Source of the DNA: an uncultured Draconibacterium sp.
Lineage (GTDB): Bacteria; Bacteroidota; Bacteroidia; Bacteroidales; Prolixibacteraceae
Direction: 5' to 3'
Assembly (NCBI RefSeq): GCF_963675585.1
Contig: NZ_OY776411.1
Coordinates: forward strand, 67,001-131,000
DNA length: 64,000 nucleotides
Translations under genes and position numbers: made by a program
Shown here: piece after piece, positions 1-64,000 of the stretch
Numbering within the stretch: position 1 is the stretch's first letter
How the letters are laid out: each line of letters begins with the position of its first letter
The notes under the pieces: model-generated
What the model saw: the letters and a program-made list of their open reading frames with translations, nothing else
What the model was told of the DNA's origin: nothing
Databases searched by the model: none

Positions 1-2241
1 CGAAATTTCAGCAACAAGTTTTTTGTCGTCATCCACTACAAGAATTGCTTTCGAATTTCCCATTGCCGGATTCTCCGCTATTTGAGTTACAGCTTCAAGC
101 ACTTTCGACTGACTCACTTCGCTTGGAATTTCGATACTAAATGTTGAACCTACTCCTTTTACACTTTCAACCTTAATCGTTCCATTCAAAGCCTCAATTA
201 TTTTACTGGCAATTGCCAATCCCAGTCCGGTGCCTTCATAAGCTCTCGATGTGGTACCATCTGCTTGCCTGAACTCTTGAAAAATTAAAGGCAAAACATC
301 AGCATCAATTCCAATACCAGTATCCTTTATCACTATACAAACATTTTCATTTCTTTGCTCGCATAAAACGTTAACCGAACCTTTTTCGGTAAATTTTATT
401 GCATTCCCCAGCACATTTGTAATTACCTGATTCAAGCGGTTTTCATCACTGTCAATTTGTATTTCACCAATAATATCCAGTTTCAATTCTATCCCCTTGT
501 CTGCTGCCAAAGCCTGAAGACTCTCAACAGTATAAGTCAGAGCAGAATTTAAGGAAAAAGTCCGTATATCCATTTCCATTTTACCAGCTTCAACTTTCGA
601 CAGATCCAGAATATCATTTATCAGCGATAATAATCTTTTCCCGTTACGCTCAATTATTTTCAGATAATTGGTTTCATCGTCATCCAATTTACCAGCCAAC
701 TGCATTCTTAACACATTCGAAAGTGCATTTATCGAATTTAACGGTGTTCTAAGTTCATGACTCATATTGGATAAGAACTCGCTTTTTAAACGGTTGGCTT
801 CTTCTACCTGTCTTCGTTGCATTTCCAACTCCACATTCTGTTCAAGTAAACTGTCACTTGATACTTTCAGCTCATCCGACTGCTGTTTTAATTCTTCAGT
901 TTGTTCCTGCAACTCTTCCGATTGCGCCTCTAACTCTTGATTTACCAGAACAAGTTGTTCCGAGAATTTTCGTGTTTTCCGATTGGCTAACAAGGTATTA
1001 AACGAAGCATTGATTATTGGCTGAGCCTGCTCGATTATGGTAAGACTCTCGTTTGTAAAAGCAAGAATACTGACACATGAAATAAGAGCAATAACCTTCT
1101 GGTCTTGAACAACAGGTATAGTTATTACTTCTTTAGGGATGAGTTCGCCTGCTACTGAGTTATAAAGAAAGATTGTATCGTTGGAGATATTGCGTAAATG
1201 ATATAACTTTTGAGATCGGATGACATTTCCGAGGTCTCCGGGAGAATTAGCAATATCGAATGATTTAAGCTGAGTAGCATTCGTTCCAATGGAAGCCAGA
1301 GGAATAAAGTTGTCTGCACCTTCTTCCCTGATGTAAAATGTTGCCATTTGAGAATCAGTCAGATCTGCCAGTTTTAAAAGCAGTGACTCGGCAAAATCGA
1401 TTAATTTTATTTTACCCAGCATTGCTCCGGAAATCCCGGACAAACCCTCTAAAACACTATTCCGCAACTCAATAGAATCGGCCATTTTATTAAAAGAAAT
1501 AGCCAACTGACTAATTTCATCTTTTGCCTTCACATCATGTCGAACACTTAAATCTCCTGATCCTATTTTGCCGGCAATTACATTCAATTTTCGAATTGGA
1601 CTAACCAAACTTCGCGTAAAAACAAAAATTATAACAGAGCTGAAAATAAAAATTACAGACAAAAGAAGAATCATAAACCTGAAGGAACGTTTTTCATCTG
1701 CTTTTGTAAGAGCATAAAAACTATCTGCCTTAGCATTTGCAAAATCAACCATCACATCCACATCGGTCAAAACCTTATTAACATGTTTGGCTCCCTTCCC
1801 TTTTGTTATGGCAATGGCCTCATCTTTTTTCCCTTGCTGCCACAAATAAATTACTTCTTCTCGAATAGGCTTCCAATCTAAAAAACTTTCATGTGCCTTT
1901 TTAACATCATCCATATTGCCAAGAAACTGACTGTACACAACGTCAAACTTCTTATTAACAACATCTTCCAATCGATCAACCTCTTGCTCAGCTATAAAAA
2001 GTTCTTGTTCGTTATTTGCCAGCGCAACATCTTTCATCGAACGATGAATGGCAATAATATTGGTTTTAATATCCCTAACAGCATTACTAACTGTTAAGGG
2101 ATGCATGTACATATTCTCGGTTGCTTTGGTCGCAGTTGAGATATTTTGTAATGCAATAATTCCTATTAAAATTGAGAAAGCAACAATTATTGCAAAACCC
2201 AACGCCAAACGAACTCCAATATTTAAATTTCTAATGCCCAT
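1..2241 (-). CDS. Hybrid sensor histidine kinase, 3' end outside window
   Basis: Membrane sensor kinase that would phosphorylate itself on His495 and pass phosphate to its own receiver domain. Translating the minus strand from the ATG at 2241 gives TM1 at about residues 9-31, a periplasmic helical region resembling four-helix-bundle MCP sensors (32-187), TM2 (188-208), HAMP (209-262), a GAF-like domain (about 290-420), a glutamine/glutamate-rich coiled coil, HisKA with the SHELRTP box at 494-500, an HATPase domain with a DTGIGI box, and the opening of a receiver domain (VVDDD) where the window ends. The phospho-acceptor aspartate lies outside. The start overlaps the last 11 bases of the upstream cheR-like gene, which suggests translational coupling. 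The MCP-like front end beside a methyltransferase suggests possible adaptation by methylation; that is inference. Kinase call very sure; ligand unknown. Confidence 0.93.
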   Translation of the reverse strand, partial: MGIRNLNIGVRLALGFAIIVAFSILIGIIALQNISTATKATENMYMHPLTVSNAVRDIKTNIIAIHRSMKDVALANNEQELFIAEQEVDRLEDVVNKKFDVVYSQFLGNMDDVKKAHESFLDWKPIREEVIYLWQQGKKDEAIAITKGKGAKHVNKVLTDVDVMVDFANAKADSFYALTKADEKRSFRFMILLLSVIFIFSSVIIFVFTRSLVSPIRKLNVIAGKIGSGDLSVRHDVKAKDEISQLAISFNKMADSIELRNSVLEGLSGISGAMLGKIKLIDFAESLLLKLADLTDSQMATFYIREEGADNFIPLASIGTNATQLKSFDIANSPGDLGNVIRSQKLYHLRNISNDTIFLYNSVAGELIPKEVITIPVVQDQKVIALISCVSILAFTNESLTIIEQAQPIINASFNTLLANRKTRKFSEQLVLVNQELEAQSEELQEQTEELKQQSDELKVSSDSLLEQNVELEMQRRQVEEANRLKSEFLSNMSHELRTPLNSINALSNVLRMQLAGKLDDDETNYLKIIERNGKRLLSLINDILDLSKVEAGKMEMDIRTFSLNSALTYTVESLQALAADKGIELKLDIIGEIQIDSDENRLNQVITNVLGNAIKFTEKGSVNVLCEQRNENVCIVIKDTGIGIDADVLPLIFQEFRQADGTTSRAYEGTGLGLAIASKIIEALNGTIKVESVKGVGSTFSIEIPSEVSQSKVLEAVTQIAENPAMGNSKAILVVDDDKKLVAEIS

Positions 2242-3079
2242 TGTGTTTTTTCCTATATGTTTTACAGAAATCATCTATTTGTTGAAATTTATTTCCAAAA
2301 TGTTTTGGAGGAATTTCAGCGTCTCCTAAAATTAAAATTCCATCCATTATACAAGATTTATATAGTTTTTCAAAAATAAGATTCTGATATTCTTCGTTAA
2401 AATAGATCAATACATTTCTGCAAAGGATAAGGTCAAATTCGCCATAAATACTATCAGAAGGAGCATAACTGTTCTGGTCTAAAAGATTGTATTGTGAGAA
2501 GTGAACCTTGTTTTTCAACACAGTGTTAATAATGTATTTGTCGTTGGTTTGCTTAAAAAACTGTTTTAAGTACTTTAATTTAACCTCCTCTACACTGCTT
2601 TGGTCGTATTCTCCTTTTTTTGCAAACTCCAATGCCGAAGAATCATAATCAGTGGCAAAAATGTCAACGTCAATTTCCAATTTCTCCTTTTTACAATATT
2701 CATCAATTAATATAGCCAGGCTATACGCTTCTTCTCCTCTTGCACAACCTGCCGACCAAACTCGAAGAGAATTTCGACCTGCAGCTATTGTTTGTGTTAT
2801 CAATTCGGGCAGGATCCTTTTTTTTATTACCTCAAAGGTGTACGAATCTCTAAAAAATTGGCTTACATTAATCATAAAATTATTTACCAATTCTTTCGCT
2901 TCCTCTTGGTTGTTTTGTAATAGCGTATAATAAAGTTCAGGCGTCCCAAAATGCATTCTCAGAATGCGGTTATCAATTCTGCGAATTAACATTGGTAATT
3001 TATAGGCTTCAAAATCAAAACTTTCTTTGGCCTTTAAATGCAATAATATTTTATTATAAACAGAATTCTGCAAGTTCAA
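2231..3079 (-). CDS. cheR: CheR-type protein-glutamate O-methyltransferase
   Basis: SAM-dependent methyltransferase of the chemotaxis CheR family, 282 aa, the usual length. An N-terminal helical domain (about 1-75) precedes a Rossmann methyltransferase domain with the SAM-binding motif VWSAGCARGEEAYSLA near residue 110, an acidic ATDYD loop, and the family-typical CRNVLIYF segment. Its 3' end overlaps the start of the hybrid kinase, so the two are probably translated together. No CheB, CheA, CheW or classical chemoreceptor is visible. I infer the substrate may be glutamates in the kinase's own MCP-like or coiled-coil region, rather than a motility receptor. Alternative: part of a CheB/CheR-type signalling cluster continuing beyond the window. 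Confidence 0.92.
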   Translation of the reverse strand: MNLQNSVYNKILLHLKAKESFDFEAYKLPMLIRRIDNRILRMHFGTPELYYTLLQNNQEEAKELVNNFMINVSQFFRDSYTFEVIKKRILPELITQTIAAGRNSLRVWSAGCARGEEAYSLAILIDEYCKKEKLEIDVDIFATDYDSSALEFAKKGEYDQSSVEEVKLKYLKQFFKQTNDKYIINTVLKNKVHFSQYNLLDQNSYAPSDSIYGEFDLILCRNVLIYFNEEYQNLIFEKLYKSCIMDGILILGDAEIPPKHFGNKFQQIDDFCKTYRKKHNGH

Positions 3080-3204
3080 CTTTTATTAATTCCTCAGTAA
3101 TCCCTTATTTTAACACTCAAGAATAGTGCGGTTTTTGAATGTTTTAAATATAAGTAAATAATGTATTAAACGAATTTATTTATGCTTTTTATCGCACAAA
3201 CTAT

Positions 3205-6200
3205 TCAATTCCGGATGTTGGGTTTTGACTCAATTTGATAAGGCAATGTAAAATAAAATGTACTCCCGGTTCCTTCAAGCGATTCCAGCCAAATTCTACC
3301 TCCTAAGATTTCAACATAAGCCTTTGATATTGACAACCCTAAGCCAGCACCCTGCAAGGCCATTCTGTCAGAAATATCGGCCTGTACAAAACGTTCAAAT
3401 ATGGCTTCCTGCCTGTCTTTCGGAATACCGGATCCACTATCTCTTATATAAATCTGAAGAAATTTATCCTTAACATCATACCCCATTTCAATCGTTCCGT
3501 GAGAAGTATATTTAACGGCATTTTTAACCAGGTTTGTTAATATTGAGTACACTTTTTCACGATCAGTTCGAACAATGAGCTTTTCCATCTTCGGCTTATT
3601 CTGAAAAAGAAAACGAATTCCTTTCGCTTCAATTTCCGGCTTAAAAAAAGTATAGATATACTGCATTTGATCCATGATATCCGTCTCCTGAATATATACT
3701 TCAACTTGTCCCGATTCGATTTTTGAAATGCTAATTATGTCGTTGATGATGTTTAGCATTCGGGCACCACTTTTTTCAATTATGTTTATGTAATTCTGTT
3801 GAACTTCTCCACTCAGGCCCGGCTCTTTTAACAAATCGGCAAATCCAAGAATTCCGTTCATAGGAGTGCGAATTTCATGGCTCATATTGGCTAAAAATGC
3901 TGATTTTAACCGATCAGACTCATTTGCTTTTTCAATCTGCAAATCGCGTTCTTTAATAATTTCTTGTAATTGGTTTTTATGTAAGTTAAGCTTACGAGTT
4001 CGCCATTTTATTAATGCAACAACAAGTAGTACACTGCATAAACCAAAAACAAAACGGGCAAATATCGTATTCCACCACGGATGCGAAATAGTAAACCTAT
4101 ACTCAATTGGCTGACTCCATTTTTGTGCATCGCCAATGGCACGCAGTATAAAGGTGTAATTTCCGGCAGGCAGGTTTCTGTAATCTGCTTTGAACTCCTG
4201 GCTTGGTTTACTCCAATTTTCATTAAGCCCTTCCAATTTATACGAATAACGAATTTTATAGGGAGCGGACCAGTCTATTGCCGAGAAATAAAATGTAAGA
4301 TGATTTTTGAAATACGGAAGTGGTTTATTTTGATGAAAACTCAGCAATTCGTAGGATCGTTCTGATTGAAAAACATCAACATTTTCACTTCTATTTCCTG
4401 ATTTTTCAATAAACTCTTCATTTATTTCCAATCGATTAAGTTGTACACTTGGTGCGTTTTCATTTAATCTGAAATTATTTAAATCGAGAATGGAAAGGCT
4501 TTTTCCACCTCCCCACCAGATACGGTTATCGCTGTCGAGCAAAACACTATTTTTATAAAAATCAATTCCTTTTATTCCATCCAATTCATTGTAGCTGTGT
4601 ATTTTTGGATGGATGTAATCGAATTCTACGGGCTCCTGTATTCTTGTTTTTTCAGCGCGATTAACTGAAGATCCATAATTTGTATTGGAAGATACCAGTA
4701 TCAAATTGATTCCTTTTTGGGTACTGGCCCAAATGTTATTGTTGCCATCTTCTATTACCGACCGAACAGAATTATCACTTAGTCCTTCTTGTGTAGTGTA
4801 ACAAACAAAATGCTTCCCATTAAACATACAAAGCCCGCCACCATCGGTACCAAACCACAGATTATTCCGGCTGTCTTCAAAAATAGTTAAAACAGAATTA
4901 TCACTTAGTCCTTCTTTTTCGGTGAAATGCATCAAGGTTTTGCCGTTAAACCGCGTAACTCCTCCATCGTTAGTCCCAAACCACAAATTCCCATTATGGT
5001 CTTTAAATATACAATTCACGCTGTTACTACTTAAGCCCTCCTTCTCGGTGAACTGCGTAAATTTTCCGTTCGATAACATTGAAATTCCTTCGTTCTGACT
5101 TGCAAACCAAATATTTCCATCGTTATCTTCGCAAACCGAATTAATATAATCCTCGCAAAGGCCTTCTTTGGCAGTGTAATGAACATAAGTATCACCATCA
5201 AATTTTGTAACACCTCCTTCACCCGTTCCAAACCAAATATTCTGTTTACTATCTTCATACACGGCATACACATAGTTATTGCCTAAGCCTTGCTTTTCGG
5301 TATAATGCTTAAACACATCGTTCTGCAATTTGCTAACTCCTTTCCACGATCCAAACCAAATGTTTTTATGGCTGTCTTCAAGCATCGAAAAAATGTGATT
5401 ATCATATAAACCCTGATCTACGGTGTAGCTTGCAAACAAATTATCAGCATAAATACTTACTCCACCTCCCCATGTTCCCATCCAAAAATTCCCGGAGTGA
5501 TCCTTTAGAATAACATTTATGTCTTTGTAACTTAATCCTTGTTCCTCGGTTAAATTCATAAATGTTTTTCCGTCGTAAATACTTACACCTTCCCAAGTTC
5601 CGAACAGAATCTTCCCACTTTCGTCTTCAACTATGGAATTAATACTATTGTAAACCAAACCTTCTTTTTCAGTATAAGTTGTAAGGTATTTCCCGTCATA
5701 CTTACAAACTCCACTTCCCCATGTTCCAAACCAAAAATTCCCTCTACTATCTTCCACAATAGGAAGCACACTATTGTTGGGAAGTCCATCTTCTTCGGTA
5801 AAAGAAATAAATGTGTTATTGTGCAATATGGTAATACCTCCTCCATTTGTTCCAAACCAGACTCTACCCTGACTATCTTCCATAATATAGCGTACAATGT
5901 TATTCGTCAGTCCTTCCCCGGTGGTGTAGTTTATAAATGTTTTTCCGTTGTATTTGCACACACCTCCCCCATTGGTTCCAAACCACAAGTTGTTCTTGCT
6001 GTCTTCGTAAATAAATAAAACCTGATTGTTACTCAATCCCTCTGCCTCGGTAAAATGAATGAAGCTTTTTCCATCGTACATACAAACTCCTCCATCAGTG
6101 CCCAGCCAAATGTTTCCATTTTTATCTTCAAATAAAGCTCTAATGGTATTGTTACACAATCCTTCTTTTTCGGTAAAAACATTGTAAGTAATTCCATTAT

Positions 6201-6849
6201 AAATACTCACTCCTCCATCCTTTGTTCCAAACCAGATATTATGATGTCTATCCTCCAGAATGGCAAGAATATATGACGAATTCAAACCTTGCTCAACATC
6301 TACATATTTTATATTCAACATGTTTCTGTCCTTTTGCTTGGGAGGAAGCGCAAGAGTAGAAACTGGATTTTTAGAAGGAACAATTTTACCGTTGAAGTTT
6401 AGTTCCACTCCTGTTGGGACAGTATCACCCACCGAATTTTTTAAAACCAAATTGTGGTTTTTATCTTCGGTTTTAACTGCTCTCAATTGGTTAAAATCTA
6501 TTGAAATACGACTTAAGGGTTCCGGAATTTTTTCGGTTTGTTTGGCAAGCTGTGTTTGATAAGGGTCAGTTGAAGGGATTTCTCTGGGCAAAAGAACTGT
6601 TCCCGGATCGATGTTCTTTCCTATTGCAACAATAGGTTTCCCTGAGAGAACTGTATCGCCAAAATTATTAATTAGCGGCCTGATAAGGTCTCCACTAACA
6701 GTATTCAGTTTATATCCGATGCAAGTATCTAAATTAACAACTGAGGCTGGAGGGTATAAACCAGTGGATTCAATTATTTTACTCGCCTTATTATTTTGAC
6801 AAGATGACAATAAGAAAATCAAAGGCAGATATATGAATACATTCTTCAA
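3205..6849 (-). CDS. Double beta-propeller sensor histidine kinase with N-terminal lipobox
   Basis: 1214 aa periplasmic reader coupled to a cytoplasmic kinase. The N-terminus has a lipoprotein signal ending LLSSC (Cys17). From about residue 185 there are 13 clear repeats of about 41 aa with the pattern EDxxxNIWFGTxxGGVxxYxGxxF, and a divergent fourteenth (DNRIWWGGG, near residue 765), enough for two seven-bladed propellers. A Y_Y_Y domain follows (about 855-920), one TM helix (930-948), a coiled coil, HisKA with His991 in NMSHEIRTP, and HATPase with DSGSGIP and GAGLGLS boxes. Unlike classical HTCS proteins it has no receiver or AraC domain, so its response regulator is elsewhere. A TAnnTTTG promoter element lies 27-34 bp upstream. 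Proteins of this type usually sense glycans or small ligands; the ligand here is unknown. Confidence 0.93.
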   Translation of the reverse strand: MKNVFIYLPLIFLLSSCQNNKASKIIESTGLYPPASVVNLDTCIGYKLNTVSGDLIRPLINNFGDTVLSGKPIVAIGKNIDPGTVLLPREIPSTDPYQTQLAKQTEKIPEPLSRISIDFNQLRAVKTEDKNHNLVLKNSVGDTVPTGVELNFNGKIVPSKNPVSTLALPPKQKDRNMLNIKYVDVEQGLNSSYILAILEDRHHNIWFGTKDGGVSIYNGITYNVFTEKEGLCNNTIRALFEDKNGNIWLGTDGGVCMYDGKSFIHFTEAEGLSNNQVLFIYEDSKNNLWFGTNGGGVCKYNGKTFINYTTGEGLTNNIVRYIMEDSQGRVWFGTNGGGITILHNNTFISFTEEDGLPNNSVLPIVEDSRGNFWFGTWGSGVCKYDGKYLTTYTEKEGLVYNSINSIVEDESGKILFGTWEGVSIYDGKTFMNLTEEQGLSYKDINVILKDHSGNFWMGTWGGGVSIYADNLFASYTVDQGLYDNHIFSMLEDSHKNIWFGSWKGVSKLQNDVFKHYTEKQGLGNNYVYAVYEDSKQNIWFGTGEGGVTKFDGDTYVHYTAKEGLCEDYINSVCEDNDGNIWFASQNEGISMLSNGKFTQFTEKEGLSSNSVNCIFKDHNGNLWFGTNDGGVTRFNGKTLMHFTEKEGLSDNSVLTIFEDSRNNLWFGTDGGGLCMFNGKHFVCYTTQEGLSDNSVRSVIEDGNNNIWASTQKGINLILVSSNTNYGSSVNRAEKTRIQEPVEFDYIHPKIHSYNELDGIKGIDFYKNSVLLDSDNRIWWGGGKSLSILDLNNFRLNENAPSVQLNRLEINEEFIEKSGNRSENVDVFQSERSYELLSFHQNKPLPYFKNHLTFYFSAIDWSAPYKIRYSYKLEGLNENWSKPSQEFKADYRNLPAGNYTFILRAIGDAQKWSQPIEYRFTISHPWWNTIFARFVFGLCSVLLVVALIKWRTRKLNLHKNQLQEIIKERDLQIEKANESDRLKSAFLANMSHEIRTPMNGILGFADLLKEPGLSGEVQQNYINIIEKSGARMLNIINDIISISKIESGQVEVYIQETDIMDQMQYIYTFFKPEIEAKGIRFLFQNKPKMEKLIVRTDREKVYSILTNLVKNAVKYTSHGTIEMGYDVKDKFLQIYIRDSGSGIPKDRQEAIFERFVQADISDRMALQGAGLGLSISKAYVEILGGRIWLESLEGTGSTFYFTLPYQIESKPNIRN

Positions 6850-6875
6850 AAAAATAGTTGTATTGGTTTTCCAAT

Positions 6876-6883
6876 CAAATATA
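6876..6883 (-). promoter_or_regulatory. Promoter -7 element of the double-propeller kinase gene
   Basis: TATATTTG on the minus strand fits the Bacteroidota TAnnTTTG -7 consensus and lies 27 bp before the ATG. No strong -33 TTTG was found at the ideal distance. Confidence 0.5.
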
Positions 6884-6961
6884 TAAATATTTTCCTATTG
6901 ATTTTTTTTGCAAAAAGCGAAGCTTTTAAACCTGAGAATACATGCAAATGAAAAATATTTT

Positions 6962-6969
6962 TATATTTG
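6962..6969 (+). promoter_or_regulatory. Promoter -7 element of the tRNA-Ala transcript
   Basis: TATATTTG followed by C matches TAnnTTTG. Transcription would start near 6975, just before the partial tRNA copy at 6977-6992, so the primary transcript would carry that fragment and a hairpin ahead of the real tRNA. Confidence 0.55.
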
Positions 6970-6976
6970 CACACGC

Positions 6977-7028
6977 ATTTGGGGGATTAGCTTCCCGATT
7001 AAAATCGGGACAGGCACTTCGCTAATCC
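6977..7028 (+). repeat. Partial duplicate of the tRNA-Ala 5' end inside a hairpin
   Basis: ATTTGGGGGATTAGCT (6977-6992) is identical to 7058-7073, which covers the tRNA leader and acceptor/D-arm start. It continues into the hairpin CCCGATT-aaa-ATCGGG (6994-7009). GCTAATCC at 7021-7028 is complementary to GGATTAGC at 6984-6991, so the whole segment can fold on itself. There is no anticodon arm, so this is not a second tRNA. Confidence 0.7.
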
Positions 7029-7061
7029 AATAATAGTAAATGCAAACAGTAAAAATAATTT

Positions 7062-7135
7062 GGGGGATTAGCTCAGTTGGCTAGAGCGTTTGACTGGCAG
7101 TCAAAAGGTCATCGGTTCGATTCCGATATTCTCCA
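7062..7135 (+). tRNA. tRNA-Ala (anticodon GGC)
   Basis: Complete cloverleaf. Acceptor GGGGGAT pairs with ATTCTCC (7128-7134, two G-U pairs). D-arm GCTC/GAGC at 7071-7087. Anticodon stem TTTGA/TCAAA with loop CTGGCAG, giving anticodon GGC at 7096-7098 (reads GCC/GCU alanine codons). T-arm ATCGG-TTCGATT-CCGAT. The discriminator is A7135 and CCA is not encoded. A strong terminator follows at once, so it is a single-gene unit. Confidence 0.95.
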
Positions 7136-7140
7136 CAAAC

Positions 7141-7174
7141 AAAAAAGACTTTACATTGCTGTAAAGTCTTTTTT
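7141..7174. terminator. Bidirectional terminator between tRNA-Ala and the esterase gene
   Basis: Perfect 15-bp stem AAAAAAGACTTTACA / TGTAAAGTCTTTTTT with loop TTGC. It has T-runs in both directions, so it can end both the tRNA and the converging esterase transcript. Confidence 0.9.
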
Positions 7175-7195
7175 GTTTTATGTATTCTTTTGTTT

Positions 7196-8368
7196 CTATT
7201 TGAACAACAGAGGCGCGAATGTATTTAAATACACACGCCAATTTGCCCAGGTATGGCCACCTTCAGTAACAAAGAAGGTGTGTTCCAGTCCATTATCAGT
7301 AAGTTTCTGATCCAGTTTCTGAGCACTTTCCCATAAAAAATCACTATTTCCACAGGCAAGCCAGTACAATTTATAACCCGCAGTTTTCAGGCCTTGTAAT
7401 TGTTTATCCACATCGGGTTGTTCTCCCCACAAACCCATACTTAAGGGACAAATGTACTGGAATGTTCCGGGATAAGTGTTGGCTGCAGCAATGGTATGCC
7501 CGCCTCCCATTGAAAGACCTGCAATAGCACGATGGTCTGGATCGGCAATTACACGGAAATTCTTTTCAATGTATGGTACAATGTCTTTTACAATGCTGTT
7601 TACATATAGATTGCGGTTGGCAGGGTCTCTAAAATCAAGTTCACTCACGGGCAACTGGGTAGTTTGTGCTGCCATCTGATTTGGATTTCCGTTTGGCATT
7701 ACACAAATCATTGGTTCAGCAAGGCCTTTTTCAATCAGGTTATCCAAAATCTGACGTGTACGTCCCATTGAACTCCAGGCATCTTCGTCGCCACCGGCAC
7801 CGTGTAAAAGATACAACACCGGATAATCTTTGTTACTGGTTTCGTACCCATACGGCGTGTAAACAAACATTCGTCGGTTTAACTTAAGCGTTGGCGAATC
7901 GTACCATACCTGGTGCAGGTTTCCACGTTTGTTTGCTTCAAAGTAATTTTCGGTTTTAGTACCGGGAACCAATAAAACACTCAAATAACGCGATCCGTCG
8001 CGCTGCATAAACGTGTTATTCGGGTCGTTGGCACTAATTCCATCAACAATAAAACTGTATGTATATAGTTCCGGTTCAGGCAAAGGAAGAGTAATTGACC
8101 AAAGTCCCGTTTCGTCTTTTACAAGATCAAGTGGTCCGGGAACATCCATCTCACCAAACGAAGTTTTCATTTTAACGGTAGGTGTAAAACCACCCGTAAT
8201 TTTCACAGAATCTGCTTTTGGTGCCATAAAACGGAAGGTAACCTCTGTTTCACCAATTTCAGGTGACACTGTGGGTTTTCTGTTCATAAAATTAGTTAGT
8301 TCCTGTGCATGCAATATTGAAAAGCAGCTCATGACTAAAACAGCAAGAAATAGTTTTTTTAGTTGCAT
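7196..8368 (-). CDS. Secreted carbohydrate esterase, CE1/esterase-D type
   Basis: Exported alpha/beta hydrolase, 390 aa. Signal peptide (1-21, ending ILHAQ), then an N-terminal beta-sandwich resembling the CBM48/E-set domain in front of many bacterial feruloyl or acetyl-xylan esterases (about 35-135), then the hydrolase domain. LLHGAGGDEDAW (188-199) forms the oxyanion region. The nucleophile is Ser286 in GLSMGG, and His372 in EGGHTW is the likely catalytic histidine. It probably removes feruloyl or acetyl groups from plant or algal polysaccharide, but no glycosidase or SusCD pair adjoins it. It converges on the tRNA gene. Family sure, substrate not. Confidence 0.88.
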   Translation of the reverse strand: MQLKKLFLAVLVMSCFSILHAQELTNFMNRKPTVSPEIGETEVTFRFMAPKADSVKITGGFTPTVKMKTSFGEMDVPGPLDLVKDETGLWSITLPLPEPELYTYSFIVDGISANDPNNTFMQRDGSRYLSVLLVPGTKTENYFEANKRGNLHQVWYDSPTLKLNRRMFVYTPYGYETSNKDYPVLYLLHGAGGDEDAWSSMGRTRQILDNLIEKGLAEPMICVMPNGNPNQMAAQTTQLPVSELDFRDPANRNLYVNSIVKDIVPYIEKNFRVIADPDHRAIAGLSMGGGHTIAAANTYPGTFQYICPLSMGLWGEQPDVDKQLQGLKTAGYKLYWLACGNSDFLWESAQKLDQKLTDNGLEHTFFVTEGGHTWANWRVYLNTFAPLLFK

Positions 8369-8752
8369 AATAAGTTTGTTATTAAATTCATATTCAAGTT
8401 TGTTTTATTCGGTTTTTAGACGAAATTTTCAGAAACAAAAGGAGATTTATCTATCAGTTAAAATTTCATAATCGCATTCATACTTTTTTAATAGATCATA
8501 ATTTTCATAAATGGTTTAATTTCAACTGAAATGTAATTGCGCTAACATATAAATGCTTTAAATTGCCTTCGTCGTTTGTAATAACGTGAGTTCGACACTA
8601 AAACATTTTCACAGAAAGTCAGCTTAGTGTCAGATCACATTTTTCGGTTATTGCTAAAAAAATTGGAGTGTCGCCCAAAAACTATCATGGATAAAAAAGA
8701 AAAGCCGCCTTTCAATTGAAAAGCGGCTCTTTATTCTTGTAATCCAAGTTAT
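8369..8752. other. 384-bp intergenic region without a gene
   Basis: Holds the promoter side of the esterase gene, an inverted repeat GACACTAA (8594-8601) / TTAGTGTC (8625-8632), and the terminator of the adaptor gene at 8701-8728. No ORF with coding character was seen. Confidence 0.6.
8701..8728 (-). terminator. Terminator of the periplasmic adaptor gene
   Basis: Stem AAAGCCGC / GCGGCT with an inner palindrome TTTCAATTGAAA. Read on the minus strand it is followed by a T-rich run, as expected of an intrinsic terminator. Confidence 0.75.
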
Positions 8753-10069
8753 TTATTTACTTGTTTTAAACAGTTCTTCTTCTTTTACTTTCTTTACCAT
8801 CATACTGTCTTTTAAGGTTTTGTTGATGGCATTGTATGGAGCAATTACCACTTCGTCGCCTTCGTTTACACCTTCCAGAATTTCAATGCTGTTGTTGTCC
8901 TGAATACCGGTTTTTACTTCCACTTTTTTCACTTTATCGTCACTGTACACAAAAACAACCTCTTGCTTTTCTTCCTTAACTGCGGTTTTACTATCAGTAG
9001 TAGTTTCAGCCGCAGTACTCTCTTCATCAGCAACTTCTTCGGTACCACCACCTTCTTTTTTAATTCGGGTGGTAACTGCCGAAATTGGTACAGAAATTAC
9101 ACCTTCGCGTGTTTCGGTAAGTATGTCAACCGTTGCCGACATTCCCGGACGAAATGGATAAGGACTCGTTTCTGTTATCAGGTCTTCGTATGATTCTTTT
9201 AACAAAAATACTTTCACATCGAAATTGGTAACCTGATCGGCGGTGGTTCCGGTGGTACTTGCCGAGTTGGCAATTTCGGTTACAATGCCTTTGAATTTGC
9301 GATTCAGATAAGCATCAACCTCAACCAGGGCGGTATCAAATTTCATTACCTTAACAATGTCGTTTTCGTTAACCTCTACCTGAACTTCCATTTTATCCAG
9401 ATCGGCAACGGTCATCATTTCGGTTCCAACCATCATACTTGTTCCAACTACACGTTCTCCCTTTTCCACATTCAAGGCCGAAATGGTTCCTGAAATCGGA
9501 GCATAAATTTTGGTTTTTGTAAGCTGTTCCTGTGCTTCCGACACCGTTGCTTCGGCACTACGTACCGAATACTGTGCGGCCCGCACTTCTGCCTGCGCTA
9601 CTTTGTAAGCTGCTTCGGCGGTTTCAAATTCCGATACAGGAATGGTTCCTTTATCATACAATTGTTTGCTCCTTTTATACGAGAGTTCACGTTCTATTTG
9701 TTGTGCCTCCGCCTGTGCCAATCTGGCTTTCGACGAATTTAATGCGGCTTCTGAACGGTTTAGTGCCGATACATACATTTCGGGTTTAATCACACACAAA
9801 GGATCTCCTTTGGTTACCGGTTGACCGTCTTCCACAAAAAGTTCCACGATTTCACCTGCCACATCCGGACTGATTTTTACTTCTGTTTTTGGCTGAATTT
9901 TACCGTTGGCAGTAATAAATTCAGTAATTGTTTTGCTTTCAACTTTTTCGGTGGCAATACTTATTGTAAACTCGTTACCAAACCAGCCGGCTTTTTTCCC
10001 GACTACCAATAAAATCATAACAACTACTACTAGTCCAATGGCGTAAGGAAGAATCTTTTTTTGCTTCAT
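8753..10069 (-). CDS. Efflux periplasmic adaptor subunit (HlyD/MacA-like)
   Basis: 438 aa membrane-fusion protein that would bridge an inner-membrane exporter to a TolC-like channel. It has one N-terminal TM segment (about 7-23), a barrel/lipoyl region (ISPDVAGEIVELFVEDGQPV), a long helical hairpin rich in Ala/Glu/Gln (about 95-190), the second lipoyl half (IYAPISGTI), then beta-barrel and membrane-proximal domains. A low-complexity acidic/threonine insertion (EEVADEESTAAETTTDSK, near residue 350) interrupts the C-terminal part. Adaptors of this type usually sit beside an ABC or RND permease and an outer-membrane factor, but here the upstream gene is aspartokinase, so its partners are elsewhere. 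Confidence 0.9.
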   Translation of the reverse strand: MKQKKILPYAIGLVVVVMILLVVGKKAGWFGNEFTISIATEKVESKTITEFITANGKIQPKTEVKISPDVAGEIVELFVEDGQPVTKGDPLCVIKPEMYVSALNRSEAALNSSKARLAQAEAQQIERELSYKRSKQLYDKGTIPVSEFETAEAAYKVAQAEVRAAQYSVRSAEATVSEAQEQLTKTKIYAPISGTISALNVEKGERVVGTSMMVGTEMMTVADLDKMEVQVEVNENDIVKVMKFDTALVEVDAYLNRKFKGIVTEIANSASTTGTTADQVTNFDVKVFLLKESYEDLITETSPYPFRPGMSATVDILTETREGVISVPISAVTTRIKKEGGGTEEVADEESTAAETTTDSKTAVKEEKQEVVFVYSDDKVKKVEVKTGIQDNNSIEILEGVNEGDEVVIAPYNAINKTLKDSMMVKKVKEEELFKTSK

Positions 10070-10164
10070 CTTGAAGAAGTTTTTTTTATATGTAAAGAAT
10101 AGCTCACTAAAATTACAAGAAAAATCCGTTCGGATAGAAATAAAATTCCTTTTAAAGGTTTCGA

Positions 10165-11415
10165 TTACTCTTTTACAAGCATTCTGGCGGTTAACCTGCT
10201 GTGTTGTTCCAGGTAAATGTCTTTTTCTTTAACCATCCAGTCGAGCACCTCTTCGGTATAATGACGAATGGTAACCAACGTTAATCCGGTATTGTAACGA
10301 ATATTGTATTGAGTTGACAGTTCGCCAAAAATCTCTTCCAGATTTTCATCTGAGGCATCGGCGACAATATTTAAGTCGATGGCCGACTGTTGCATTAAAG
10401 TCACTTTTATTAATTTCTCCATTAAAAAGTTTACAACACGTTCAATATCTACTATCGAAATAATGGAGAAATCTTTTGCCGAAAGCGTAATTAACACCTG
10501 GTTTTCTTTGAGAATAAAAATGGGTGGCAATTCAACTTTATGATCGATTTTATGAATAACCGTTCCCGGGTTTTGTGGCACAACAAACGATTTTACCAAA
10601 AGCGGAATTCCTTTGTTGTGCAAAGGTTGCATGGTTTTCGGATGAATTACTTTGGCTCCCGAATGTGTCATCTCCACTGCTTCTTTATACGACAATTCGT
10701 TTATCATAACAGTGTCGGCCATTTTTTTCGGATCGGCACTTAAAATACCGGGTACATCTTTCCAAATCGAAACACTTTCTACCATTAACAAACTACCAAT
10801 AATTGCCGCTGTAAAATCCGATCCTTCTCTTCCGAGTGTGGTGGTTAAATTGGCGGAGGTCGATCCAATAAATCCCTGCGTGATGTACAACTGGTCTTCC
10901 TGAAAAGTAAACTCCTCCAAAATCAACTCTTCTGTCCACTCCCAATCAACTTTTGCATCTCTGAAAGTGTCATCTGTTTTCAGGCAGGTTCTTACATCGA
11001 TCCATTTATTGGGGTGCCCTGCGGCATTTAAATAATCGCTGATAATACGTGTAGAAATCAACTCGCCAAAACAAATAATCTGGTCGTATTCAAAATTATA
11101 ATCATACGAAGGCCGGGTTGCCAGCTTATGTTCCAGTTCGTTAAAAAGCTCGTAAACGGGTTGCGGCATTCCTTTTTCGCCAAATAAAGTTTCAATTATT
11201 TCGATGTGATAATCTTTAAAGGCCTTAAAAATAGCCAGTTTCTCACTCGTTTTGTTGTAATACGCTTTTATTAACGTTTCCAGCAAATCGGTACTTTTAC
11301 CCATGGCAGAAATTACAACCACCAGTTTACCTGTTTCACTTTTAATAATCTGAAAAACATTTTCTACAGCTGCGGCATCTTTTACCGAGGCGCCTCCAAA
11401 CTTGAATACCTTCAT
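10165..11415 (-). CDS. lysC: Aspartate kinase
   Basis: Phosphorylates aspartate, the first step to lysine, threonine, methionine and diaminopimelate. The 416 aa protein is monofunctional. The N-terminus MKVFKFGGASV is the kinase signature; FTAAIIGSLL and the WKDVPGILSADP segment are also typical. The last ~130 residues form two ACT domains that would bind the feedback amino acid. No homoserine dehydrogenase fusion is present. Aspartate-semialdehyde dehydrogenase, the next enzyme, is encoded separately near 51 kb. The gene diverges from the aldo/keto reductase gene. The paralogue designation (lysC or another) cannot be settled from sequence alone. Confidence 0.92.
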   Translation of the reverse strand: MKVFKFGGASVKDAAAVENVFQIIKSETGKLVVVISAMGKSTDLLETLIKAYYNKTSEKLAIFKAFKDYHIEIIETLFGEKGMPQPVYELFNELEHKLATRPSYDYNFEYDQIICFGELISTRIISDYLNAAGHPNKWIDVRTCLKTDDTFRDAKVDWEWTEELILEEFTFQEDQLYITQGFIGSTSANLTTTLGREGSDFTAAIIGSLLMVESVSIWKDVPGILSADPKKMADTVMINELSYKEAVEMTHSGAKVIHPKTMQPLHNKGIPLLVKSFVVPQNPGTVIHKIDHKVELPPIFILKENQVLITLSAKDFSIISIVDIERVVNFLMEKLIKVTLMQQSAIDLNIVADASDENLEEIFGELSTQYNIRYNTGLTLVTIRHYTEEVLDWMVKEKDIYLEQHSRLTARMLVKE

Positions 11416-11569
11416 TTCCTTTTTTTACTTTGTGCCTTAAGACCTGTGCCCTGGGCATTTTTTTGTTGTTTACAAAACTATATTTTTTGTTTAAATCGAA
11501 TACTAAAATTTATCAGAGAATTATTCATTTAAAAAGTGCTATTTTAGAAGTCTCCAAAAAGAAATCATT

Positions 11570-12394
11570 ATGAATATTACATCAAAAACTACGTTAAATA
11601 ACGGCCTAACTATGCCATGGTTGGGTCTGGGTGTTTTCCAGTCGGAAGACGGGAAAGAAGTTATAAATGCCATAAAAGTGGCGCTTAACAACGGATACAG
11701 AAGTATTGACACTGCCGCCATTTACCGGAACGAAAAAGGTGTTGGAACTGCCATTAAGGAAAGTAATGTTGCGCGCGAAGATATTTTTCTAACCTCAAAA
11801 GTGTGGAACAGTGAACAAGGTTACGATACAACAATGGCCGCTTTTGAAGAAAGCCTGGAGAAATTACAGACAAATTACCTCGATCTGTATCTAATTCACT
11901 GGCCAAAAGGGGAAAAATCGATCGACACCTGGAAAGCACTTGAAGAGTTGTACAACAAAGGAAAAATAAAAGCCATCGGAATAAGCAATTTTCTGGTACA
12001 TCATCTCGATGATTTTTTGCCGCACTGCAAGGTAATACCGGCTGTTAACCAGGTTGAATTTCATCCGGAGCTTGTTCAGCCCGAACTTTTAACTTATTGC
12101 AAAAGCAAAGGAATACAATTGGAAGCCTGGTCGCCAATTATGAAGGGAAAAGTTAACTCGGTTCCTCTTTTGCAGGATCTGGCAGCTAAATACGGCAAAA
12201 CTCCGGTGCAGATCGTATTACGCTGGGACATTCAAAAAGGCGTGGTTACCATTCCTAAATCGGTTACCGACGAACGAATTATCGCAAATGCCAATATTTT
12301 CGATTTTGAACTAACACCGGAGGATATTTTAAAAATCGACAGTCTGGATAAAAACAAACGGATCGGTCCGCACCCCGATACCATTTCATTTTAA
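11570..12394 (+). CDS. Aldo/keto reductase
   Basis: NAD(P)H-dependent cytosolic carbonyl reductase, 274 aa, the usual length for the 2,5-diketo-gluconate/methylglyoxal reductase branch. Catalytic tetrad is visible: Asp in GYRSIDTAAIY, the Tyr of that motif, Lys in FLTSKVW and His in YLIHWP. The cofactor-binding C-terminal segment TIPKSVTDERI is also present. A TIM barrel is expected. It is followed after 28 bp by the S9 peptidase gene on the same strand. With mgsA in this window, methylglyoxal is one plausible substrate, but that link is inference. Confidence 0.92.
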   Translation: MNITSKTTLNNGLTMPWLGLGVFQSEDGKEVINAIKVALNNGYRSIDTAAIYRNEKGVGTAIKESNVAREDIFLTSKVWNSEQGYDTTMAAFEESLEKLQTNYLDLYLIHWPKGEKSIDTWKALEELYNKGKIKAIGISNFLVHHLDDFLPHCKVIPAVNQVEFHPELVQPELLTYCKSKGIQLEAWSPIMKGKVNSVPLLQDLAAKYGKTPVQIVLRWDIQKGVVTIPKSVTDERIIANANIFDFELTPEDILKIDSLDKNKRIGPHPDTISF

Positions 12395-12422
12395 ATCTAA
12401 TACCGCTTATAAATTATTTCTC

Positions 12423-14801
12423 ATGAAAAAACTGTTCACCATTTTTTTGCTCGCCTTGGTTGTTACTGCTTTTGGTCAAATACAGCGCAACAACCGCAGC
12501 CAGCTCACCATCGAAAATATTATGCAGGATCCGGCAAAATGGATCGGAACCTCGCCTGAAAACATTAGTTGGTCGGGCGACGGGCAAAAAATTTATTTCG
12601 ATTGGAATCCGGATCAGGACACGCTGGAATCCTTGTACTCCTATTCGTTGCAAAGCAAACAAATTGAAAAAGTACCGCTGGAGGAAAAACTACATCTTCC
12701 GGCCAGGCAGGTTGACTACTCTGCCGACAAGTCGAAAAAAGTATATGCACGAAATGGCAATATTTATTTGTATTCCACCAAAAACGGAACGGAAAAACAA
12801 CTGACCAATTGGTTGGAGCGTGCTATTTCGCCCGAATTTGTTTTAAACGACACAGAAATTGCATTTATAAAAGACAACAATCTGTATACCATTCATCCTG
12901 CAAGTGGACTCATTCGCCAGATTACAAATTTTGTTTCGGGAAACGAAACAAAAGAAAAGAGCAGCGATGAACAGGCAAAATGGCTGGAAGCACAACAAAA
13001 TGAATTGTTTGTGGTACTGAACGAACGCGAGGCTCAAAATAAAGCCCGCGAAAACAGAGATAACGCGGAGAAACAGGAACAGGCTTTAAAAATCTACACC
13101 GGAAAAAATCGCGCGAATAATATCTCTTTAAGCCCCTCGGGAAATTTTGTTATTTACTCAATCTACGAACGAGGTGACGGCAAAGCCACTTCTGTAACAC
13201 ACCATGTCACTCAATCGGGTTATACCGAAGAGCAACAGGCCCGCGTTAAAGTGGGCAGTCCGCAGGGAGGTGTTGAAATGGGTATTTTTGATGTAAAAAA
13301 TAATGCGCTGATAAAAATCGATAAATCTCAGATTCCCGGCTTAAAAGACCTTCCCGATTACCTGAGCGATTATCCGGAGCGAATGCCAAAGGAAGGTGAT
13401 GAAATAAAAGACCGTGAAGTAAATATTCTTGGCCCGATTTGGAATAAAACCGAAGATTTGGCAGTTGTTGTAGCACTTTCGATAGACAACAAAGACCGCT
13501 GGATACTTTTGCTCGATCCGGCAACAGGAAATCTTGAACTACTCGACCGCCAGCGCGACGAAGCATGGATTGGCGGTCCCGGAATTGGTGGCTGGGGATT
13601 TTCAACCGGCGACATGGGATGGATGCCCGACGGAAAATCCATTTGGTTTCACTCCGAAGAATCGGGCTACTCGCATTTGTACTGTGTCGATATTCATTCA
13701 AAAAAGAAAACCTCACTTACATCGGGCGACTTTGAAGTTTCGGAAGCCTTTATTTCCAACGATAAAAAACATTTCTATTTTACAGCCAACAAAGTACATC
13801 CCGGTGTAACTCATTTTTACCAAATGCCTGTTTGGGGTGGCAAACTCACCCAAATAACTTCCATGGAAGGAGGAAACGAAGTTAGTCTTTCGCCCGACGA
13901 AAAGTGGATTGCCATTCGCCATTCAACTGCAAATAAACCATGGGAACTGTATCTCCAGGAAAACAAGTCAGGAGCAGAGGCAACACAACTAACAAAATCA
14001 ACCACAGCTGCTTTTAATGCATACAAGTGGCGCACACCGGAATACATTACCTTTAAGGCACAGGATGGCGAAAATGTACATGCCCGTTTGTACCGCCCCG
14101 ACTCGCCCGAGAAACAAGGCCCGGCAGTGATTTTTGTACACGGAGCCGGATATTTGCAAAATGCCCACAAATGGTGGAGCAGCTATTTCCGCGAATACCA
14201 GTTTCATAATTTTTTGGTCGACAATGGTTATACGGTTTTAGATATGGACTACCGTGCCAGTGCCGGTTACGGCCGCGACTGGCGAACCGGAATTTACCGC
14301 TGGATGGGAGGCAAAGATCTTTCAGACAATGTGGACGGAGCTAAATTTTTAGCCGAAAAATACGACGTTTCGCCCGAACGTATTGGTTTATATGGTGGTT
14401 CGTATGGTGGTTTTATTACCTTAATGGCCATGTTTAACTACCCCGATGTTTTTAAAGCCGGTGGTGCACTTCGCTCGGTAACCGACTGGGCGCACTACAA
14501 CCACGGTTACACCGCCAACATATTAAACACACCCGTGGAAGACAGCCTTGCCTTTGTAAAAAGTTCGCCCATTTATTTTGCCGAAGGTTTGCAGGGAGCT
14601 TTGTTGATGTGCCACGGCATGGTTGACGACAATGTGGAATTTCAGGACATTGTTCGTTTAACACAACGTTTGATCGAGTTGGGTAAAGAAAACTGGGAAC
14701 TGGCTGTTTTTCCGGTTGAACCACACGGTTTCCGCGAGCCAAGCAGCTGGACAGACGAGTACAAACGGATTTACAAGTTGTTCGAAGAAAACCTGAAATA
14801 G
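12423..14801 (+). CDS. S9 family prolyl oligopeptidase-type peptidase (DPP4-like)
   Basis: Exported serine peptidase, 792 aa. Signal peptide 1-19 (ending VVTAFGQ), a long beta-propeller region with TolB/DPP4-like blades (about 30-530), then an alpha/beta-hydrolase domain. Triad read from the sequence: Ser660 in GGSYGG, Asp735 in MVDDNV, His768 in EPHGF. Such enzymes remove dipeptides or cut short peptides in the periplasm. A helical charged stretch around 185-215 (QEQALKIY region) looks like an insertion in the propeller. Close spacing to the aldo/keto reductase gene suggests co-transcription. Confidence 0.93.
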   Translation: MKKLFTIFLLALVVTAFGQIQRNNRSQLTIENIMQDPAKWIGTSPENISWSGDGQKIYFDWNPDQDTLESLYSYSLQSKQIEKVPLEEKLHLPARQVDYSADKSKKVYARNGNIYLYSTKNGTEKQLTNWLERAISPEFVLNDTEIAFIKDNNLYTIHPASGLIRQITNFVSGNETKEKSSDEQAKWLEAQQNELFVVLNEREAQNKARENRDNAEKQEQALKIYTGKNRANNISLSPSGNFVIYSIYERGDGKATSVTHHVTQSGYTEEQQARVKVGSPQGGVEMGIFDVKNNALIKIDKSQIPGLKDLPDYLSDYPERMPKEGDEIKDREVNILGPIWNKTEDLAVVVALSIDNKDRWILLLDPATGNLELLDRQRDEAWIGGPGIGGWGFSTGDMGWMPDGKSIWFHSEESGYSHLYCVDIHSKKKTSLTSGDFEVSEAFISNDKKHFYFTANKVHPGVTHFYQMPVWGGKLTQITSMEGGNEVSLSPDEKWIAIRHSTANKPWELYLQENKSGAEATQLTKSTTAAFNAYKWRTPEYITFKAQDGENVHARLYRPDSPEKQGPAVIFVHGAGYLQNAHKWWSSYFREYQFHNFLVDNGYTVLDMDYRASAGYGRDWRTGIYRWMGGKDLSDNVDGAKFLAEKYDVSPERIGLYGGSYGGFITLMAMFNYPDVFKAGGALRSVTDWAHYNHGYTANILNTPVEDSLAFVKSSPIYFAEGLQGALLMCHGMVDDNVEFQDIVRLTQRLIELGKENWELAVFPVEPHGFREPSSWTDEYKRIYKLFEENLK

Positions 14802-14825
14802 GCTGACAATAACAGTCTTTGTGTC

Positions 14826-14862
14826 AAAAGGATCCGATCTTTTTGAAAGATCAGATCCTTTA
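14826..14862 (+). terminator. Terminator hairpin of the GGATC family, copy 1
   Basis: AAAAGGATCCGATCTTT pairs with AAAGATCAGATCCTTT with one mismatch and a very short loop, just after the S9 peptidase stop. It shares the GATCCGATC core with hairpins at 16197 and 18748. Confidence 0.75.
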
Positions 14863-14915
14863 ATTCGCCAAACATTTGGCCGCATAAATGGACAACACCA
14901 TCAAATTGGAAAGAA

Positions 14916-16013
14916 ATGAAACAAATCTTCTTTATTCTCGGATTGATAGTACTGATGGCGTGCAGCAAATCTGATGCAGATCCGGATAATCCGGAGACAG
15001 AGCAGACCTTGTACTTCCCTCCTACCAATTCCGGAAATTGGGAAACTACTTCACCTGAAAGTTTAGACTGGAATATCGCGGCTTTAAACGAATTAAAAAC
15101 ATTTCTGTCGGACAACGGGACACGCGCATTTATAGTGTTAAAAGACGGTAAAATTGTTGTGGAAGAATACTGGGGAAAAACCATTTTGAATACGGAGGAT
15201 TTTAACAGCGATGCAACATGGTACTGGGCTTCGGCAGGGAAAACACTAACAGCATTTCTGGTGGGTTTGGCACAGGAACAGGGACTACTCAACATTACAA
15301 ACAAAACTTCCGACTACCTTGGAAAAAACTGGTCGGGCTTACCCGAAGAAAAGGAAGATTTAATACAGGTAAAACACCACTTGTGCATGACAACCGGACT
15401 GGATTACGGGGTTTCAAATCCCGATTGCACTTCTCCTGAATGTTTGCAGTACAAAGCCGATGCGGGAACACAATGGTACTACCACAATGCGCCCTACACT
15501 CTTTTGGAAGAGGTAGTAAGTACTGTTTCAAACCAAAGCTATAATGCTTTTACCGACGAAAACATAGAGCAAACTACCGGGATGAATGGCTCCTGGATTA
15601 ATTTGGGCGACAACAATGTATACTGGAGCACTGCCCGCGATGCCGCGCGTTTTGGATTGTTACTGCTTAACAAAGGAAGCTGGGACAAAACCGAAATTAT
15701 GCACGACACCACCTATTTTCATTCCATGGTAAACAGCTCGCAAAGTTTAAATCCATCGTATGGCTATTTGTGCTGGTTAAATGGCAAAACATCCATTATA
15801 GTTCCCGGCCTGCCCAATTCGTTTCCGGTTTCGCTTTCGGCAAATGCGCCAGCCGATTTATTTGCAGCCATGGGCAAAAACGGTCAGTTTATCGAAGTTG
15901 TCCCCGGGCAAAACCTGGTAGTCATCCGAATGGGTGAAGCTCCCGACAATTCAATGGTTCCTGTGGTTTTTCATAACGACATGTGGGCTAAAATAAATGC
16001 CGTAATTAATTAA
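14916..16013 (+). CDS. Beta-lactamase-family serine hydrolase, lipoprotein
   Basis: 365 aa, class C beta-lactamase/penicillin-binding fold. Lipoprotein signal with lipobox LMAC (Cys16) followed by an acidic linker. Catalytic motifs: Ser106-A-G-Lys109 (SxxK), and Tyr189-H-Asn191 (YxN) in WYYHNAPY. A GxTTGLDYG-like turn (MTTGLDYG) is also typical. It is related to 6-aminohexanoate hydrolases, esterases and DD-peptidases of COG1680, and the real substrate cannot be told. It is flanked on both sides by GATCCGATC hairpins. Confidence 0.9.
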   Translation: MKQIFFILGLIVLMACSKSDADPDNPETEQTLYFPPTNSGNWETTSPESLDWNIAALNELKTFLSDNGTRAFIVLKDGKIVVEEYWGKTILNTEDFNSDATWYWASAGKTLTAFLVGLAQEQGLLNITNKTSDYLGKNWSGLPEEKEDLIQVKHHLCMTTGLDYGVSNPDCTSPECLQYKADAGTQWYYHNAPYTLLEEVVSTVSNQSYNAFTDENIEQTTGMNGSWINLGDNNVYWSTARDAARFGLLLLNKGSWDKTEIMHDTTYFHSMVNSSQSLNPSYGYLCWLNGKTSIIVPGLPNSFPVSLSANAPADLFAAMGKNGQFIEVVPGQNLVVIRMGEAPDNSMVPVVFHNDMWAKINAVIN

Positions 16014-16066
16014 AAATATGAAAGTGGTGGGTTTAACAGGCTTTTCACTTTAGTTGCTTTCCTTCG

Positions 16067-16131
16067 CCGGGTTTCACTCCCGGTTGTGCTTGGCTTCCGC
16101 CGGTCGCCAGCCAACCACGGTTCAACCATGG
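16067..16131. repeat. Cluster of three GC-rich hairpins
   Basis: CCGGG/CCCGG (16067-16083), TTGGCT/AGCCAA (16090-16114) and CCACGG/CCATGG (16115-16131, one mismatch) follow one another with almost no gap in an otherwise AT-rich region. It looks like a dispersed intergenic repeat or a folded RNA; I do not recognise the family. Confidence 0.5.
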
Positions 16132-16196
16132 CTCAGGCGCAGCAAGCTGCCGTTCCAATCCTTACCCTATTCGTATACCAATGGCGTCGGGGAAAA

Positions 16197-16236
16197 GATC
16201 CGATCCTTGTTTGTTAAAATGTAAAAGGATCGGATC
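16197..16236. terminator. Terminator-like hairpin of the GGATC family, copy 2
   Basis: AGATCCGATCCTT pairs with AAGGATCGGATCT across a 14-nt AT-rich loop. It shares its core with copies at 14826 and 18748. Confidence 0.7.
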
Positions 16237-16320
16237 TCTCAAGCCACAATCAGACTATTTTGTTGCCGGCGGTAATCCATTTTTTTGCAACAATTAAATG
16301 AGGAGCATTCGACTCCGGCA

Positions 16321-16440
16321 GGAGTCGTATGTTATCGACGCTAAATTAAGCTATAAGTATTTGAATCCTCCGGATTCCTGAAATCCCTCCCATAATTGTG
16401 TTGCATTATTGTATAGTGAGTCTCTGAAAAAAAAATTGCC
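16321..16440 (+). repeat. 120-bp direct repeat, left copy
   Basis: Aligns without gaps to 16711-16830; I count 20 mismatches in 120. It contains an inner palindrome GAATCC-tcc-GGATTC and ends at the first 42-bp unit. Confidence 0.8.
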
Positions 16441-16650
16441 TCCTGCAGAACTGTAACAGGTCAACCACAACTTTTTTTTGTGTCCTGCAGCTCTGCATCA
16501 GGCTCGCCAACAAAATTTCTTGTGTCCTGCAGCCGTGCGGCGGGTCAGCCACGATGTTTTTTTGCTCCCTGCAACTCTGCAGCAGCCAAGCCAACACTTT
16601 TTATTGCTTCCTGCAGTTCTGCAACAAGCGAGCCAACAAGTTTGCCGGGC
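16441..16650. repeat. Minisatellite: five 42-bp tandem units
   Basis: Units start at 16441, 16483, 16525, 16567 and 16609, exactly 42 bp apart, each opening with TCCTGCAG or a one-base variant, continuing with a CTGCA-rich segment and ending in a T-rich tract. Because 42 is divisible by three, several frames on both strands stay open by chance. The units are diverged from one another, so this is not a recent expansion. Confidence 0.85.
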
Positions 16651-16710
16651 AATTACACGGCTGCAGCAAGCCAAATAACAGCACGTTACACACACATTGA
16701 TTTTGCGGCT

Positions 16711-16830
16711 GGAGTCATATGTCATCAACGGTAAATTAAGCTAGAAATAGTTGAATCCTACGGATTCCTGAAATCCCTCATATAATTGTATTGCATTGTT
16801 GTAAAGTGGGTCTTTGAAAAATTTTTTACC
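16711..16830 (+). repeat. 120-bp direct repeat, right copy
   Basis: Second copy of 16321-16440 at an offset of 390 bp. It is followed by CCTGCTGAAGTACTGCA, a degenerate start of another 42-bp unit, which shows that repeat and unit form one composite. Confidence 0.8.
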
Positions 16831-16934
16831 TGCTGAAGTACTGCACAGTCACTAAATTATCTGTTGAGATCAGAATAAGCATATGATATGAAAAAGTAAG
16901 CAATAATTAACCTTTATATTTTAACAAGACAGTT

Positions 16935-16964
16935 TTTGCAAGGGTGGAATATTACGTACCTTTG
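16935..16964 (+). promoter_or_regulatory. Promoter of the DUF488 operon
   Basis: TTTG at 16935-16938 and TACCTTTG at 16957-16964, 18 bp apart, match the Bacteroidota TTTG-N19-TAnnTTTG promoter closely. The expected start point is about 16970, on top of the ATG at 16969, which points to a leaderless mRNA. Confidence 0.65.
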
Positions 16965-16968
16965 CACT

Positions 16969-17868
16969 ATGTTGTATTACCGTAGAAAAATATTGTTAGC
17001 GTTATTGGAAGTATTCGAAAATCAGCTTACTGCTAAAAGTTTGCAGAAGTACCTTTTTCTTTTTACCCGAACCCAAAATAAAAAGGCGTTTGATTTTGTA
17101 CCTTACCGTTATGGCTGTTTTTCCTTTCAGGCAAATCAGGATTTAGCAACCATGCAAAAATACGGCTACCTTGAAATAGTTCAGCAAAATAACGGTCGTT
17201 TTATAAAAATAAAAGAAAAAGGTAATTATCTTTCACTACTTACTAAGCAAGATAAATCCATACTACTTGGAACAAAAAAGAAATTTGGAGCCTTGGCACA
17301 AGATGATCTGATCCGCTATACTTACCAACAGTTTCCGTATTACGCTACAAAAAGTGCAATTGCCCACAAACTTTTAACAGCAGAAGAATTGCAATCGATT
17401 GAGCAGCAAAAAAGATCATTTTCAGATACACGTTTATTTAGTATTGGATACGAAGGCGTTACACTCGAAACCTACATAAACAAGTTGATAATAAACGATG
17501 TTCGAGTATTGTGCGATGTGCGAAAAAATGCATTCAGCCAAAAATATGGTTTTTCGAAAAGCCAACTAAAAACAGCATGCGAAGGTGTTGGTATTGAATA
17601 TGTGCATGTCTCGGAACTTGGTATTGTTTCTGACAAACGTCGTGAATTAAATACTCAAAGCGATTATGACCGGTTGTTTATGGAATACGAGAAGACAAGT
17701 TTAAAAGAAAACTCTGAAGCCTTACTTCGGATACGAAATCTTCTAAAAAGTAAAAAGCGAGTTGCTATTACATGTTTTGAAAATAATCCGTCGCAATGTC
17801 ATCGTACACGAGTCGCCAATAAATTACTCCACTTCCCCGATGCCGATTATACTCTAAAGAACATATAA
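16969..17868 (+). CDS. DUF488 domain protein
   Basis: 299 aa from the chosen ATG. An ATG at 16936 is excluded because it falls inside the promoter. The N-terminal ~110 residues form a helical, possibly winged-helix domain (RKILLALLEVFENQLTAKS) that I do not recognise. The C-terminal half is DUF488: SIGYEGVTLETYI opens it, DVRKNAFSQKYGF follows, and a C-x(8)-CHR motif (CFENNPSQCHR) closes it. These cysteine/histidine/arginine residues are the likely active or metal site, but the biochemical function of DUF488 is not established. It is followed after 26 bp by the QLSLF protein gene, so the two form an operon. Confidence 0.85.
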   Translation: MLYYRRKILLALLEVFENQLTAKSLQKYLFLFTRTQNKKAFDFVPYRYGCFSFQANQDLATMQKYGYLEIVQQNNGRFIKIKEKGNYLSLLTKQDKSILLGTKKKFGALAQDDLIRYTYQQFPYYATKSAIAHKLLTAEELQSIEQQKRSFSDTRLFSIGYEGVTLETYINKLIINDVRVLCDVRKNAFSQKYGFSKSQLKTACEGVGIEYVHVSELGIVSDKRRELNTQSDYDRLFMEYEKTSLKENSEALLRIRNLLKSKKRVAITCFENNPSQCHRTRVANKLLHFPDADYTLKNI

Positions 17869-17894
17869 TATTCATATTAATAAAATCAAAACTT

Positions 17895-18722
17895 ATGTCA
17901 ACCACCAAAGTACTTATCACTGTAAAAACCTATCCTTCATTATCTGAAAAATATGATGAACTAGTTTGTACAGCCGGTTTTACAGAAGACGGCAGATGGA
18001 TTCGCATATTCCCGGTTCCTTTTCGAAAGCTGAACTATGCAAGTCAGTATGAAAAATGGCAATGGATTGAATTGGATTTAACGAAAAATACATCGGATTT
18101 TCGCCCAGAAAGCTACCGGCCAGCCAATCTTGATAAAGATATTTTTATGTTGGATAAGATGAATACCAAATTCAATTGGGCAGAGCGCAATAAGATCACA
18201 TTAAAAAATGTTTGCACAAACCTTACGGAACTTATTGATCGAGCAAAAGACAAGACTGAAAAAACCTCTTTATCCATAGTTAAACCAAAGAAAGTAATTG
18301 ATTTTATTTGGGAACCTTGTGAACGGGAATGGCCAAAGAAAAAGCTTGATGCAATTTATGCTAATAATGCACAGGGCAGTTTATTTGATATTGAAGAAAC
18401 CAAAGCCATTTTTCAGATTGTAAAGAAACTTCCATATAAGTTCTCATATAAGTTTACAACCGATGATGATGTTCTTCGAACAATTATGATTGAAGATTGG
18501 GAACTGGGAGCACTTTATTGGAATTGTTTAAAAAATGCGGATGGTGATGAAGATGAGGCTTGTCGGAAGGTTAAGGTGAAATATTTCGATTGGATGTATA
18601 AAAAACGTGACTTATATTTTTTTATGGGAACAACAAAATTACATCATTTTGTCTCTCCAAATCCATTTATAATAATTGGGGCGTACTATCCTCCTAAAGT
18701 TGAACAACTTAGCTTGTTTTAA
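17895..18722 (+). CDS. Unknown protein with a C-terminal beta-clamp-binding motif
   Basis: 275 aa, soluble, no signal or TM segment. I do not recognise the fold. The N-terminus (VLITVKTYPSLSEKYDELVC then GRWIRIFP) and the C-terminal part (YFFMGT, then PFIIIGAYYPP) look beta-rich. The very last five residues are QLSLF (271-275), an exact match to the consensus peptide that docks on the bacterial DNA sliding clamp; QGSLF at 160-164 is a weaker second candidate. This suggests action on replicating or damaged DNA, as inference. It is the second gene of an operon with the DUF488 protein and ends before a GATCCGATC-type terminator. Confidence 0.85.
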   Translation: MSTTKVLITVKTYPSLSEKYDELVCTAGFTEDGRWIRIFPVPFRKLNYASQYEKWQWIELDLTKNTSDFRPESYRPANLDKDIFMLDKMNTKFNWAERNKITLKNVCTNLTELIDRAKDKTEKTSLSIVKPKKVIDFIWEPCEREWPKKKLDAIYANNAQGSLFDIEETKAIFQIVKKLPYKFSYKFTTDDDVLRTIMIEDWELGALYWNCLKNADGDEDEACRKVKVKYFDWMYKKRDLYFFMGTTKLHHFVSPNPFIIIGAYYPPKVEQLSLF

Positions 18723-18747
18723 TTTATGCATATTACATACAAAGTAA

Positions 18748-18789
18748 AGATCCGATCCTTATTGATAAACACCAACAAGAATCGGATCT
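18748..18789. terminator. Terminator-like hairpin of the GGATC family, copy 3
   Basis: AGATCCGAT (18748-18756) pairs with ATCGGATCT (18781-18789). It lies between two converging genes and shares its core with copies at 14826 and 16197. Confidence 0.7.
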
Positions 18790-18812
18790 CTATTTTATAT
18801 TCCGAAAATAAT

Positions 18813-19517
18813 TTATTCCATCCAGAATTTATTCTTTTTGAAAATGCTTTTGCTCCAGTAAACAAATGGAGTGTCGGCAGCGGCTACAATAAATTTCAGG
18901 AAATACGTGGTAATAAAAATTTCGAATAACATGGCGGTTTCGAATACGCCGTAAAAAGCGATAAGTACAAAAACCACACTGTCGATAAGTTGCGAAACGG
19001 AGGTACTTAAATTGTTGCGTAACCACAGTTGTTTGTCCTTTGGGAAACGGCTGCGCCAAAAATGAAATGCCCACACATCGTGACGTTGCGAAAGCAGGTA
19101 GGCCGCCAGACTTGCCACCGCAATACGAGGCATCAGACTAAAAATGGTACTTGTTGCATCGTGGGCAACACCTGCGAATTCGTCGCCTGCCAAAGGCAAA
19201 AATGCCAAAGCCAGGTTCATTAAAAGTGTCATCGATATAAGACTGAAAAACCCGATCCAGACCGCCTTTTTTGCCTCTTCCTTCCCATAGTTTTCGGATA
19301 AAATGTCGGTAACCAAAAACGAAGTGGCGTACACAATGTTTCCCAAAGTAGCCACCAAACCAAATAACTCAACGGTTTGGATAACCTGTATATTGGCCAC
19401 AATCACTGAGATAGGTATCCACATGATAAGTCCCCATTTGCCAAATAAACGATAGGCTAAAATGATAAGTAGAAAATTTGCCAGCAACATGGCCAGCCAT
19501 AAAATTTCGTTCTGCAT
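18813..19517 (-). CDS. yhhQ: Queuosine precursor transporter (YhhQ/VUT family)
   Basis: Inner-membrane importer of the queuosine precursors preQ0/preQ1, 234 aa with about six TM helices. Family-typical segments are VANIQVIQTVELFGLVATLGNIVYATSFLV (positions about 38-67, key residues Q44, N60, T65), followed by DILSENYGKEEA and WLRNNLSTSVSQLIDSVVF. The start is fixed by the riboswitch that ends just before ATG 19517. No queuosine synthesis genes are visible nearby, consistent with salvage. Very sure of family; exact substrate inferred from the family and the riboswitch. Confidence 0.94.
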   Translation of the reverse strand: MQNEILWLAMLLANFLLIILAYRLFGKWGLIMWIPISVIVANIQVIQTVELFGLVATLGNIVYATSFLVTDILSENYGKEEAKKAVWIGFFSLISMTLLMNLALAFLPLAGDEFAGVAHDATSTIFSLMPRIAVASLAAYLLSQRHDVWAFHFWRSRFPKDKQLWLRNNLSTSVSQLIDSVVFVLIAFYGVFETAMLFEIFITTYFLKFIVAAADTPFVYWSKSIFKKNKFWME

Positions 19518-19553
19518 TTTTTTATTTTTTAGTTGCAGGGTTATGCCACCTGC
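19518..19553 (-). promoter_or_regulatory. preQ1-I riboswitch controlling yhhQ
   Basis: On the minus strand, P1 GCAGG (19553-19549) pairs with CCTGC (19539-19535), enclosing loop TGGCATAAC. An A-rich tail AACTAAAAAATAAAAAA then runs directly into the ATG. This matches the small preQ1 class I aptamer (five-bp stem, loop ending in UAAC with the ligand-pairing C, A-rich tail). GCAT in the loop is complementary to ATGC at the start codon, so a pseudoknot that hides the AUG is possible, although the tail is longer than in studied examples. Confidence 0.78.
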
Positions 19554-19674
19554 TTTATTTATAATTCAATAATGAGCTAAAGCGTTCAGAAACAGAAGCA
19601 AACCCATATTGTTTATTTTGGGCTGCAAAAGTAAATAAAAAGTTCGATCTACAATAAAATGCCTAATAGTTGTC

Positions 19675-20787
19675 CTATTTGTTTGTTAGCACTTTAAACA
19701 GCCCCTGTTCGTTAATCCAGATTTTCAGGCCATTGGCGGTTTCAAGTGTGGCTGTGTAAATCGTGTTATCGGCATTAAGTTTCAGAGTGTAAGAAACTCC
19801 GTCTGCAGTACCTTTTTCGGGTATATCTAAAAGTGTAAGTGTGGGTGAATACTGTCCGTTTTCGGATTTATAGCTTTGCTGTTTGTAATAAATCAGCCAT
19901 ACATATTTCGCCCAGATTTCCTCTTCGGGCAGGGAGAAACTCACCTTTTGCTGCGTAAGCGGATTTTCTGAAAACTGCACCATACTCCATCGTTCGGGAT
20001 AATGCATGTTTATAACACCCTGCGGACTCCACACCCAATTGTTTTCGGGCAAAAGTTTCTTTTTCCCGGAATCCGTTTTTCGTACATATATTGCATCGAT
20101 TAACTCGGTTTGCCATTCAACACGCGAAAAATTTATCTTCCACACATCTCTGTTTTTGGGCTGTACAAATGGTCCGTCAAGCCTTAGCGACGAAAAAGGA
20201 ATTTGCATTTCTACTGTCCACTTTACATCCTCATCGCTGGCATCGTTTAAAGTTCCATCAATGTACACAGCACTTTTAAAACCTTTCGCGTTCCACTCAA
20301 TGTTTGCTTTCCCGCCGTTTCGGTAGGGTTTGTTCATAAACAAATCAAACAAGGTATTCCGGGCGTTTACTTCAAACTCGTAATAGGCGTGCGCATCGCG
20401 TTCGGGATCAATAAAAACTTCGAAATCATTTTCATGATAAACAATCATGTCGTTTTTATCGTAATATGCCCAAATGTGCGGTTCTTCCAATTCTGCATAT
20501 ATATACAAATTGGATTCGTCCCATACCATTTTCATACGGGTTTGGTATGCAGGAGCCGGTTTTACATCTCCTTCAATGTCGTTAAAGGCTTCAGACCATT
20601 TGGCCAATTGCCAATCCTTCTCCCCTGCTTTTCCATCCACATTAATTTCGCCGGTAGTTTTATAAACCACGTACGTTTCCACGGGCTCAAATAGATGCTC
20701 AAACCCTTCCCGGCTATTTTGTGCGCTGCCCTGCAAGACAGTTAAAATCGTTCCCCAAATCAGAAAAATCCCTGTACGAATAGTCAT
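19675..20787 (-). CDS. Secreted protein with CBM9-like domain
   Basis: 370 aa exported protein. Signal peptide about 1-22 (ending QGSAQN). Residues about 45-235 match the carbohydrate-binding module family 9 / DOMON-like fold seen in Bacteroidota: GEINVDGKAGEKDWQLAKW opens it, then MVWDESNLYIYAELEEPHIWA and HENDFEVFIDP. The rest (235-370) is beta-rich with no catalytic motif that I can see. It probably binds a sugar or polymer outside the cytoplasm. It has no glycosidase partner next to it. Confidence 0.85.
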   Translation of the reverse strand: MTIRTGIFLIWGTILTVLQGSAQNSREGFEHLFEPVETYVVYKTTGEINVDGKAGEKDWQLAKWSEAFNDIEGDVKPAPAYQTRMKMVWDESNLYIYAELEEPHIWAYYDKNDMIVYHENDFEVFIDPERDAHAYYEFEVNARNTLFDLFMNKPYRNGGKANIEWNAKGFKSAVYIDGTLNDASDEDVKWTVEMQIPFSSLRLDGPFVQPKNRDVWKINFSRVEWQTELIDAIYVRKTDSGKKKLLPENNWVWSPQGVINMHYPERWSMVQFSENPLTQQKVSFSLPEEEIWAKYVWLIYYKQQSYKSENGQYSPTLTLLDIPEKGTADGVSYTLKLNADNTIYTATLETANGLKIWINEQGLFKVLTNK

Positions 20788-20873
20788 AAAAATCCTGTTT
20801 TACTGCGCAACAAAAGTATCGCAATAAATCGATTTGAGGGAATACCTTGCAGAATATTTAGAGTTTTACAGCC

Positions 20874-21347
20874 TTAGCTCATATCCACATCACGAGTAAT
20901 GTACCCTGCGTAATCTTTTAAGGCAGGCTGGTAATTTTCGTGAAACAACTCTGAAGTTACCATAAAATCGGCCGTTGAACGATTTGATGCCGTTGGAATA
21001 TTATACAATACTGTAATTCGAAGCAATGCTTTTACGTCCACGTCGTGTGGTTGCGGTTGCATCGGATCCCAAAAGAAAATGAGCATATCTACTTTGCCTT
21101 CGCAAATAAGTGCCCCGAGCTGCTGATCGCCACCCAATGGCCCCGACTTTAAGCGGGTAACAGTTGGAGGCACTGCACCGTGCTCTGCGCAACTTTTGGC
21201 AATGGTTTCTTCCACCATTTTTCCGGTTGTTCCCGTGCAGATTAAATCGTGCTGCAGCAGTTCCTTCCAGTTAAAGGCCACCCATTCCATTATGTCTTTC
21301 TTTCTGTTATCGTGTGCAACAATTGCTATATTTTTTTTCTTTTTCAT
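20874..21347 (-). CDS. mgsA: Methylglyoxal synthase
   Basis: Converts dihydroxyacetone phosphate to methylglyoxal and phosphate, bypassing lower glycolysis when phosphate is short. 157 aa, the family length. Visible motifs: IAIVAHDNRKKD at the N-terminus, TGTTG phosphate-binding loop, KSGPLGGDQQ with the catalytic aspartate, and QPHDVDVKALLR with the conserved His/Asp. The C-terminus YQPALKDY is typical. It is a stand-alone gene with about 330 bp of non-coding sequence upstream. Confidence 0.95.
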   Translation of the reverse strand: MKKKKNIAIVAHDNRKKDIMEWVAFNWKELLQHDLICTGTTGKMVEETIAKSCAEHGAVPPTVTRLKSGPLGGDQQLGALICEGKVDMLIFFWDPMQPQPHDVDVKALLRITVLYNIPTASNRSTADFMVTSELFHENYQPALKDYAGYITRDVDMS

Positions 21348-21680
21348 CTGTTTCTAATTTTCTGAAATTTTCATTTCATATGATGCGTCAAAGGTAGATG
21401 CTAATTTAGATTCAATCAACATACCTTACCCAACTTTGCGAAGTTTATTGAAAACTTAATTTCTGTGGAACAAAAAGACCCGCACATCCTGTTTTTCACA
21501 GACTAAACGGGTCTTTTCCCAGGCTTATGGAAGCTGAATATACTGCTGATTTTACCCCCTGTTTCGAGAATGCACCAGTCAAGCTGTTTCATTTTCTCAA
21601 CCGTCCCCCTATAGGAATGGGGACAATCGGTTCCAACATAACTCAAATTCAACTTATGTCATCTTCTGTCTTCTAACAAT
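21348..21680. other. 333-bp intergenic region between mgsA and glmM
   Basis: Contains the terminator-like hairpin at 21472-21517 and a smaller inverted repeat GTCCCC/GGGGAC at 21602-21626. No coding sequence seen. Confidence 0.6.
21472..21517 (-). terminator. Terminator-like hairpin downstream of glmM
   Basis: AAAAAGACCCG (21472-21482) pairs with CGGGTCTTTT (21508-21517) across a 25-nt loop. It lies 160 bp after the glmM stop, so its assignment to glmM is tentative. Confidence 0.55.
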
Positions 21681-23066
21681 CTATGCTGTCAATTCCTTTA
21701 TTTCATCAATCATTTGTACGGCTAGAGCATCGGCCTTTTCCATTGAGTTGGCTTCGGCATAAATACGGATAATCGGTTCGGTATTCGATTTGCGTAAATG
21801 TACCCACGAATCATTAAAATCAACTTTTACACCGTCAATATCAGTCACCTGCTCATTCGCGTATTTCTCCTTCATTTTTTCGAGAATGGCATCCACATCA
21901 ATATCAGGAGTGAGTTCAATTTTGTTTTTCGAGATAAAATAATCGGGATAGGTTTTTCGCAAGGCCGAGCAGCTTAAACCACTTTTAGCCAGATGCGTTA
22001 AAAACAAAGCTGCACCAACCAAAGCATCGCGTCCGCTGTGACTTGCAGGGTAAATAATTCCACCGTTTCCTTCGCCACCGATAACCGCATTGGTCTCACG
22101 CATTTTAGCTACCACATTTACTTCGCCAACTGCAGCCGCAGTGTAATTTTGCCCATGTTTTTCGGTAATTACACGCAATGCCCTGCTCGACGACAAGTTG
22201 GAAACTGTATTGCCCGGTGTTTTACTCAACACATAATCGGCCACAGCTACCAAAGTATATTCTTCGTTAAACATGGTACCATCTTCGTTAATAATTGCAA
22301 GGCGATCCACATCCGGATCAACCACAAAACCAACATCCACTTTATTGCTGCGAATTATTTCGGCTGTTTCTACCAGATTTTCGGGCAGTGGTTCAGGTAC
22401 GTGTGCAAAATGCCCGGTCGGATCACAGTTGATCTCAACTACTTTATCAATTTCAAGGGCTTCGAACAAAGCCGGCATGGCCACTCCGCCCACCGAATTT
22501 ACGGCATCAATTGCCACAGAGAAGTTGGCTTTTTTAATGGCTTCAACATCCACTAAATCCAGGTTTAACACATGCTGAACATGAATATCGGTATAATCTT
22601 TTTCCAGTACTTCGCCCAAATCATCCACGTCGGCAAACACAAAATCTTCCGATTCTGCAATTTCAAGAATTGTTGCTCCCTCTGCAGCATTTAAAAACTC
22701 GCCTTTCGAGTTTAAAAGTTTCAGTGCATTCCACTGTTTTGGATTGTGGCTGGCGGTTAAAATAATACCACCATCAGCCTTTTCTTCGGTAACGGCAATT
22801 TCGGTGGTTGGCGTGGTTGCCAAACCAATATTCACTACGTTGCAGCCCATTCCGGTAAGTGTTGATATAACAAGCGAGCTTACCATTTCTCCCGAAATAC
22901 GCGCATCGCGCCCAACCACAACGGTAATTTTTTGTTTGCCTGAACTTTGTTTTGCCCAGCTGGCATACGATGCGGCGTATTTAACTACATCGAGCGGACT
23001 TAATCCTTCGCCTGGTTTTCCACCAATTGTTCCACGAATTCCTGATATTGATTTTATTAATGTCAT
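21681..23066 (-). CDS. glmM: Phosphoglucosamine mutase
   Basis: Interconverts glucosamine-6-P and glucosamine-1-P on the way to UDP-GlcNAc, for peptidoglycan and LPS. 461 aa, four-domain alpha-D-phosphohexomutase. Motifs in order: SGIRGTIGG at the N-terminus, LTASHNPKQWN with the phosphoserine, VDPDVDRLAI metal loop, GEGNGGII sugar-specificity loop, and RKSNTEPIIRIYAEA phosphate-binding loop. Phosphomannomutase activity cannot be excluded, but the opening and specificity loop favour GlmM. A run of six 10-bp tandem repeats lies 85 bp upstream of the ATG. Confidence 0.92.
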   Translation of the reverse strand: MTLIKSISGIRGTIGGKPGEGLSPLDVVKYAASYASWAKQSSGKQKITVVVGRDARISGEMVSSLVISTLTGMGCNVVNIGLATTPTTEIAVTEEKADGGIILTASHNPKQWNALKLLNSKGEFLNAAEGATILEIAESEDFVFADVDDLGEVLEKDYTDIHVQHVLNLDLVDVEAIKKANFSVAIDAVNSVGGVAMPALFEALEIDKVVEINCDPTGHFAHVPEPLPENLVETAEIIRSNKVDVGFVVDPDVDRLAIINEDGTMFNEEYTLVAVADYVLSKTPGNTVSNLSSSRALRVITEKHGQNYTAAAVGEVNVVAKMRETNAVIGGEGNGGIIYPASHSGRDALVGAALFLTHLAKSGLSCSALRKTYPDYFISKNKIELTPDIDVDAILEKMKEKYANEQVTDIDGVKVDFNDSWVHLRKSNTEPIIRIYAEANSMEKADALAVQMIDEIKELTA

Positions 23067-23150
23067 TTTACTATTTGTTTGAGCGGTTAAAGATAAATAT
23101 TGAAGATGAAATAAGAATTGAAAAAGTGCAAAAGATCTGACAAATTGATT

Positions 23151-23210
23151 GATGGAGGTTGATGGAGATTGATGAAGATTGATGAAGATTGATGGAGATT
23201 GATGGAGATT
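23151..23210. repeat. Six tandem 10-bp repeats upstream of glmM
   Basis: Consecutive decamers of the form GATGRAGRTT at 23151, 23161, 23171, 23181, 23191 and 23201, with two variable positions. The array sits between the glmM start and the stop of the upstream membrane protein gene. Ten bp is close to one helical turn. Confidence 0.9.
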
Positions 23211-23220
23211 GATACTAAAA

Positions 23221-23901
23221 TTAATCCTCGATCTCTTGTAACTCTTTTAAAGTAAGCTTCAGTTTTGTGATGTAGTTTCCGTAAAGCTTTTTAAATCCCC
23301 AACGAAGCGATAGAAAAATTGCACCCCCAACAACTACAATAATTGCTGCAGAAATTAAAACAATCAGAATCAACTGTTTGGTTTCAATATCAACCAATTC
23401 CAGCCCTTCGAGTTCGGCACTGTGGCTCACGCCTTTGATTATTCCCATTGTAAACGCCGATCCCATAGCAACAAGCATTGTTGCCAAAGCCAGATAAAAA
23501 AGGCGTTGATACAAAACTAATGTGCCAATTATCTGAATAAGCGTTTCCTTTAAATCGCAGGCAACATCGCATTTTCTTTTTACCAGGTAGTACTTAATAA
23601 CAAAATAAATGAAGGTTGTAAAAATGAGTACGTTTCCAAAAACAGCAAGAAAAATCACCCAATTCGGAATGGGCATTTCTTTGTAATACTCTTCCATGGT
23701 TTGAGGAGAAAACCAGAAATCGTCGAATGAAAACAACAGAATAAGTCCCAACAAAACAACAAAACCAATTTTAATATTCCGATCAATTCGCTCAATCAGG
23801 CTTTTGGTCCGACTGCCCAGCATTTTGTGCAACTGGTCCTCATCCAGTTCCTTGCCAACAGCCATTTTGTCCCAGGTCTTTTTCAGATCATTTAAATCCA
23901 T
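23221..23901 (-). CDS. Membrane protein, putative anti-sigma partner
   Basis: 226 aa. A cytoplasmic N-terminal segment (LNDLKKTWDKMAVGKELDEDQLHKMLGSRTKSL spans about 3-35) is followed by four predicted TM helices, the first near residue 45 (IGFVVLLGLILLFSF). It starts 5 bp after the ECF sigma gene stop. A second protein of the same layout follows the second sigma gene at 45.5 kb. That repeated pairing suggests a membrane anti-sigma factor, although the zinc-binding HxxxCxxC anti-sigma motif is absent. Function inferred from context only. Confidence 0.7.
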   Translation of the reverse strand: MDLNDLKKTWDKMAVGKELDEDQLHKMLGSRTKSLIERIDRNIKIGFVVLLGLILLFSFDDFWFSPQTMEEYYKEMPIPNWVIFLAVFGNVLIFTTFIYFVIKYYLVKRKCDVACDLKETLIQIIGTLVLYQRLFYLALATMLVAMGSAFTMGIIKGVSHSAELEGLELVDIETKQLILIVLISAAIIVVVGGAIFLSLRWGFKKLYGNYITKLKLTLKELQEIED

Positions 23902-23906
23902 AGTAA

Positions 23907-24395
23907 CTACTCTTCTTTAATCATCAGTTTTTTCAACTTCCTTTTAATCCGGTTCATTTTTACCCTTACATAATTCTGAGTTATTCCGGTAATTTCAGCA
24001 ATCTCCTCGTATTTTTTATTTTCCAGAAATAACAATACAATCGACTTTTCAATTCCGGAAAGTTGCTGAACTGCCTTGTGCAATAGTTTAATGTTTTCTT
24101 CGGTTTCGGTATCGTACTTTACATCTTCTATCTGAAAATTTTCGTACGTTAAATGATTTTGGTCCGGTCTTCGTTTACTTTTCTTAAAGGTTGTAATAGC
24201 CGTATTCAGAGCTACACGATACATCCATGTAGACACTTTTGCATCTCCCCGAAAATTGGGAAACGATTTCCATAGTTGCGCCACAATTTCCTGAAAAAGG
24301 TCACGACGGTCATCATCCGTATCGCAATAAATATTGCATACTTTGTGGATGATCCCCTGGTTCTTCTGAATTATTTGTAAGAATTCCTTTTCCAA
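23907..24395 (-). CDS. ECF-type RNA polymerase sigma factor, module 1
   Basis: 162 aa sigma-70 family protein with regions 2 and 4 only. Region 2 includes DLFQEIVAQLWKSFPNF and TWMYRVALNTAI; region 4 is a helix-turn-helix around ENKKYEEIAEITGITQNYV, ending in the basic VKMNRIKRKLKKL. It is probably held inactive by the membrane protein encoded just downstream. About half of its residues match the sigma factor at 45.0 kb by eye, so the two modules are paralogous. Confidence 0.93.
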   Translation of the reverse strand: MEKEFLQIIQKNQGIIHKVCNIYCDTDDDRRDLFQEIVAQLWKSFPNFRGDAKVSTWMYRVALNTAITTFKKSKRRPDQNHLTYENFQIEDVKYDTETEENIKLLHKAVQQLSGIEKSIVLLFLENKKYEEIAEITGITQNYVRVKMNRIKRKLKKLMIKEE

Positions 24396-24547
24396 AATCA
24401 GCTTATTAGTAACGGATAAAGTTATAAATTACAAATCCCAACAGCCAAATATCAATTAAATTCCAGAATTCAGGTTAATTGCTTGTTGGTTATTGGTTGT
24501 TGGTATTTATTTAAATATTGATTTTTGATTCCTGGTATTTCAGAAAG

Positions 24548-25492
24548 TTACATCATCTTTAAAAACTGTATCTCTTTTTCGGTTAAAAAGCGGTATTTAC
24601 CGCGAGGTAGATTCTTTTTGGTTAAACCTGCAAAAAGTACGCGATCGAGTTTTCTTACCTTGTAGCCAAAGTGTTCGAATATACGCCGTACAATTCGGTT
24701 TTTTCCCGAATGAATTTCAATTCCAACCTCTGTTTTGTCCTCCTGTTTTGTGTAGCTAATTGCATCAGCCGCAATTGGCCCGTCTTCCAGTTCAATTCCG
24801 TCAGCAATCATTTCAAGATGTGCTTTGGTTACAGGTTTATCAAGTGTTACCTGGTATATTTTTTTCTTGTTGTGACTCGGATGCGTTAACTTTTTCGACA
24901 AGTCGCCATCGTTTGTAAAAAGCAACAAGCCGGTTGTGTTTCTGTCTAAACGCCCCACCGGATAAACACGTTCTGTACAGGCATCTTTTATCAGATCCAT
25001 TACAATTTTATCGGCATGCGGATCATCAGTGGTTGTCACGTAATCTTTCGGCTTGTTTAGTAATAAATACACTTTCTTTTCCGCGTCCAGTTTACGCCCG
25101 TCGAAACGAACCTCATCGCCCGGCATAACACGCATTCCCATTTCGGTTACCTGTTTTCCGTTAATGGTTACCATTCCGGCTTCAATATAGGTGTCGGCTT
25201 CGCGGCGCGAGCACACTCCGGCATTGGCTACAAAGCGGTTTAATCGCATTCCCTCGGCCGAAACCGTTTTTAATTTGGGTTGCGGTTCGGTGGTCGATTT
25301 TACCCTCTTTTTTACAAAAGGTTTTTTATATGTTTTATGTGGCGAGAATTCTTTCTTTTTGCTCTCTGGTTCAACTACACGTGATTTCCCTTCCCTTTTT
25401 CCAGTAGGTTTTGCACTTGTTCTTTTTGAAGGGCCACCTGTCTTTTTATCCTGACGGCCACCACTTCTTCCACTGCTATTTGATTTGCGCAT
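24548..25492 (-). CDS. RsuA/RluB-family rRNA pseudouridine synthase
   Basis: Isomerises a uridine of rRNA. 314 aa. The first ~80 residues are a low-complexity basic tail (Lys/Arg/Ser-rich) that probably binds RNA, common in Bacteroidota members. An S4 domain follows (MRLNRFVANAGVCSRREADTYI, about 82-103), then the catalytic domain with GRLDRNTTGLLLFTNDG containing the catalytic Asp, and KIYQVTLDKPV. The family is certain; target site (RluB-, RluE- or RluF-like) is not determined. It overlaps nothing and is separated from the dGTPase gene by about 130 bp. Confidence 0.92.
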   Translation of the reverse strand: MRKSNSSGRSGGRQDKKTGGPSKRTSAKPTGKREGKSRVVEPESKKKEFSPHKTYKKPFVKKRVKSTTEPQPKLKTVSAEGMRLNRFVANAGVCSRREADTYIEAGMVTINGKQVTEMGMRVMPGDEVRFDGRKLDAEKKVYLLLNKPKDYVTTTDDPHADKIVMDLIKDACTERVYPVGRLDRNTTGLLLFTNDGDLSKKLTHPSHNKKKIYQVTLDKPVTKAHLEMIADGIELEDGPIAADAISYTKQEDKTEVGIEIHSGKNRIVRRIFEHFGYKVRKLDRVLFAGLTKKNLPRGKYRFLTEKEIQFLKMM

Positions 25493-25626
25493 AACTAAAA
25501 TAATTTGTGCAAAGGTCGTTTTTTTTTACGACAATTTTACATTCACTTTCAGAATGACTAAAACGCTCTTTTTTGCCCCGGCTGTTTCCGCTGAAACTTA
25601 TGATTGCACAGATAAACCATTCTAAA

Positions 25627-26958
25627 TTATACCACACCCGGCAAACTGATTCCTTTTATTTTTCGGTACAAATCGAGAGCAAAAACATCGGTCATTCCGG
25701 CAACAAAATCAACCACCGACTGGATTTTAAAATAGGCCGTTTCTTCTGTTGTTTTGTATTGTTCGGGCAGCAAGGAAAGTATTTTTTTGCTATAGGTTTC
25801 TTTCGGATTCATTATGGCTTCTACAAATTCTTCGAGCAAAGTGCCAATAATTTTATAACCTGCAATTTCAATTTCCACTACCGAACGATGCCCATAGACT
25901 TCTTTTATCGAAATTTTCTGCACCTTTTTCATGGCAGCCGCTTGTTGCTCCGGTAGCCTGTCGATTAAACTCTCTTTAAACACACCTCCTAAAATGGCTT
26001 CCTGGCTGGCTTCAAAAATAGCTGTGCAGGAGTAAATTAAACTACCAATAACAATGGCTCTTAAATAACTTACCTGTTCGTTTTTATCGGTAACATTCTG
26101 AAGCGTTTTTTCAAAGCCGGCCAGCTTTTCGCCTTCGGTAAGCGGATCATAAAAATTCAGAAACAGCTCTTTAATCTGATTGTAACTTAAAATCCCCAAT
26201 TTAAAGGCATCCTCCAAATCCATTATCTGGTAACAAATATCGTCGGCCGCCTCAACTAAATAAACCAGGGGATGACGCGCGTATCCACGTTCAGCATTTT
26301 TCGGAATTCCAAGTTCGTTTGCAATGTTGTAGTAGTTTTCTTTATCCGATTGAAAAAAACCAAATTTTGGTTTTGTGGCTTCCGTCGACTCAAAAGGGTA
26401 TTTTACAATACTTGCCAAAGTAGAATAAGTAAGTGCAAAACCGCCGGCGCGTTTCCCGTTAAACTGATGAGTTAACGTTCGAAAAGCATTGGCATTCCCG
26501 TCAAAAAGAACAAAGTCTTTCCATTGGGCTTCGCTTAATTCGCTTTTGTATTTTTGTCCGGCTCCCTTTTCAAAAAAATTTGAAATGGCCGCTTCGCCCG
26601 AATGCCCAAAAGGCGGATTTCCCAGATCGTGCGCAAAACAGGCAGTCGACACAATTGTTCCGATTTCAGATACAAATGGATTTTCGGGATATTGTTGCAT
26701 TAGTTTTTCGCTTAAAATAGTACCCAGCGATCGTCCAACACTGGCAACTTCCAAACTATGCGTTAAACGGTTGTGTACAAAAATGTGCTCGGGCAAAGGA
26801 AACACCTGCGTTTTATTTTGCATCCTTCTGAAAGGCGATGAAAAAATCAGGCGGTCGTAATCGCGTTGAAACTGGGTTCGGTCTTCGTGCGCTGCCGATA
26901 ATTTTTGATTTGAGCTTCCCAAACGTTTTGTTGAGAGTAAATTATTCCAATCCATCAT
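25627..26958 (-). CDS. dgt: Deoxyguanosinetriphosphate triphosphohydrolase (dGTPase)
   Basis: Hydrolyses dGTP (or other dNTPs) to nucleoside and triphosphate, controlling dNTP pools and limiting phages in some bacteria. 443 aa HD-domain protein. The N-terminus has RFRR-like RLIFSSPFRRMQNKTQ; the metal site is built from HNRLTHSLEVA and CFAHDLGNPPFGHSGE, then DDICYQIMDLEDA. The opening LLSTKRLG is typical of the Bacteroidota branch. No accessory defence gene sits beside it. Confident of family. Confidence 0.94.
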   Translation of the reverse strand: MMDWNNLLSTKRLGSSNQKLSAAHEDRTQFQRDYDRLIFSSPFRRMQNKTQVFPLPEHIFVHNRLTHSLEVASVGRSLGTILSEKLMQQYPENPFVSEIGTIVSTACFAHDLGNPPFGHSGEAAISNFFEKGAGQKYKSELSEAQWKDFVLFDGNANAFRTLTHQFNGKRAGGFALTYSTLASIVKYPFESTEATKPKFGFFQSDKENYYNIANELGIPKNAERGYARHPLVYLVEAADDICYQIMDLEDAFKLGILSYNQIKELFLNFYDPLTEGEKLAGFEKTLQNVTDKNEQVSYLRAIVIGSLIYSCTAIFEASQEAILGGVFKESLIDRLPEQQAAAMKKVQKISIKEVYGHRSVVEIEIAGYKIIGTLLEEFVEAIMNPKETYSKKILSLLPEQYKTTEETAYFKIQSVVDFVAGMTDVFALDLYRKIKGISLPGVV

Positions 26959-27041
26959 AATTAAGTGTTCTACTGCGAAAGTAAAAGAATTTCTCTGAAC
27001 TTCGTACTTCCACCAAACAAGCTCAATGACAAATTACCGGA

Positions 27042-28502
27042 TTAGTCGCGCCAGAATGCGGGAGTAAAGATTACAAGCAGGGAATAGATTTCCAAACGTC
27101 CGACAACCATTAATAAGGTTAGAAAGTATTTGGCTCCAACAGGCAAATGTAAAAAGTTGCTTACCGGCCCCACCGTGCCAAATCCGGGACCAATACCCGC
27201 CATGCTGGTTGCAACCGCGCCAAACGAAGTAGCAAGATCTTCCGTCCAGTACATCATTGTAAAGGTGCCAACAACTACAATCAAATAATAAAAGAAAATG
27301 AAAGTAAGTATGTTTTGCACAAATTCGGTTTTTACATGGTTGCTATTGTAACGAATTACTTTAATGGTATTAGGATGGATGATGTCTTTTATAGATTGTT
27401 TAATTTGTTTGTAGGCAATTAAATGCCTGATCACTTTTACACCTCCGCCGGTTGATCCGGAAGAAGCTCCAATCAACATTAAAATACCGATTAAAATAAT
27501 TGCCTGAATGGGCCACTGCAAATAATCGGCGGTGGCAAAACCGGTTGCAGTAATAATTGAAATTACCTGGAAAAACGAACTGCGAAATGCGGGTTCAAAA
27601 CCCAGCTCGCGCTGTTGAAAGAACAACAACAAGGTAATTATTGCACCAACAACAAAAATAATTTTCAGGTACAAACGCAGCTCTTCATTTTTTGAAGCCG
27701 CCCGAAACTTCCCCTTTAACAATTTAAAATGTACGGTAAAGTTAATCCCCGACAACAACATAAAAAAAGCAATTGTGTACTGTATAAACGGAGAGTAACT
27801 TGCAATACTGTCGTTTTTAGTCGAGAAACCTCCCGTAGCAACCGTGGCAAACGAATGGCAGATACTATCGAACAGCGGCATTCCGCCAATCCAAAGAAGG
27901 ATAATTTCGATAAATGTAAGCCCCATATAAATGAGCCACAAATTACGTGCAATGGTTTTAATACGCGTAGAAACCTTTTCGTTGGCAACACTCGAAATCT
28001 CCGAGTAGAACAGGTAAATACCATTTATTTTTAAAAATGGCATAATGGCAATCACCAACACAATAATTCCCATTCCTCCAACCCAGTGGGTTTCGGCGCG
28101 CCAAAACAATATACTTTTAGGAAGCGCTTCAATGTCGGCTAAAATCGACGATCCGGTTGTTGTAAATCCAGAAATAGATTCGAAAAAAGCATTTGTAAAT
28201 TGTGGAATGCTGCCCGTGGTAAGATACGGAAGCGTTCCAACCAGGCCCATTATTACCCAACCCAAACTAACGATTATAAAACTTTCACGTTTCGATGGTT
28301 CAATGTATCGTTGTTTGCGGGTAAGTACATTCAGCCCGATCCCAAACAGCAAAGTTCCAATAAATGTGTAGAAAAAAGTTGGAGCAATGGTTTCGTGGTA
28401 AATAAACGATACAAGAACAGCCAAAAGCATAAAAAGGCTCTCGAATGTTACCACCAGAGAAACAAAATGAAAAATTAAGGGAAGGCTAATTTTTGAAATT
28501 TT
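27042..28502 (-). CDS. trkH: TrkH-type potassium uptake membrane subunit
   Basis: Inner-membrane K+ channel-like transporter. The longest ORF begins at 28547, but the ATG at 28502 (MKISKISLP) starts nearer the first TM helix and gives 486 aa, the family size. Four pore loops are visible with their selectivity glycines: SGFTTTGSSIL, TVATGGFST, TATGFATAD and MAGIGPGFG. The inner regulator TrkA is not in the window. A GASSGSTGGGVKVIR loop before the last pore segment is a family hallmark. Confident of family; start is less certain. Confidence 0.93.
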   Translation of the reverse strand, partial: KISKISLPLIFHFVSLVVTFESLFMLLAVLVSFIYHETIAPTFFYTFIGTLLFGIGLNVLTRKQRYIEPSKRESFIIVSLGWVIMGLVGTLPYLTTGSIPQFTNAFFESISGFTTTGSSILADIEALPKSILFWRAETHWVGGMGIIVLVIAIMPFLKINGIYLFYSEISSVANEKVSTRIKTIARNLWLIYMGLTFIEIILLWIGGMPLFDSICHSFATVATGGFSTKNDSIASYSPFIQYTIAFFMLLSGINFTVHFKLLKGKFRAASKNEELRLYLKIIFVVGAIITLLLFFQQRELGFEPAFRSSFFQVISIITATGFATADYLQWPIQAIILIGILMLIGASSGSTGGGVKVIRHLIAYKQIKQSIKDIIHPNTIKVIRYNSNHVKTEFVQNILTFIFFYYLIVVVGTFTMMYWTEDLATSFGAVATSMAGIGPGFGTVGPVSNFLHLPVGAKYFLTLLMVVGRLEIYSLLVIFTPAFWRD

Positions 28503-28615
28503 CATAAAACTCAAATTGAATGCCATCAACAAATAACACCTTGACAACGAACATACTAATTTATAAAAATGGCAGGATACTTACGTTAGAAATGAACAGC
28601 TAATTACAAGTAATT

Positions 28616-29038
28616 TTAGCTTACATAAGCCGGTGGTGGCAAATTGGTGTAATGTTGTAACAACAAAAATGGAGTTAGTGACTGTTTGCGGTATTCAGCC
28701 AAAACAACATAAGAGGATTGAAACAAGCTTGCATTTCGCCGGTTTCCAATCACCCAGGTTTTTACATCCTGATCTTCTACAATTTCGTCCAATACCGAAA
28801 ACAGTATTCCGTATTCAACACCATTGTTATCCAAACAGCAGTCATCACCTGAAAAACAATTTATCTCAGCAATACCTGTAACGGCATCATTTTGAATACT
28901 TTGCTGTTGCCAAACGGCCAACAAACAAAAAAGCAGAAACAGTATGTTTATGTTTTTCAACCTTTTCAACTGAATATTACAAGGAACAAATGTATAAGGA
29001 ATAAGATTCGCTTGCCCAAAAACAGTGTAATACAACAC
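28616..29038 (-). CDS. Hypothetical small exported protein, start uncertain
   Basis: Up to 140 aa. A hydrophobic segment NINILFLLFCLLAVW (about residues 30-43) looks like a signal peptide, so the true start may be a TTG about 25 codons in (LKRLKNIN). After it come a CFSGDDCC cysteine cluster and a hydrophobic C-terminal half. No family recognised and no clear promoter. It could be a real secreted protein or a chance ORF. Confidence 0.4.
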   Translation of the reverse strand: MLYYTVFGQANLIPYTFVPCNIQLKRLKNINILFLLFCLLAVWQQQSIQNDAVTGIAEINCFSGDDCCLDNNGVEYGILFSVLDEIVEDQDVKTWVIGNRRNASLFQSSYVVLAEYRKQSLTPFLLLQHYTNLPPPAYVS

Positions 29039-29117
29039 AAATTTGAAGTTTATTTAAACATCTGATTTTCGGAAAATCACTGATATCAACCATTTGCTCG
29101 TTAATCCTGAATTACAG

Positions 29118-29816
29118 CTATAAAGTATAAGTTGAATATTGCCGCACCTGCCCCGACAATTCGCGCGCTTTGTTTGCTGTAATTCCGTTTAAACGATCCC
29201 AGAATTTAGGGCCATGATTTTTTATTTCGGTATGCACCAATTCGTGTAAAAGGATGTAATCGATTAATTCAACAGGGAGTTTCATCATTTGCAAATTCAA
29301 ACTTATATTATTTTGCGACGAGCAACTCCCCCAATTCCGGCGGTTATTTCGAATGGTTACCCGGTTGAATTTAAAACCGTTTCGCTGGGCCAAAGTGGCT
29401 AATCTTGCCGGCAACAATCTTTTGGCTTCTATCCGATAGATTTCGGTAAGGTAATGCTCAATAAAATCCTGACCTTCCTGCGAATCAAAATCACGAACTA
29501 CAAGTGTAAGTTCAGGGCCTTTTTTGAAACTCCTGTTTTCGTTTCCTGATATAAACTTAACGGTGTGCAGTTTGGTTTTTAGTTCCGTATTTGGTTCTAT
29601 TCTGGTTTTGCGCAGCTCCATTTTCTGCTGCTGATTGCGAATCCAAAGCTCATTTTTCAGTAAAAAAGCAAGAACTTCGTTAGAAGAAACATAAAAAGGA
29701 TAAGAAACCAACACAGATTTATCGGGTTTTACACTTATCTTTATATTTTTGGAACGCCTGTTCTTAGATAAAGTAACATTTCCGATTTGCTTTAATTGAA
29801 CTACTTGGTTCGACAT
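29118..29816 (-). CDS. YgjP-like (DUF45) zinc metalloprotease
   Basis: 232 aa soluble protein. The N-terminal half is beta-rich (RRSKNIKISVKPDKSVLVSYP). The C-terminal half carries the zinc motif HELVHTEIKNHGPKFW, with HExxH and a downstream His-Gly as in SprT/WSS1-like and YgjP peptidases, preceded by NWGSCSSQNNISLN, a DUF45 hallmark. The fold is that of a single-domain zincin. Physiological substrate unknown. It diverges from the next gene with only about 40 bp between them, so promoters overlap. Confidence 0.9.
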   Translation of the reverse strand: MSNQVVQLKQIGNVTLSKNRRSKNIKISVKPDKSVLVSYPFYVSSNEVLAFLLKNELWIRNQQQKMELRKTRIEPNTELKTKLHTVKFISGNENRSFKKGPELTLVVRDFDSQEGQDFIEHYLTEIYRIEAKRLLPARLATLAQRNGFKFNRVTIRNNRRNWGSCSSQNNISLNLQMMKLPVELIDYILLHELVHTEIKNHGPKFWDRLNGITANKARELSGQVRQYSTYTL

Positions 29817-29856
29817 GCGTTATTATTAGAAAATTTAAAAGTCAAAGATATCAAAC

Positions 29857-30558
29857 ATGGGAAATAAAAAAACCGAGGTTTTTGTAAACCTCACAAAAAA
29901 GGATACAGTTGTAGCTCTGGATGAAAAAATACTACCGGGCAGTTTGGTTTTCGATTCGTTAAATCCATTTCCTGGATACTATCACGAACTACCTACCGAT
30001 GCCAGCTCGATGTACATTTACATGGTACTTGATGCACAATATCCGCTGGAAGACATTTTGCGTGCAACTCAATGTATTGAAAAAGAGTACGATTGGAATT
30101 TTGACGCCGGAAAAGCCTACATTACCATTGGTACAACCAATTTGAATGCGATTCGTGTACGTCACCTTCCGGAACTCGACATGGTTGAAAAAATTCAGGA
30201 AGCATACGCCAAACAAGGCATTAAATTTTTAATGACCAAAAAGCACAAAGGAAAACTGGAAGCTGAAGTTAAAATTGTAAAATTCCTGATATTGGAAGAA
30301 TTGGCTGAAGGTATTTATTTAAATAGCGACGACCATACTTTTGCGTATATCGAAATTCCAAAATATTTAAGCCCGGAAGCATTTACCAAAGTAGCAATGG
30401 ATGTAAAATACAACTGGGACGGACATGAATTTGATGCAGCAAGCGCATCGTTCTACAAAGAAGGCAAACTGTATGAAGTGGTTCGAATTCGTTCTGATAA
30501 AATGGATGTTGACTATTTAAGCAGTATTAAAAAATTATACGCTGACAAAATCAGATAG
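29857..30558 (+). CDS. Unknown cytosolic protein with two internal repeats
   Basis: 233 aa, no signal or TM segment, no recognised family. Two halves resemble each other: about residues 47-115 (SMYIYMVLDAQYPLEDILRA, then a YDWNFDAGKAYI segment and IRVRHLPELDMV) and 160-229 (FAYIEIPKYLSPEAFTKVA, then YNWDGHEFDAASASFY and VRIRSDKMDVDYL). The shared pattern is a strand, a helix, Y-x-W-x-x-x-x-F-D-A-x-x-A, a strand, then a helix. A duplication of an alpha/beta unit is likely. A strong terminator follows. Confidence 0.85.
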   Translation: MGNKKTEVFVNLTKKDTVVALDEKILPGSLVFDSLNPFPGYYHELPTDASSMYIYMVLDAQYPLEDILRATQCIEKEYDWNFDAGKAYITIGTTNLNAIRVRHLPELDMVEKIQEAYAKQGIKFLMTKKHKGKLEAEVKIVKFLILEELAEGIYLNSDDHTFAYIEIPKYLSPEAFTKVAMDVKYNWDGHEFDAASASFYKEGKLYEVVRIRSDKMDVDYLSSIKKLYADKIR

Positions 30559-30576
30559 TAATTATCTTATATAAAC

Positions 30577-30616
30577 AAGAGGTGGTTTGTTCGCATACAA
30601 GTCACCTCTTTTTTTG
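30577..30616 (+). terminator. Terminator after the two-repeat protein gene
   Basis: AAGAGGTG pairs with CACCTCTT (30603-30610), followed by T6. An 18-nt loop. Confidence 0.85.
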
Positions 30617-30705
30617 TAGATTTTTGCAGAGCTCACACTTCCATTCCAATTGCACATTTTTTTAGTAACTTTAGCCAAATAATTACACCCTAATTGGTTA
30701 TTCCA

Positions 30706-31686
30706 ATGGAAAACAAAACTCGGTTATTTCTCATCATCCTAATAACAGCTGTCTTTTCCGGCAGTTTGGTTTTTTTTATTTTTTCGAATAACAAAACAGC
30801 CTCACCGGATAAAACAATTCCGGTTCAAACAGCTGCCGAACAGCCTTCATCAATAAAAGGGACAGTACAACCCGAAAACGAAATTCTTTTGTTAAGCCCC
30901 ACCCGAACCACCGTAAAACAGGCATTTAAAACACCCGGAAGTTGGGTTGAAGAAGGTGAACTAATACTTGAACTGGATAGCAAATCGGTAAAAGAAGACA
31001 TTGAACGTAACCGGTCGCAACTGGCTTCGAAGCGGGTTTCGCTTGAAAAAATTGAATTAAGCAGCAAAAGTATTGAACTGGACCTGGCTTACAACGAAGA
31101 GGTGAAAAGACTGCGCATTACTTCCTTAAAAACAACACTAGCCGACCAGCAAAGAATGCTTGATGCAGGTGGAATTACCCCGGAAAGAATTAACAAAACC
31201 AAACAGGAAATTGCACTTGCCGAAAAAGATCTGGAAACTTTAACTCAAAAAAACTTAATACGTGTAAAACAATTGGCTGCTGATGCCAAAAGCATGCAAC
31301 TCCAAATTGATGCTCAGGAGAAAACCCTGACAGAAAAAAGCGAATTGTTAAACGAATTGAGAATTAAAGCTCCCTCTTCCGGAACCATTCTTGAAATGGC
31401 CACAACCAAAGGGCTCCGTGTTGATGCAGGTAACATTCTGGTTCGAATGTCGGATTTAAGCACATTTAAAGTGGTTGCATCGGCAAATAGCTCGATGGAA
31501 AAAAACATTCAAACCGGAAATCAGGTTGTTGTTATTGTAAACGCTGAGGATGTTAAAGGCGAAATTGGACTAACTACTACAATCAACGAAACAAATACGA
31601 TACAATTTGATGTGCATTTGAAAGCCATTGATCATTCCGACCTCACATTAAATCAGGATGTTGAAATTCAACTGATCGGCAAATAG
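30706..31686 (+). CDS. HlyD-family membrane-fusion protein, orphan
   Basis: 326 aa from MENKTRLF; an ATG four codons earlier is less likely because the N-terminal TM segment (6-26) would then be further in. Lipoyl half-motifs flank a long coiled coil: LLSPTRTTVKQAFKTPGSWV and IKAPSSGTILEMATTKGLRV, with helices of about 100 residues between (ERNRSQLASKRVSLEKIE and following). The last part is a small beta-barrel. No ABC or RND permease adjoins, so export partners are elsewhere. It converges on the next gene. Confidence 0.85.
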   Translation: MENKTRLFLIILITAVFSGSLVFFIFSNNKTASPDKTIPVQTAAEQPSSIKGTVQPENEILLLSPTRTTVKQAFKTPGSWVEEGELILELDSKSVKEDIERNRSQLASKRVSLEKIELSSKSIELDLAYNEEVKRLRITSLKTTLADQQRMLDAGGITPERINKTKQEIALAEKDLETLTQKNLIRVKQLAADAKSMQLQIDAQEKTLTEKSELLNELRIKAPSSGTILEMATTKGLRVDAGNILVRMSDLSTFKVVASANSSMEKNIQTGNQVVVIVNAEDVKGEIGLTTTINETNTIQFDVHLKAIDHSDLTLNQDVEIQLIGK

Positions 31687-31717
31687 CGGATCAGCTTTGG
31701 GATAAAATCAAGAGAAA

Positions 31718-32848
31718 TTATTCTCCCGGAAAATAATCGCGGGTATTTAAAGTTGTCAGGTTATTGGAGTGCGCCCGATCCACTTTTAAAACTGATTGTT
31801 CGTTCACGGTTTCTCCCTTGTACCTATAATTTTTATTTAACGATATTGTATTCAACAGCAGGTTTTTATACTCAACTGTGAAAGAATACGAAACATCCGT
31901 TAAGTAATTTGTGTTCGAACTTCCAATTGCCAATCCTCTTCCCTGTCGGTTATTTTTTGGAGAAACTACTTTCCCTTCAATTTTTAATACTGAATAATCA
32001 ACTTTATTAATTGTAATTTTTCCTGAAAATTGAGAAGCATAATAATCGCCCGAGCCTTCAAAACTTGGATTCTTCTGACTAAATGCAATTACCCAGTATT
32101 CCTTTCCATCAATTGTTGGCTGGCTTTCGAGCGACAATTGATACTCTTCGAGCAAAGCCGGATTTAAAACAGCCGATGCCGAACGTACCCAGTCCAGTTC
32201 CAGCAAATCGTCAATATTAGTCAGGCTGCTTGAAAACCGGTAATCATCGTTGCCTTGTTCTTTGCTTACCGAATATTTTCGCGATGTAAATGCATCCGAT
32301 TTTGAAACTTGCGAATACCCGTTACTATCATACAACAAAACAGAAGCAATTTTTGGACTTTGCACCTGGTCATTCACGGTTCTCTCGTTGCTGTAACTGC
32401 AGTGTAAATTAAAAGGTCCGGCTCCGTAATTGTATTTAATATCTTCCGAAGCCATTCTTAAAATGCGGATCAATACCATGTTTTGCGCGGCAATGTCCAC
32501 TTCATCAACGCCATACGATTGTGCCTGCAATTTTACCACATTAAATGTTTTACTAAAAAGCGTGTTCACCGGAAACTGCTTGTTTTTAAATCCCACTGCC
32601 GAAAAATAAATGGATTTGTCAACCAATTCTTCCGGAATCTTTAATTCAAAATTACCGGCACTATCGCTGGCGGTTCCGTAAAATGTTCCTTCCAAACCAA
32701 TGTTGGTATACGATACCGGGCGGTTACTCGATTCTTCAACTACTTTACCTTTTATGGTATGAACTACTTTACTGCCATCTTGTGCAAAAGTGAAAACCGA
32801 AATGGCGAATACAAATAAAAATATAGTTAATCTTTTCATCATTCTCAT
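31718..32848 (-). CDS. Exported CarboxypepD_reg-like domain protein
   Basis: 376 aa. Signal peptide (MKRLTIFLFVFAISVFTFAQ; an in-frame ATG three codons in, at 32839, is equally possible). Residues about 30-110 form the carboxypeptidase-regulatory-like Ig fold (IKGKVVEESSNRPVSYTNIGL, then SDSAGNFELKIPE), as in many Bacteroidota outer-membrane proteins. The remaining ~260 residues are beta-rich and resemble the DUF5686-type C-terminal region only loosely. Likely surface or periplasmic; function unknown. Confidence 0.82.
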   Translation of the reverse strand: MRMMKRLTIFLFVFAISVFTFAQDGSKVVHTIKGKVVEESSNRPVSYTNIGLEGTFYGTASDSAGNFELKIPEELVDKSIYFSAVGFKNKQFPVNTLFSKTFNVVKLQAQSYGVDEVDIAAQNMVLIRILRMASEDIKYNYGAGPFNLHCSYSNERTVNDQVQSPKIASVLLYDSNGYSQVSKSDAFTSRKYSVSKEQGNDDYRFSSSLTNIDDLLELDWVRSASAVLNPALLEEYQLSLESQPTIDGKEYWVIAFSQKNPSFEGSGDYYASQFSGKITINKVDYSVLKIEGKVVSPKNNRQGRGLAIGSSNTNYLTDVSYSFTVEYKNLLLNTISLNKNYRYKGETVNEQSVLKVDRAHSNNLTTLNTRDYFPGE

Positions 32849-33085
32849 CTAAATTTAAGTTGGCCCGATTTAAATCCGGTCATCAAATCCAACACCATCA
32901 AAAGTACACAAATAAAGCGAAACAACATCGTCCGGGATAAGTCACCCGGTGCCTTTTACTCAATATTCAACAGTACAAATAAGATGCATTTTCAATCCTT
33001 TCAAATTTTTAAAAGATCGAATTAATCGGGTATTATTAATACCAATCATTATTTAATAACGTTGTACTACAGAATTATTATTGTT

Positions 33086-33093
33086 TATCTTTG
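33086..33093 (+). promoter_or_regulatory. Promoter -7 element before the coiled-coil lipoprotein
   Basis: TATCTTTG fits TAnnTTTG exactly and lies 27 bp before the ATG. A TTG at 33062-33064, 21 bp upstream, may be the -33 element. The position rules out the longer ORF start at 33081. Confidence 0.6.
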
Positions 33094-33119
33094 TTTTAAT
33101 CATAAAAAAAAGAATTGGT

Positions 33120-33776
33120 ATGTATCGAAAATATGTAATCATTTTAATTAGTGTTGTTCTTGTATCTCTTTCTTCATGTGTTTCGAAAAAGAAGTTTCTT
33201 GAAATGGAAGCAGGACGTTTAAAAGCGGAAGAATTATCGAGAAAGTTAGATGCCGAAAACAGTGCAAAAGCGGAACGTATTAAAGCTTTGATTGCCGATT
33301 ACGAAGAAATGAAAAATGAGTTGATGGAAAGCAACGCCATGAAAGACCAATACATTTCGGAATTAAAACAGGAAATGCACACATTGTCGCAAGATTTAAA
33401 TAAACAAACTGAATCGTTACAGGAAACCAGTTTTAATCTCGATTTCGAAAAACAACGCTTGAGCAATGCCCTAAACAGCAAAGACCAAAGCATAAAATCG
33501 TTACAAGCTGAAGTAAGCGAGCTGGAAAATGAAGTAAGTGAAAAAAGTTCGCTTATCGATCAGAAAAACTACGACATCGGACAGTTAAAAGAACAGGCTA
33601 TTGTTTTAGACGGAAAAATAAAAACAGGCGAATCGAAGTTGGCTGATTTACAAAAGCAGTTGGACAAATCGAAAGCTGCAGCTGCTACTTTAAAAAACGA
33701 AATGGCAGAAAAAGATGCTTCGATTCAGAAACTACAAAATCAGGTTAGTTTATTAAAAAAAGAGATTGGTCAGTAA
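33120..33776 (+). CDS. Coiled-coil lipoprotein
   Basis: 218 aa from the ATG at 33120. Lipoprotein signal with lipobox LSSC (Cys20). The mature protein is almost entirely a charged coiled coil (EEMKNELMESNAMKDQYISE and following), with heptads of Leu/Ile and Glu/Lys to the C-terminus. It resembles the N-terminal region of Bacteroidota OmpA-family lipoproteins (CVSKKKFLEME), but the OmpA peptidoglycan-binding domain is missing. It may be a periplasmic spacer or a scaffold; no function assigned. Confidence 0.85.
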   Translation: MYRKYVIILISVVLVSLSSCVSKKKFLEMEAGRLKAEELSRKLDAENSAKAERIKALIADYEEMKNELMESNAMKDQYISELKQEMHTLSQDLNKQTESLQETSFNLDFEKQRLSNALNSKDQSIKSLQAEVSELENEVSEKSSLIDQKNYDIGQLKEQAIVLDGKIKTGESKLADLQKQLDKSKAAAATLKNEMAEKDASIQKLQNQVSLLKKEIGQ

Positions 33777-33914
33777 TAATTTTGTTGTTACACAAAAAAA
33801 AACTGCCAATCTGTTTAACAAAATCAACTTATCGTTGTTATATGATTTTAATAATTGGATGGTTTCGCGACCAGAATATTATTGATTGCACACAATGAAA
33901 GTACCCTTTCATTT

Positions 33915-33943
33915 AAAGCCTGGTGTAGAGCCAGGCTTTTTTG
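33915..33943. terminator. Terminator between the lipoprotein and peroxiredoxin genes
   Basis: AAAGCCTGG pairs with CCAGGCTTT, loop TGTAGAG, followed by T's on both strands. It lies between converging genes. Confidence 0.8.
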
Positions 33944-34053
33944 TTTTGATTCGCAGATTAAAGAGAAACAAAGGCATCTGCAGTTGCAAGCTACCTTTGT
34001 TTTTTGCTAACTCTTTAATTCTACTACTATTTCTATAAAAAAAACCACGCTGT

Positions 34054-34779
34054 TTACTTCTCTGCTTTTTTGAACCACATCCGATTACCTACATTGTAAT
34101 ATTCTTGTTCAATTTCAGGATTTTCGGCCAATTGTGCCTTTGTATATGGGAAATGAGGAACCATTACATCGTCTCCTTTTTCCCAGTTGGCGGGAGTTAA
34201 AACCTGAGTTTCGTCGGTAAGTTGTAACGCTTCAACAATGCGCACAATTTCTTCCATATTACGACCTACCTGCATCGGATAAAAATTAATTGAGCGTACT
34301 ACGTCTTTGTCGTCGATAATAAATACACCCCGAATATCTTTGGTTGTGCTGGTAGGTTCGTGAAGCATACCGTAAGTTTTCGAAACTTTTCCATCCGGAT
34401 CTTCAAACAGAGGAAAGTTTATGTGTTGACCGCCCCTGCTTTTGTAGTTCAGTTCTTCCAAATGTGCTTCCCACATTTTATGAACTTCTACTTTATCGGT
34501 GGAAACGATGGCGATCTTTACATTTAACTTATCAAAAGTAGGTTGTAAGTTTGCCAGTTCGAGTAATTCGGAAGAACAAACCGGAGTAAAATCGGCAGGA
34601 TGGCTAAAAAGAATTTTCCAGCTCTTTCCAAAATCGTTCGGGAATTTAATATCTCCCTGTGTAGAATTCGCACTAAAAGTTGGTGCTTTTGATCCAATTA
34701 AAGGAATCTTGTTGCCTTCCGCGAAAATCACTCCTGTGATGAGCGTACAAGCTACTAAAGTTAGCATAATTCGTTTCAT
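34054..34779 (-). CDS. Exported 1-Cys peroxiredoxin (Prx6-like)
   Basis: Thiol peroxidase that would reduce hydrogen peroxide or organic hydroperoxides. 241 aa. A hydrophobic N-terminal segment (MKRIMLTLVACTLITGVIFA) is followed by the peroxiredoxin fold with the active site DFTPVCSSE. The peroxidatic Cys is the only cysteine of the mature protein, so it is a 1-Cys enzyme. The Prx6-type C-terminal arm (TPANWEKGDDVMVPHFP) is present. Prx6 homologues are usually cytosolic, so export to the periplasm is notable. The reductant there is unknown. Confidence 0.9.
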   Translation of the reverse strand: MKRIMLTLVACTLITGVIFAEGNKIPLIGSKAPTFSANSTQGDIKFPNDFGKSWKILFSHPADFTPVCSSELLELANLQPTFDKLNVKIAIVSTDKVEVHKMWEAHLEELNYKSRGGQHINFPLFEDPDGKVSKTYGMLHEPTSTTKDIRGVFIIDDKDVVRSINFYPMQVGRNMEEIVRIVEALQLTDETQVLTPANWEKGDDVMVPHFPYTKAQLAENPEIEQEYYNVGNRMWFKKAEK

Positions 34780-35066
34780 AATTGTAAAATATTAAATGAT
34801 TGCACCAGCAAGTTACGACCGTGAAATCGCCCAAATATATGCTGAACAACATATAATCTTTTCTCAAGGATTAATTGCTTGTATGTATTACACGACACCT
34901 CAACAAAGGAAATATCAGATTAAAAGACTTTTTTGTATTTTACCTATCGATTTGACTATTTTAAGGGGCAAATAGTTATAATATGAAAGTTTAAAAAATA
35001 TAAATATAAATACCTATTAGTATTCTATTAACAATTATTTCATTTTCTGTCGAACATTCTGTTCGA

Positions 35067-35813
35067 TTATTCTAACTCATAATCGATCTTAAACAGCTTG
35101 TAATATTCAATAATTGCATTCCGAACCTGGTATTCGGATGCAGTATAAGGCAATACATTTTGTCCGTTAAACCAAATCATAAAAGTATCGGCGTAAGCTT
35201 CATTTACTCCGGTAAGTTTCATCACCATTTCTTTGTTGTAATTCTCTGAATGCATTTCCCAATTTCGCATCCTAGACATATCTTCTCTTACCTGGCGTTT
35301 CCGCTTTTCGCGTTTACCGTAATACTGCATAAACGATAACGGGCTAACTAGCGCAGCTATCACCGGCGGTTTTTTATTGAATGCGTCGCCGCGAAGTGTT
35401 GGATCAATATCGGTAGGATCTCCATGCTCAAAATAGTCAAGTTGCTGCGCCTCGCCTTCAACAGTAACCTCGCCCACATTGTACAACACCGGTTTCATAT
35501 AAAAAGTCAGTACTTCAAATCCCGTGTAATACGATGGAATTTTTAAAATGGTTTTTTCGTATCCAACTGATGTAACTTCCAGACTATCGATATTTAACAT
35601 CTCGAGCGTAAAATATCCTTCACCATTTGTTATGGTTCCGCTGTGCGTTCGGTGTAAAATAATATTGGCATATGGAATGCCCGAACTGTCGCCCGAACTT
35701 AAAATCTCAGCCTTTAGTTCAATCAACATCGGATCAACTATGTATTCATCATCCTGTGCCTTTGCTGCCCAGACAATACAAAGAAAAAACAAGAGAGGTA
35801 AATATTTTATCAT
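35067..35813 (-). CDS. Exported CarboxypepD_reg-like domain protein, small
   Basis: 248 aa from MIKYLPLLFF; the upstream ATG at 35840 would place nine polar residues before the signal peptide. Signal about 1-19 (ending WAAKAQ). Residues about 30-115 match the carboxypeptidase regulatory-like fold (IPYANIILHRTHSGTITNGE, then GYFTLEM and VGYEKTILKIP). The C-terminal half is helical and charged (KREKRKRQVREDMSRMRNWE). Such proteins are frequent in Bacteroidota and mostly uncharacterised. Function unknown. Confidence 0.82.
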   Translation of the reverse strand: MIKYLPLLFFLCIVWAAKAQDDEYIVDPMLIELKAEILSSGDSSGIPYANIILHRTHSGTITNGEGYFTLEMLNIDSLEVTSVGYEKTILKIPSYYTGFEVLTFYMKPVLYNVGEVTVEGEAQQLDYFEHGDPTDIDPTLRGDAFNKKPPVIAALVSPLSFMQYYGKREKRKRQVREDMSRMRNWEMHSENYNKEMVMKLTGVNEAYADTFMIWFNGQNVLPYTASEYQVRNAIIEYYKLFKIDYELE

Positions 35814-35924
35814 AGCGGGTTTATTCAGTTCTTTGTGCAAAACTAAATAAAAGAATGTTTTCTAATTGAAGATAACATTATTTAACTGGCTTTTAACAGA
35901 TATTAAGGGGCTTAAAAATATATT

Positions 35925-35951
35925 GATAGCCTGACTTTGAGTCAGACTATC
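35925..35951 (-). terminator. Terminator of valS
   Basis: GATAGCCTGACT pairs with AGTCAGACTATC, one mismatch, loop TTG. It begins 14 bp after the valS stop. Confidence 0.75.
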
Positions 35952-35964
35952 ACTAAAAAAAGTG

Positions 35965-38900
35965 TTATTTCATTGAAGCAATACGTTCTTCCAAAACTTT
36001 AATTTTGGATTCGGCATCGGCTTGTTTTTCTTTTTCTTTGGCAACCACAGCTTCAGGAGCATTGTTTACAAAACGTTCGTTGCCCAGTTTTTTCATTACC
36101 GAAGTAAGAAATCCTTTGGTGTATTTCAACTCTTCTTCCAGCTTTTTCAACTCTTCTTCCACATCGATAAATCCTTCAAGCGGAATGTAAAAGTTTGAAG
36201 ATTTTACCCGGAACGAAGCGGCGCCTTTTACTTCCTCATCAACCAAAGTCAATTCCGAAAGATTACCGAGTTTGATAAGAATGCTGTTGAAAGTTTCATC
36301 AAAACCTTTGTCGCCTTTTTGAGCCGAAAGTTCGATGGTATCTTTGAACGCTATGTTTTTATCTTTTCTGATTTTTCGAATTCCCGAAACGGCTTCTTTC
36401 ACATCTTCGAAAGTTGCCAGAAGTTCTTTATCGTATTCTCCTGCTTTTGGCAGCTGACTGATCATTATACTTTCGCCTTCACTGCGTTCTTCCAGCAACT
36501 GCCAGATTTCTTCGGTGATAAACGGCATAAACGGATGCATTAAACGCAATACCTGGTCAAACAAATCAAGGACCTCCGCATAGGTTTTTGCATCAATTGG
36601 TTTTTGGTAAGGTGGTTTTACCATTTCGAGTAACCATCCCGAAAACTCGTCGCGAACCGTGGTATAAACGGTCATTAATGCTTCCGAAATACGGAAACTG
36701 TCGAACTGAGCATTTAAAGTTTCAACCACCTCGCCCAATTTGTTTTTAAACCATTCGATGGCCAGTTTAGCGTGTTCCGGTTGTTCAACATCGTTGGCTA
36801 CTTCCCAGTTTTTCACCAGTCGGAAAGCATTCCATATTTTTGTTGTAAAACCGGCTCCCTGCTGTGTTAATCCTTCGTCGAACAACAAATCGCCACCGGC
36901 AGGCGAACAAAGTAACATTCCTACTCGAACACCATCGGCTCCGTATTTTGCAATCAGGTCGAGCGGATCGGGAGAGTTACCCAGCGACTTCGACATTTTG
37001 CGGCGTTGTGCATCGCGCACCATTCCTGTAAAATATACATTTTTGAACGGGAATTCGTCGCGGTATTCGTAACCGGCAATAATCATTCGGGCTACCCAGA
37101 AAAAGATAATATCAGGGGCAGTTACCAAATCAGATGAAGGATAATAATATTGTATCTCCTCGTTTTCAGGATTATTTACGCCATCGAAAACCGAAATGGG
37201 CCACAACCAACTCGAGAACCAGGTATCCAAAGCATCTTCGTCTTGTTTTAAATCGGCAGCGGTTAATTCGGCATTGCCGGATTTTTCTTTTGCCATTGCC
37301 AAAGCCTCTTCAGCAGTTTCGGCACACACAAAAGTACCGTCAGCCAAATAATACACCGGAATTTGATGGCCCCACCACAACTGACGGCTAATGCACCAGT
37401 CTTTAATGTTGCCCATCCAGTGTTTGTATGTATTTTTAAATTTTGGAGGGTGGAACTGAATGTTATCATTCATTACATTCTCCAGTGCAGGTTTTACCAG
37501 CTCTTCCATTTTCAGGAACCACTGCGCCGAAAGTTTAGGTTCGATCACCACATCAGTCCTTTCAGAGAAACCTACTTTGTTGGTATAATCCTCAACTTTA
37601 GCCAGATTACCGGCTTTTTCAAGCTCCGGTACAATTTTCTTCCGCACTTCGAAACGGTCTTCACCGATATACATTTCGGCTTTTTCGCTCAAAGTTCCGT
37701 TATCGTTAAAAATATCGATCGACGGAAGATTGTGTTTCATGCCAATTTCGTAGTCGTTAATATCGTGAGCAGGTGTTATTTTCAAACAACCTGTACCAAA
37801 TTCCATGTCAACGTATTCATCTTCAATAATCGGAATGGAACGATTTAAAAGCGGCACCAAAACACGTTTTCCTTTTAAATGGGTAAAACGTTCGTCGGCC
37901 GGATTTACACAAACGGCAGTATCGCCCAATATCGTTTCCGGACGCGTAGTTGCAATGGTTACGTATGAAGCCCCCTCCTGCTCCCCCGAGGGGGGAGAGT
38001 TAAGAACGTCCTGAATAGATTTCAGAACAGTATCAATACTTCCCAGTACTTCTTCATTCGTAAAACGAATAATTTTGTAACCTAGTTCATTAAGAATGTC
38101 AGTTTTAAGTTTATCCAATTCCTGAATTTCAGGTTTATTATGATACCCTCCATCAACCTCAATTACAAGCTTTTTTTCAAGGCACACAAAATCAACAATA
38201 ATATCGTTTATAATGTGTTGTCTTCTGAATTTTTCGCCCAATTGATTCGCTCTCACCATTTCCCACAATACACTTTCAGCTTCTGTAGAAAAACGACGTA
38301 GTTCTTTTGCATTCTTTTTTAATAACTCATATTCCGATTTACGAGCAGTCTGGTATTGGGGCTTCTTTTCCTCCCCCTTGGGGGAGTCAGAGGGGGCTTC
38401 CTCTACAATTTTATATTTCAGGTAGTAAAGTTTGCCCTGCATTTCTTTGTAAATCACCTCTTCGTCGGAAAGGGCAGTTTTTGCAGCCGGATCCCAGTTT
38501 ACCATACGCACACCACGGTACACCAAACCTTTGTTAAACAAGTCTACAAAAACTTTAATTACCGATTCGCTGCGGATTTCGTCCATGGTAAATGCGGTAC
38601 GGTCCCAGTCGCACGAAGCACCCAGTTTTTTCAATTGCTCCAGAATAATTCCACCGTGTTTGTGTGTCCACTCCCAGGCGTGCTCCAAAAATTCGGGACG
38701 CGAAAGGTCGTATTTGTCAATTCCTTCAGCATTCAATTTATTTACCACTTTTGCTTCGGTGGCAATTGATGCGTGGTCGGTTCCCGGCACCCAGCAGGCA
38801 TTTTTACCGGTCATTCGCGCACGACGAACCAGAATGTCCTGAATAGTATTGTTAAGCATGTGCCCCATGTGCAACACACCGGTTACGTTTGGTGGCGGAA

Positions 38901-39027
38901 TTACAATGGTATAAGGTTCACGCTCATCGGGTGTTGAATGGAAGTATTTATTGTCCATCCAGTATTTGTACCACTTATCTTCAACCTCAACAGGGTTGTA
39001 CTTGCTCGGAATTTCCTTTTCGCTCAT
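35965..39027 (-). CDS. valS: Valyl-tRNA synthetase with an in-frame DUF559 nuclease insertion
   Basis: Charges tRNA-Val and edits mischarged threonine; an essential enzyme. 1020 aa against an expected ~875. HIGH-type HMGH is at 53-56, KMSKS at 677-681, the editing-domain motif TTRPET at 360-365 and the C-terminal coiled coil at about 950-1020. The excess is residues about 210-354, inserted after [10 protein letters not shown] and before [11 protein letters not shown]. It encodes a DUF559 domain with FRRQ (267-270), VDF (Asp279), IEVDG (Glu290, Asp292) and His296. Removing it restores normal length and frame. The ATG at 39027 follows a TAnnTTTG promoter. The core synthetase motifs are intact, so the protein is probably functional with the guest domain as an appendage. 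Confidence 0.95.
37967..38400 (-). mobile_element. DUF559 mobile insertion inside valS
   Basis: 434-bp segment bounded by near-identical terminal inverted repeats. At 37967-37997 it reads GAAGCCCCCTC, then CTG, then CTCCCCCGAGGGGGGAG. The complement of 38371-38400 reads GAAGCCCCCTC, then TGA, then CTCCCCCAAGGGGGAG. Each end thus carries an outer repeat plus its own palindrome. Read in the valS frame the ends encode flexible linkers ([10 protein letters not shown] and [11 protein letters not shown]) and the middle encodes a PD-(D/E)XK, Vsr-like DUF559 endonuclease. No obvious target-site duplication. No intein splice residues. Confidence 0.8.
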
Positions 39028-39056
39028 ATTGAAAAAACTACCTAAAATTTGAGGTG

Positions 39057-39064
39057 CAAAAGTA
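39057..39064 (-). promoter_or_regulatory. valS promoter -7 element
   Basis: TACTTTTG on the minus strand fits TAnnTTTG. A TCTG, one base off TTTG, sits 19 bp upstream inside the 36-bp repeat, so that repeat supplies the -33 element. Confidence 0.65.
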
Positions 39065-39069
39065 ATATT

Positions 39070-39105
39070 AAAAGTTTAAAGTTCAGAGTTTAGAGTCCAG
39101 AGTTT
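39070..39105 (-). repeat. 36-bp promoter repeat, valS copy
   Basis: On the minus strand it differs at one base from 48202-48237 upstream of serS. It consists of short ACTCTGAACTCTAAACTCTG-like subrepeats and ends in AAACTTTT, five bp before the -7 element at both genes. Confidence 0.85.
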
Positions 39106-39396
39106 GGAGTTTAAGGGTTAAAGAAATAACGATGGAAGCAAAATTTGTGGTATTAAATCAAACAGTTGCATCTACCAGGCTCTCATTTTTTTATACAGAT
39201 AAAAAAGTGAACGAATTTCTTTCGTTTAACACCGTGGCTTTAGCCCGGTGAAAAGCGCAGTTGATGCAACTTGCTTTCGCTTTTAATTCTAAATATTAAC
39301 GGCTAAAGCCTTTATTTTCATTCTGAATTCTACACCGCACTATAGTAGGGTGCAAAAACAATTTTCATAGAGGAAGCTAAGTTCTAAGATATAGCG

Positions 39397-39597
39397 TCCT
39401 GTAAAAGTTTTGACCTCCCTGTGGGAATAAAACCTTCCCTGTAAGGTTTTTCTCTTCCCTGTTGAACAGGGCAACTAAAAATGCAACAGGATTTCAAAAA
39501 AACGCAACAGGGCAGCGAAAAAGGGCACAGGACGCGAAAAAATGATACAGGAAGGGGTAAAAATGATACAGGACTACCAGAAACCATACAGGACAGG
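39397..39597. repeat. Converging array of CCTGT / ACAGG units at 20-21 bp
   Basis: CCTGT recurs at 39398, 39418, 39438 and 39458. After a central palindrome CCTGTTGAACAGG (39458-39470) the reverse unit ACAGG recurs at 39466, 39486, 39507, 39527, 39547, 39568 and 39588. A or T tracts sit between the units at the same period. Spacing is 20 or 21 bp throughout, two helical turns. Confidence 0.85.
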
Positions 39598-39620
39598 CTA
39601 AAACCTTATAAAATAAAAAA

Positions 39621-39655
39621 CCACGAGCAAAGTAGCACATCTACTCTGCCCGTGG
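39621..39655 (-). terminator. Terminator of amt
   Basis: CCACGAGCAAAGTAG pairs with CTACTCTGCCCGTGG with two mismatches and loop CACAT. On the minus strand it is followed by a T6 run. Confidence 0.85.
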
Positions 39656-39683
39656 CCGGAATTATATATAAGTTATTGGTTCT

Positions 39684-40919
39684 TTATTGTCGGGCCACCT
39701 CGCCGTGATAACCAAAGTCGAGCCCTTTAATTTCGTCCATTCTACCCACTTTAACCGGTACAAACTTATTGATCAACTTCAGTACTCCAAGAGTAAAAGC
39801 AAATCCCCAGGCCGATGCAAGAATAATTGCCACAATTTGTTTCAGGAAGAAACTTACGCCACCTCCCATAAAAAGGCCAACTGCACCATTGGCATTCACC
39901 GATTTTGTAGCAAATAAACCAAGCATTATAGTTCCAAGCACTCCGCCAATTCCGTGAACTCCCCAAACATCAAGAGCATCGTCCCAACGCTGGCGTTCCA
40001 CAAATTTTACAGCCTGATAACACACAATACCTGCAGCAATACCGATTATAAATGCAGTTTCAAGCGTAACAAAACCGGCAGCCGGAGTTATGGTTGCCAA
40101 ACCGGCAACTGCACCTGTCATTAAGCCGATAAAAGTCGGTCTTTTTCTTCCGGTAGTCCACTCAATGGTTAGCCAGGTAATGGCGGCCACCGATGCCGAT
40201 ACGTCGGTATTTAAAAACGCTTGTGCAGTAATGGCATCAACGTCTAATTCGCTTCCGGCATTAAATCCGTACCAGCCAAACCAAAGCAGACTTGTGCCAA
40301 TGGCTACCAGCGGAATATTATTTGGGCCTGTATTTTTTTCTGCTCGGGCCCCCACAAAAAATACGGAAGCCAACGCGGCAAAACCTGCTGTTGCATGCAC
40401 GGTTATTCCTCCTGCAAAGTCAAGAACTCCCCATTCCTGCAAAATTCCGCCTCCCCAAACCATGTGCACAAACGGATAATACACAAATATTTGCCAAAGC
40501 ACTAAAAAGATAACGTATGATTTAAAGGTTACACGATTGATAAATGCACCGGTTATAAGTGCGGGTGTTATAATCGCAAACATCATTTGGTAAGCCACAA
40601 AAATATACTCCGGAAAATTTCTTTCGGGCGACAAAGGTGTGCTTGCAGTAACTCCGTGCAAAAATGCTTTATCGAAGTTTCCGATAATTCCGAAAAAATC
40701 CGTTCCACCAGCCAGTGTTCCACTGAAACACATGGAATAGCCAAATGCAATCCATAAAATTGTGGTTATCCCAAGCGACACAAAACTCTGCATCATAATG
40801 CTTAGAATATTTTTTTTACATCCCAAACCGCCATAAAAAAAAGCCAGTCCCGGGGTCATCAACATTACCAAACTGGTGGCAACAATCATAAAAGTGGTTA
40901 AACCTTTGTCGAACATCAT
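39684..40919 (-). CDS. amt: Ammonium transporter
   Basis: Inner-membrane ammonium channel of the Amt/MEP/Rh family, 411 aa with 11 expected TM helices. The ORF extends to 41003, but the ATG at 40919 (MMFDKGLTTFM) places the first helix correctly and drops an unlikely basic/aromatic leader. Family segments: TPGLAFFYGGLG, GGITVHATAGFAALA with the pore histidine, WGVHGIGGVLGTI with the second histidine, and VKVGRMDEIKGLDFGYHGE at the C-terminus. No glnK/PII gene is adjacent, which is unusual since amt and glnK are often paired. Confident. Confidence 0.95.
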   Translation of the reverse strand: MMFDKGLTTFMIVATSLVMLMTPGLAFFYGGLGCKKNILSIMMQSFVSLGITTILWIAFGYSMCFSGTLAGGTDFFGIIGNFDKAFLHGVTASTPLSPERNFPEYIFVAYQMMFAIITPALITGAFINRVTFKSYVIFLVLWQIFVYYPFVHMVWGGGILQEWGVLDFAGGITVHATAGFAALASVFFVGARAEKNTGPNNIPLVAIGTSLLWFGWYGFNAGSELDVDAITAQAFLNTDVSASVAAITWLTIEWTTGRKRPTFIGLMTGAVAGLATITPAAGFVTLETAFIIGIAAGIVCYQAVKFVERQRWDDALDVWGVHGIGGVLGTIMLGLFATKSVNANGAVGLFMGGGVSFFLKQIVAIILASAWGFAFTLGVLKLINKFVPVKVGRMDEIKGLDFGYHGEVARQ

Positions 40920-41533
40920 AAATCTAATCTTAAACGTTAAGTTTCGCCAAATGTAAAAGAATATTGAAAAGAGTGGCCACTTAAAAATGAACAAATCGAT
41001 CATTTAGAAAGCATTACAAAGTCATTCATTTCAATTCAAAACGTTTTTGCGCCTTTTTGTATCAATTTGACAAATAGGGTTCGAAACTGAAATATGAAGT
41101 TTTTTTCGTACAATTTTACTTTTCGATGGGGTTGAATTCCAAAACGAACAAAATCGGTGTTGAATATTTAATTTTTGACAGGGGTATGAATTTTCGCTGA
41201 AAAACCGCAAAATGCCAAACACGATACAAAAACATGACAATTCTCACATTTTTTATATTTACTCTAAATAACAGGTTCTTAAAGTTGAGTTAATATTGAG
41301 GCAATTAAATTGTAAAAATTAGCAGAATCAGATTTTGACACAGTTAAAGTTACATCAGTTTTGGATGTAAAATGGTAAAAATCAATTTGTGATGAAGTAA
41401 AAAGCTGGAAGTAATTTTGAACAAATCCCGTAAAAACTGAGGGAAAGAGTCCCTGTAATGCGTTATTTCAGCACCGAAGGTTAAAGTTAAAAGGCAAAAT
41501 TTAAGTTCTCCGTTCTTAAATACCGGTAATCTG
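40920..41533. other. Intergenic region upstream of amt
   Basis: About 600 bp, AT-rich, holding the amt promoter somewhere near 40940-41000. An open frame at 41031-41240 has no coding character. I see no repeat, RNA or regulator site I can name. Confidence 0.5.
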
Positions 41534-41623
41534 CTATTCGTTTTGCTTTAAATCGCGATAACTTAAAAACATCATTGCTGATACCAGTAGTGTAAACAGG
41601 ATGGCTAAAGTTGCTATTACCAT
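41534..41623 (-). CDS. Candidate 29-aa single-pass membrane peptide
   Basis: ATG at 41623, stop at 41534. The peptide MVIATLAILFTLLVSAMM continues FLSYRDLKQNE: a TM helix (about 3-21) followed by a short charged cytoplasmic tail, the layout of known small membrane proteins. It lies alone in a 1.6-kb non-coding stretch. I do not recognise it; it resembles KdpF- or CcoS-like small subunits only in architecture. Could be chance. Confidence 0.4.
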   Translation of the reverse strand: MVIATLAILFTLLVSAMMFLSYRDLKQNE

Positions 41624-41853
41624 AATCTGTACATTTTAAATCAAAGCCTTAACGGGCATTGATTTTTGTTTGCACTGAAATTACCACCTTTAAACAAACC
41701 TTACATGCTGTTTTATAGAAACTTATCAAACACTGTTTGTTAATACAGTTAACAAAAAGGATCACATGAAATTTCAGGTGGAGTAATTTTTCGAAGTTTG
41801 TATAATCCTGCAACAACAGATATTATAATGCGCCTTTGCCTTATCAGGCCGAT

Positions 41854-41883
41854 TCTACTCTTTGGTTTGGCCCAAAGAGTAGA
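41854..41883. repeat. Perfect 12-bp inverted repeat
   Basis: TCTACTCTTTGG and CCAAAGAGTAGA separated by 6 nt. Not followed by a T-run, so not an obvious terminator. Confidence 0.7.
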
Positions 41884-42186
41884 CAGAAAACCCAAGGCTG
41901 CGCCCGCTTCACTCGGAAAAGCTACACGATGCCGGCTAAAATTCCTGAAACTCGTCGTACCTCCTCAAACAGCAGTAATTTTTTAACGCCGACACCACTT
42001 GTTTTCCGGCTCACCGAACGAGGCCGAAGCTTCGAATAAGGTCTTTGGTTTGCCATCCCCAGATCAGAGGATCGGCCTCTTTTGGTCTTTCTGATAGCGG
42101 AAGGCAAGGATCAAAAGCAGCCTGGATTTTTCTGCTTCGTGCCGATTGATTCGGGATGAAGGCCTGCGGCAGCAATTTTAAAATCG

Positions 42187-42211
42187 ACTAAAAGTCAAAT
42201 TGACTTTTAGT
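42187..42211. repeat. Perfect 11-bp palindrome
   Basis: ACTAAAAGTCA and TGACTTTTAGT with loop AAT. No neighbouring gene explains it. Confidence 0.7.
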
Positions 42212-42308
42212 GTGCCCATGTACTTTTGAGATATAAATATTCAAATCCACCTGATTTTACGGGTGAGCCAACAAAAAAGCATTATTAAGATGAGTTGAGA
42301 AATTAAAA

Positions 42309-42333
42309 CTCCCCGAATGATCAGTCCGGGGAG
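42309..42333 (-). terminator. Hairpin downstream of the CNT transporter gene
   Basis: CTCCCCG pairs with CGGGGAG across 11 nt; on the minus strand it is followed by TTTTAATT. It lies 180 bp after the stop, so the assignment is tentative. Confidence 0.5.
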
Positions 42334-42512
42334 AAACAAATGCAAAATGATTAATCAAATATCATTTAACAAACTAAACGTATTAATTGACATAAAAAAT
42401 GGCACATGGTTTAAATGAAATAGACATCCATTTCATTACCTTCTTAAACAAGAAGGACACTTTAAGAAAAGTTACATTTTCACAGTTTGTGAAAGCACAG
42501 TAATTTTGGTCA

Positions 42513-43964
42513 TCAGCCCAATATCATACCAATAATTGTAGCACTCATTAACGAAGCAAGTGTACCGGCCAATAATGCTTTCACGCCATACTGAGAGAGT
42601 AAAACTCTACGTTTGGGAGCAAGTGCACCAATACCACCTATCTGAATTCCGATGGATGAGAAGTTGGCAAAACCACACAATATATAAGTTGCCATAATAA
42701 TAGACTTGGTTTCGGCAAATACTCCGGCAGCTTTTAAATCGGCCAAACTTACATAACCAATAAATTCGGTAAGAATAAGTTTTTCACCCAGCAAGCGGCC
42801 AACGGCAGCTATATCTTCGGGACAAACACCAATCAACCACATTAGTGGAGCAAAGGTATACCCCAGAATAAACTGAAGTGAAAGTTCGTTGTATTTTCCA
42901 TCTGTAATATCTGCAATCACACCATTCAAATGAGTCCAGTCGCCAACTTTACCAATTATAAAGTTAAACATGGCAATAAAAGCAATAAAAGCAAGCAACA
43001 TGGCGCCCACATTTACAGCTAATTTTACTCCTTCGGTAGTACCGTTAGAAATAGCATCGAGTACGTTACTTCCAATTTTATCTTTACTTACTTCAATTTC
43101 CTTATTAATTTCTTCGGTAGGAGGAACCAGCATTTTTGAGAAAATGATAGCGGCGGGCGCTGCCATAACCGAGGCGGTAAGCAAATGTTTGGCAAACTCG
43201 AGACGCAACACAGGATCGTCGCCGCCAAGTAATGCAATGTAAGCCGCCAAAACTCCTCCGGCAAGTGTGGCCATTCCACCTGTCATTACCAGCAAAATTT
43301 CCGACTTGCTCATTTTATCGAGATAAGCTTTAATCATCAGTGGCGATTCGGTTTGACCCAAAAATATATTACCGGCAACCGACAAAGCTTCTGCTCCCGA
43401 AATTTTGAGGGCTTTTGTAAATACCCATGCCAGTCCGTAAACTACTTTTTGAATAATCCCCCAGTAAAACAAAAGGCTGGTAAGTGCCGAGAAAAAGATA
43501 ATAGTAGGAAGCACTTGAAAAAGAAAAATGTAACCGTATGTATCGGCATCCATTAATCCGCCAAGTAAAAAAGTACTTCCCTCTTTTGTAAAGTCAAGAA
43601 TTTTGACAAAAATACGTCCAAAAAATTCAAACCCAACCTGAACGATTGGCACATACAACACTCCCAGCGCAAGCAATACCTGAATTAACAATCCCACGCC
43701 TACCGTACGCCAGGGAATATTTTTCCGATCGGAACTAAAAATAAAACCAATAGCCAACAAAACAGCCATCCCCAGCAAACCACGCATTAGTGTAAAAATT
43801 GAAAATGGCGTTTGTCTTTCTTTCGAAAGTAAAATATTTGATTTGTCGCTGTGTTGCACAACTTGTTCTACAACTTCCTGACCTGCATCTGCAACACCAG
43901 CGATTGCAGGCTGAAAAAAGAAAATGCCGGTAACTACTACCAGCAAGGCTATTACGTATTTCAT
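42513..43964 (-). CDS. Concentrative nucleoside transporter (CNT/NupC family)
   Basis: Na+ or H+-coupled nucleoside importer, 483 aa. Family motifs: GQTESPLMIKAYLDKMSKSE, with the substrate-binding Gln/Thr/Glu, GGMATLAGGVLAAY, and the C-terminal LCGFANFSSIGIQIGGIGAL. Ahead of the usual CNT core there is a cleavable-looking signal peptide (1-22, ending PAIAG) and an acidic/polar segment of about 35 residues, which is longer than NupC. The next gene upstream on the same strand is the DUF151 nuclease gene, 118 bp away. Confident of family. Confidence 0.93.
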   Translation of the reverse strand: MKYVIALLVVVTGIFFFQPAIAGVADAGQEVVEQVVQHSDKSNILLSKERQTPFSIFTLMRGLLGMAVLLAIGFIFSSDRKNIPWRTVGVGLLIQVLLALGVLYVPIVQVGFEFFGRIFVKILDFTKEGSTFLLGGLMDADTYGYIFLFQVLPTIIFFSALTSLLFYWGIIQKVVYGLAWVFTKALKISGAEALSVAGNIFLGQTESPLMIKAYLDKMSKSEILLVMTGGMATLAGGVLAAYIALLGGDDPVLRLEFAKHLLTASVMAAPAAIIFSKMLVPPTEEINKEIEVSKDKIGSNVLDAISNGTTEGVKLAVNVGAMLLAFIAFIAMFNFIIGKVGDWTHLNGVIADITDGKYNELSLQFILGYTFAPLMWLIGVCPEDIAAVGRLLGEKLILTEFIGYVSLADLKAAGVFAETKSIIMATYILCGFANFSSIGIQIGGIGALAPKRRVLLSQYGVKALLAGTLASLMSATIIGMILG

Positions 43965-44081
43965 TTAAGTTGTTTTATAAATTTTCATCTCCATTTTTCG
44001 CGCATGCATTCGGGTTTAATCCTTAAAATACAGTGGCCACTTTAAAATTGAGATGATTATATTATTTCTGTTAAAGTTATC

Positions 44082-44675
44082 TTACTTCTCTCTTTTGTTC
44101 AGCTCATCGCGAATTACCGAAGCTTTCTCGTAATCTTCATCCTGAATTGCCTCGTTTAATAATTCTTCCAACTCACTGGTTGAATACTGCGCATACGACG
44201 ATGAACCCGGTTCGTTGTAATCGTCCTCGTCCATTAAACTGCGTACCGGAGAATGTTCGTCCTCCCCTTCTAAAACAATACCTGCTTTTTGAAGTATTTC
44301 CTCTGAAGTATAAATCGGACAACGAAATCGCAAGGCCAAAGCCACTGCATCCGAAGTTCGCGAATCGATTCGAATTTCTTTTCCATCCATTTCGCAAAGC
44401 AACTCGGAATAAAATATTCCTTCTTCCAATTTATAAATTGTGACTTCGAGCAAGGCAATGTCGAAAGCCAGAGCCATATTTTTTATTAAATCGTGCGTGA
44501 GCGGACGCGGTGGTTTTAACCCCTCTAATTGAATTGCAATTGCCTGAGCTTCTACAGGTCCAATAATAATAGGTATTCTTCGCTCTCCGTTTTCCTCTGC
44601 CAACACCAAGGCGTAAGCCCCTGACTGTGTCTGACTTACTGACAATCCTAAAATGTTTAAGCGTATTTTATGCAT
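44082..44675 (-). CDS. DUF151 bifunctional nuclease with UVR motif
   Basis: 197 aa soluble protein. The N-terminal DUF151 domain (about 1-130; IPIIIGPVEAQAIAIQLEG, then RPLTHDL and RIDSRTSDAVALALR) is the family described as a bifunctional nuclease. A UVR motif follows near the C-terminus (STSELEELLNEAIQDEDYEKA to residue ~195), as in UvrB/UvrC and ClpC-linked McsA. The two are joined by an acidic linker. Role uncertain; DNA or protein quality control are both suggested by the UVR motif. Confidence 0.9.
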   Translation of the reverse strand: MHKIRLNILGLSVSQTQSGAYALVLAEENGERRIPIIIGPVEAQAIAIQLEGLKPPRPLTHDLIKNMALAFDIALLEVTIYKLEEGIFYSELLCEMDGKEIRIDSRTSDAVALALRFRCPIYTSEEILQKAGIVLEGEDEHSPVRSLMDEDDYNEPGSSSYAQYSTSELEELLNEAIQDEDYEKASVIRDELNKREK

Positions 44676-45014
44676 ACTCCGTTTGGCCTCTTACTTTTCG
44701 GTGGAAACAAATATAATAATCATTTTGGTTTCATCTCATTAAAAATGTTAGTTTCACTTGTATTCAATGCATCCGGCAATTTATTTTTCTTCCTGATTCT
44801 TATGCTTAAATCCAAACTCAACTTGCCTATTCATCAACCTTACTCTAAAATCCTAGAAAGCTGGATTCACCCATTTTTTAACATCCACATTATTATTACA
44901 TTGTTTTTTATATAAACAGATTTTGGGAGGAGCGATCGGGCTCAGCTCAAATTAGTTTACCAAAAGTGTAGTTTTTTAAACCTGTCTGCGACCAACATTT
45001 CAGAAAGCATAAAA
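44676..45014. other. 339-bp intergenic region upstream of sigma module 2
   Basis: Divergent promoter region between the DUF151 gene and the sigma factor gene. An open frame at 44670-44915 starts inside the DUF151 start region and has no coding support. No repeat or RNA recognised. Confidence 0.5.
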
Positions 45015-45524
45015 ATGACACCACAAAAACCAAATAAGAAAGATTTTAGCACACTGATTGAAAAGAACCAGTCCATTATTCACAAAATAACCATGGTTTA
45101 CACAAATGGCTGGACTGATCGCGAAGACCTTTTCCAGGAGATTTGCCTGCAGCTCTGGAAATCGTATCCCAATTTTAGGGAAGATGCGAAAATTACTACC
45201 TGGATGTACCGAGTTGCACTAAACACCGCCATTAGCACCATCCGACGAAACAGCAAAGCACCTTCTTTTGAACCGCTCCGCGACTTTGACCGAATTGACG
45301 ATGAAACACAAAACGACAAGGAACAGCTTCAAACTTTGTACAACGCTATTTCAAAATTAAACCGAATCGACAAGGCCATAATTTTACTTTGGCTCGAAGA
45401 AAAAAGCTACGATGAAATTGCAGCAATTATGGGAACATCGAAAAAAAATGTGAGTGTAAAGTTGGTGCGAATTAAACGCAAACTGGAGGAACTAATTACA
45501 AACACAGAAATACAAAAGCCATGA
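45015..45524 (+). CDS. ECF-type RNA polymerase sigma factor, module 2
   Basis: 169 aa with regions 2 and 4. Region 2: DREDLFQEICLQLWKSYPNF and TWMYRVALNTAIS. Region 4: EEKSYDEIAAIMGTSKKNVS helix-turn-helix, ending VRIKRKLEEL. Close relative of the sigma factor at 23.9 kb. Its stop overlaps the start of the next gene (ATGA), so the two are translationally coupled. Confidence 0.93.
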   Translation: MTPQKPNKKDFSTLIEKNQSIIHKITMVYTNGWTDREDLFQEICLQLWKSYPNFREDAKITTWMYRVALNTAISTIRRNSKAPSFEPLRDFDRIDDETQNDKEQLQTLYNAISKLNRIDKAIILLWLEEKSYDEIAAIMGTSKKNVSVKLVRIKRKLEELITNTEIQKP

Positions 45525-46267
45525 ACGATAACGATAAAAACTTAAAAGCTATGTGGAACAAAGCAGAAAACTTAGCAGGAGCTTCCAATTACGAAAGCTC
45601 AACCATCGAGCGTTTCCTGTCGGGACGTTCGGTGTCGATCGCACACGGAATCCGTAAAATGATATTTATGGATATTGCTCTAAAAACACTTGTTATAATT
45701 GTTCTCGGAATCGACATTTTCCTGTATCTGGGAACGGCTAATGTTACAACAATTTGTGTACTAGGAATTGTATTACTGGCACTACTGATTTGGTATCAAT
45801 TTCAAATGCTGAACCGTTTTTCTGAAATTGCAGACAACGGTCAAACTACGCGCGAAAAACTGGGATCGATGCTCACCTATTTAAGAACCCGGTTTTACAG
45901 TACCTTACTCACTATTTCGTCAACCTACCTGTTTGTTTTTATTGCGGGTACTTTGGTTTATTTTTATTCTACCTATGGCCAGGTTCGCCCAATGGACGGC
46001 CAGGACATAATTGTTTTTACCGGTTTTATTATTGCCGGAATTGTATTCAATTTTATTGTAAACAAGGCTCAAATAAAATACCAGGTAAAACACCTTGAAC
46101 TTTGTTTAAGCGATTTAAACGACGATGCACTAAATGTTGTTTCCGACAATATTGTAACTCAGCAGAAACAAGACCGTATTAACAAAGTGTTTCTTATGCT
46201 GGTGTTGGTTATTGGTTTTGTATTGCTGATTGCACTCTTTAAAAATGCAGGATTTATAGTAAAATAA
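45521..46267 (+). CDS. Membrane protein, putative anti-sigma partner of module 2
   Basis: 248 aa. A polar N-terminus (LKAMWNKAENLAGASNYESS, then IERFLSGRS) is followed by four predicted TM helices (first at about 52-70, IALKTLVIIVLGIDIFLYL). Same layout as the protein at 23.2 kb: short charged N-terminus with a K-x-x-W motif, then a membrane domain. Overlap with the sigma gene by four bases supports a functional pair. No zinc anti-sigma motif. I infer an anti-sigma role without direct motif evidence. Confidence 0.72.
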   Translation: MNDNDKNLKAMWNKAENLAGASNYESSTIERFLSGRSVSIAHGIRKMIFMDIALKTLVIIVLGIDIFLYLGTANVTTICVLGIVLLALLIWYQFQMLNRFSEIADNGQTTREKLGSMLTYLRTRFYSTLLTISSTYLFVFIAGTLVYFYSTYGQVRPMDGQDIIVFTGFIIAGIVFNFIVNKAQIKYQVKHLELCLSDLNDDALNVVSDNIVTQQKQDRINKVFLMLVLVIGFVLLIALFKNAGFIVK

Positions 46268-46587
46268 GTGTTTCTCCCCAATTTGTTTAAAGTCGACGAG
46301 TAGTAAAAAATTAATCTCGTTGTTGTGCAACGAAAAATAATTACAGACAAACAGATTGCTTCACTGCGTTGCCAATGACAGATTTTTCTTCCAGCCCCTG
46401 ATCCGTCAGCTGACGGTCAGGGAGACGTTCCTAACTTAACAAACAGTGCTTCTAAAACGTCATGCTGAACTTGTTTCAGCATCTCTGTTATTTCCTCATT
46501 ATCCCAGTAAAATTGGGTGAGCACTCGGGAGAAGCAATCTTAAAGATTAACTGGAAACTAAAGTTGTCTAACTTAAAAACAAATAGT
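46268..46587. other. 320-bp intergenic region with palindromic repeats
   Basis: Contains CCGTCAGCTGACGG (46401-46414), a self-complementary core, and the dispersed hairpin at 46458-46484. An ATG at 46462 opens a longer frame into the next gene but lies in the repeat and is not the likely start. Confidence 0.6.
46458..46484. repeat. Dispersed palindromic repeat, copy 1
   Basis: CGTCATGCTGAAC-ttgttt-CAGCATCT folds as GATGCTGAAAC/GTTCAGCATG. Copies at 50721-50746 and 56344-56370 and a degraded one near 50417. Confidence 0.7.
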
Positions 46588-46779
46588 ATGAAATACAAAG
46601 TACATCACTTCGAACTAAAAATGAGTGAAGACCAGCTAAAACTGGAACAGTTTTTAAATCGTTTACGCGGAGAAGTTGTTTCAATTGTTCCCAATGTTAA
46701 ACCAATTTTCAGACCCATGGGAGCCACCGCCAAAGTTGATTTTCTGTTGATTATTGAAAAACAACTGAATTGGGAATAA
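46588..46779 (+). CDS. Small conserved-looking hypothetical protein
   Basis: 63 aa from the ATG at 46588 (MKYKVHHFELKMSEDQLKLE). The longer frame from 46462 reads through a palindromic repeat and is rejected. The sequence, a strand, a helix (EDQLKLEQFLNRLRGEVVS) and a strand (KVDFLLIIEKQ), resembles DUF4177-type small alpha/beta proteins. Role unknown. No operon partner is apparent. Confidence 0.65.
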   Translation: MKYKVHHFELKMSEDQLKLEQFLNRLRGEVVSIVPNVKPIFRPMGATAKVDFLLIIEKQLNWE

Positions 46780-47127
46780 AACTCTTCAAATCAATTTTAA
46801 AGGTGTGGTTCTAAGAGTGGCCTTGACTTTTTTGCAACTTTTGTGTCAAGACAAAAGTTCGGGGAAAAACCTCCGTTTTAAGCACATGAAAGGAAGTTGC
46901 ACATACCTCAAAAACCTTATTCATACATGACTGATCACAAACAACTCATGTAAAAACAAACAACTTTCCCAAAATAAGTGTGAATTGATTTTTAAATTAA
47001 CCCCCATTTATTTGCTAATTATCTAAAAATAACTACTTTTGCAGTCCAAATTTTGAATCGATCAGGCTCAAATAAGCGAAATTCAACGGAAGTTCCGCCT
47101 GACGGTGTAAACATTAAAAGTGAAATT
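46780..47127. other. 348-bp intergenic region upstream of rplU
   Basis: Contains an inverted repeat AACTTTTGT/ACAAAAGTT (46838-46859) of a kind often seen between genes, and the rplU promoter at 47011-47041. Confidence 0.6.
47011..47041 (+). promoter_or_regulatory. rplU-rpmA promoter
   Basis: TTTG (47011-47014), exactly 19 bp, then TACTTTTG (47034-47041): a perfect Bacteroidota housekeeping promoter. It gives a leader of about 80 nt before the rplU ATG. Confidence 0.85.
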
Positions 47128-47442
47128 ATGTACGCGATTGTTGAAATTGCTGGACAGCAATTCAAAGTAGAAAAGGACAAAAAACTTTTCGTACACAAAC
47201 TGGACGCTAAAGCAGGCGACTCGGTTGACTTCGAAAAAGTATTGTTAGTTGACAACGACGGCACAATTGCTGTTGGAACTCCAACGGTTAGTGGCGCTAA
47301 AGTTACAGCCAAAGTATTGGTAGAAGAAGTAAAAGGTGACAAAGTGATGGTTTTCAAAAAGAAACGCCGTAAAGGTTACAAGAAAATGAACGGTCACCGT
47401 CAGCACTTCACTCAGATTCAAGTAGAAACTATTGTTGGATAA
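47128..47442 (+). CDS. rplU: Ribosomal protein L21
   Basis: 50S subunit protein, 104 aa, the standard length. Starts [20 protein letters not shown]; the ORF reaches back to 47053 but the extra residues are in the leader. The conserved C-terminal region [21 protein letters not shown] and [11 protein letters not shown] is intact. It is followed after 19 bp by rpmA as in nearly all bacteria. Confidence 0.98.
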
Positions 47443-47461
47443 TTAATAAAGTAAATTTACC

Positions 47462-48016
47462 ATGGCTCACAAAAAAGGTGTAGGTAGTTCGAAAAACGGA
47501 CGCGAATCGGAAAGTAAACGACTTGGAGTAAAAATTTACGGAGGTCAGTTTGCAAAAGCTGGTAACATATTAATTCGCCAGCGAGGAACAAAACATCATC
47601 CGGGAGAAAATGTAGGAATAGGTAAAGATCATACCCTTTTTGCATTGATTGACGGAACTGTTGTTTTCAGAAAAAAGAAAAATAATCGTTCATACGTATC
47701 GGTTGCTCCTATTGTAGATGTTGACGTTGCAGTTGCTGAAGCTCCTGCAAAAGCAGCTCCTAAAAAAGAGGCAGCACCGAAAGTAGAAGAAGTTAAGGCA
47801 GAACCAAAAGCAGAAGCTAAAGGCGACGACCTTACTAAATTAACTGGTGTTGGACCAAAATTGGCTGAAGTTTTAGTAGAAGGTGGTTTTACATCTTACG
47901 CTGAAGTTGCTGCTGCATCAGTTGAAGCAATTCAGAAAGTACTGGAAACTGCAGGAAGCCGTTACGCTTCTAAAGATCCAGCACCATGGATTGAAGAAGC
48001 TAAAGGTTTAGCTTAA
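47462..48016 (+). CDS. rpmA: Ribosomal protein L27 with C-terminal helix-hairpin-helix extension
   Basis: 184 aa, about twice the usual 85. Residues 1-84 are a normal L27 ([20 protein letters not shown], no N-terminal cleavage extension). Residues about 85-121 form an Ala/Pro/Lys/Glu linker. Residues 122-184 form a helix-hairpin-helix-like domain: [20 protein letters not shown], then [20 protein letters not shown] and [11 protein letters not shown]. Such HhH tails are found on other proteins, including L21 homologues, in some bacteria; here it is on L27. It may bind rRNA or DNA. Frame and stop are clear. Confidence 0.96.
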
Positions 48017-48054
48017 TCACATCGATTAAATCAGGATTTTCCTGAAAAGATATT

Positions 48055-48086
48055 AAAAACTCTTGTCGCGCGCGGCAAGAGTTTTT
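48055..48086 (+). terminator. Terminator of rplU-rpmA
   Basis: AAAAACTCTTG pairs with CAAGAGTTTTT around a GC-rich top (TCGCGCGCGG), followed by T's. Confidence 0.85.
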
Positions 48087-48097
48087 TTGCTTAATAA

Positions 48098-48130
48098 ACT
48101 CACTCACTCACTCACTCACTCACTCACTCA
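48098..48130. repeat. Tetranucleotide microsatellite (ACTC) about 8 copies
   Basis: 33 nt of uninterrupted ACTC repeats, about 110 bp upstream of the serS promoter. Prone to length change by slippage. Confidence 0.95.
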
Positions 48131-48201
48131 TTTACTCATTCACCTTCTTACTGAATACTGCGACTAATTCAACTTTTCTTTAAACTTTAAGCCGCAAGCC
48201 A

Positions 48202-48237
48202 AAACTCTGAACTCTAAACTCTGAACTTTAAACTTTT
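48202..48237 (+). repeat. 36-bp promoter repeat, serS copy
   Basis: Differs at one base from the valS copy (39070-39105, opposite strand). The TCTG of the last subrepeat lies 19 bp before the -7 element. Confidence 0.85.
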
Positions 48238-48242
48238 CCTTG

Positions 48243-48250
48243 TACATTTG
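48243..48250 (+). promoter_or_regulatory. serS promoter -7 element
   Basis: TACATTTG fits TAnnTTTG; ATG follows 24 nt later. The -33 element is TCTG inside the 36-bp repeat, with 19-bp spacing. Confidence 0.7.
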
Positions 48251-48273
48251 CGCTGCATTTTAAAACAGAGAAC

Positions 48274-49548
48274 ATGCTCAACTTAAAATTTATTCAAGAC
48301 AATCCGGAGGTAGTAGTTGAAAAACTAAAACGCAAAAATTTTGATGCTTCGGAAATTGTTTCAACAATAATTGATCTGTACAAACAAAAAAATAAGCTGC
48401 AGGGCGACGCCGACGAAGCAAAAGCCGAGATGAACAAAATCTCGAAAGAAATTGGTTTAATGTTTCGTGAGGGCAAAACAGAAGAAGCAAATGCTGCCAA
48501 AGCACGCACTTCCGAAATCAAGGAAAACATCAAACAATTTGATGCCGATTTTGCAGCCATTGAAGAAAAAGTAACAAGTCTTTTGGTTTTGTTGCCTAAC
48601 CTGCCTCACGACTCGGTTCCTACAGGCAAAGGCGAACAAGATAACGAGGTGGTAAAATCATTTGGAGACATCCCGGTTTTACACGAAAATGCAATGCCTC
48701 ACTGGGATTTGGCAACAAAATACAACCTTATTGATTTTGAATTGGGAGTTAAAATCACCGGCGCAGGATTTCCGGTTTACCGCGGAAAAGGAGCACAATT
48801 ACAACGTGCGCTTATTAACTTCTTTTTAGCCGAAGCTTCAAAAGCAGGTTACGAAGAAATTCAACCTCCGCTGGCGGTAAACGAAGCCTCAGGTTTTGGA
48901 ACCGGACAGTTGCCCGATAAAGAAGGACAAATGTACCACGTTACCGAAGATAATTTATACCTGATTCCAACGGCAGAAGTTCCGGTAACTAACATTTACC
49001 GCGATGTAATTTTAGATGCCAAAGATCTTCCTTACAAAAACACAGCTTACAGTGCTTGTTTCCGTCGCGAAGCAGGTTCGTATGGTAAAGATGTTCGCGG
49101 ATTGAACCGCTTACATCAGTTCGACAAAGTAGAGATTGTACAAATTGCACATCCCGAAAAATCGTACGAAACGCTGGACGAAATGGTAACCTACGTTGAA
49201 GGGTTGGTGAAAAAGCTGGGTTTGCCGTATCGTATTCTTCGTTTGTGTGGTGGCGATGCCAGTTTCGCATCGGCATTAACCTACGATTTTGAAGTGTATT
49301 CAACCGCTCAGGAAAAATGGCTGGAAGTAAGTTCTGTTTCTAACTTCGAATCGTTTCAGGCCAACCGCTTAAAATTACGTTTCCGCGAAGAAGGAGTTAA
49401 AAAGCCGCAAATTGCGCATACTTTGAACGGTAGTGCACTGGCACTTCCACGAATTGTTGCTGCTCTTTTGGAAAACAACCAAACTCCTGAAGGAATTAAA
49501 ATTCCGGAAGCGCTGGTACCATTTACCGGTTTTGATATTATTAACTAG
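48274..49548 (+). CDS. serS: Seryl-tRNA synthetase
   Basis: Charges tRNA-Ser (and tRNA-Sec). 424 aa, usual size. The N-terminal long coiled-coil arm that binds the tRNA extra arm is residues about 30-105 (KNKLQGDADEAKAEMNKISK). Class II motifs follow: motif 2 FRREAGSYGKDVRGLNRLHQF and motif 3 LNGSALALPRIVAALLE. Two strong hairpins follow the stop. The upstream promoter shares a 36-bp repeat with valS. Confidence 0.97.
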   Translation: MLNLKFIQDNPEVVVEKLKRKNFDASEIVSTIIDLYKQKNKLQGDADEAKAEMNKISKEIGLMFREGKTEEANAAKARTSEIKENIKQFDADFAAIEEKVTSLLVLLPNLPHDSVPTGKGEQDNEVVKSFGDIPVLHENAMPHWDLATKYNLIDFELGVKITGAGFPVYRGKGAQLQRALINFFLAEASKAGYEEIQPPLAVNEASGFGTGQLPDKEGQMYHVTEDNLYLIPTAEVPVTNIYRDVILDAKDLPYKNTAYSACFRREAGSYGKDVRGLNRLHQFDKVEIVQIAHPEKSYETLDEMVTYVEGLVKKLGLPYRILRLCGGDASFASALTYDFEVYSTAQEKWLEVSSVSNFESFQANRLKLRFREEGVKKPQIAHTLNGSALALPRIVAALLENNQTPEGIKIPEALVPFTGFDIIN

Positions 49549-49554
49549 ATACAT

Positions 49555-49600
49555 ATTCAGCAGGTGACTATAATTTTTTATAAATAGTCACCTGCTGAAT
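49555..49600. repeat. 46-nt palindromic hairpin, copy 1
   Basis: ATTCAGCAGGTGACTAT pairs perfectly with ATAGTCACCTGCTGAAT over a 12-nt loop. Same family as 49677 and 50575, with different but matching stem bases. It starts just after the serS stop and may help termination. Confidence 0.85.
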
Positions 49601-49607
49601 CTTCCAT

Positions 49608-49645
49608 AAAAAAGCCTGAAAGAAATATATTCTTTCAGGCTTTTT
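49608..49645. terminator. Terminator after serS
   Basis: AAAAAAGCCTGAAAGAA pairs with TTCTTTCAGGCTTTTT, loop ATATA, T-runs both ways. A near copy with compensatory change lies at 50631. Confidence 0.9.
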
Positions 49646-49676
49646 CTTTTGCACAAAAAGGGGCATCCTCCTTTCT

Positions 49677-49722
49677 ATTCATCGGATGACTATTTGAGAT
49701 AAGGTATAGTCTTCCGATGAAT
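49677..49722. repeat. 46-nt palindromic hairpin, copy 2
   Basis: ATTCATCGGATGACTAT and ATAGTCTTCCGATGAAT, 12-nt loop, one mismatch. Adjacent to the exonuclease stop at 49742. Confidence 0.85.
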
Positions 49723-49741
49723 TTCTCCCACAAACATTCAA

Positions 49742-50338
49742 TTAAAGTTTAATCTCTTTTGCTTTCTTAAAAAGTTCGGCCAAACATCTCCCGGTAAGTT
49801 CAGCATCTTCCAAAGCATTGTGCTTTTCCCTTACACGCTCCATTTCCAGGTACTCTGCAATTGCATTCAAACCAAGACCTTTAGGCACTTCCCTTCCATT
49901 TGCCTCCAATATCGTTTTATAGAACAGTGTTATATCTTGTAAATCGATGAACTGATAAGCAAAAGGCCATGTAAGATTAACCGTTTCGTACGAGGCCTTT
50001 AAAAAGCTAATATCGTTGTTAATTCCCTGCCCACAAATTTTAAGATCTCGCATGGCTTTCCTCGATGGGAATTCTCCTTCTTCCTGCAACCAGTACTCCA
50101 AATCGTCAATTGTCTCTTCCAGCGAAGGAGCTTCATCCAGTTCAAAACGCGAAATACCATGAATTCGTTTACTTCCCGGATCAAAATCAGCCTCATTCTC
50201 AGGATAAATCAGAGATTCGAAAGTGCTGATCTGCTCAAAGTTTTCATCGAGCAATGCTGCTCCTATTTGAATTATATCGTGAATCCCCGGGGTTTGCCCC
50301 GACATTTCGAGATCGATACACAGGTATTGTTCGCTCAT
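49742..50338 (-). CDS. DEDDh 3'-5' exonuclease
   Basis: 198 aa exonuclease domain protein like ExoX or the DNA polymerase III epsilon fold. The DEDDh residues are visible: CIDLEMSG (Exo I, Asp9 and Glu11), GQGINNDISFL (Exo II, Asp), and REKHNALEDAELTGR (Exo III, His and Asp). Likely acts on DNA or RNA 3' ends; it carries no tail that would tell which. It is surrounded by three 46-nt hairpins and two terminators. Confident of fold, not of substrate. Confidence 0.9.
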   Translation of the reverse strand: MSEQYLCIDLEMSGQTPGIHDIIQIGAALLDENFEQISTFESLIYPENEADFDPGSKRIHGISRFELDEAPSLEETIDDLEYWLQEEGEFPSRKAMRDLKICGQGINNDISFLKASYETVNLTWPFAYQFIDLQDITLFYKTILEANGREVPKGLGLNAIAEYLEMERVREKHNALEDAELTGRCLAELFKKAKEIKL

Positions 50339-50574
50339 AATCTATTTATTTAACTGTTTCAGAACAATAAAAATAACATAATAAACTATACTGATGGCTG
50401 AATTGCATCATTGAAAAGATGCTGAAACAAGATCTGCACGAAAGCATACACACCAAAATTTCTAAAATTCATTTACCAACAAGACACCCATAACAGTAGA
50501 ATTAATCCCCTTCTCAAAGCGGACATTCTCCTTTTAAAGGAGGTGGTCGACGCAGGAAACCGGAAGATTGTTTT

Positions 50575-50620
50575 ATTCATCGGATGACTATTTAAGATAA
50601 GGTATAGTCATCCGATGAAT
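50575..50620. repeat. 46-nt palindromic hairpin, copy 3
   Basis: Perfect 17-bp stem ATTCATCGGATGACTAT / ATAGTCATCCGATGAAT with 12-nt loop. It is followed after 10 nt by a second copy of the GCCYGAAAG terminator, so hairpin plus terminator are a duplicated composite. Confidence 0.9.
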
Positions 50621-50630
50621 TTCTTCAAAT

Positions 50631-50667
50631 AAAAAGCCCGAAAGAATTAATTCTTTCGGGCTTTTTT
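50631..50667. terminator. Terminator of asd
   Basis: AAAAAGCCCGAAAGAATT pairs with AATTCTTTCGGGCTTTTT. Relative of 49608-49645 with a C-G pair replacing T-A. Confidence 0.9.
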
Positions 50668-50720
50668 GGCTTGCAGTCTACAAGGTCACCCTGAACTCGT
50701 TTCAGGGTCTTCTTTCAACA

Positions 50721-50746
50721 GATACTGAAACAAGTTCAGCATGACG
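50721..50746. repeat. Dispersed palindromic repeat, copy 2
   Basis: GATACTGAAACAAGTTCAGC followed by ATGACG; family of 46458 and 56344. An inverted partner CCCTGAACTCGTTTCAGGG precedes it (50688-50706). Confidence 0.7.
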
Positions 50747-50772
50747 TTCAAACAAACTGAAGATTCAATTTT

Positions 50773-51783
50773 TTACTTTACCTCGCCGTTGGCAATCAGC
50801 CACTCGGCAATTTGCACAGCATTTAACGCTGCTCCTTTTTTAATCTGATCGCCAACACACCAGAAAGTAATGCTGTTCGGATCAGTTACGTCCTGACGAA
50901 TGCGTCCTACGTAAACATCGTCTTTACCCGAAACAAACAATGGCATTGGGTATTCATTTTTTGCCGGATTATCGATAACTGTTAATCCTTCGAAATTCTC
51001 AAAAGCCTCTTTTACGTCTTTCACCGAAATCGGATTTTCAGTTTCTACCCAAATGGCTTCAGAGTGTGCACGAGCCACAGGAATACGAACACAAGTCGCA
51101 CTTACTTCAGCATCGGTGTGCATAATTTTTTTGGTTTCCCAGTTCATCTTCATTTCTTCCTTGGTATAATCGTTATCCAGGAAAACATCGATGTGTGGGA
51201 TAATATTCATGGCCAGCTGGTGGGCGAATTTTTCAACCTTTGCCGGTTTACCTTGAGCTACATCAAGTACTTGTTCTTCCAACTCAGCAATACCTTGCGC
51301 ACCTGCACCACTTGCTGCCTGATAAGTAGCCACACGAACACGTTTAATTTTCGAGATATCCTCAATTGGTTTTAATGCAACTACCATTTGAATGGTTGAA
51401 CAGTTTGGATTGGCAATAATATTACGTGGTCTTATTCTTGCATCCTCAGGATTTACTTCTGGCACAACCAGCGGCACATCGTCAACATAACGGAATGCGC
51501 TAGAGTTATCGATCATAATTGCACCGTATTTGGTAATGGTATCAGCATATTCTTTCGAAATACCGGCACCTGCAGAAGTTAATGCAATATCAATGTCTTT
51601 AAAATCGTCACCATGTTTAAGCTCCTTAACTGTTAGCTGTTTACCCTTAAATTCGTAAGTTTTGCCTGCACTTCGTGCCGAGCCAAAAATTACCAACTCA
51701 TCCATGGGAAAATCCCTCTCTGCAAGCACTTTCAGGAACTCCTGCCCTACTGCACCGCTTACACCAACAATTGCAACTTTCAT
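50773..51783 (-). CDS. asd: Aspartate-semialdehyde dehydrogenase
   Basis: NADPH-dependent reduction of aspartyl phosphate to aspartate semialdehyde, the step after aspartokinase on the way to diaminopimelate, lysine, threonine and methionine. 336 aa. Nucleotide-binding [14 protein letters not shown] at the N-terminus, catalytic Cys in NPNCSTIQM, and the [10 protein letters not shown] loop and [10 protein letters not shown]-type [14 protein letters not shown] substrate segment. Single gene, ended by the terminator at 50631. Confidence 0.96.
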
Positions 51784-51865
51784 CGTTTTAATTTTAAAAT
51801 TTTTTATAGTCTATAGTGTCTAAATGTCCGCCAAAGTTAGTATTTTGCTTCTAATTGTAAATCTG

Positions 51866-53302
51866 ATGAATCCCAATCTTCTAAAATTATTAACATTCTG
51901 GTTCCTACTCATTTATTTCAATACGCCGGCGCAGGAGATATGGCGCGAAAGTTTTGATGTTTCCGACAAAGGAATTTGGGGCGATGCGAACCTGTCTGTT
52001 ATTCAATCCGACTTTGAAAACATCTCCCAATGGATCCTTGATTATTCGAACGCTGTGTTAGACGACAACGACGATTACGCAAAAACCGTATCAACTTCGG
52101 GTGGAAGATTCGAATGCAAAGACACAAATGGCGAAGTAGTTTGGCGCTCCGTTTGGATTGATATTTCAGACTATAAAAATTGCACCATTCAACTAAACGC
52201 TGCAGAAACCGGAAGTGGTGCCAACCAAGATACAAAATACCTAAAAGCTTATTTCAGAATAGACAACAGCGAAGAAATCCTGTTTGAAACCAATGGTATA
52301 AATATTGGAAACTGGGGCTCAGCCCTTGCCACACAGACCAACTTAAACGGGAACCAACTTCAGATTGTTGTGCACATGAATAACCATTACGCCGGAGACA
52401 AAGTAATTCTGGATGAAGTGCTAGTTAGTGGCGAAGAAAAAAATCCAATTGTAATAAATTCAGGCGATGTGCTGCTGAATGAAGTACTTTTCAACCCGGT
52501 TCCCGATGGTGAAGATTATATTGAAATTTACAATAACTCCGAGAAACAAATTCCACTAAATAAACTTTACCTGGCCTCGCGCGATGCTAATTTCGAACTC
52601 ACACAAGTTTATCCGCTTAGCAATGAAAAACGTGTAATTGAACCCGAAAGTTACCTGGCCCTCACCAGGGATACAAACGGTGTATTTCCTTGGTTTACCA
52701 TCGAGTACCCGGCTTGTTTCCTGCAAATGGACAAGTTCCCATCCTTCAACAACGACGAAGATTATGTGGTACTTTTGAATAACAATATGGAAATTGTTGA
52801 TGAGTTTTATTACAACGAAAAAATGCATCTGCCATTGTTGTTCGATCGGGAAGGAATTTCACTGGAACGCATTTCGTTTTCGGAAAACACAAACGAACAA
52901 AGTAACTGGCATTCGGCTTCCACCGAGTCGGGCTACGGTACACCGGGCTATAAAAACTCACAATTTGAAAATGAAACAAACAAAGTGCAAGTTACTTTTG
53001 AACCGGAAGCTTTTTCGCCCAATAACGACGGCTACAATGATATTTACACCATAAATTTTAAACTCGACCAACCCGGCTATCTTGCCAATATCTGGATTTT
53101 TGATTCATCGGGAAGAATGGTTATGCAACTTTGTAAAAACAATATTCTGGGTACCTCGGACCAAATCAAATGGAATGGCGAAGATAAAAATGGCCAACGC
53201 CAGCAATTGGGCGCCTACATTGTATTGGTTGAGGTATTCAATCCTAAAGGTTATGTTAAACAATTTAAAGATGGTGTGGTTTTGACTTCGATATTAGATT
53301 AA
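51866..53302 (+). CDS. Secreted LTD-domain protein with CHU_C/gliding-type C-terminus
   Basis: 478 aa from the ATG at 51866 (MNPNLLKLLTFWFLL, signal peptide to about residue 23, ending NTPAQ). An earlier in-frame ATG at 51824 is less likely. Residues about 30-195 form a jelly-roll-like domain with acidic sequence; a lamin-tail domain follows (LLNEVLFNPVPDGEDYIEIY to about 325). The C-terminus (FSPNNDGYNDIYTINF, then DSSGRMVM and GAYIVLVEV) is the gliding-motility-type CHU_C sorting/structural domain of Bacteroidota. Probably surface-exposed or secreted by type IX secretion. No catalytic motif seen. Confidence 0.85.
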   Translation: MNPNLLKLLTFWFLLIYFNTPAQEIWRESFDVSDKGIWGDANLSVIQSDFENISQWILDYSNAVLDDNDDYAKTVSTSGGRFECKDTNGEVVWRSVWIDISDYKNCTIQLNAAETGSGANQDTKYLKAYFRIDNSEEILFETNGINIGNWGSALATQTNLNGNQLQIVVHMNNHYAGDKVILDEVLVSGEEKNPIVINSGDVLLNEVLFNPVPDGEDYIEIYNNSEKQIPLNKLYLASRDANFELTQVYPLSNEKRVIEPESYLALTRDTNGVFPWFTIEYPACFLQMDKFPSFNNDEDYVVLLNNNMEIVDEFYYNEKMHLPLLFDREGISLERISFSENTNEQSNWHSASTESGYGTPGYKNSQFENETNKVQVTFEPEAFSPNNDGYNDIYTINFKLDQPGYLANIWIFDSSGRMVMQLCKNNILGTSDQIKWNGEDKNGQRQQLGAYIVLVEVFNPKGYVKQFKDGVVLTSILD

Positions 53303-53372
53303 AAAATGTAATTTAATCCTAAAAAAGAGACCAACTATTTGATTTCAGACTAACAAGAATCACACAAAATAC

Positions 53373-54842
53373 ATGAAACGAAATTTTTTCTATTTCGCCT
53401 GGCGGGAATTTACGCGATCGGCGACGATGAACAGAAACATGGCTACCAAAGGAATTCTAATTTTCTTTGCCATTTACTTTTCGCTTGTAGCACTTTTTAT
53501 GGGCTTCAATTTAAGCGAAACCTTAGCCAAATCGAATCCCGACAACCAAATTTCGGCATTCAACGCGCTGGTTTTTATATATGTTGGATTTGAGCTGGTG
53601 CTTCGAATTATGATACAAAATCTGCCAACCTTTGGATTTCAACCATTTCTAATTATTCCGGTAAAACGCAAACGAATTGCACGTTACATGTTAAACAAAT
53701 CGTTGTTGCATTTTTTTAATGTACTTCCGCTGTTTTTACTGGTTCCGTTTGTACTCCGAACAGCAGTTTTTCAGTTAGAGACACCGGTTTTAATTGCCTG
53801 GCTGGCATCGCTGTTTTTTATGATTTTTGTGAATCATTTTTTGGCCATTTACATTAAATGGCGAACCAACGAATCAAATATTTTATTTTATGCGTTTCTG
53901 GCATTGGCTGCCGGAATAACAGCCACTAATTATTTCAAAATTTTTGATTTCGCAGCGGCCTTCGGGCAACTCTTCGATTTTGTAATTGCAAATCCTGCTG
54001 CAGTGGTGATTTTCCCGGTTCTTATTGCTGCACTCTACTTTTTAAATCAGCAATATATAAATAGCCGCTTTTACCTCGACGAAATTTCGCAAAAGAAAAA
54101 AGAAGGAACAACACACGATTTTTCGTGGCTTAACAACGTTGGAGAATACGGAAAAATGCTTTCGCTGGAAGTTAAAATGCTAACCCGCAACAAACGACCA
54201 CGAAACACAGTAACCATGTCAATACTATTTATTTTTTACGGACTTTTACTCTACAAAGATCATGGTTCAGGTACACCTGAAGTAATATTTGTTTTTGGCG
54301 GTATGTTTATGACCGGTATTTTTAGCATGATGTACGGGCAATTCTTTCCGGCCTGGCACAGTCGGTATTATCCGCTATTAATGGCGCAAAACGTTAAAAT
54401 GAAACAGGTTTTACAATCCGCCTTTTTTCTGATGGCTGTTACAAACCTCATTTTTTATCTGCTTTCACTTGGCTACATGTACATCGACCCAAAAGTACTT
54501 TACATTCATTTTGTGGTGATGCTTTACAACGTAGGAGTAAATACCTGGGTAATATTTGCACTGGGTTTAAACAGCAAAAAAGCAATCGATCTCGATCAAC
54601 GTGCCATGTTTAATTACCAGGGAATGAGTGCTAGCAACTGGCTAATGATGTTCCCCATTTTATTTGGACCAATGGCTGCTTTTGGATTAATGAGCCTGGC
54701 CTTTGGGAACATTGTCGCCTATGTAATTTTTGGAGTACTGGGAGCAATCGGAATTATACTTCACCCTCGCCTAATCGACTATTTTACCAAACAATATTTA
54801 AAACGAAAACACAAGATGATAGCCGGCTACAAAGCGACCTAG
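53373..54842 (+). CDS. ABC exporter permease, DUF5687 family
   Basis: 489 aa polytopic membrane protein with 12 or so hydrophobic segments. It opens MKRNFFYFAWREFTRSATM and has a conserved central loop (VKMLTRNKRPRNTVTMSILF). DUF5687 proteins form the membrane half of ABC exporters in Bacteroidota. The ATPase gene follows about 120 bp later on the same strand, which supports the pairing. Substrate unknown. Confidence 0.85.
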   Translation: MKRNFFYFAWREFTRSATMNRNMATKGILIFFAIYFSLVALFMGFNLSETLAKSNPDNQISAFNALVFIYVGFELVLRIMIQNLPTFGFQPFLIIPVKRKRIARYMLNKSLLHFFNVLPLFLLVPFVLRTAVFQLETPVLIAWLASLFFMIFVNHFLAIYIKWRTNESNILFYAFLALAAGITATNYFKIFDFAAAFGQLFDFVIANPAAVVIFPVLIAALYFLNQQYINSRFYLDEISQKKKEGTTHDFSWLNNVGEYGKMLSLEVKMLTRNKRPRNTVTMSILFIFYGLLLYKDHGSGTPEVIFVFGGMFMTGIFSMMYGQFFPAWHSRYYPLLMAQNVKMKQVLQSAFFLMAVTNLIFYLLSLGYMYIDPKVLYIHFVVMLYNVGVNTWVIFALGLNSKKAIDLDQRAMFNYQGMSASNWLMMFPILFGPMAAFGLMSLAFGNIVAYVIFGVLGAIGIILHPRLIDYFTKQYLKRKHKMIAGYKAT

Positions 54843-54960
54843 CGAAAGGGAAAGGAAAAAGGCAAATGCTGAAAGCGAATAATAATTAATCAATAAGCAA
54901 TAATAAAGTCAGGGTGTCAGAGTCTTCGTGCTTCCAGCTTCCGGCTTCAAACTTTTAAAT

Positions 54961-55689
54961 ATGATACACGCAATAAATCTACAAAAAGAATACAACGGAA
55001 CTACCGTATTAAATTTGGCAGAACTCAAGGTTGAAAAAGGACAGGTATTCGGCTTGGTTGGAAATAACGGAGCCGGAAAAACCACTTTATTTTCGCTGGT
55101 TCTTGACCTGATTAGAGCCAGCCGCGGAAAGGTTTTAATTAACGATATTCCGGTGGCAAAATCGGAGGACTGGAAAGAATTGGTTTCGGCCTACATCGAC
55201 GAAAGTTTTACAATTGGATACTTAACTCCCGATGAATATTTTAGTTTTATTGGCGAATTGCGGGGCATGAATCCAAAAGATGTTTCCAATTTTCTGGAAG
55301 CTTACACCGATTTTTTCAAAGACGAGATCATTGGAAAAAAGAAATTCATTCGCGACCTATCAAAAGGAAATCAGAAAAAAGTAGGTGTTGTGGGTGCTTT
55401 AATGGGCAATCCCGAGGTTATTATTTTGGATGAACCTTTTGCAAATCTCGATCCATCGTCGCAATACCAGCTGCGAAACATTATTAAAGAATTTGCCCGG
55501 CAAAAAGAAAAAACCTTACTGATATCGAGTCACGACCTGGACCATGTTGCCGATGTTTGTTCGCGTATTGTAATTCTCGAAAAAGGCGAAATTGTTCGCG
55601 ATGTGGAAAAAACAGACTCAACGCTTGCTGAACTCGAAGAATTTTTCACAGGTGTTAAAGCCCAACCTGATTTTTTGGAAGAACTGTAA
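54961..55689 (+). CDS. ABC transporter ATP-binding protein
   Basis: 242 aa. ATG at 54961 (MIHAINLQKEYN) chosen; the ORF begins earlier at 54928 in non-coding sequence. Walker A GNNGAGKTT, Q-loop region near SAYIDESFTIGYLTPDEY, signature LSKGNQKKVG, Walker B VIILDEPFANLD and His-switch SSHD are all present. It is the partner of the DUF5687 permease encoded just upstream; together they would form an export system. Substrate unknown. Confidence 0.93.
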   Translation: MIHAINLQKEYNGTTVLNLAELKVEKGQVFGLVGNNGAGKTTLFSLVLDLIRASRGKVLINDIPVAKSEDWKELVSAYIDESFTIGYLTPDEYFSFIGELRGMNPKDVSNFLEAYTDFFKDEIIGKKKFIRDLSKGNQKKVGVVGALMGNPEVIILDEPFANLDPSSQYQLRNIIKEFARQKEKTLLISSHDLDHVADVCSRIVILEKGEIVRDVEKTDSTLAELEEFFTGVKAQPDFLEEL

Positions 55690-55794
55690 CTTATTATGCT
55701 TCAAATAGGATGCTACTACACTTTATAAAAGCAGTATAGGAATAAGCAAGATTTTTACTTAAATTTATCTTCCTTAAAAATTGTGCACTTAAGT

Positions 55795-56265
55795 ATGGAA
55801 AACCAAGAAGCTAACGTAAACCAGGCCTATTCGAAAATGGCACAGTTGTGCAGCCGCTCGGAGCAATGCTCCACCGACATCCGAAAGAAGATTTTAGCCT
55901 ACGAAATAGTTGATGAAATAGTTGATGAAATAATCGAGAAACTGATCGAAGAAAAATACATCGACGACAAACGTTATGTACGCGCGTATGTAAACGACAA
56001 ATTCAAAATAAATAAATGGGGCAAAATTAAAATGCGTTATTATTTAAAAATGAAAGGTCTGTCGGATGAAACAATCGAATACGGTTTGGAAAACATTGAC
56101 GAAGAAAAATACAAAACGCTTTTGGTAAAAACCATGAAAACCAAAGCCAAAACCATTAAATCGAAAGATAAATTTCAGAAAATGGGACAAGTAATCCGTT
56201 ATGCCCAAAACCGTGGTTTCGAACCCGAACTGATTCATCGTTATATGAATCTGGCACTGGAATAG
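55795..56265 (+). CDS. recX: RecX family regulatory protein
   Basis: Modulates RecA filaments in most bacteria. 156 aa of three-helix repeats (CSRSEQCSTDIRKKIL, then EEKYIDDKRYVRAYVNDKFK with the conserved YIDD-RY, then YLKMKGLSDETIEYGLENI). A 12-bp exact tandem duplication at 55903-55926 inserts an extra EIVD in the second helix. Start at 55795 chosen over an ATG four codons earlier. recA is not adjacent. Confidence 0.87.
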   Translation: MENQEANVNQAYSKMAQLCSRSEQCSTDIRKKILAYEIVDEIVDEIIEKLIEEKYIDDKRYVRAYVNDKFKINKWGKIKMRYYLKMKGLSDETIEYGLENIDEEKYKTLLVKTMKTKAKTIKSKDKFQKMGQVIRYAQNRGFEPELIHRYMNLALE

Positions 56266-56343
56266 CTGCGAGCAACAATTTAGTACGTCATTCCCTCTGT
56301 CATCTGACGGATTCAGAATCTGATAAGATCATACAAAAGAATT

Positions 56344-56370
56344 AGATGCTGAATCAAGTTCAGCATGACG
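56344..56370. repeat. Dispersed palindromic repeat, copy 3
   Basis: AGATGCTGAA-tcaag-TTCAGCATGACG, 28 bp before the prfB -7 element. Family of 46458 and 50721. Confidence 0.7.
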
Positions 56371-56397
56371 TTTCAACAATTCTCCAAATAATCTTGC

Positions 56398-56405
56398 TAC
56401 CTTTG
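56398..56405 (+). promoter_or_regulatory. prfB promoter -7 element
   Basis: TACCTTTG fits TAnnTTTG, 27 bp before the prfB ATG at 56432. No good -33 element. Confidence 0.55.
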
Positions 56406-56431
56406 CAATCCATTCTTAAAAATAAAAATTA

Positions 56432-57521
56432 ATGATATTAAAAGACCAGGTAAAAGACCTAGTTGAGCGCCGGGATGCGCTGAGGAGGCATCTTTGACTA
56501 CGATGCAAAATTAATTTCACTACAAGAGGAAGAACTCAAAACCCAGGATCCTGAATTCTGGAACAATCCAAAAGAAGCAGAAGTCCAGATGAAAAAAATC
56601 CGCACCATAAAAGTGTGGACTGATGGATACAAAAAAGTAAACGAGGCTGTTGAAGACTTTCTGGTGCTCTACGAATTTTTCGAAATGGAAGAGGCCAGCG
56701 AAGACGAAGTGGATCAATCGTTTGCCGACACTTTAACTCTGATTGAAGAGCTGGAAGCCAAAAACATGCTTCGGAAAGAAGAAGATCATTTAGGTGCCGT
56801 TTTACGAATAAACGCGGGCGCCGGTGGTACCGAAAGTAACGACTGGGCAGAAATGTTATTTAGAATGTACTCGCGCTGGATTGAAAAAAACGGCTACAAA
56901 ATGAAGATTGCCGACATGCAAAACGGCGATGAAGTGGGAATAAAAAGCTGCACCATCGAAATTGAAGGCGAGTTTGCTTATGGCTATTTAAAAAGCGAAA
57001 ACGGCGTTCACCGTCTGGTTCGACTCTCGCCTTTTAATGCACAAAACAAACGAATGACATCGTTTACCTCGGTTTATGTTGCGCCACTAATCGACGACAC
57101 CATCGAGATTGAAGTAAATCCGGCCGATATTACCTGGGATACTTTCCGAAGTGGAGGCGCCGGCGGACAGAACGTAAACAAAGTAGAAACCGGTGTTCGT
57201 TTGCGGCATGCTCCTTCGGGCATTATTATCGAAAACACCGAAAGTCGTTCGCAGTTGGGCAACAAAGAAAATGCACTGCGTTTGCTTAAATCGCAGTTGT
57301 ACGAAGAGGAACTCCGCAAGCGGCATGAAAAAACGGCTGCCATTGAATCGCAAAAGAAAAAAATCGAGTGGGGATCGCAAATCAGATCGTACGTTTTACA
57401 ACCCTACAAATTGGTAAAAGACGTGCGTACCAATTTCGAAACGGGAAATGTAAATGCCGTTCTCGATGGTGAACTTGATGGTTTTATAAAGGCCTTTTTA
57501 ATGGAATTTGGTGGTGAGTAA
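56432..57521 (+). CDS. prfB: Peptide chain release factor 2, programmed +1 frameshift
   Basis: Recognises UAA and UGA and releases the peptide. Read as join(56432..56494, 56496..57521), 362 aa. The zero frame is 21 codons and stops at TGA (56495-56497) in the context AGGAGG-CAT-CTT-TGA-C. Slipping one base forward on CTTT gives the full protein. This is the autoregulatory frameshift of RF2: when RF2 is scarce, UGA is read slowly and the shift is favoured. RF2 hallmarks: SPF in RLVRLSPFNAQ and GGQ in SGGAGGQNVNK. The AGGAGG upstream is a Shine-Dalgarno-like stimulator, notable in a lineage that rarely uses one for initiation. Confidence 0.96.
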
Positions 57522-57621
57522 CATCAAATTCTTACTCCTTTGCTTTTGGAAATTTGCACTCCTTTTCTGATATTGTGAAAAGATAAAATAGAATTATAAA
57601 CCGTTACAAAACCGGGCATAC

Positions 57622-59679
57622 ATGTATTCAAAAGAGAAATTTATTAATCGCGAAATAAGTTGGTTGTCTTTTAATGAAAGGGTTTTACAGGAAGCCGATG
57701 ATCCGAATACTCCCTTGTTCGAACGAATTCGTTTTATTGGTATCTTTTCCAATAACCTCGACGAATTTTTCAGGGTGCGTGTAGCCGCTGTTCGCAGGAT
57801 GGTGGCGCTGGGAAAGGACGAAGAGAACCTTTTGGGGAGCATGACTCCAAAAGAATTGCACAACCAGATTAAAAAGATAGTAAATCAACAGCAAAATAAG
57901 GTTCAAAAGATTTTCGCCAACATTTTGGACGAGTTGGAAGAAGAAGATATTTTCATGATAAATGAAAAGGAACTGAATGAAAAGCAGGGAAAAGTTGTAA
58001 AAAAATATTTTTACGACAAAGTACTGCCCAACCTGGTTCCCATTATGTTGCGAAAAAATAAGTTTCCTTATTTGCGCGACCGTTCAGCATACCTCGCATT
58101 CAAACTTTCGAAAAAAGAGGATCCAAGCGATTTTGCGTATTCGCTTATTCGGATTCCCGGTCGATCGGTTCCCCGCTTTTTTGTTTTGCCTAAAGAAAAC
58201 GAAAAGCAGTTTGTAATTATGATCGACGATATAATTCGTTACTGCGCCCGCGATATTTACTTTTATTTCGATTATGATGTGTACGAAGCTTATACCATAA
58301 AAATTACCCGCGATGCCGAGTTGGATATAGACGATGACATCTCGAAAAGTTTTATGGAAAAAATGAGCAGCAGTCTTAAAAACAGGAAAAAAGGAAAACC
58401 TGTTCGATTGATTTACGACGGTGAGATACCACAGGATCTGCTTGAGTTTCTGCTAAAAAAGATGAAAATGGCAGAAGGTAGCGATGCAGTGGCAGGTGGC
58501 AGGTACCACAATCAAAAAGATTTTATGAATTTCCCCGACATCGGGAAGAAAAAACATTACTACACCAAACTGCCGCCTTTTCGCCACAAGGATCTTCCAC
58601 CTTTTACAAGCGTGATGAAAGTAATGCGGCAAAAAGATGTAATGTTGCATTACCCTTATCAAACTTTTAATCACTTAATCGACTTTTTACGCGAGGCAGC
58701 CATCGATCCGCAGGTTAAAAACATTGGTCTTACAATTTACCGTGTTGCTGCCGATTCGAAAGTCGTAAATGCCCTGTTAAATGCGGTACGAAACGGAAAA
58801 AATGTAACGGTGGTAATTGAGCTCCAGGCCCGTTTCGACGAAGAAGCAAATATTTTCTGGTCGAATAAATTACAGGAAGAAGGAGCCAACGTTATAAATG
58901 GCGTTCCGGGAATGAAAGTACACAGTAAACTGGTGTGGGTTCAGCGAAAAGAGGAAGACCAGATGCGCAACTATGCATACATCGGAACCGGTAACTTTCA
59001 TGAAGGAACAGCGCGTGTGTATGCCGATGAAGGTTTGCTTACTGCCGATCCACGCCTGGCTGACGAAGTGGAGAAAGTATTCGAATTCTTCAATCAAAAC
59101 TACAAACATTACAGCTACGAGCACCTTGTGGTAAGTCCTTTTGTAATGCGCAAACATTTCGAAAAAAATATCGACCGCGAGATACAACTGGCCAAACAAG
59201 GTAAACCCGCCTGGATGACCTTGAAAATGAACAGCCTCATCGATCCTAAAATGATGAAAAAAATATATGAAGCTGCTTCGTCCGGCGTGCAGGTAAAACT
59301 TATTGTTCGTGGAATTTTTGGTTTGCAAATAGGCTTAAACGGCTACAGCGAAAACATAACAGCAATTAGTATTGTAGATAAATACCTGGAACATTCGCGC
59401 ATTTTCCTTTTTGGTGCCGGTGGCGAAGAGAAAATGTACATTTCGTCGGCTGACTGGATGCCTCGTAACCTGAACCGACGAATTGAAGTGGCTTGCCCGA
59501 TATACGACGAAGAGATAAAACAGGAATTGAAAGAAATGCTGGAAATTCAACTTCGCGATAATTCCAAGTCGCGAATTCTGGATCCTGACCTTTCGAATCA
59601 TTATTCAAGACACAATTCGGGAGAAACATTCAGAGCGCAGGAAGATTATTACAATTACATTAAATCGTTAACAAATTAA
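57622..59679 (+). CDS. ppk1: Polyphosphate kinase 1
   Basis: Makes polyphosphate from ATP reversibly. 685 aa, four domains. N-terminal FINREISWLSFNERVLQEA, the head domain with EFFRVRVAAVRRM, and the two phospholipase-D-like catalytic domains with the His-containing motifs MKVHSKLVWVQRKEE and TGNFHEGTARVYADEG, then EHSRIFLFGAG and SSADWMPRNLNRRIEV. The autophosphorylated His is in VHSK. Stands alone, probably with its own promoter. Confidence 0.96.
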   Translation: MYSKEKFINREISWLSFNERVLQEADDPNTPLFERIRFIGIFSNNLDEFFRVRVAAVRRMVALGKDEENLLGSMTPKELHNQIKKIVNQQQNKVQKIFANILDELEEEDIFMINEKELNEKQGKVVKKYFYDKVLPNLVPIMLRKNKFPYLRDRSAYLAFKLSKKEDPSDFAYSLIRIPGRSVPRFFVLPKENEKQFVIMIDDIIRYCARDIYFYFDYDVYEAYTIKITRDAELDIDDDISKSFMEKMSSSLKNRKKGKPVRLIYDGEIPQDLLEFLLKKMKMAEGSDAVAGGRYHNQKDFMNFPDIGKKKHYYTKLPPFRHKDLPPFTSVMKVMRQKDVMLHYPYQTFNHLIDFLREAAIDPQVKNIGLTIYRVAADSKVVNALLNAVRNGKNVTVVIELQARFDEEANIFWSNKLQEEGANVINGVPGMKVHSKLVWVQRKEEDQMRNYAYIGTGNFHEGTARVYADEGLLTADPRLADEVEKVFEFFNQNYKHYSYEHLVVSPFVMRKHFEKNIDREIQLAKQGKPAWMTLKMNSLIDPKMMKKIYEAASSGVQVKLIVRGIFGLQIGLNGYSENITAISIVDKYLEHSRIFLFGAGGEEKMYISSADWMPRNLNRRIEVACPIYDEEIKQELKEMLEIQLRDNSKSRILDPDLSNHYSRHNSGETFRAQEDYYNYIKSLTN

Positions 59680-59747
59680 ACACCGGATAAGGTGAACCTT
59701 TTTATGATTCCTGTGTCATAATTGCTGAAAATTAAAAACGTTTTAAA

Positions 59748-60086
59748 ATGAAAATATACCACAATCCTCGGTGTTCGAAAAGCAGAAAAGGACTGCAATA
59801 TTTAGAAGAAAAAGGGTGCACATTTGAAATAGTCAAATACCTTGACGAAGGCATTGGCGAAACCGAATTGGCTGAACTGATTGCCAAGAGCGGGAAAAAC
59901 CCTTTTGATTTTGTTCGTCAGCACGAACAACAATACAAAGACGAATTTAAGGGCAAAGTTTTTAGCGACGAAGAATGGATAAAAGTACTTGTTAAAAATC
60001 CGAAGCTTTTACACCGCCCGATAATTGTAAACGGCGACAAAGTTGTTTTGGGAAATCCTCCCGAAAATATTGACGCGATTTTATAA
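59748..60086 (+). CDS. ArsC/Spx-family thioredoxin-fold protein
   Basis: 112 aa. Active-site NPRCSKSRKG with the catalytic Cys9 and a downstream HRPIIV with the conserved Arg, as in glutaredoxin-dependent arsenate reductases (ArsC) and their YffB/Spx relatives. No arsenical pump or ArsR regulator is near, so it may be a non-arsenic relative. Confident of family only. Confidence 0.82.
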   Translation: MKIYHNPRCSKSRKGLQYLEEKGCTFEIVKYLDEGIGETELAELIAKSGKNPFDFVRQHEQQYKDEFKGKVFSDEEWIKVLVKNPKLLHRPIIVNGDKVVLGNPPENIDAIL

Positions 60087-60127
60087 GATCACACAATGGA
60101 ACCGTCGAAACAAATGTTTTGGCGGTT

Positions 60128-61072
60128 CTATTGTAAATCACCAACAATTACCTGCAATTTTTTGGGAAGAATCTCAACATGAAACTGACTTTCGCCCAGT
60201 GCCTCGCCATCCACTTCTCCGGCCAAATCGCTTTGCGACGATATAAAAACTTCCTTCGCCTGAAAACAGGTCACATGCGAATCTTTGATGTAGCTGCCTG
60301 AGTACAAACCGGCCAGGTTGGTGAGAATTCCCCAAAAACCAATTTTTTTAATCACAGTTACATCAAAAATACCATTGTTGGGAATGGCATTCGGAGCTTG
60401 TTTCATCCCTCCACCGTTGTATTTACCAATGGCAACACTTAGCGAAAATAATAACTCTTCCACCGGATTTTTATCGATAAGTATTTTAACTTTTTGAACT
60501 TTGTACTGCAAAAAAGCAGCGAGTAAACTTTGTAAATACACCAACATTCCACTTCGCCCCTTTTCTTTAAGCGAATTTGCCTTCTGTGCAGTTAATGCAT
60601 CAAATCCAAAACCTGCCATATTAGAGAAATACCTTTGCTGCTCCACCCCACCCTGCGAGTAGCCAAGTTTACCAACATCCTGAAACAATGTTTTTTGCTC
60701 CACGATTTTTTCAACTGCACTTGCATATGCATTCGGAATTCCAAAGGTTTTTATCCAGTCGTTTCCAGTTCCAACCGGAATCATCCCAATCAAAACCTGC
60801 TCAGGCGGCACCACCTTTTGCAGAAATACGCCGTTAACCACTTCGTTTAATGTGCCATCGCCACCGGCAACAATAAAATGCCTGCATCCATTTTCAACGG
60901 CTTCTTTTGCCAGCTGAATCGCATGTTTTGGAAACTCTGAAACAATAAGTGAGTAGTTAAAATTCTGAGACTGCAACAGCTTTTCAATCTGATCCAAATC
61001 TCTTTTTCCTCTTCCTCCTCCGGAATGCGGATTTAGGAGCAAAGTCCATTTAGTCTGATCTGTTTTATTCAT
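60128..61072 (-). CDS. Diacylglycerol/lipid kinase family protein
   Basis: 314 aa cytosolic lipid kinase of the DagK/YegS family. NPHSGGGRGKRD at the N-terminus, the catalytic GGDGTLNEVVNG, and VGTGNDWIKTFG. The C-terminal domain (VDGEALGESQFHVEILPKKL) carries the conserved DGE. Would phosphorylate diacylglycerol, sphingoid or related lipid. Converges on the ArsC-like gene. Confidence 0.92.
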   Translation of the reverse strand: MNKTDQTKWTLLLNPHSGGGRGKRDLDQIEKLLQSQNFNYSLIVSEFPKHAIQLAKEAVENGCRHFIVAGGDGTLNEVVNGVFLQKVVPPEQVLIGMIPVGTGNDWIKTFGIPNAYASAVEKIVEQKTLFQDVGKLGYSQGGVEQQRYFSNMAGFGFDALTAQKANSLKEKGRSGMLVYLQSLLAAFLQYKVQKVKILIDKNPVEELLFSLSVAIGKYNGGGMKQAPNAIPNNGIFDVTVIKKIGFWGILTNLAGLYSGSYIKDSHVTCFQAKEVFISSQSDLAGEVDGEALGESQFHVEILPKKLQVIVGDLQ

Positions 61073-61178
61073 CAGTTGATATTAGTTCGTTTGAAAGATA
61101 ATCATAATTCAGAAAAATTGCTCCTCCGTTTTAGCTCTCGTTTTGATTTACCATTTTCGTTTTTGAAAATTGGGCAAG

Positions 61179-61209
61179 AAAAAACCGGATGTACAACAAC
61201 CGGTTTTTT
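61179..61209 (-). terminator. Terminator of sucDC
   Basis: AAAAAACCGG pairs with CCGGTTTTTT across 11 nt, 20 bp after the sucD stop on the minus strand. Confidence 0.85.
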
Positions 61210-61228
61210 ACTATTGTAAGTTCAACTA

Positions 61229-62101
61229 TTACAATCCTAACTTCTCTTTAATCAAACCTGGGATTTCCGAAGGCTCTTTTGCCACCGGAACTCCTGCCGC
61301 ATTAAATGCTTTTACTTTTTCGGCAGCTGTTCCCGAGCCACTCGAAATAATTGCACCGGCATGTCCCATTCGTTTTCCGGGAGGTGCCGACTGGCCAGCA
61401 ATAAATGCCACAACGGGTTTGGTCATTTTTTCTTTTATAAATTTAGCTGCCTGCTCTTCTGCATCGCCGCCAATCTCGCCAATTACAACCACTGCATCGG
61501 TTTCAGGATCGTTTTCGTACATTTCGAGCAAATCGATAAAATACAAACCCGAAACCGAGTCTCCACCGATTCCCACACAAGTTGTCTGTCCCAGGCCGCT
61601 CTCGGTAAGCATATTAACCACCTCGTAGGTTAATGTACCCGAACGCGAGATCAATCCAATGTTTCCTTTTTTGAAAATCATTGCCGGAAGAATACCAATT
61701 AAACACTCGTCGGGAGTAATTAATCCGGGGCAGTTGGCGCCAACCAGTTTTGTGCCGTTACGTTTTAATACAGGAGTTACTTTAATCATATCCTGAACCG
61801 GAACATGCTCGGTAATACACACTACCAAATCAACTCCTGCATAGCTGGCTTCCAGAATGGCATCGCCTGCAAAAGGAGCCGGAACAAAAATTACGGATGC
61901 ATTTGCACCTGTTGCTTTAACTGCTTCTTCAACCGTATTAAAAACCGGAACACCTTCAACCTGCTGACCACCTTTCCCCGGAGAGATTCCGCCAACAATG
62001 TTTGTTCCGTAAGCTTTCATTTTACTGGTATGAAAAGCACCGTCTCTACCGGTAATTCCCTGTACAATTAACTTTGTATCTTTATTTATTAGAATACTCA
62101 T
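61229..62101 (-). CDS. sucD: Succinyl-CoA synthetase subunit alpha
   Basis: TCA-cycle enzyme: succinyl-CoA + NDP + Pi to succinate + NTP + CoA. 290 aa. CoA-binding fold at the N-terminus ([20 protein letters not shown]), the GIGGDSVSG loop and the active-site phosphohistidine in [11 protein letters not shown]. Co-transcribed with sucC, 20 bp downstream of its stop. Confidence 0.97.
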
Positions 62102-62121
62102 CTCTTTTCACTTTTGACATT

Positions 62122-63255
62122 CTACTTTTTACTTAATTCAATGGCTGCTTTTGCTGCTTCACTCATGGTCTCCACAACCGGCAAACCGGTTTGTTTAATA
62201 ATCTCCAAACCTTCTTTTGCATTGGTTCCCGACAAACGAATTACAATCGGAATATCCGTTTTTATGATATCAAGAGCAGTAACCAAACCACGTGCAACGT
62301 CGTCGCAGCGGGTAATACCACCAAAAATGTTAATCATTACGGCTTTTACGTTTTTGTCGCCCAGCAAAATATTCATAGCATCCACCACTTTTTGTGGATT
62401 CGAAGAGCCACCAATATCGAGGAAGTTGGCCGGATCGCCACCATACAATTTAATCATATCCATGGTTGCCATTGCCAGTCCTGCACCATTTACCATACAA
62501 CCGATGTTACCATCCAGCTTAATATACGACAACCCTTTCGCATTGGCTTCTATTTCTTTCTGCTCTTCTTTGTCGGCTTCGCGCATGGCAATAATTTCTT
62601 TCTGACGGAACAAAGCATTGTCGTCGAAATTCATTTTACCATCGATGGCCAAAACCTGCTTGTCTGGTGTTAAAACCAGTGGGTTTATTTCGGCCAGCGA
62701 AGAATCAGTTTCGATGTACAACTGGTAAAGTTTAACCAGAATTTCGGCAGCTTGTCGAATTTGTTTCGGATCGTTAAACAATTGAAGCGCAATTTTACGC
62801 GCCTGCCAGTCCATTAATCCCATTCCCGGATCAATGCTCATTTTAATGATTTTTTCGGGCGAAACTTTTGCAACTTCTTCAATTTCAACGCCACCTTCGG
62901 CACTTGCCATTAAAGTAACCGACTTTGTATTCCGGTCGTTAATTAAACCAACATAAAATTCTTTTTCAATGTCAACAGCATCGGCAACCAGAACTTTTTC
63001 AACGGTAATGCCTTTAATGTCCATTCCTAAAATTTGTTTGGCTTTTTCAATGGCTTCCGACTTGGTAGTTGCCAGTTTAACACCACCCGCTTTTCCACGG
63101 CCTCCAACATGAACCTGGGCTTTCACAACACGGAGTTTGTCTTCGTCTGAAACTTTCTTTTTTACTTCATCTACCGAATGACATAAAACATCTTCCGGCA
63201 CAGGAATCCCGTACTTCCTGAATAAATTTCGGGCTTGATATTCGTGAATCTTCAT
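62122..63255 (-). CDS. sucC: Succinyl-CoA synthetase subunit beta
   Basis: Nucleotide-binding subunit with an ATP-grasp fold, 377 aa. MKIHEYQARNLFRKYGIPVP start, VKAQVHVGGRGKAGGVKLA and LAEINPLVLT, then NIFGGITRCDDVARGL. First gene of the sucCD pair. Confidence 0.97.
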   Translation of the reverse strand: MKIHEYQARNLFRKYGIPVPEDVLCHSVDEVKKKVSDEDKLRVVKAQVHVGGRGKAGGVKLATTKSEAIEKAKQILGMDIKGITVEKVLVADAVDIEKEFYVGLINDRNTKSVTLMASAEGGVEIEEVAKVSPEKIIKMSIDPGMGLMDWQARKIALQLFNDPKQIRQAAEILVKLYQLYIETDSSLAEINPLVLTPDKQVLAIDGKMNFDDNALFRQKEIIAMREADKEEQKEIEANAKGLSYIKLDGNIGCMVNGAGLAMATMDMIKLYGGDPANFLDIGGSSNPQKVVDAMNILLGDKNVKAVMINIFGGITRCDDVARGLVTALDIIKTDIPIVIRLSGTNAKEGLEIIKQTGLPVVETMSEAAKAAIELSKK

Positions 63256-63516
63256 CTCATTAAAATTGTTTGTATTTAATGCATTCGATCAAATGCACCT
63301 TTTCTTCCGACAGTTCTAATTGTCAATTTTAAAGGTTCATTATTTTTCGGTTTTAAAAATTATCGTTAAATGTAACGATTATTTAACTCCAAGTGCCCCC
63401 AATTTGTTCATTATTTTTTATGACTTATAACACATTTCTATTGTAACCCAAATCACATATTTGTAAAATTATTTTAAATGGAATTGCACAATATTACAGG
63501 CTTCAATAATTTCCTT

Positions 63517-63524
63517 TAGATTTG
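63517..63524 (+). promoter_or_regulatory. kdsD promoter -7 element
   Basis: TAGATTTG fits TAnnTTTG, 21 bp before the ATG at 63546, implying a leader of about 16 nt. Confidence 0.55.
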
Positions 63525-63545
63525 CACCGTTAAAAACAATTACGA

Positions 63546-64000
63546 ATGAAGGAAGCTATAAGAAAAGTTATTGAGCAGGAGGCGCTGGCCATTCAGAATA
63601 TTCCGGTTGAAGATGGTTTTGTAACAGCAATCGACCTGATTCACCAGCAAGTTCACCAAAAAAAGGGAAAACTGGTGACCAGTGGAATGGGAAAAGCCGG
63701 GCAAATTGCGGCAAATATTGCCACTACTTTTAGTTCTACCGGAACTCCTTCGGTTTTTCTTCATCCCAGCGAATCGCAACACGGCGACCTTGGCGTGTTG
63801 CAGGAAAACGATGTTTTACTGGTTATTTCAAACTCGGGAAAAACTCGTGAGATTATTGAACTAATTGAGTTGGCAGAAAACCTGCATGCCGGTCTTCCGC
63901 TGATTGTAATATCAAGCAATCCGGATGGTACTTTGGCTAAAAATGCCGATGCTTTTATTTACACCGGAAATCCAAAAGAAGTTTGTCCGTTGGGATTGTC
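63546..64000 (+). CDS. kdsD: KpsF/GutQ-type arabinose-5-phosphate isomerase, 3' end outside window
   Basis: Isomerises ribulose-5-P to arabinose-5-P, the first step to KDO for LPS. The visible 151 codons are the SIS domain: KLVTSGMGKAGQIAANIATT, the SESQHGDLGVLQENDVLLVIS segment with the conserved His, and NSGKTREIIELIELA. The CBS domains typical of the family would lie beyond the window end. Confidence 0.93.
   Translation, partial: MKEAIRKVIEQEALAIQNIPVEDGFVTAIDLIHQQVHQKKGKLVTSGMGKAGQIAANIATTFSSTGTPSVFLHPSESQHGDLGVLQENDVLLVISNSGKTREIIELIELAENLHAGLPLIVISSNPDGTLAKNADAFIYTGNPKEVCPLGL

Follow-up and report, generated by a model that had tools for sequence, protein, structure and literature searches.

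The valS gene of the window, by which we mean the whole stretch of 64,000 nucleotides analysed, raises the question of why an essential synthetase should carry a nuclease in its middle. A preliminary description of this DNA had proposed a DUF559 nuclease block inserted in frame in the 1020-codon gene, and the open reading frame, the Pfam matches and an alignment with an empty allele bear this out (Table 1). The PF04480 (DUF559) match has an E value of 1.3e-32 and a score of 112.3 bits (cut-off 20.6), covers profile positions 3-108 of 109 and is flanked on both sides by tRNA-synthetase segments. Within the block, Pfam reports this domain, a weak match to the MTES_1575 nuclease and nothing else. 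As argued below, the block is probably a selfish mobile cassette, wherein a DUF559 endonuclease lies between inverted REP-like palindromes, and which behaves as a homing element that is read through instead of being spliced out.

Table 1. Features of the cassette-bearing valS gene, in window positions
Feature	Position	Strand	Basis or content
valS, valyl-tRNA synthetase gene bearing the cassette, 1020 codons	35965..39027	-	ORF and Pfam
Inserted block, residues 208-355	37963..38406	-	alignment with relative G035, which lacks the block
Left (5' in gene) terminal repeat	38373..38400	-	linker APSDSPKGE
Left-end inner palindrome CTCCCCC-TT-GGGGGAG	38371-38386	-	within the left terminal repeat region
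DUF559 nuclease domain, residues 236-342	38002..38322	-	Pfam; conserved E251, D279, E290, D292, H296, D305
Right (3' in gene) terminal repeat	37967..37994	-	translated as a 10-residue linker
Right-end inner palindrome	about 37981-37997	-	within the right terminal repeat region

The block had been placed at residues of about 210-354. That it is a single block is correct, and alignment with the empty allele of relative G035, which reads KI-EGEDEF-VTIATT, now gives residues 208-355, which take the place of six residues in that allele. The insertion site adjoins the strongly conserved TTRPET motif. The terminal inverted repeats are likewise real and do contain inner palindromes (each of the C5/G5 type), but their arms are 28 nucleotides long, not 31 and 30 base pairs as first reported, and are 86% complementary. 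The outermost GAA/TTC had also been counted as part of the element. It proved not to be fixed, since the GAA on the left can belong to the host as one of its codons and the right end elsewhere reads GGGGGCTGAA and similar. Alignment with relatives lacking the block, to which the preliminary description had looked for an exact empty site and any target duplication, defines the former; no duplication is recognizable by eye when occupied and empty valS DNA are compared. No common target motif was found among insertion sites.

A composite pattern of the ends has exactly two matches in the 6.03-Mb genome, each of them at the valS cassette, and a looser pattern allowing three mismatches gives 19 matches versus 17 for a reversed control, which leaves no extra end copies in this genome. 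The possibility that a second intact valS leaves this copy a pseudogene had also been raised. The genome (G000) has a single valS match at E 1e-100 or better, so the window copy presumably works, and its frame is open throughout. Other repeats are present in the window as well. Three copies of a dispersed repeat, AGATGCTGAAACAAGTTCAGCATGACGTT, lie at 46455-46484, 50720-50755 and 56344-56379, and an 88% inverted pair of 50 nucleotides (39056-39105 and 48202-48251) is built around AAACTCTGAACTCTAAAC.

Three familiar types of insertion were considered and rejected. The seven Pfam families matched by the 1020-residue protein at E 0.001 do not include the Hint domain of an intein. A group I or group II intron is not indicated, as there are no Rfam matches up to an E value of 1 in 37900-38470 and the host frame is open through the cassette in 17 aligned valS alleles (that of G037 is frame-broken). 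An out-of-frame nuclease like that of the ShiLan domain does not apply, because DUF559 is in the host frame. Thus, the initial judgement that the block is neither an intein nor an ordinary fusion holds, and its second half is further backed by the patchy occupancy of one site, the end-only remnants and the similar cassettes in unrelated genes that are described below.

Of 140 genomes from the bacterium's family, 131 gave a ValS match. The alleles aligned, 54 in all, comprise the window gene, 16 block-bearing loci and the 37 that could be extracted from 39 loci of ordinary frame length. There are 17 full alleles including that of the window, 32 clean empty alleles reading YKIEGEDEFVTIATT and variants, three with both ends and no nuclease (G049, G071 and G034) and two with one end (G047 and G055). 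An insertion shared by all close relatives, with no other copies of the ends in any genome, would have pointed to an old fixed domain, as had been recognized at the outset; the nearest relative, G035, with 94% identity in ValS across the 666 residues used as query, is clean empty. On a ValS tree built with the block excluded (52 rows, two short ones having been dropped), occupied and empty states require 10 changes, nine of which are forced by starred branches. Four of the five end-only alleles are sister to full ones (G049/G056, G055/G053, G071/G016 and G034/G121), as decay would predict. There is no clear signal of a co-conversion tract in valS, wherein identity near the site is 79-80% among occupied and 76-77% among empty alleles and the rest of the gene is also only slightly higher. 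The cassette-bearing valS of one single-contig genome (L114; G037 C1:1158300-1161900) shifts frame three times, twice near the poly-C cassette ends, and either long-read indels or a decaying gene would produce this pattern indistinguishably.

Comparison of cassettes with their hosts indicates that the cassettes are mobile. In the valS genes of G021 and G022 the flanks are 88-96% identical in DNA and the DUF559 domains only 61%, a gap which shows that one cassette replaced another. When 57 DUF559 domains are placed in a tree, 35 group as a single clade, to which valS contributes 18, ileS 15, a type ISP gene one and a free gene one, and the valS copies split into two lineages of 15 and three members. 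According to AU tests, the DUF559 alignment rejects the ValS tree (p 2e-35 for DNA, 6e-75 for protein) and the ValS alignment rejects the DUF559 tree (p 2e-7 and 2e-6), a conflict driven largely by the second lineage with its three members. Among 10 hand-picked pairs, dS is lower in the cassette than in the host (residues 360-1000) in six, such as 0.58 versus 2.51 for G121/G132, and higher in four, with several values near saturation.

Other host genes show this independence to differing degrees. On a 155-row DUF559 tree, which has few columns and wherein taxonomy is a confounder, cassettes cluster by host gene with 42 changes compared with a shuffled mean of 112, and none of 200 shuffles is as low. 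The recG cassettes account for one change in 24 rows, and DUF559 rejects the RecG tree only at p 0.015; these cassettes mostly follow the RecG tree, so that descent and loss dominate there. The leuS cassettes are scattered (six changes in eight rows for site 1, three in four rows for site 2), as are those of type ISP genes (three changes in three rows). The ileS site lies between HYPF and FPADFIAEG, and its 35 rows are divided into 15 full, three end-only and 17 empty alleles, where 20 of about 115 non-full loci were taken and some of these were picked for slightly long frames. The window genome's own ileS is empty. In the ileS genes of G032, G034 and G033 (L046, L049 and L050), the cassette's right end is present as two tandem copies, which still encode a linker (SLPLGEGQGGA, SLPLGGRVGDGA or similar). 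A search of 50,697 phage records returned two matches with 34-35% identity, and a phage vector is therefore not indicated.

The nuclease itself is well conserved. Residues E251, W255, D279, E290, D292 and D305 are present in all 96 aligned DUF559 domains and H296 in 94 of them, so the four residues singled out in the preliminary description (D279, E290, D292 and H296) are indeed kept. Values of dN/dS between 0.05 and 0.18 within valS cassettes (10 pairs) indicate strong purifying selection on these sequences. Seven of the 17 valS cassettes, including that of the window, lack an in-frame ATG, GTG or TTG before the catalytic core, and in these the nuclease is very unlikely to be produced other than within the synthetase. 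In the remaining 10, one or more such codons, mostly TTG, are present. The longest opening in another frame ranges from 53 to 91 codons over the 17 alleles. AlphaFold gave poor models of both fused enzymes examined, with a mean pLDDT of 54.0 for ValRS (17 rows) and 58.5 for RecG (16 rows). Among solved structures, profile comparison places 3hrl ('Endonuclease-Like Protein', E 9e-28) and 3r3p ('Mobile intron protein', E 1.5e-6) closest to the domain, and we take 3r3p to be I-Bth0305I. Sections of one published account describe I-Bth0305I as an EDxHD homing endonuclease (PMC3943268).

Similar arrangements occur well beyond valS. PF04480 is found in at least 98 of 140 genomes of the family and in at least 222 of 395 genomes sampled across the phylum. 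The loci taken were the 39 family matches listed in frames longer than 300 amino acids besides the window's own, 40 of the 49 phylum matches listed in such frames, and 80 named loci that are the best 80 of 294 relatives in a genome-contig scan; with the first 30 family loci added and duplicates removed, this gives 156 distinct DUF559 loci. The share of these in frames of 300 amino acids or more (138 of 156) is not a rate, because long frames or similarity guided the choice of loci. Representatives were assigned to hosts with Pfam and NCBIfam, and the rest by BLAST against those. The 22 named host families are led by ileS (27 loci), valS (24), recG (24), leuS (12, at two sites) and metH (8), followed by pglX-like genes and hsdR (5 each), SpoIID/LytB and type ISP genes (4 each), hsdM and a legC-type aminotransferase (3 each), and purL, icmF, recB-like genes, cca (at two places) and hisD (2 each). 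Single loci are found in purQ, hemF, hutG, hisF, trpF, a CcrM-like methylase and one unnamed host. Of the remainder, 17 are free genes and three are without a host call.

Several internal sites adjoin conserved motifs, which are TTRPET in valS, a like motif in leuS, ATVKGDVHDIGKN in metH, MTATPIPRT in recG and WHTQGSGKS in hsdR, and DUF559 is terminal in hisD, trpF, hutG, purQ, hisF and hemF. Carriers include the named isolates Tangfeifania diversioriginum DSM 27063 (valS), Maribellus maritimus (ileS), Tenacibaculum discolor (recG), Bacteroides sp. 214 (SpoIID-like) and Paludibacter sp. 221 (purL), and many other loci come from metagenome assemblies. Occupancy of recG is patchy too in the family of G242, where 149 genomes were searched and four of the 144 with a match have a frame of 848-862 amino acids, the others being mostly about 700-740; among the four long frames, DUF559 was seen only in that of G242 itself. 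The proposal of a mobile nuclease cassette is thus supported, and its scope grows from one oddity to the whole phylum. We lean slightly towards a phylum-wide class of splice-less homing elements, wherein an essential host enzyme (ValRS, IleRS, LeuRS, RecG, MetH and others) would double as the homing endonuclease and the REP-like palindromes would serve both as DNA ends and as protein linkers.

Palindromic borders are a general feature of these loci. A GC-rich hairpin, defined as an arm of at least five with five or more GC and a loop of up to eight, located within about 110 nucleotides of the domain, occurs on each side in 92 of the 137 in-frame DUF559 loci that could be tested (those with room on both sides), compared with 30 of 2677 pseudo-blocks (1.1%) of equal size placed elsewhere in the same frames. 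The left border has a hairpin in 108 loci, the right in 107, either in 123 and neither in 14, and either border has one in 289 of the pseudo-blocks (10.8%). Border hairpins thus occur far beyond chance. The palindromes vary by lineage (CTCCCCC..GGGGGAG, CCCTCTCCC..GGGAGAGGG and ACCCCCCAGCCCCCTAAAGGGGGGG), and differing palindromes are translated to similar linkers such as SPLPLGEG, APSDSPEGE and PPKGG. At internal sites the cassette ends are open in frame, though the loci had been picked for long frames, and in hosts with a C-terminal cassette such as hisD the right hairpin lies beyond the stop codon. The ends may have been selected to be read as linkers, as was originally suggested.

The preliminary description had called for a search for the ends in the genome and in relatives. 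The valS-type end consensus, GCCCCCTCYRACTCCCCC-GAA-GGGGGAG, is dispersed in 46 of 140 family genomes (four matches in all for the reversed control), but no further copy is present in the window genome. Of 31 dispersed copies examined (30 loci), 21 lie outside any open frame longer than 300 codons. A GTAG tag was not seen by eye in this consensus. An in-frame valS or ileS cassette is present in 24 of the 46 genomes with the repeat and in six of the 94 without it, an association which is partly circular because the cassette's own ends can match the pattern. The surroundings of free DUF559 genes, 16 of which were taken, are enriched for GC hairpins, with 17 in the 9.6 kb within 300 bp and seven in the 34.7 kb further out.

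Several further repeats were observed. The second DUF559 of the window genome is a free gene of 121 amino acids (L002/L074; G000 C1:857400-859300), and the repeats around it are spaced about 200-290 bp apart with a palindrome that differs from the valS ends; their exact core, GCCCACTCCTCCTTNNAGGAGGAG, has five copies in the genome, all at this array. In G034 (C47:166397-170507) the valS-type REP forms tandem arrays with a spacing of about 65 bp. The valS genes of G021 and G022 (L066 and L055) contain an extra single REP of about 54 bp, in frame elsewhere in the gene and without a nuclease. Weak matches to Y1_Tnp, the REP/IS200 transposase, occur in frames of 881-1237 amino acids (G070 C1:1849675, G053 C114:7379 and G537 C103:14389), and these are possibly another in-frame mobile domain or chance.

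The course of events that we favour is as follows. A DUF559 cassette, whose nuclease is Vsr-like and of EDxHD type, is inserted in frame at the fixed valS site by TTRPET. It would not be spliced out, and instead would be translated as an additional synthetase domain with its palindromic ends read as Pro/Ser/Gly/Glu linkers, so that the gene stays functional. The fused protein would have to be made and to cut DNA. The nuclease within ValRS would cleave cassette-free valS alleles, whose repair from the occupied allele would then copy the cassette in. Such homing would account for the repeated use of one site, the uneven occupancy and the exchange of cassettes. On rare occasions a cassette may be copied ectopically into another gene and start a new lineage, as in ileS, leuS, recG, metH and others, and loss of the nuclease would leave the end-only remnants.

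The single site used by each main lineage, the conservation of the motif targeted, patchiness, conflict with the host tree, replacement of cassettes, a kept active site and kinship to a homing endonuclease, taken together, are features that homing predicts. In valS, occupancy of the site is patchy and disagrees with the tree of the host gene, a pattern that is much weaker in recG. Simple homing is disfavoured by the lack of a clear co-conversion tract, the recG cassettes that follow their host tree, the scatter of leuS and type ISP cassettes, and the loci without hairpins.

The main rival explanation is transposition linked to the repeats. Perhaps DUF559 mobilizes Bacteroidota REP-like palindromes, as RAYT does for GTAG REPs, such that a REP-gene-REP unit hops, or else Y1 tyrosine transposases move the palindromes in trans. 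The location of free DUF559 genes among REP-like hairpins fits this model as well, and the second DUF559 of the window genome lies within an array of its own palindromic repeat. Likewise, valS-type ends are dispersed among family genomes, largely outside long frames, lone in-frame ends without a nuclease exist, leuS cassettes are scattered over the DUF559 tree, and Y1_Tnp was found in 20 of 21 genomes searched. However, cassettes overall cluster by host gene, the same site is repeatedly occupied in valS and in ileS, and no target duplication is seen. Moreover, further copies of the valS cassette ends are absent from the window genome, which points to homing from allele to allele rather than to transposition within this genome. 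We therefore regard this model as rather unlikely for the cassette, although it may account for moves into new genes.

A still less probable explanation is that DUF559 was fused long ago for a host function, such as regulation, nucleic-acid binding or defence, and has frequently been lost. The coexistence of clean empty and occupied sites, the exchange of cassettes at one site, end-only remnants, and palindromic ends around unrelated host domains in so many named families are difficult to reconcile with an accessory domain of this type, even though strong purifying selection, the recG cassettes that mostly track their host tree, and the presence of DUF559 in restriction-modification genes, which might profit from a nuclease, are what it would lead one to expect. 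An assembly artefact or a valS pseudogene can practically be dismissed, for although many relatives are metagenome assemblies and the valS frame of G037 is broken, twice at poly-C ends, the named isolates that carry cassettes refute this reading for the class, and the window valS is the sole copy found and is open throughout.

If the read-through homing element is real, it would explain the oversized synthetases and other enzymes of many Bacteroidota, and would provide a natural catalogue of sites where essential enzymes tolerate insertion as well as a route by which proteins gain domains. The functions of DUF559, which is an unnamed family, and of the Bacteroidota REP-like palindromes would become directly testable.

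The closest precedent found is the ShiLan domain of phage DNA methylases, an insertion that is thought, in the parts of the report drawn on here, to be unspliced and homing (Arsenault, Gosselin and Gogarten 2025, PMC11855218). According to the same parts, it too is open in the host frame, occupies a conserved site, bears an endonuclease, lacks intein and intron parts and is patchy in occurrence (PMC11855218). It differs in that its endonuclease is of the HNH type, is out of frame and resides in a phage methylase (PMC11855218), whereas the valS cassette encodes DUF559 in the host frame. The elements described here also have palindromic ends and reside, across a phylum, in bacterial genes that in many cases have housekeeping functions. 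The string 'palindrom' is absent from the main text of the ShiLan paper (PMC11855218).

The EDxHD homing endonucleases exemplified by I-Bth0305I resemble the cassette in nuclease profile and, as sections of the relevant paper indicate, in patchy insertion at conserved sites (PMC3943268). Those enzymes, as presented there, reside in group I introns or phage and have extra DNA-binding parts (PMC3943268), whereas the valS cassette has no intron match and about 110 nuclease residues. The REPtrons formed by REPs and RAYT, together with REPINs, share the palindrome-flanked gene and the dispersed single and paired copies, so far as portions of one paper describe them (PMC3733652; see also PMC3116915). 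RAYT is described there as an HUH tyrosine transposase (PMC3733652), and the cassette has no HUH or Y1 domain. Flanking palindromes that are also dispersed, a trait of REPtrons, are found here among relatives and not in the window's own genome. Rickettsia palindromic elements, which are not known to carry a gene, are comparable as in-frame palindromes, and in the present case such palindromes bracket a nuclease domain. Passages of one article report that the Rickettsia elements lie in frame within genes likely to encode functional proteins (PMC3733652).

In the open-access literature searched, no listed title or abstract start besides that of ShiLan concerned such nuclease insertions in housekeeping genes, nor did any among the open-access papers naming DUF559. 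In fungal mitochondrial rps3, a homing endonuclease gene is fused in frame to an essential gene; these insertions involve other nuclease families, are organellar and are not known to have palindromic linkers. Inteins and introns last in essential genes by removing themselves. By comparison, nothing seems to remove the cassette, and its palindromic ends are open in the needed frame and would form flexible linkers. It thus appears to use a third way, remaining in the protein as a tolerated domain, which, if true, would add a mode of life to those of selfish DNA.
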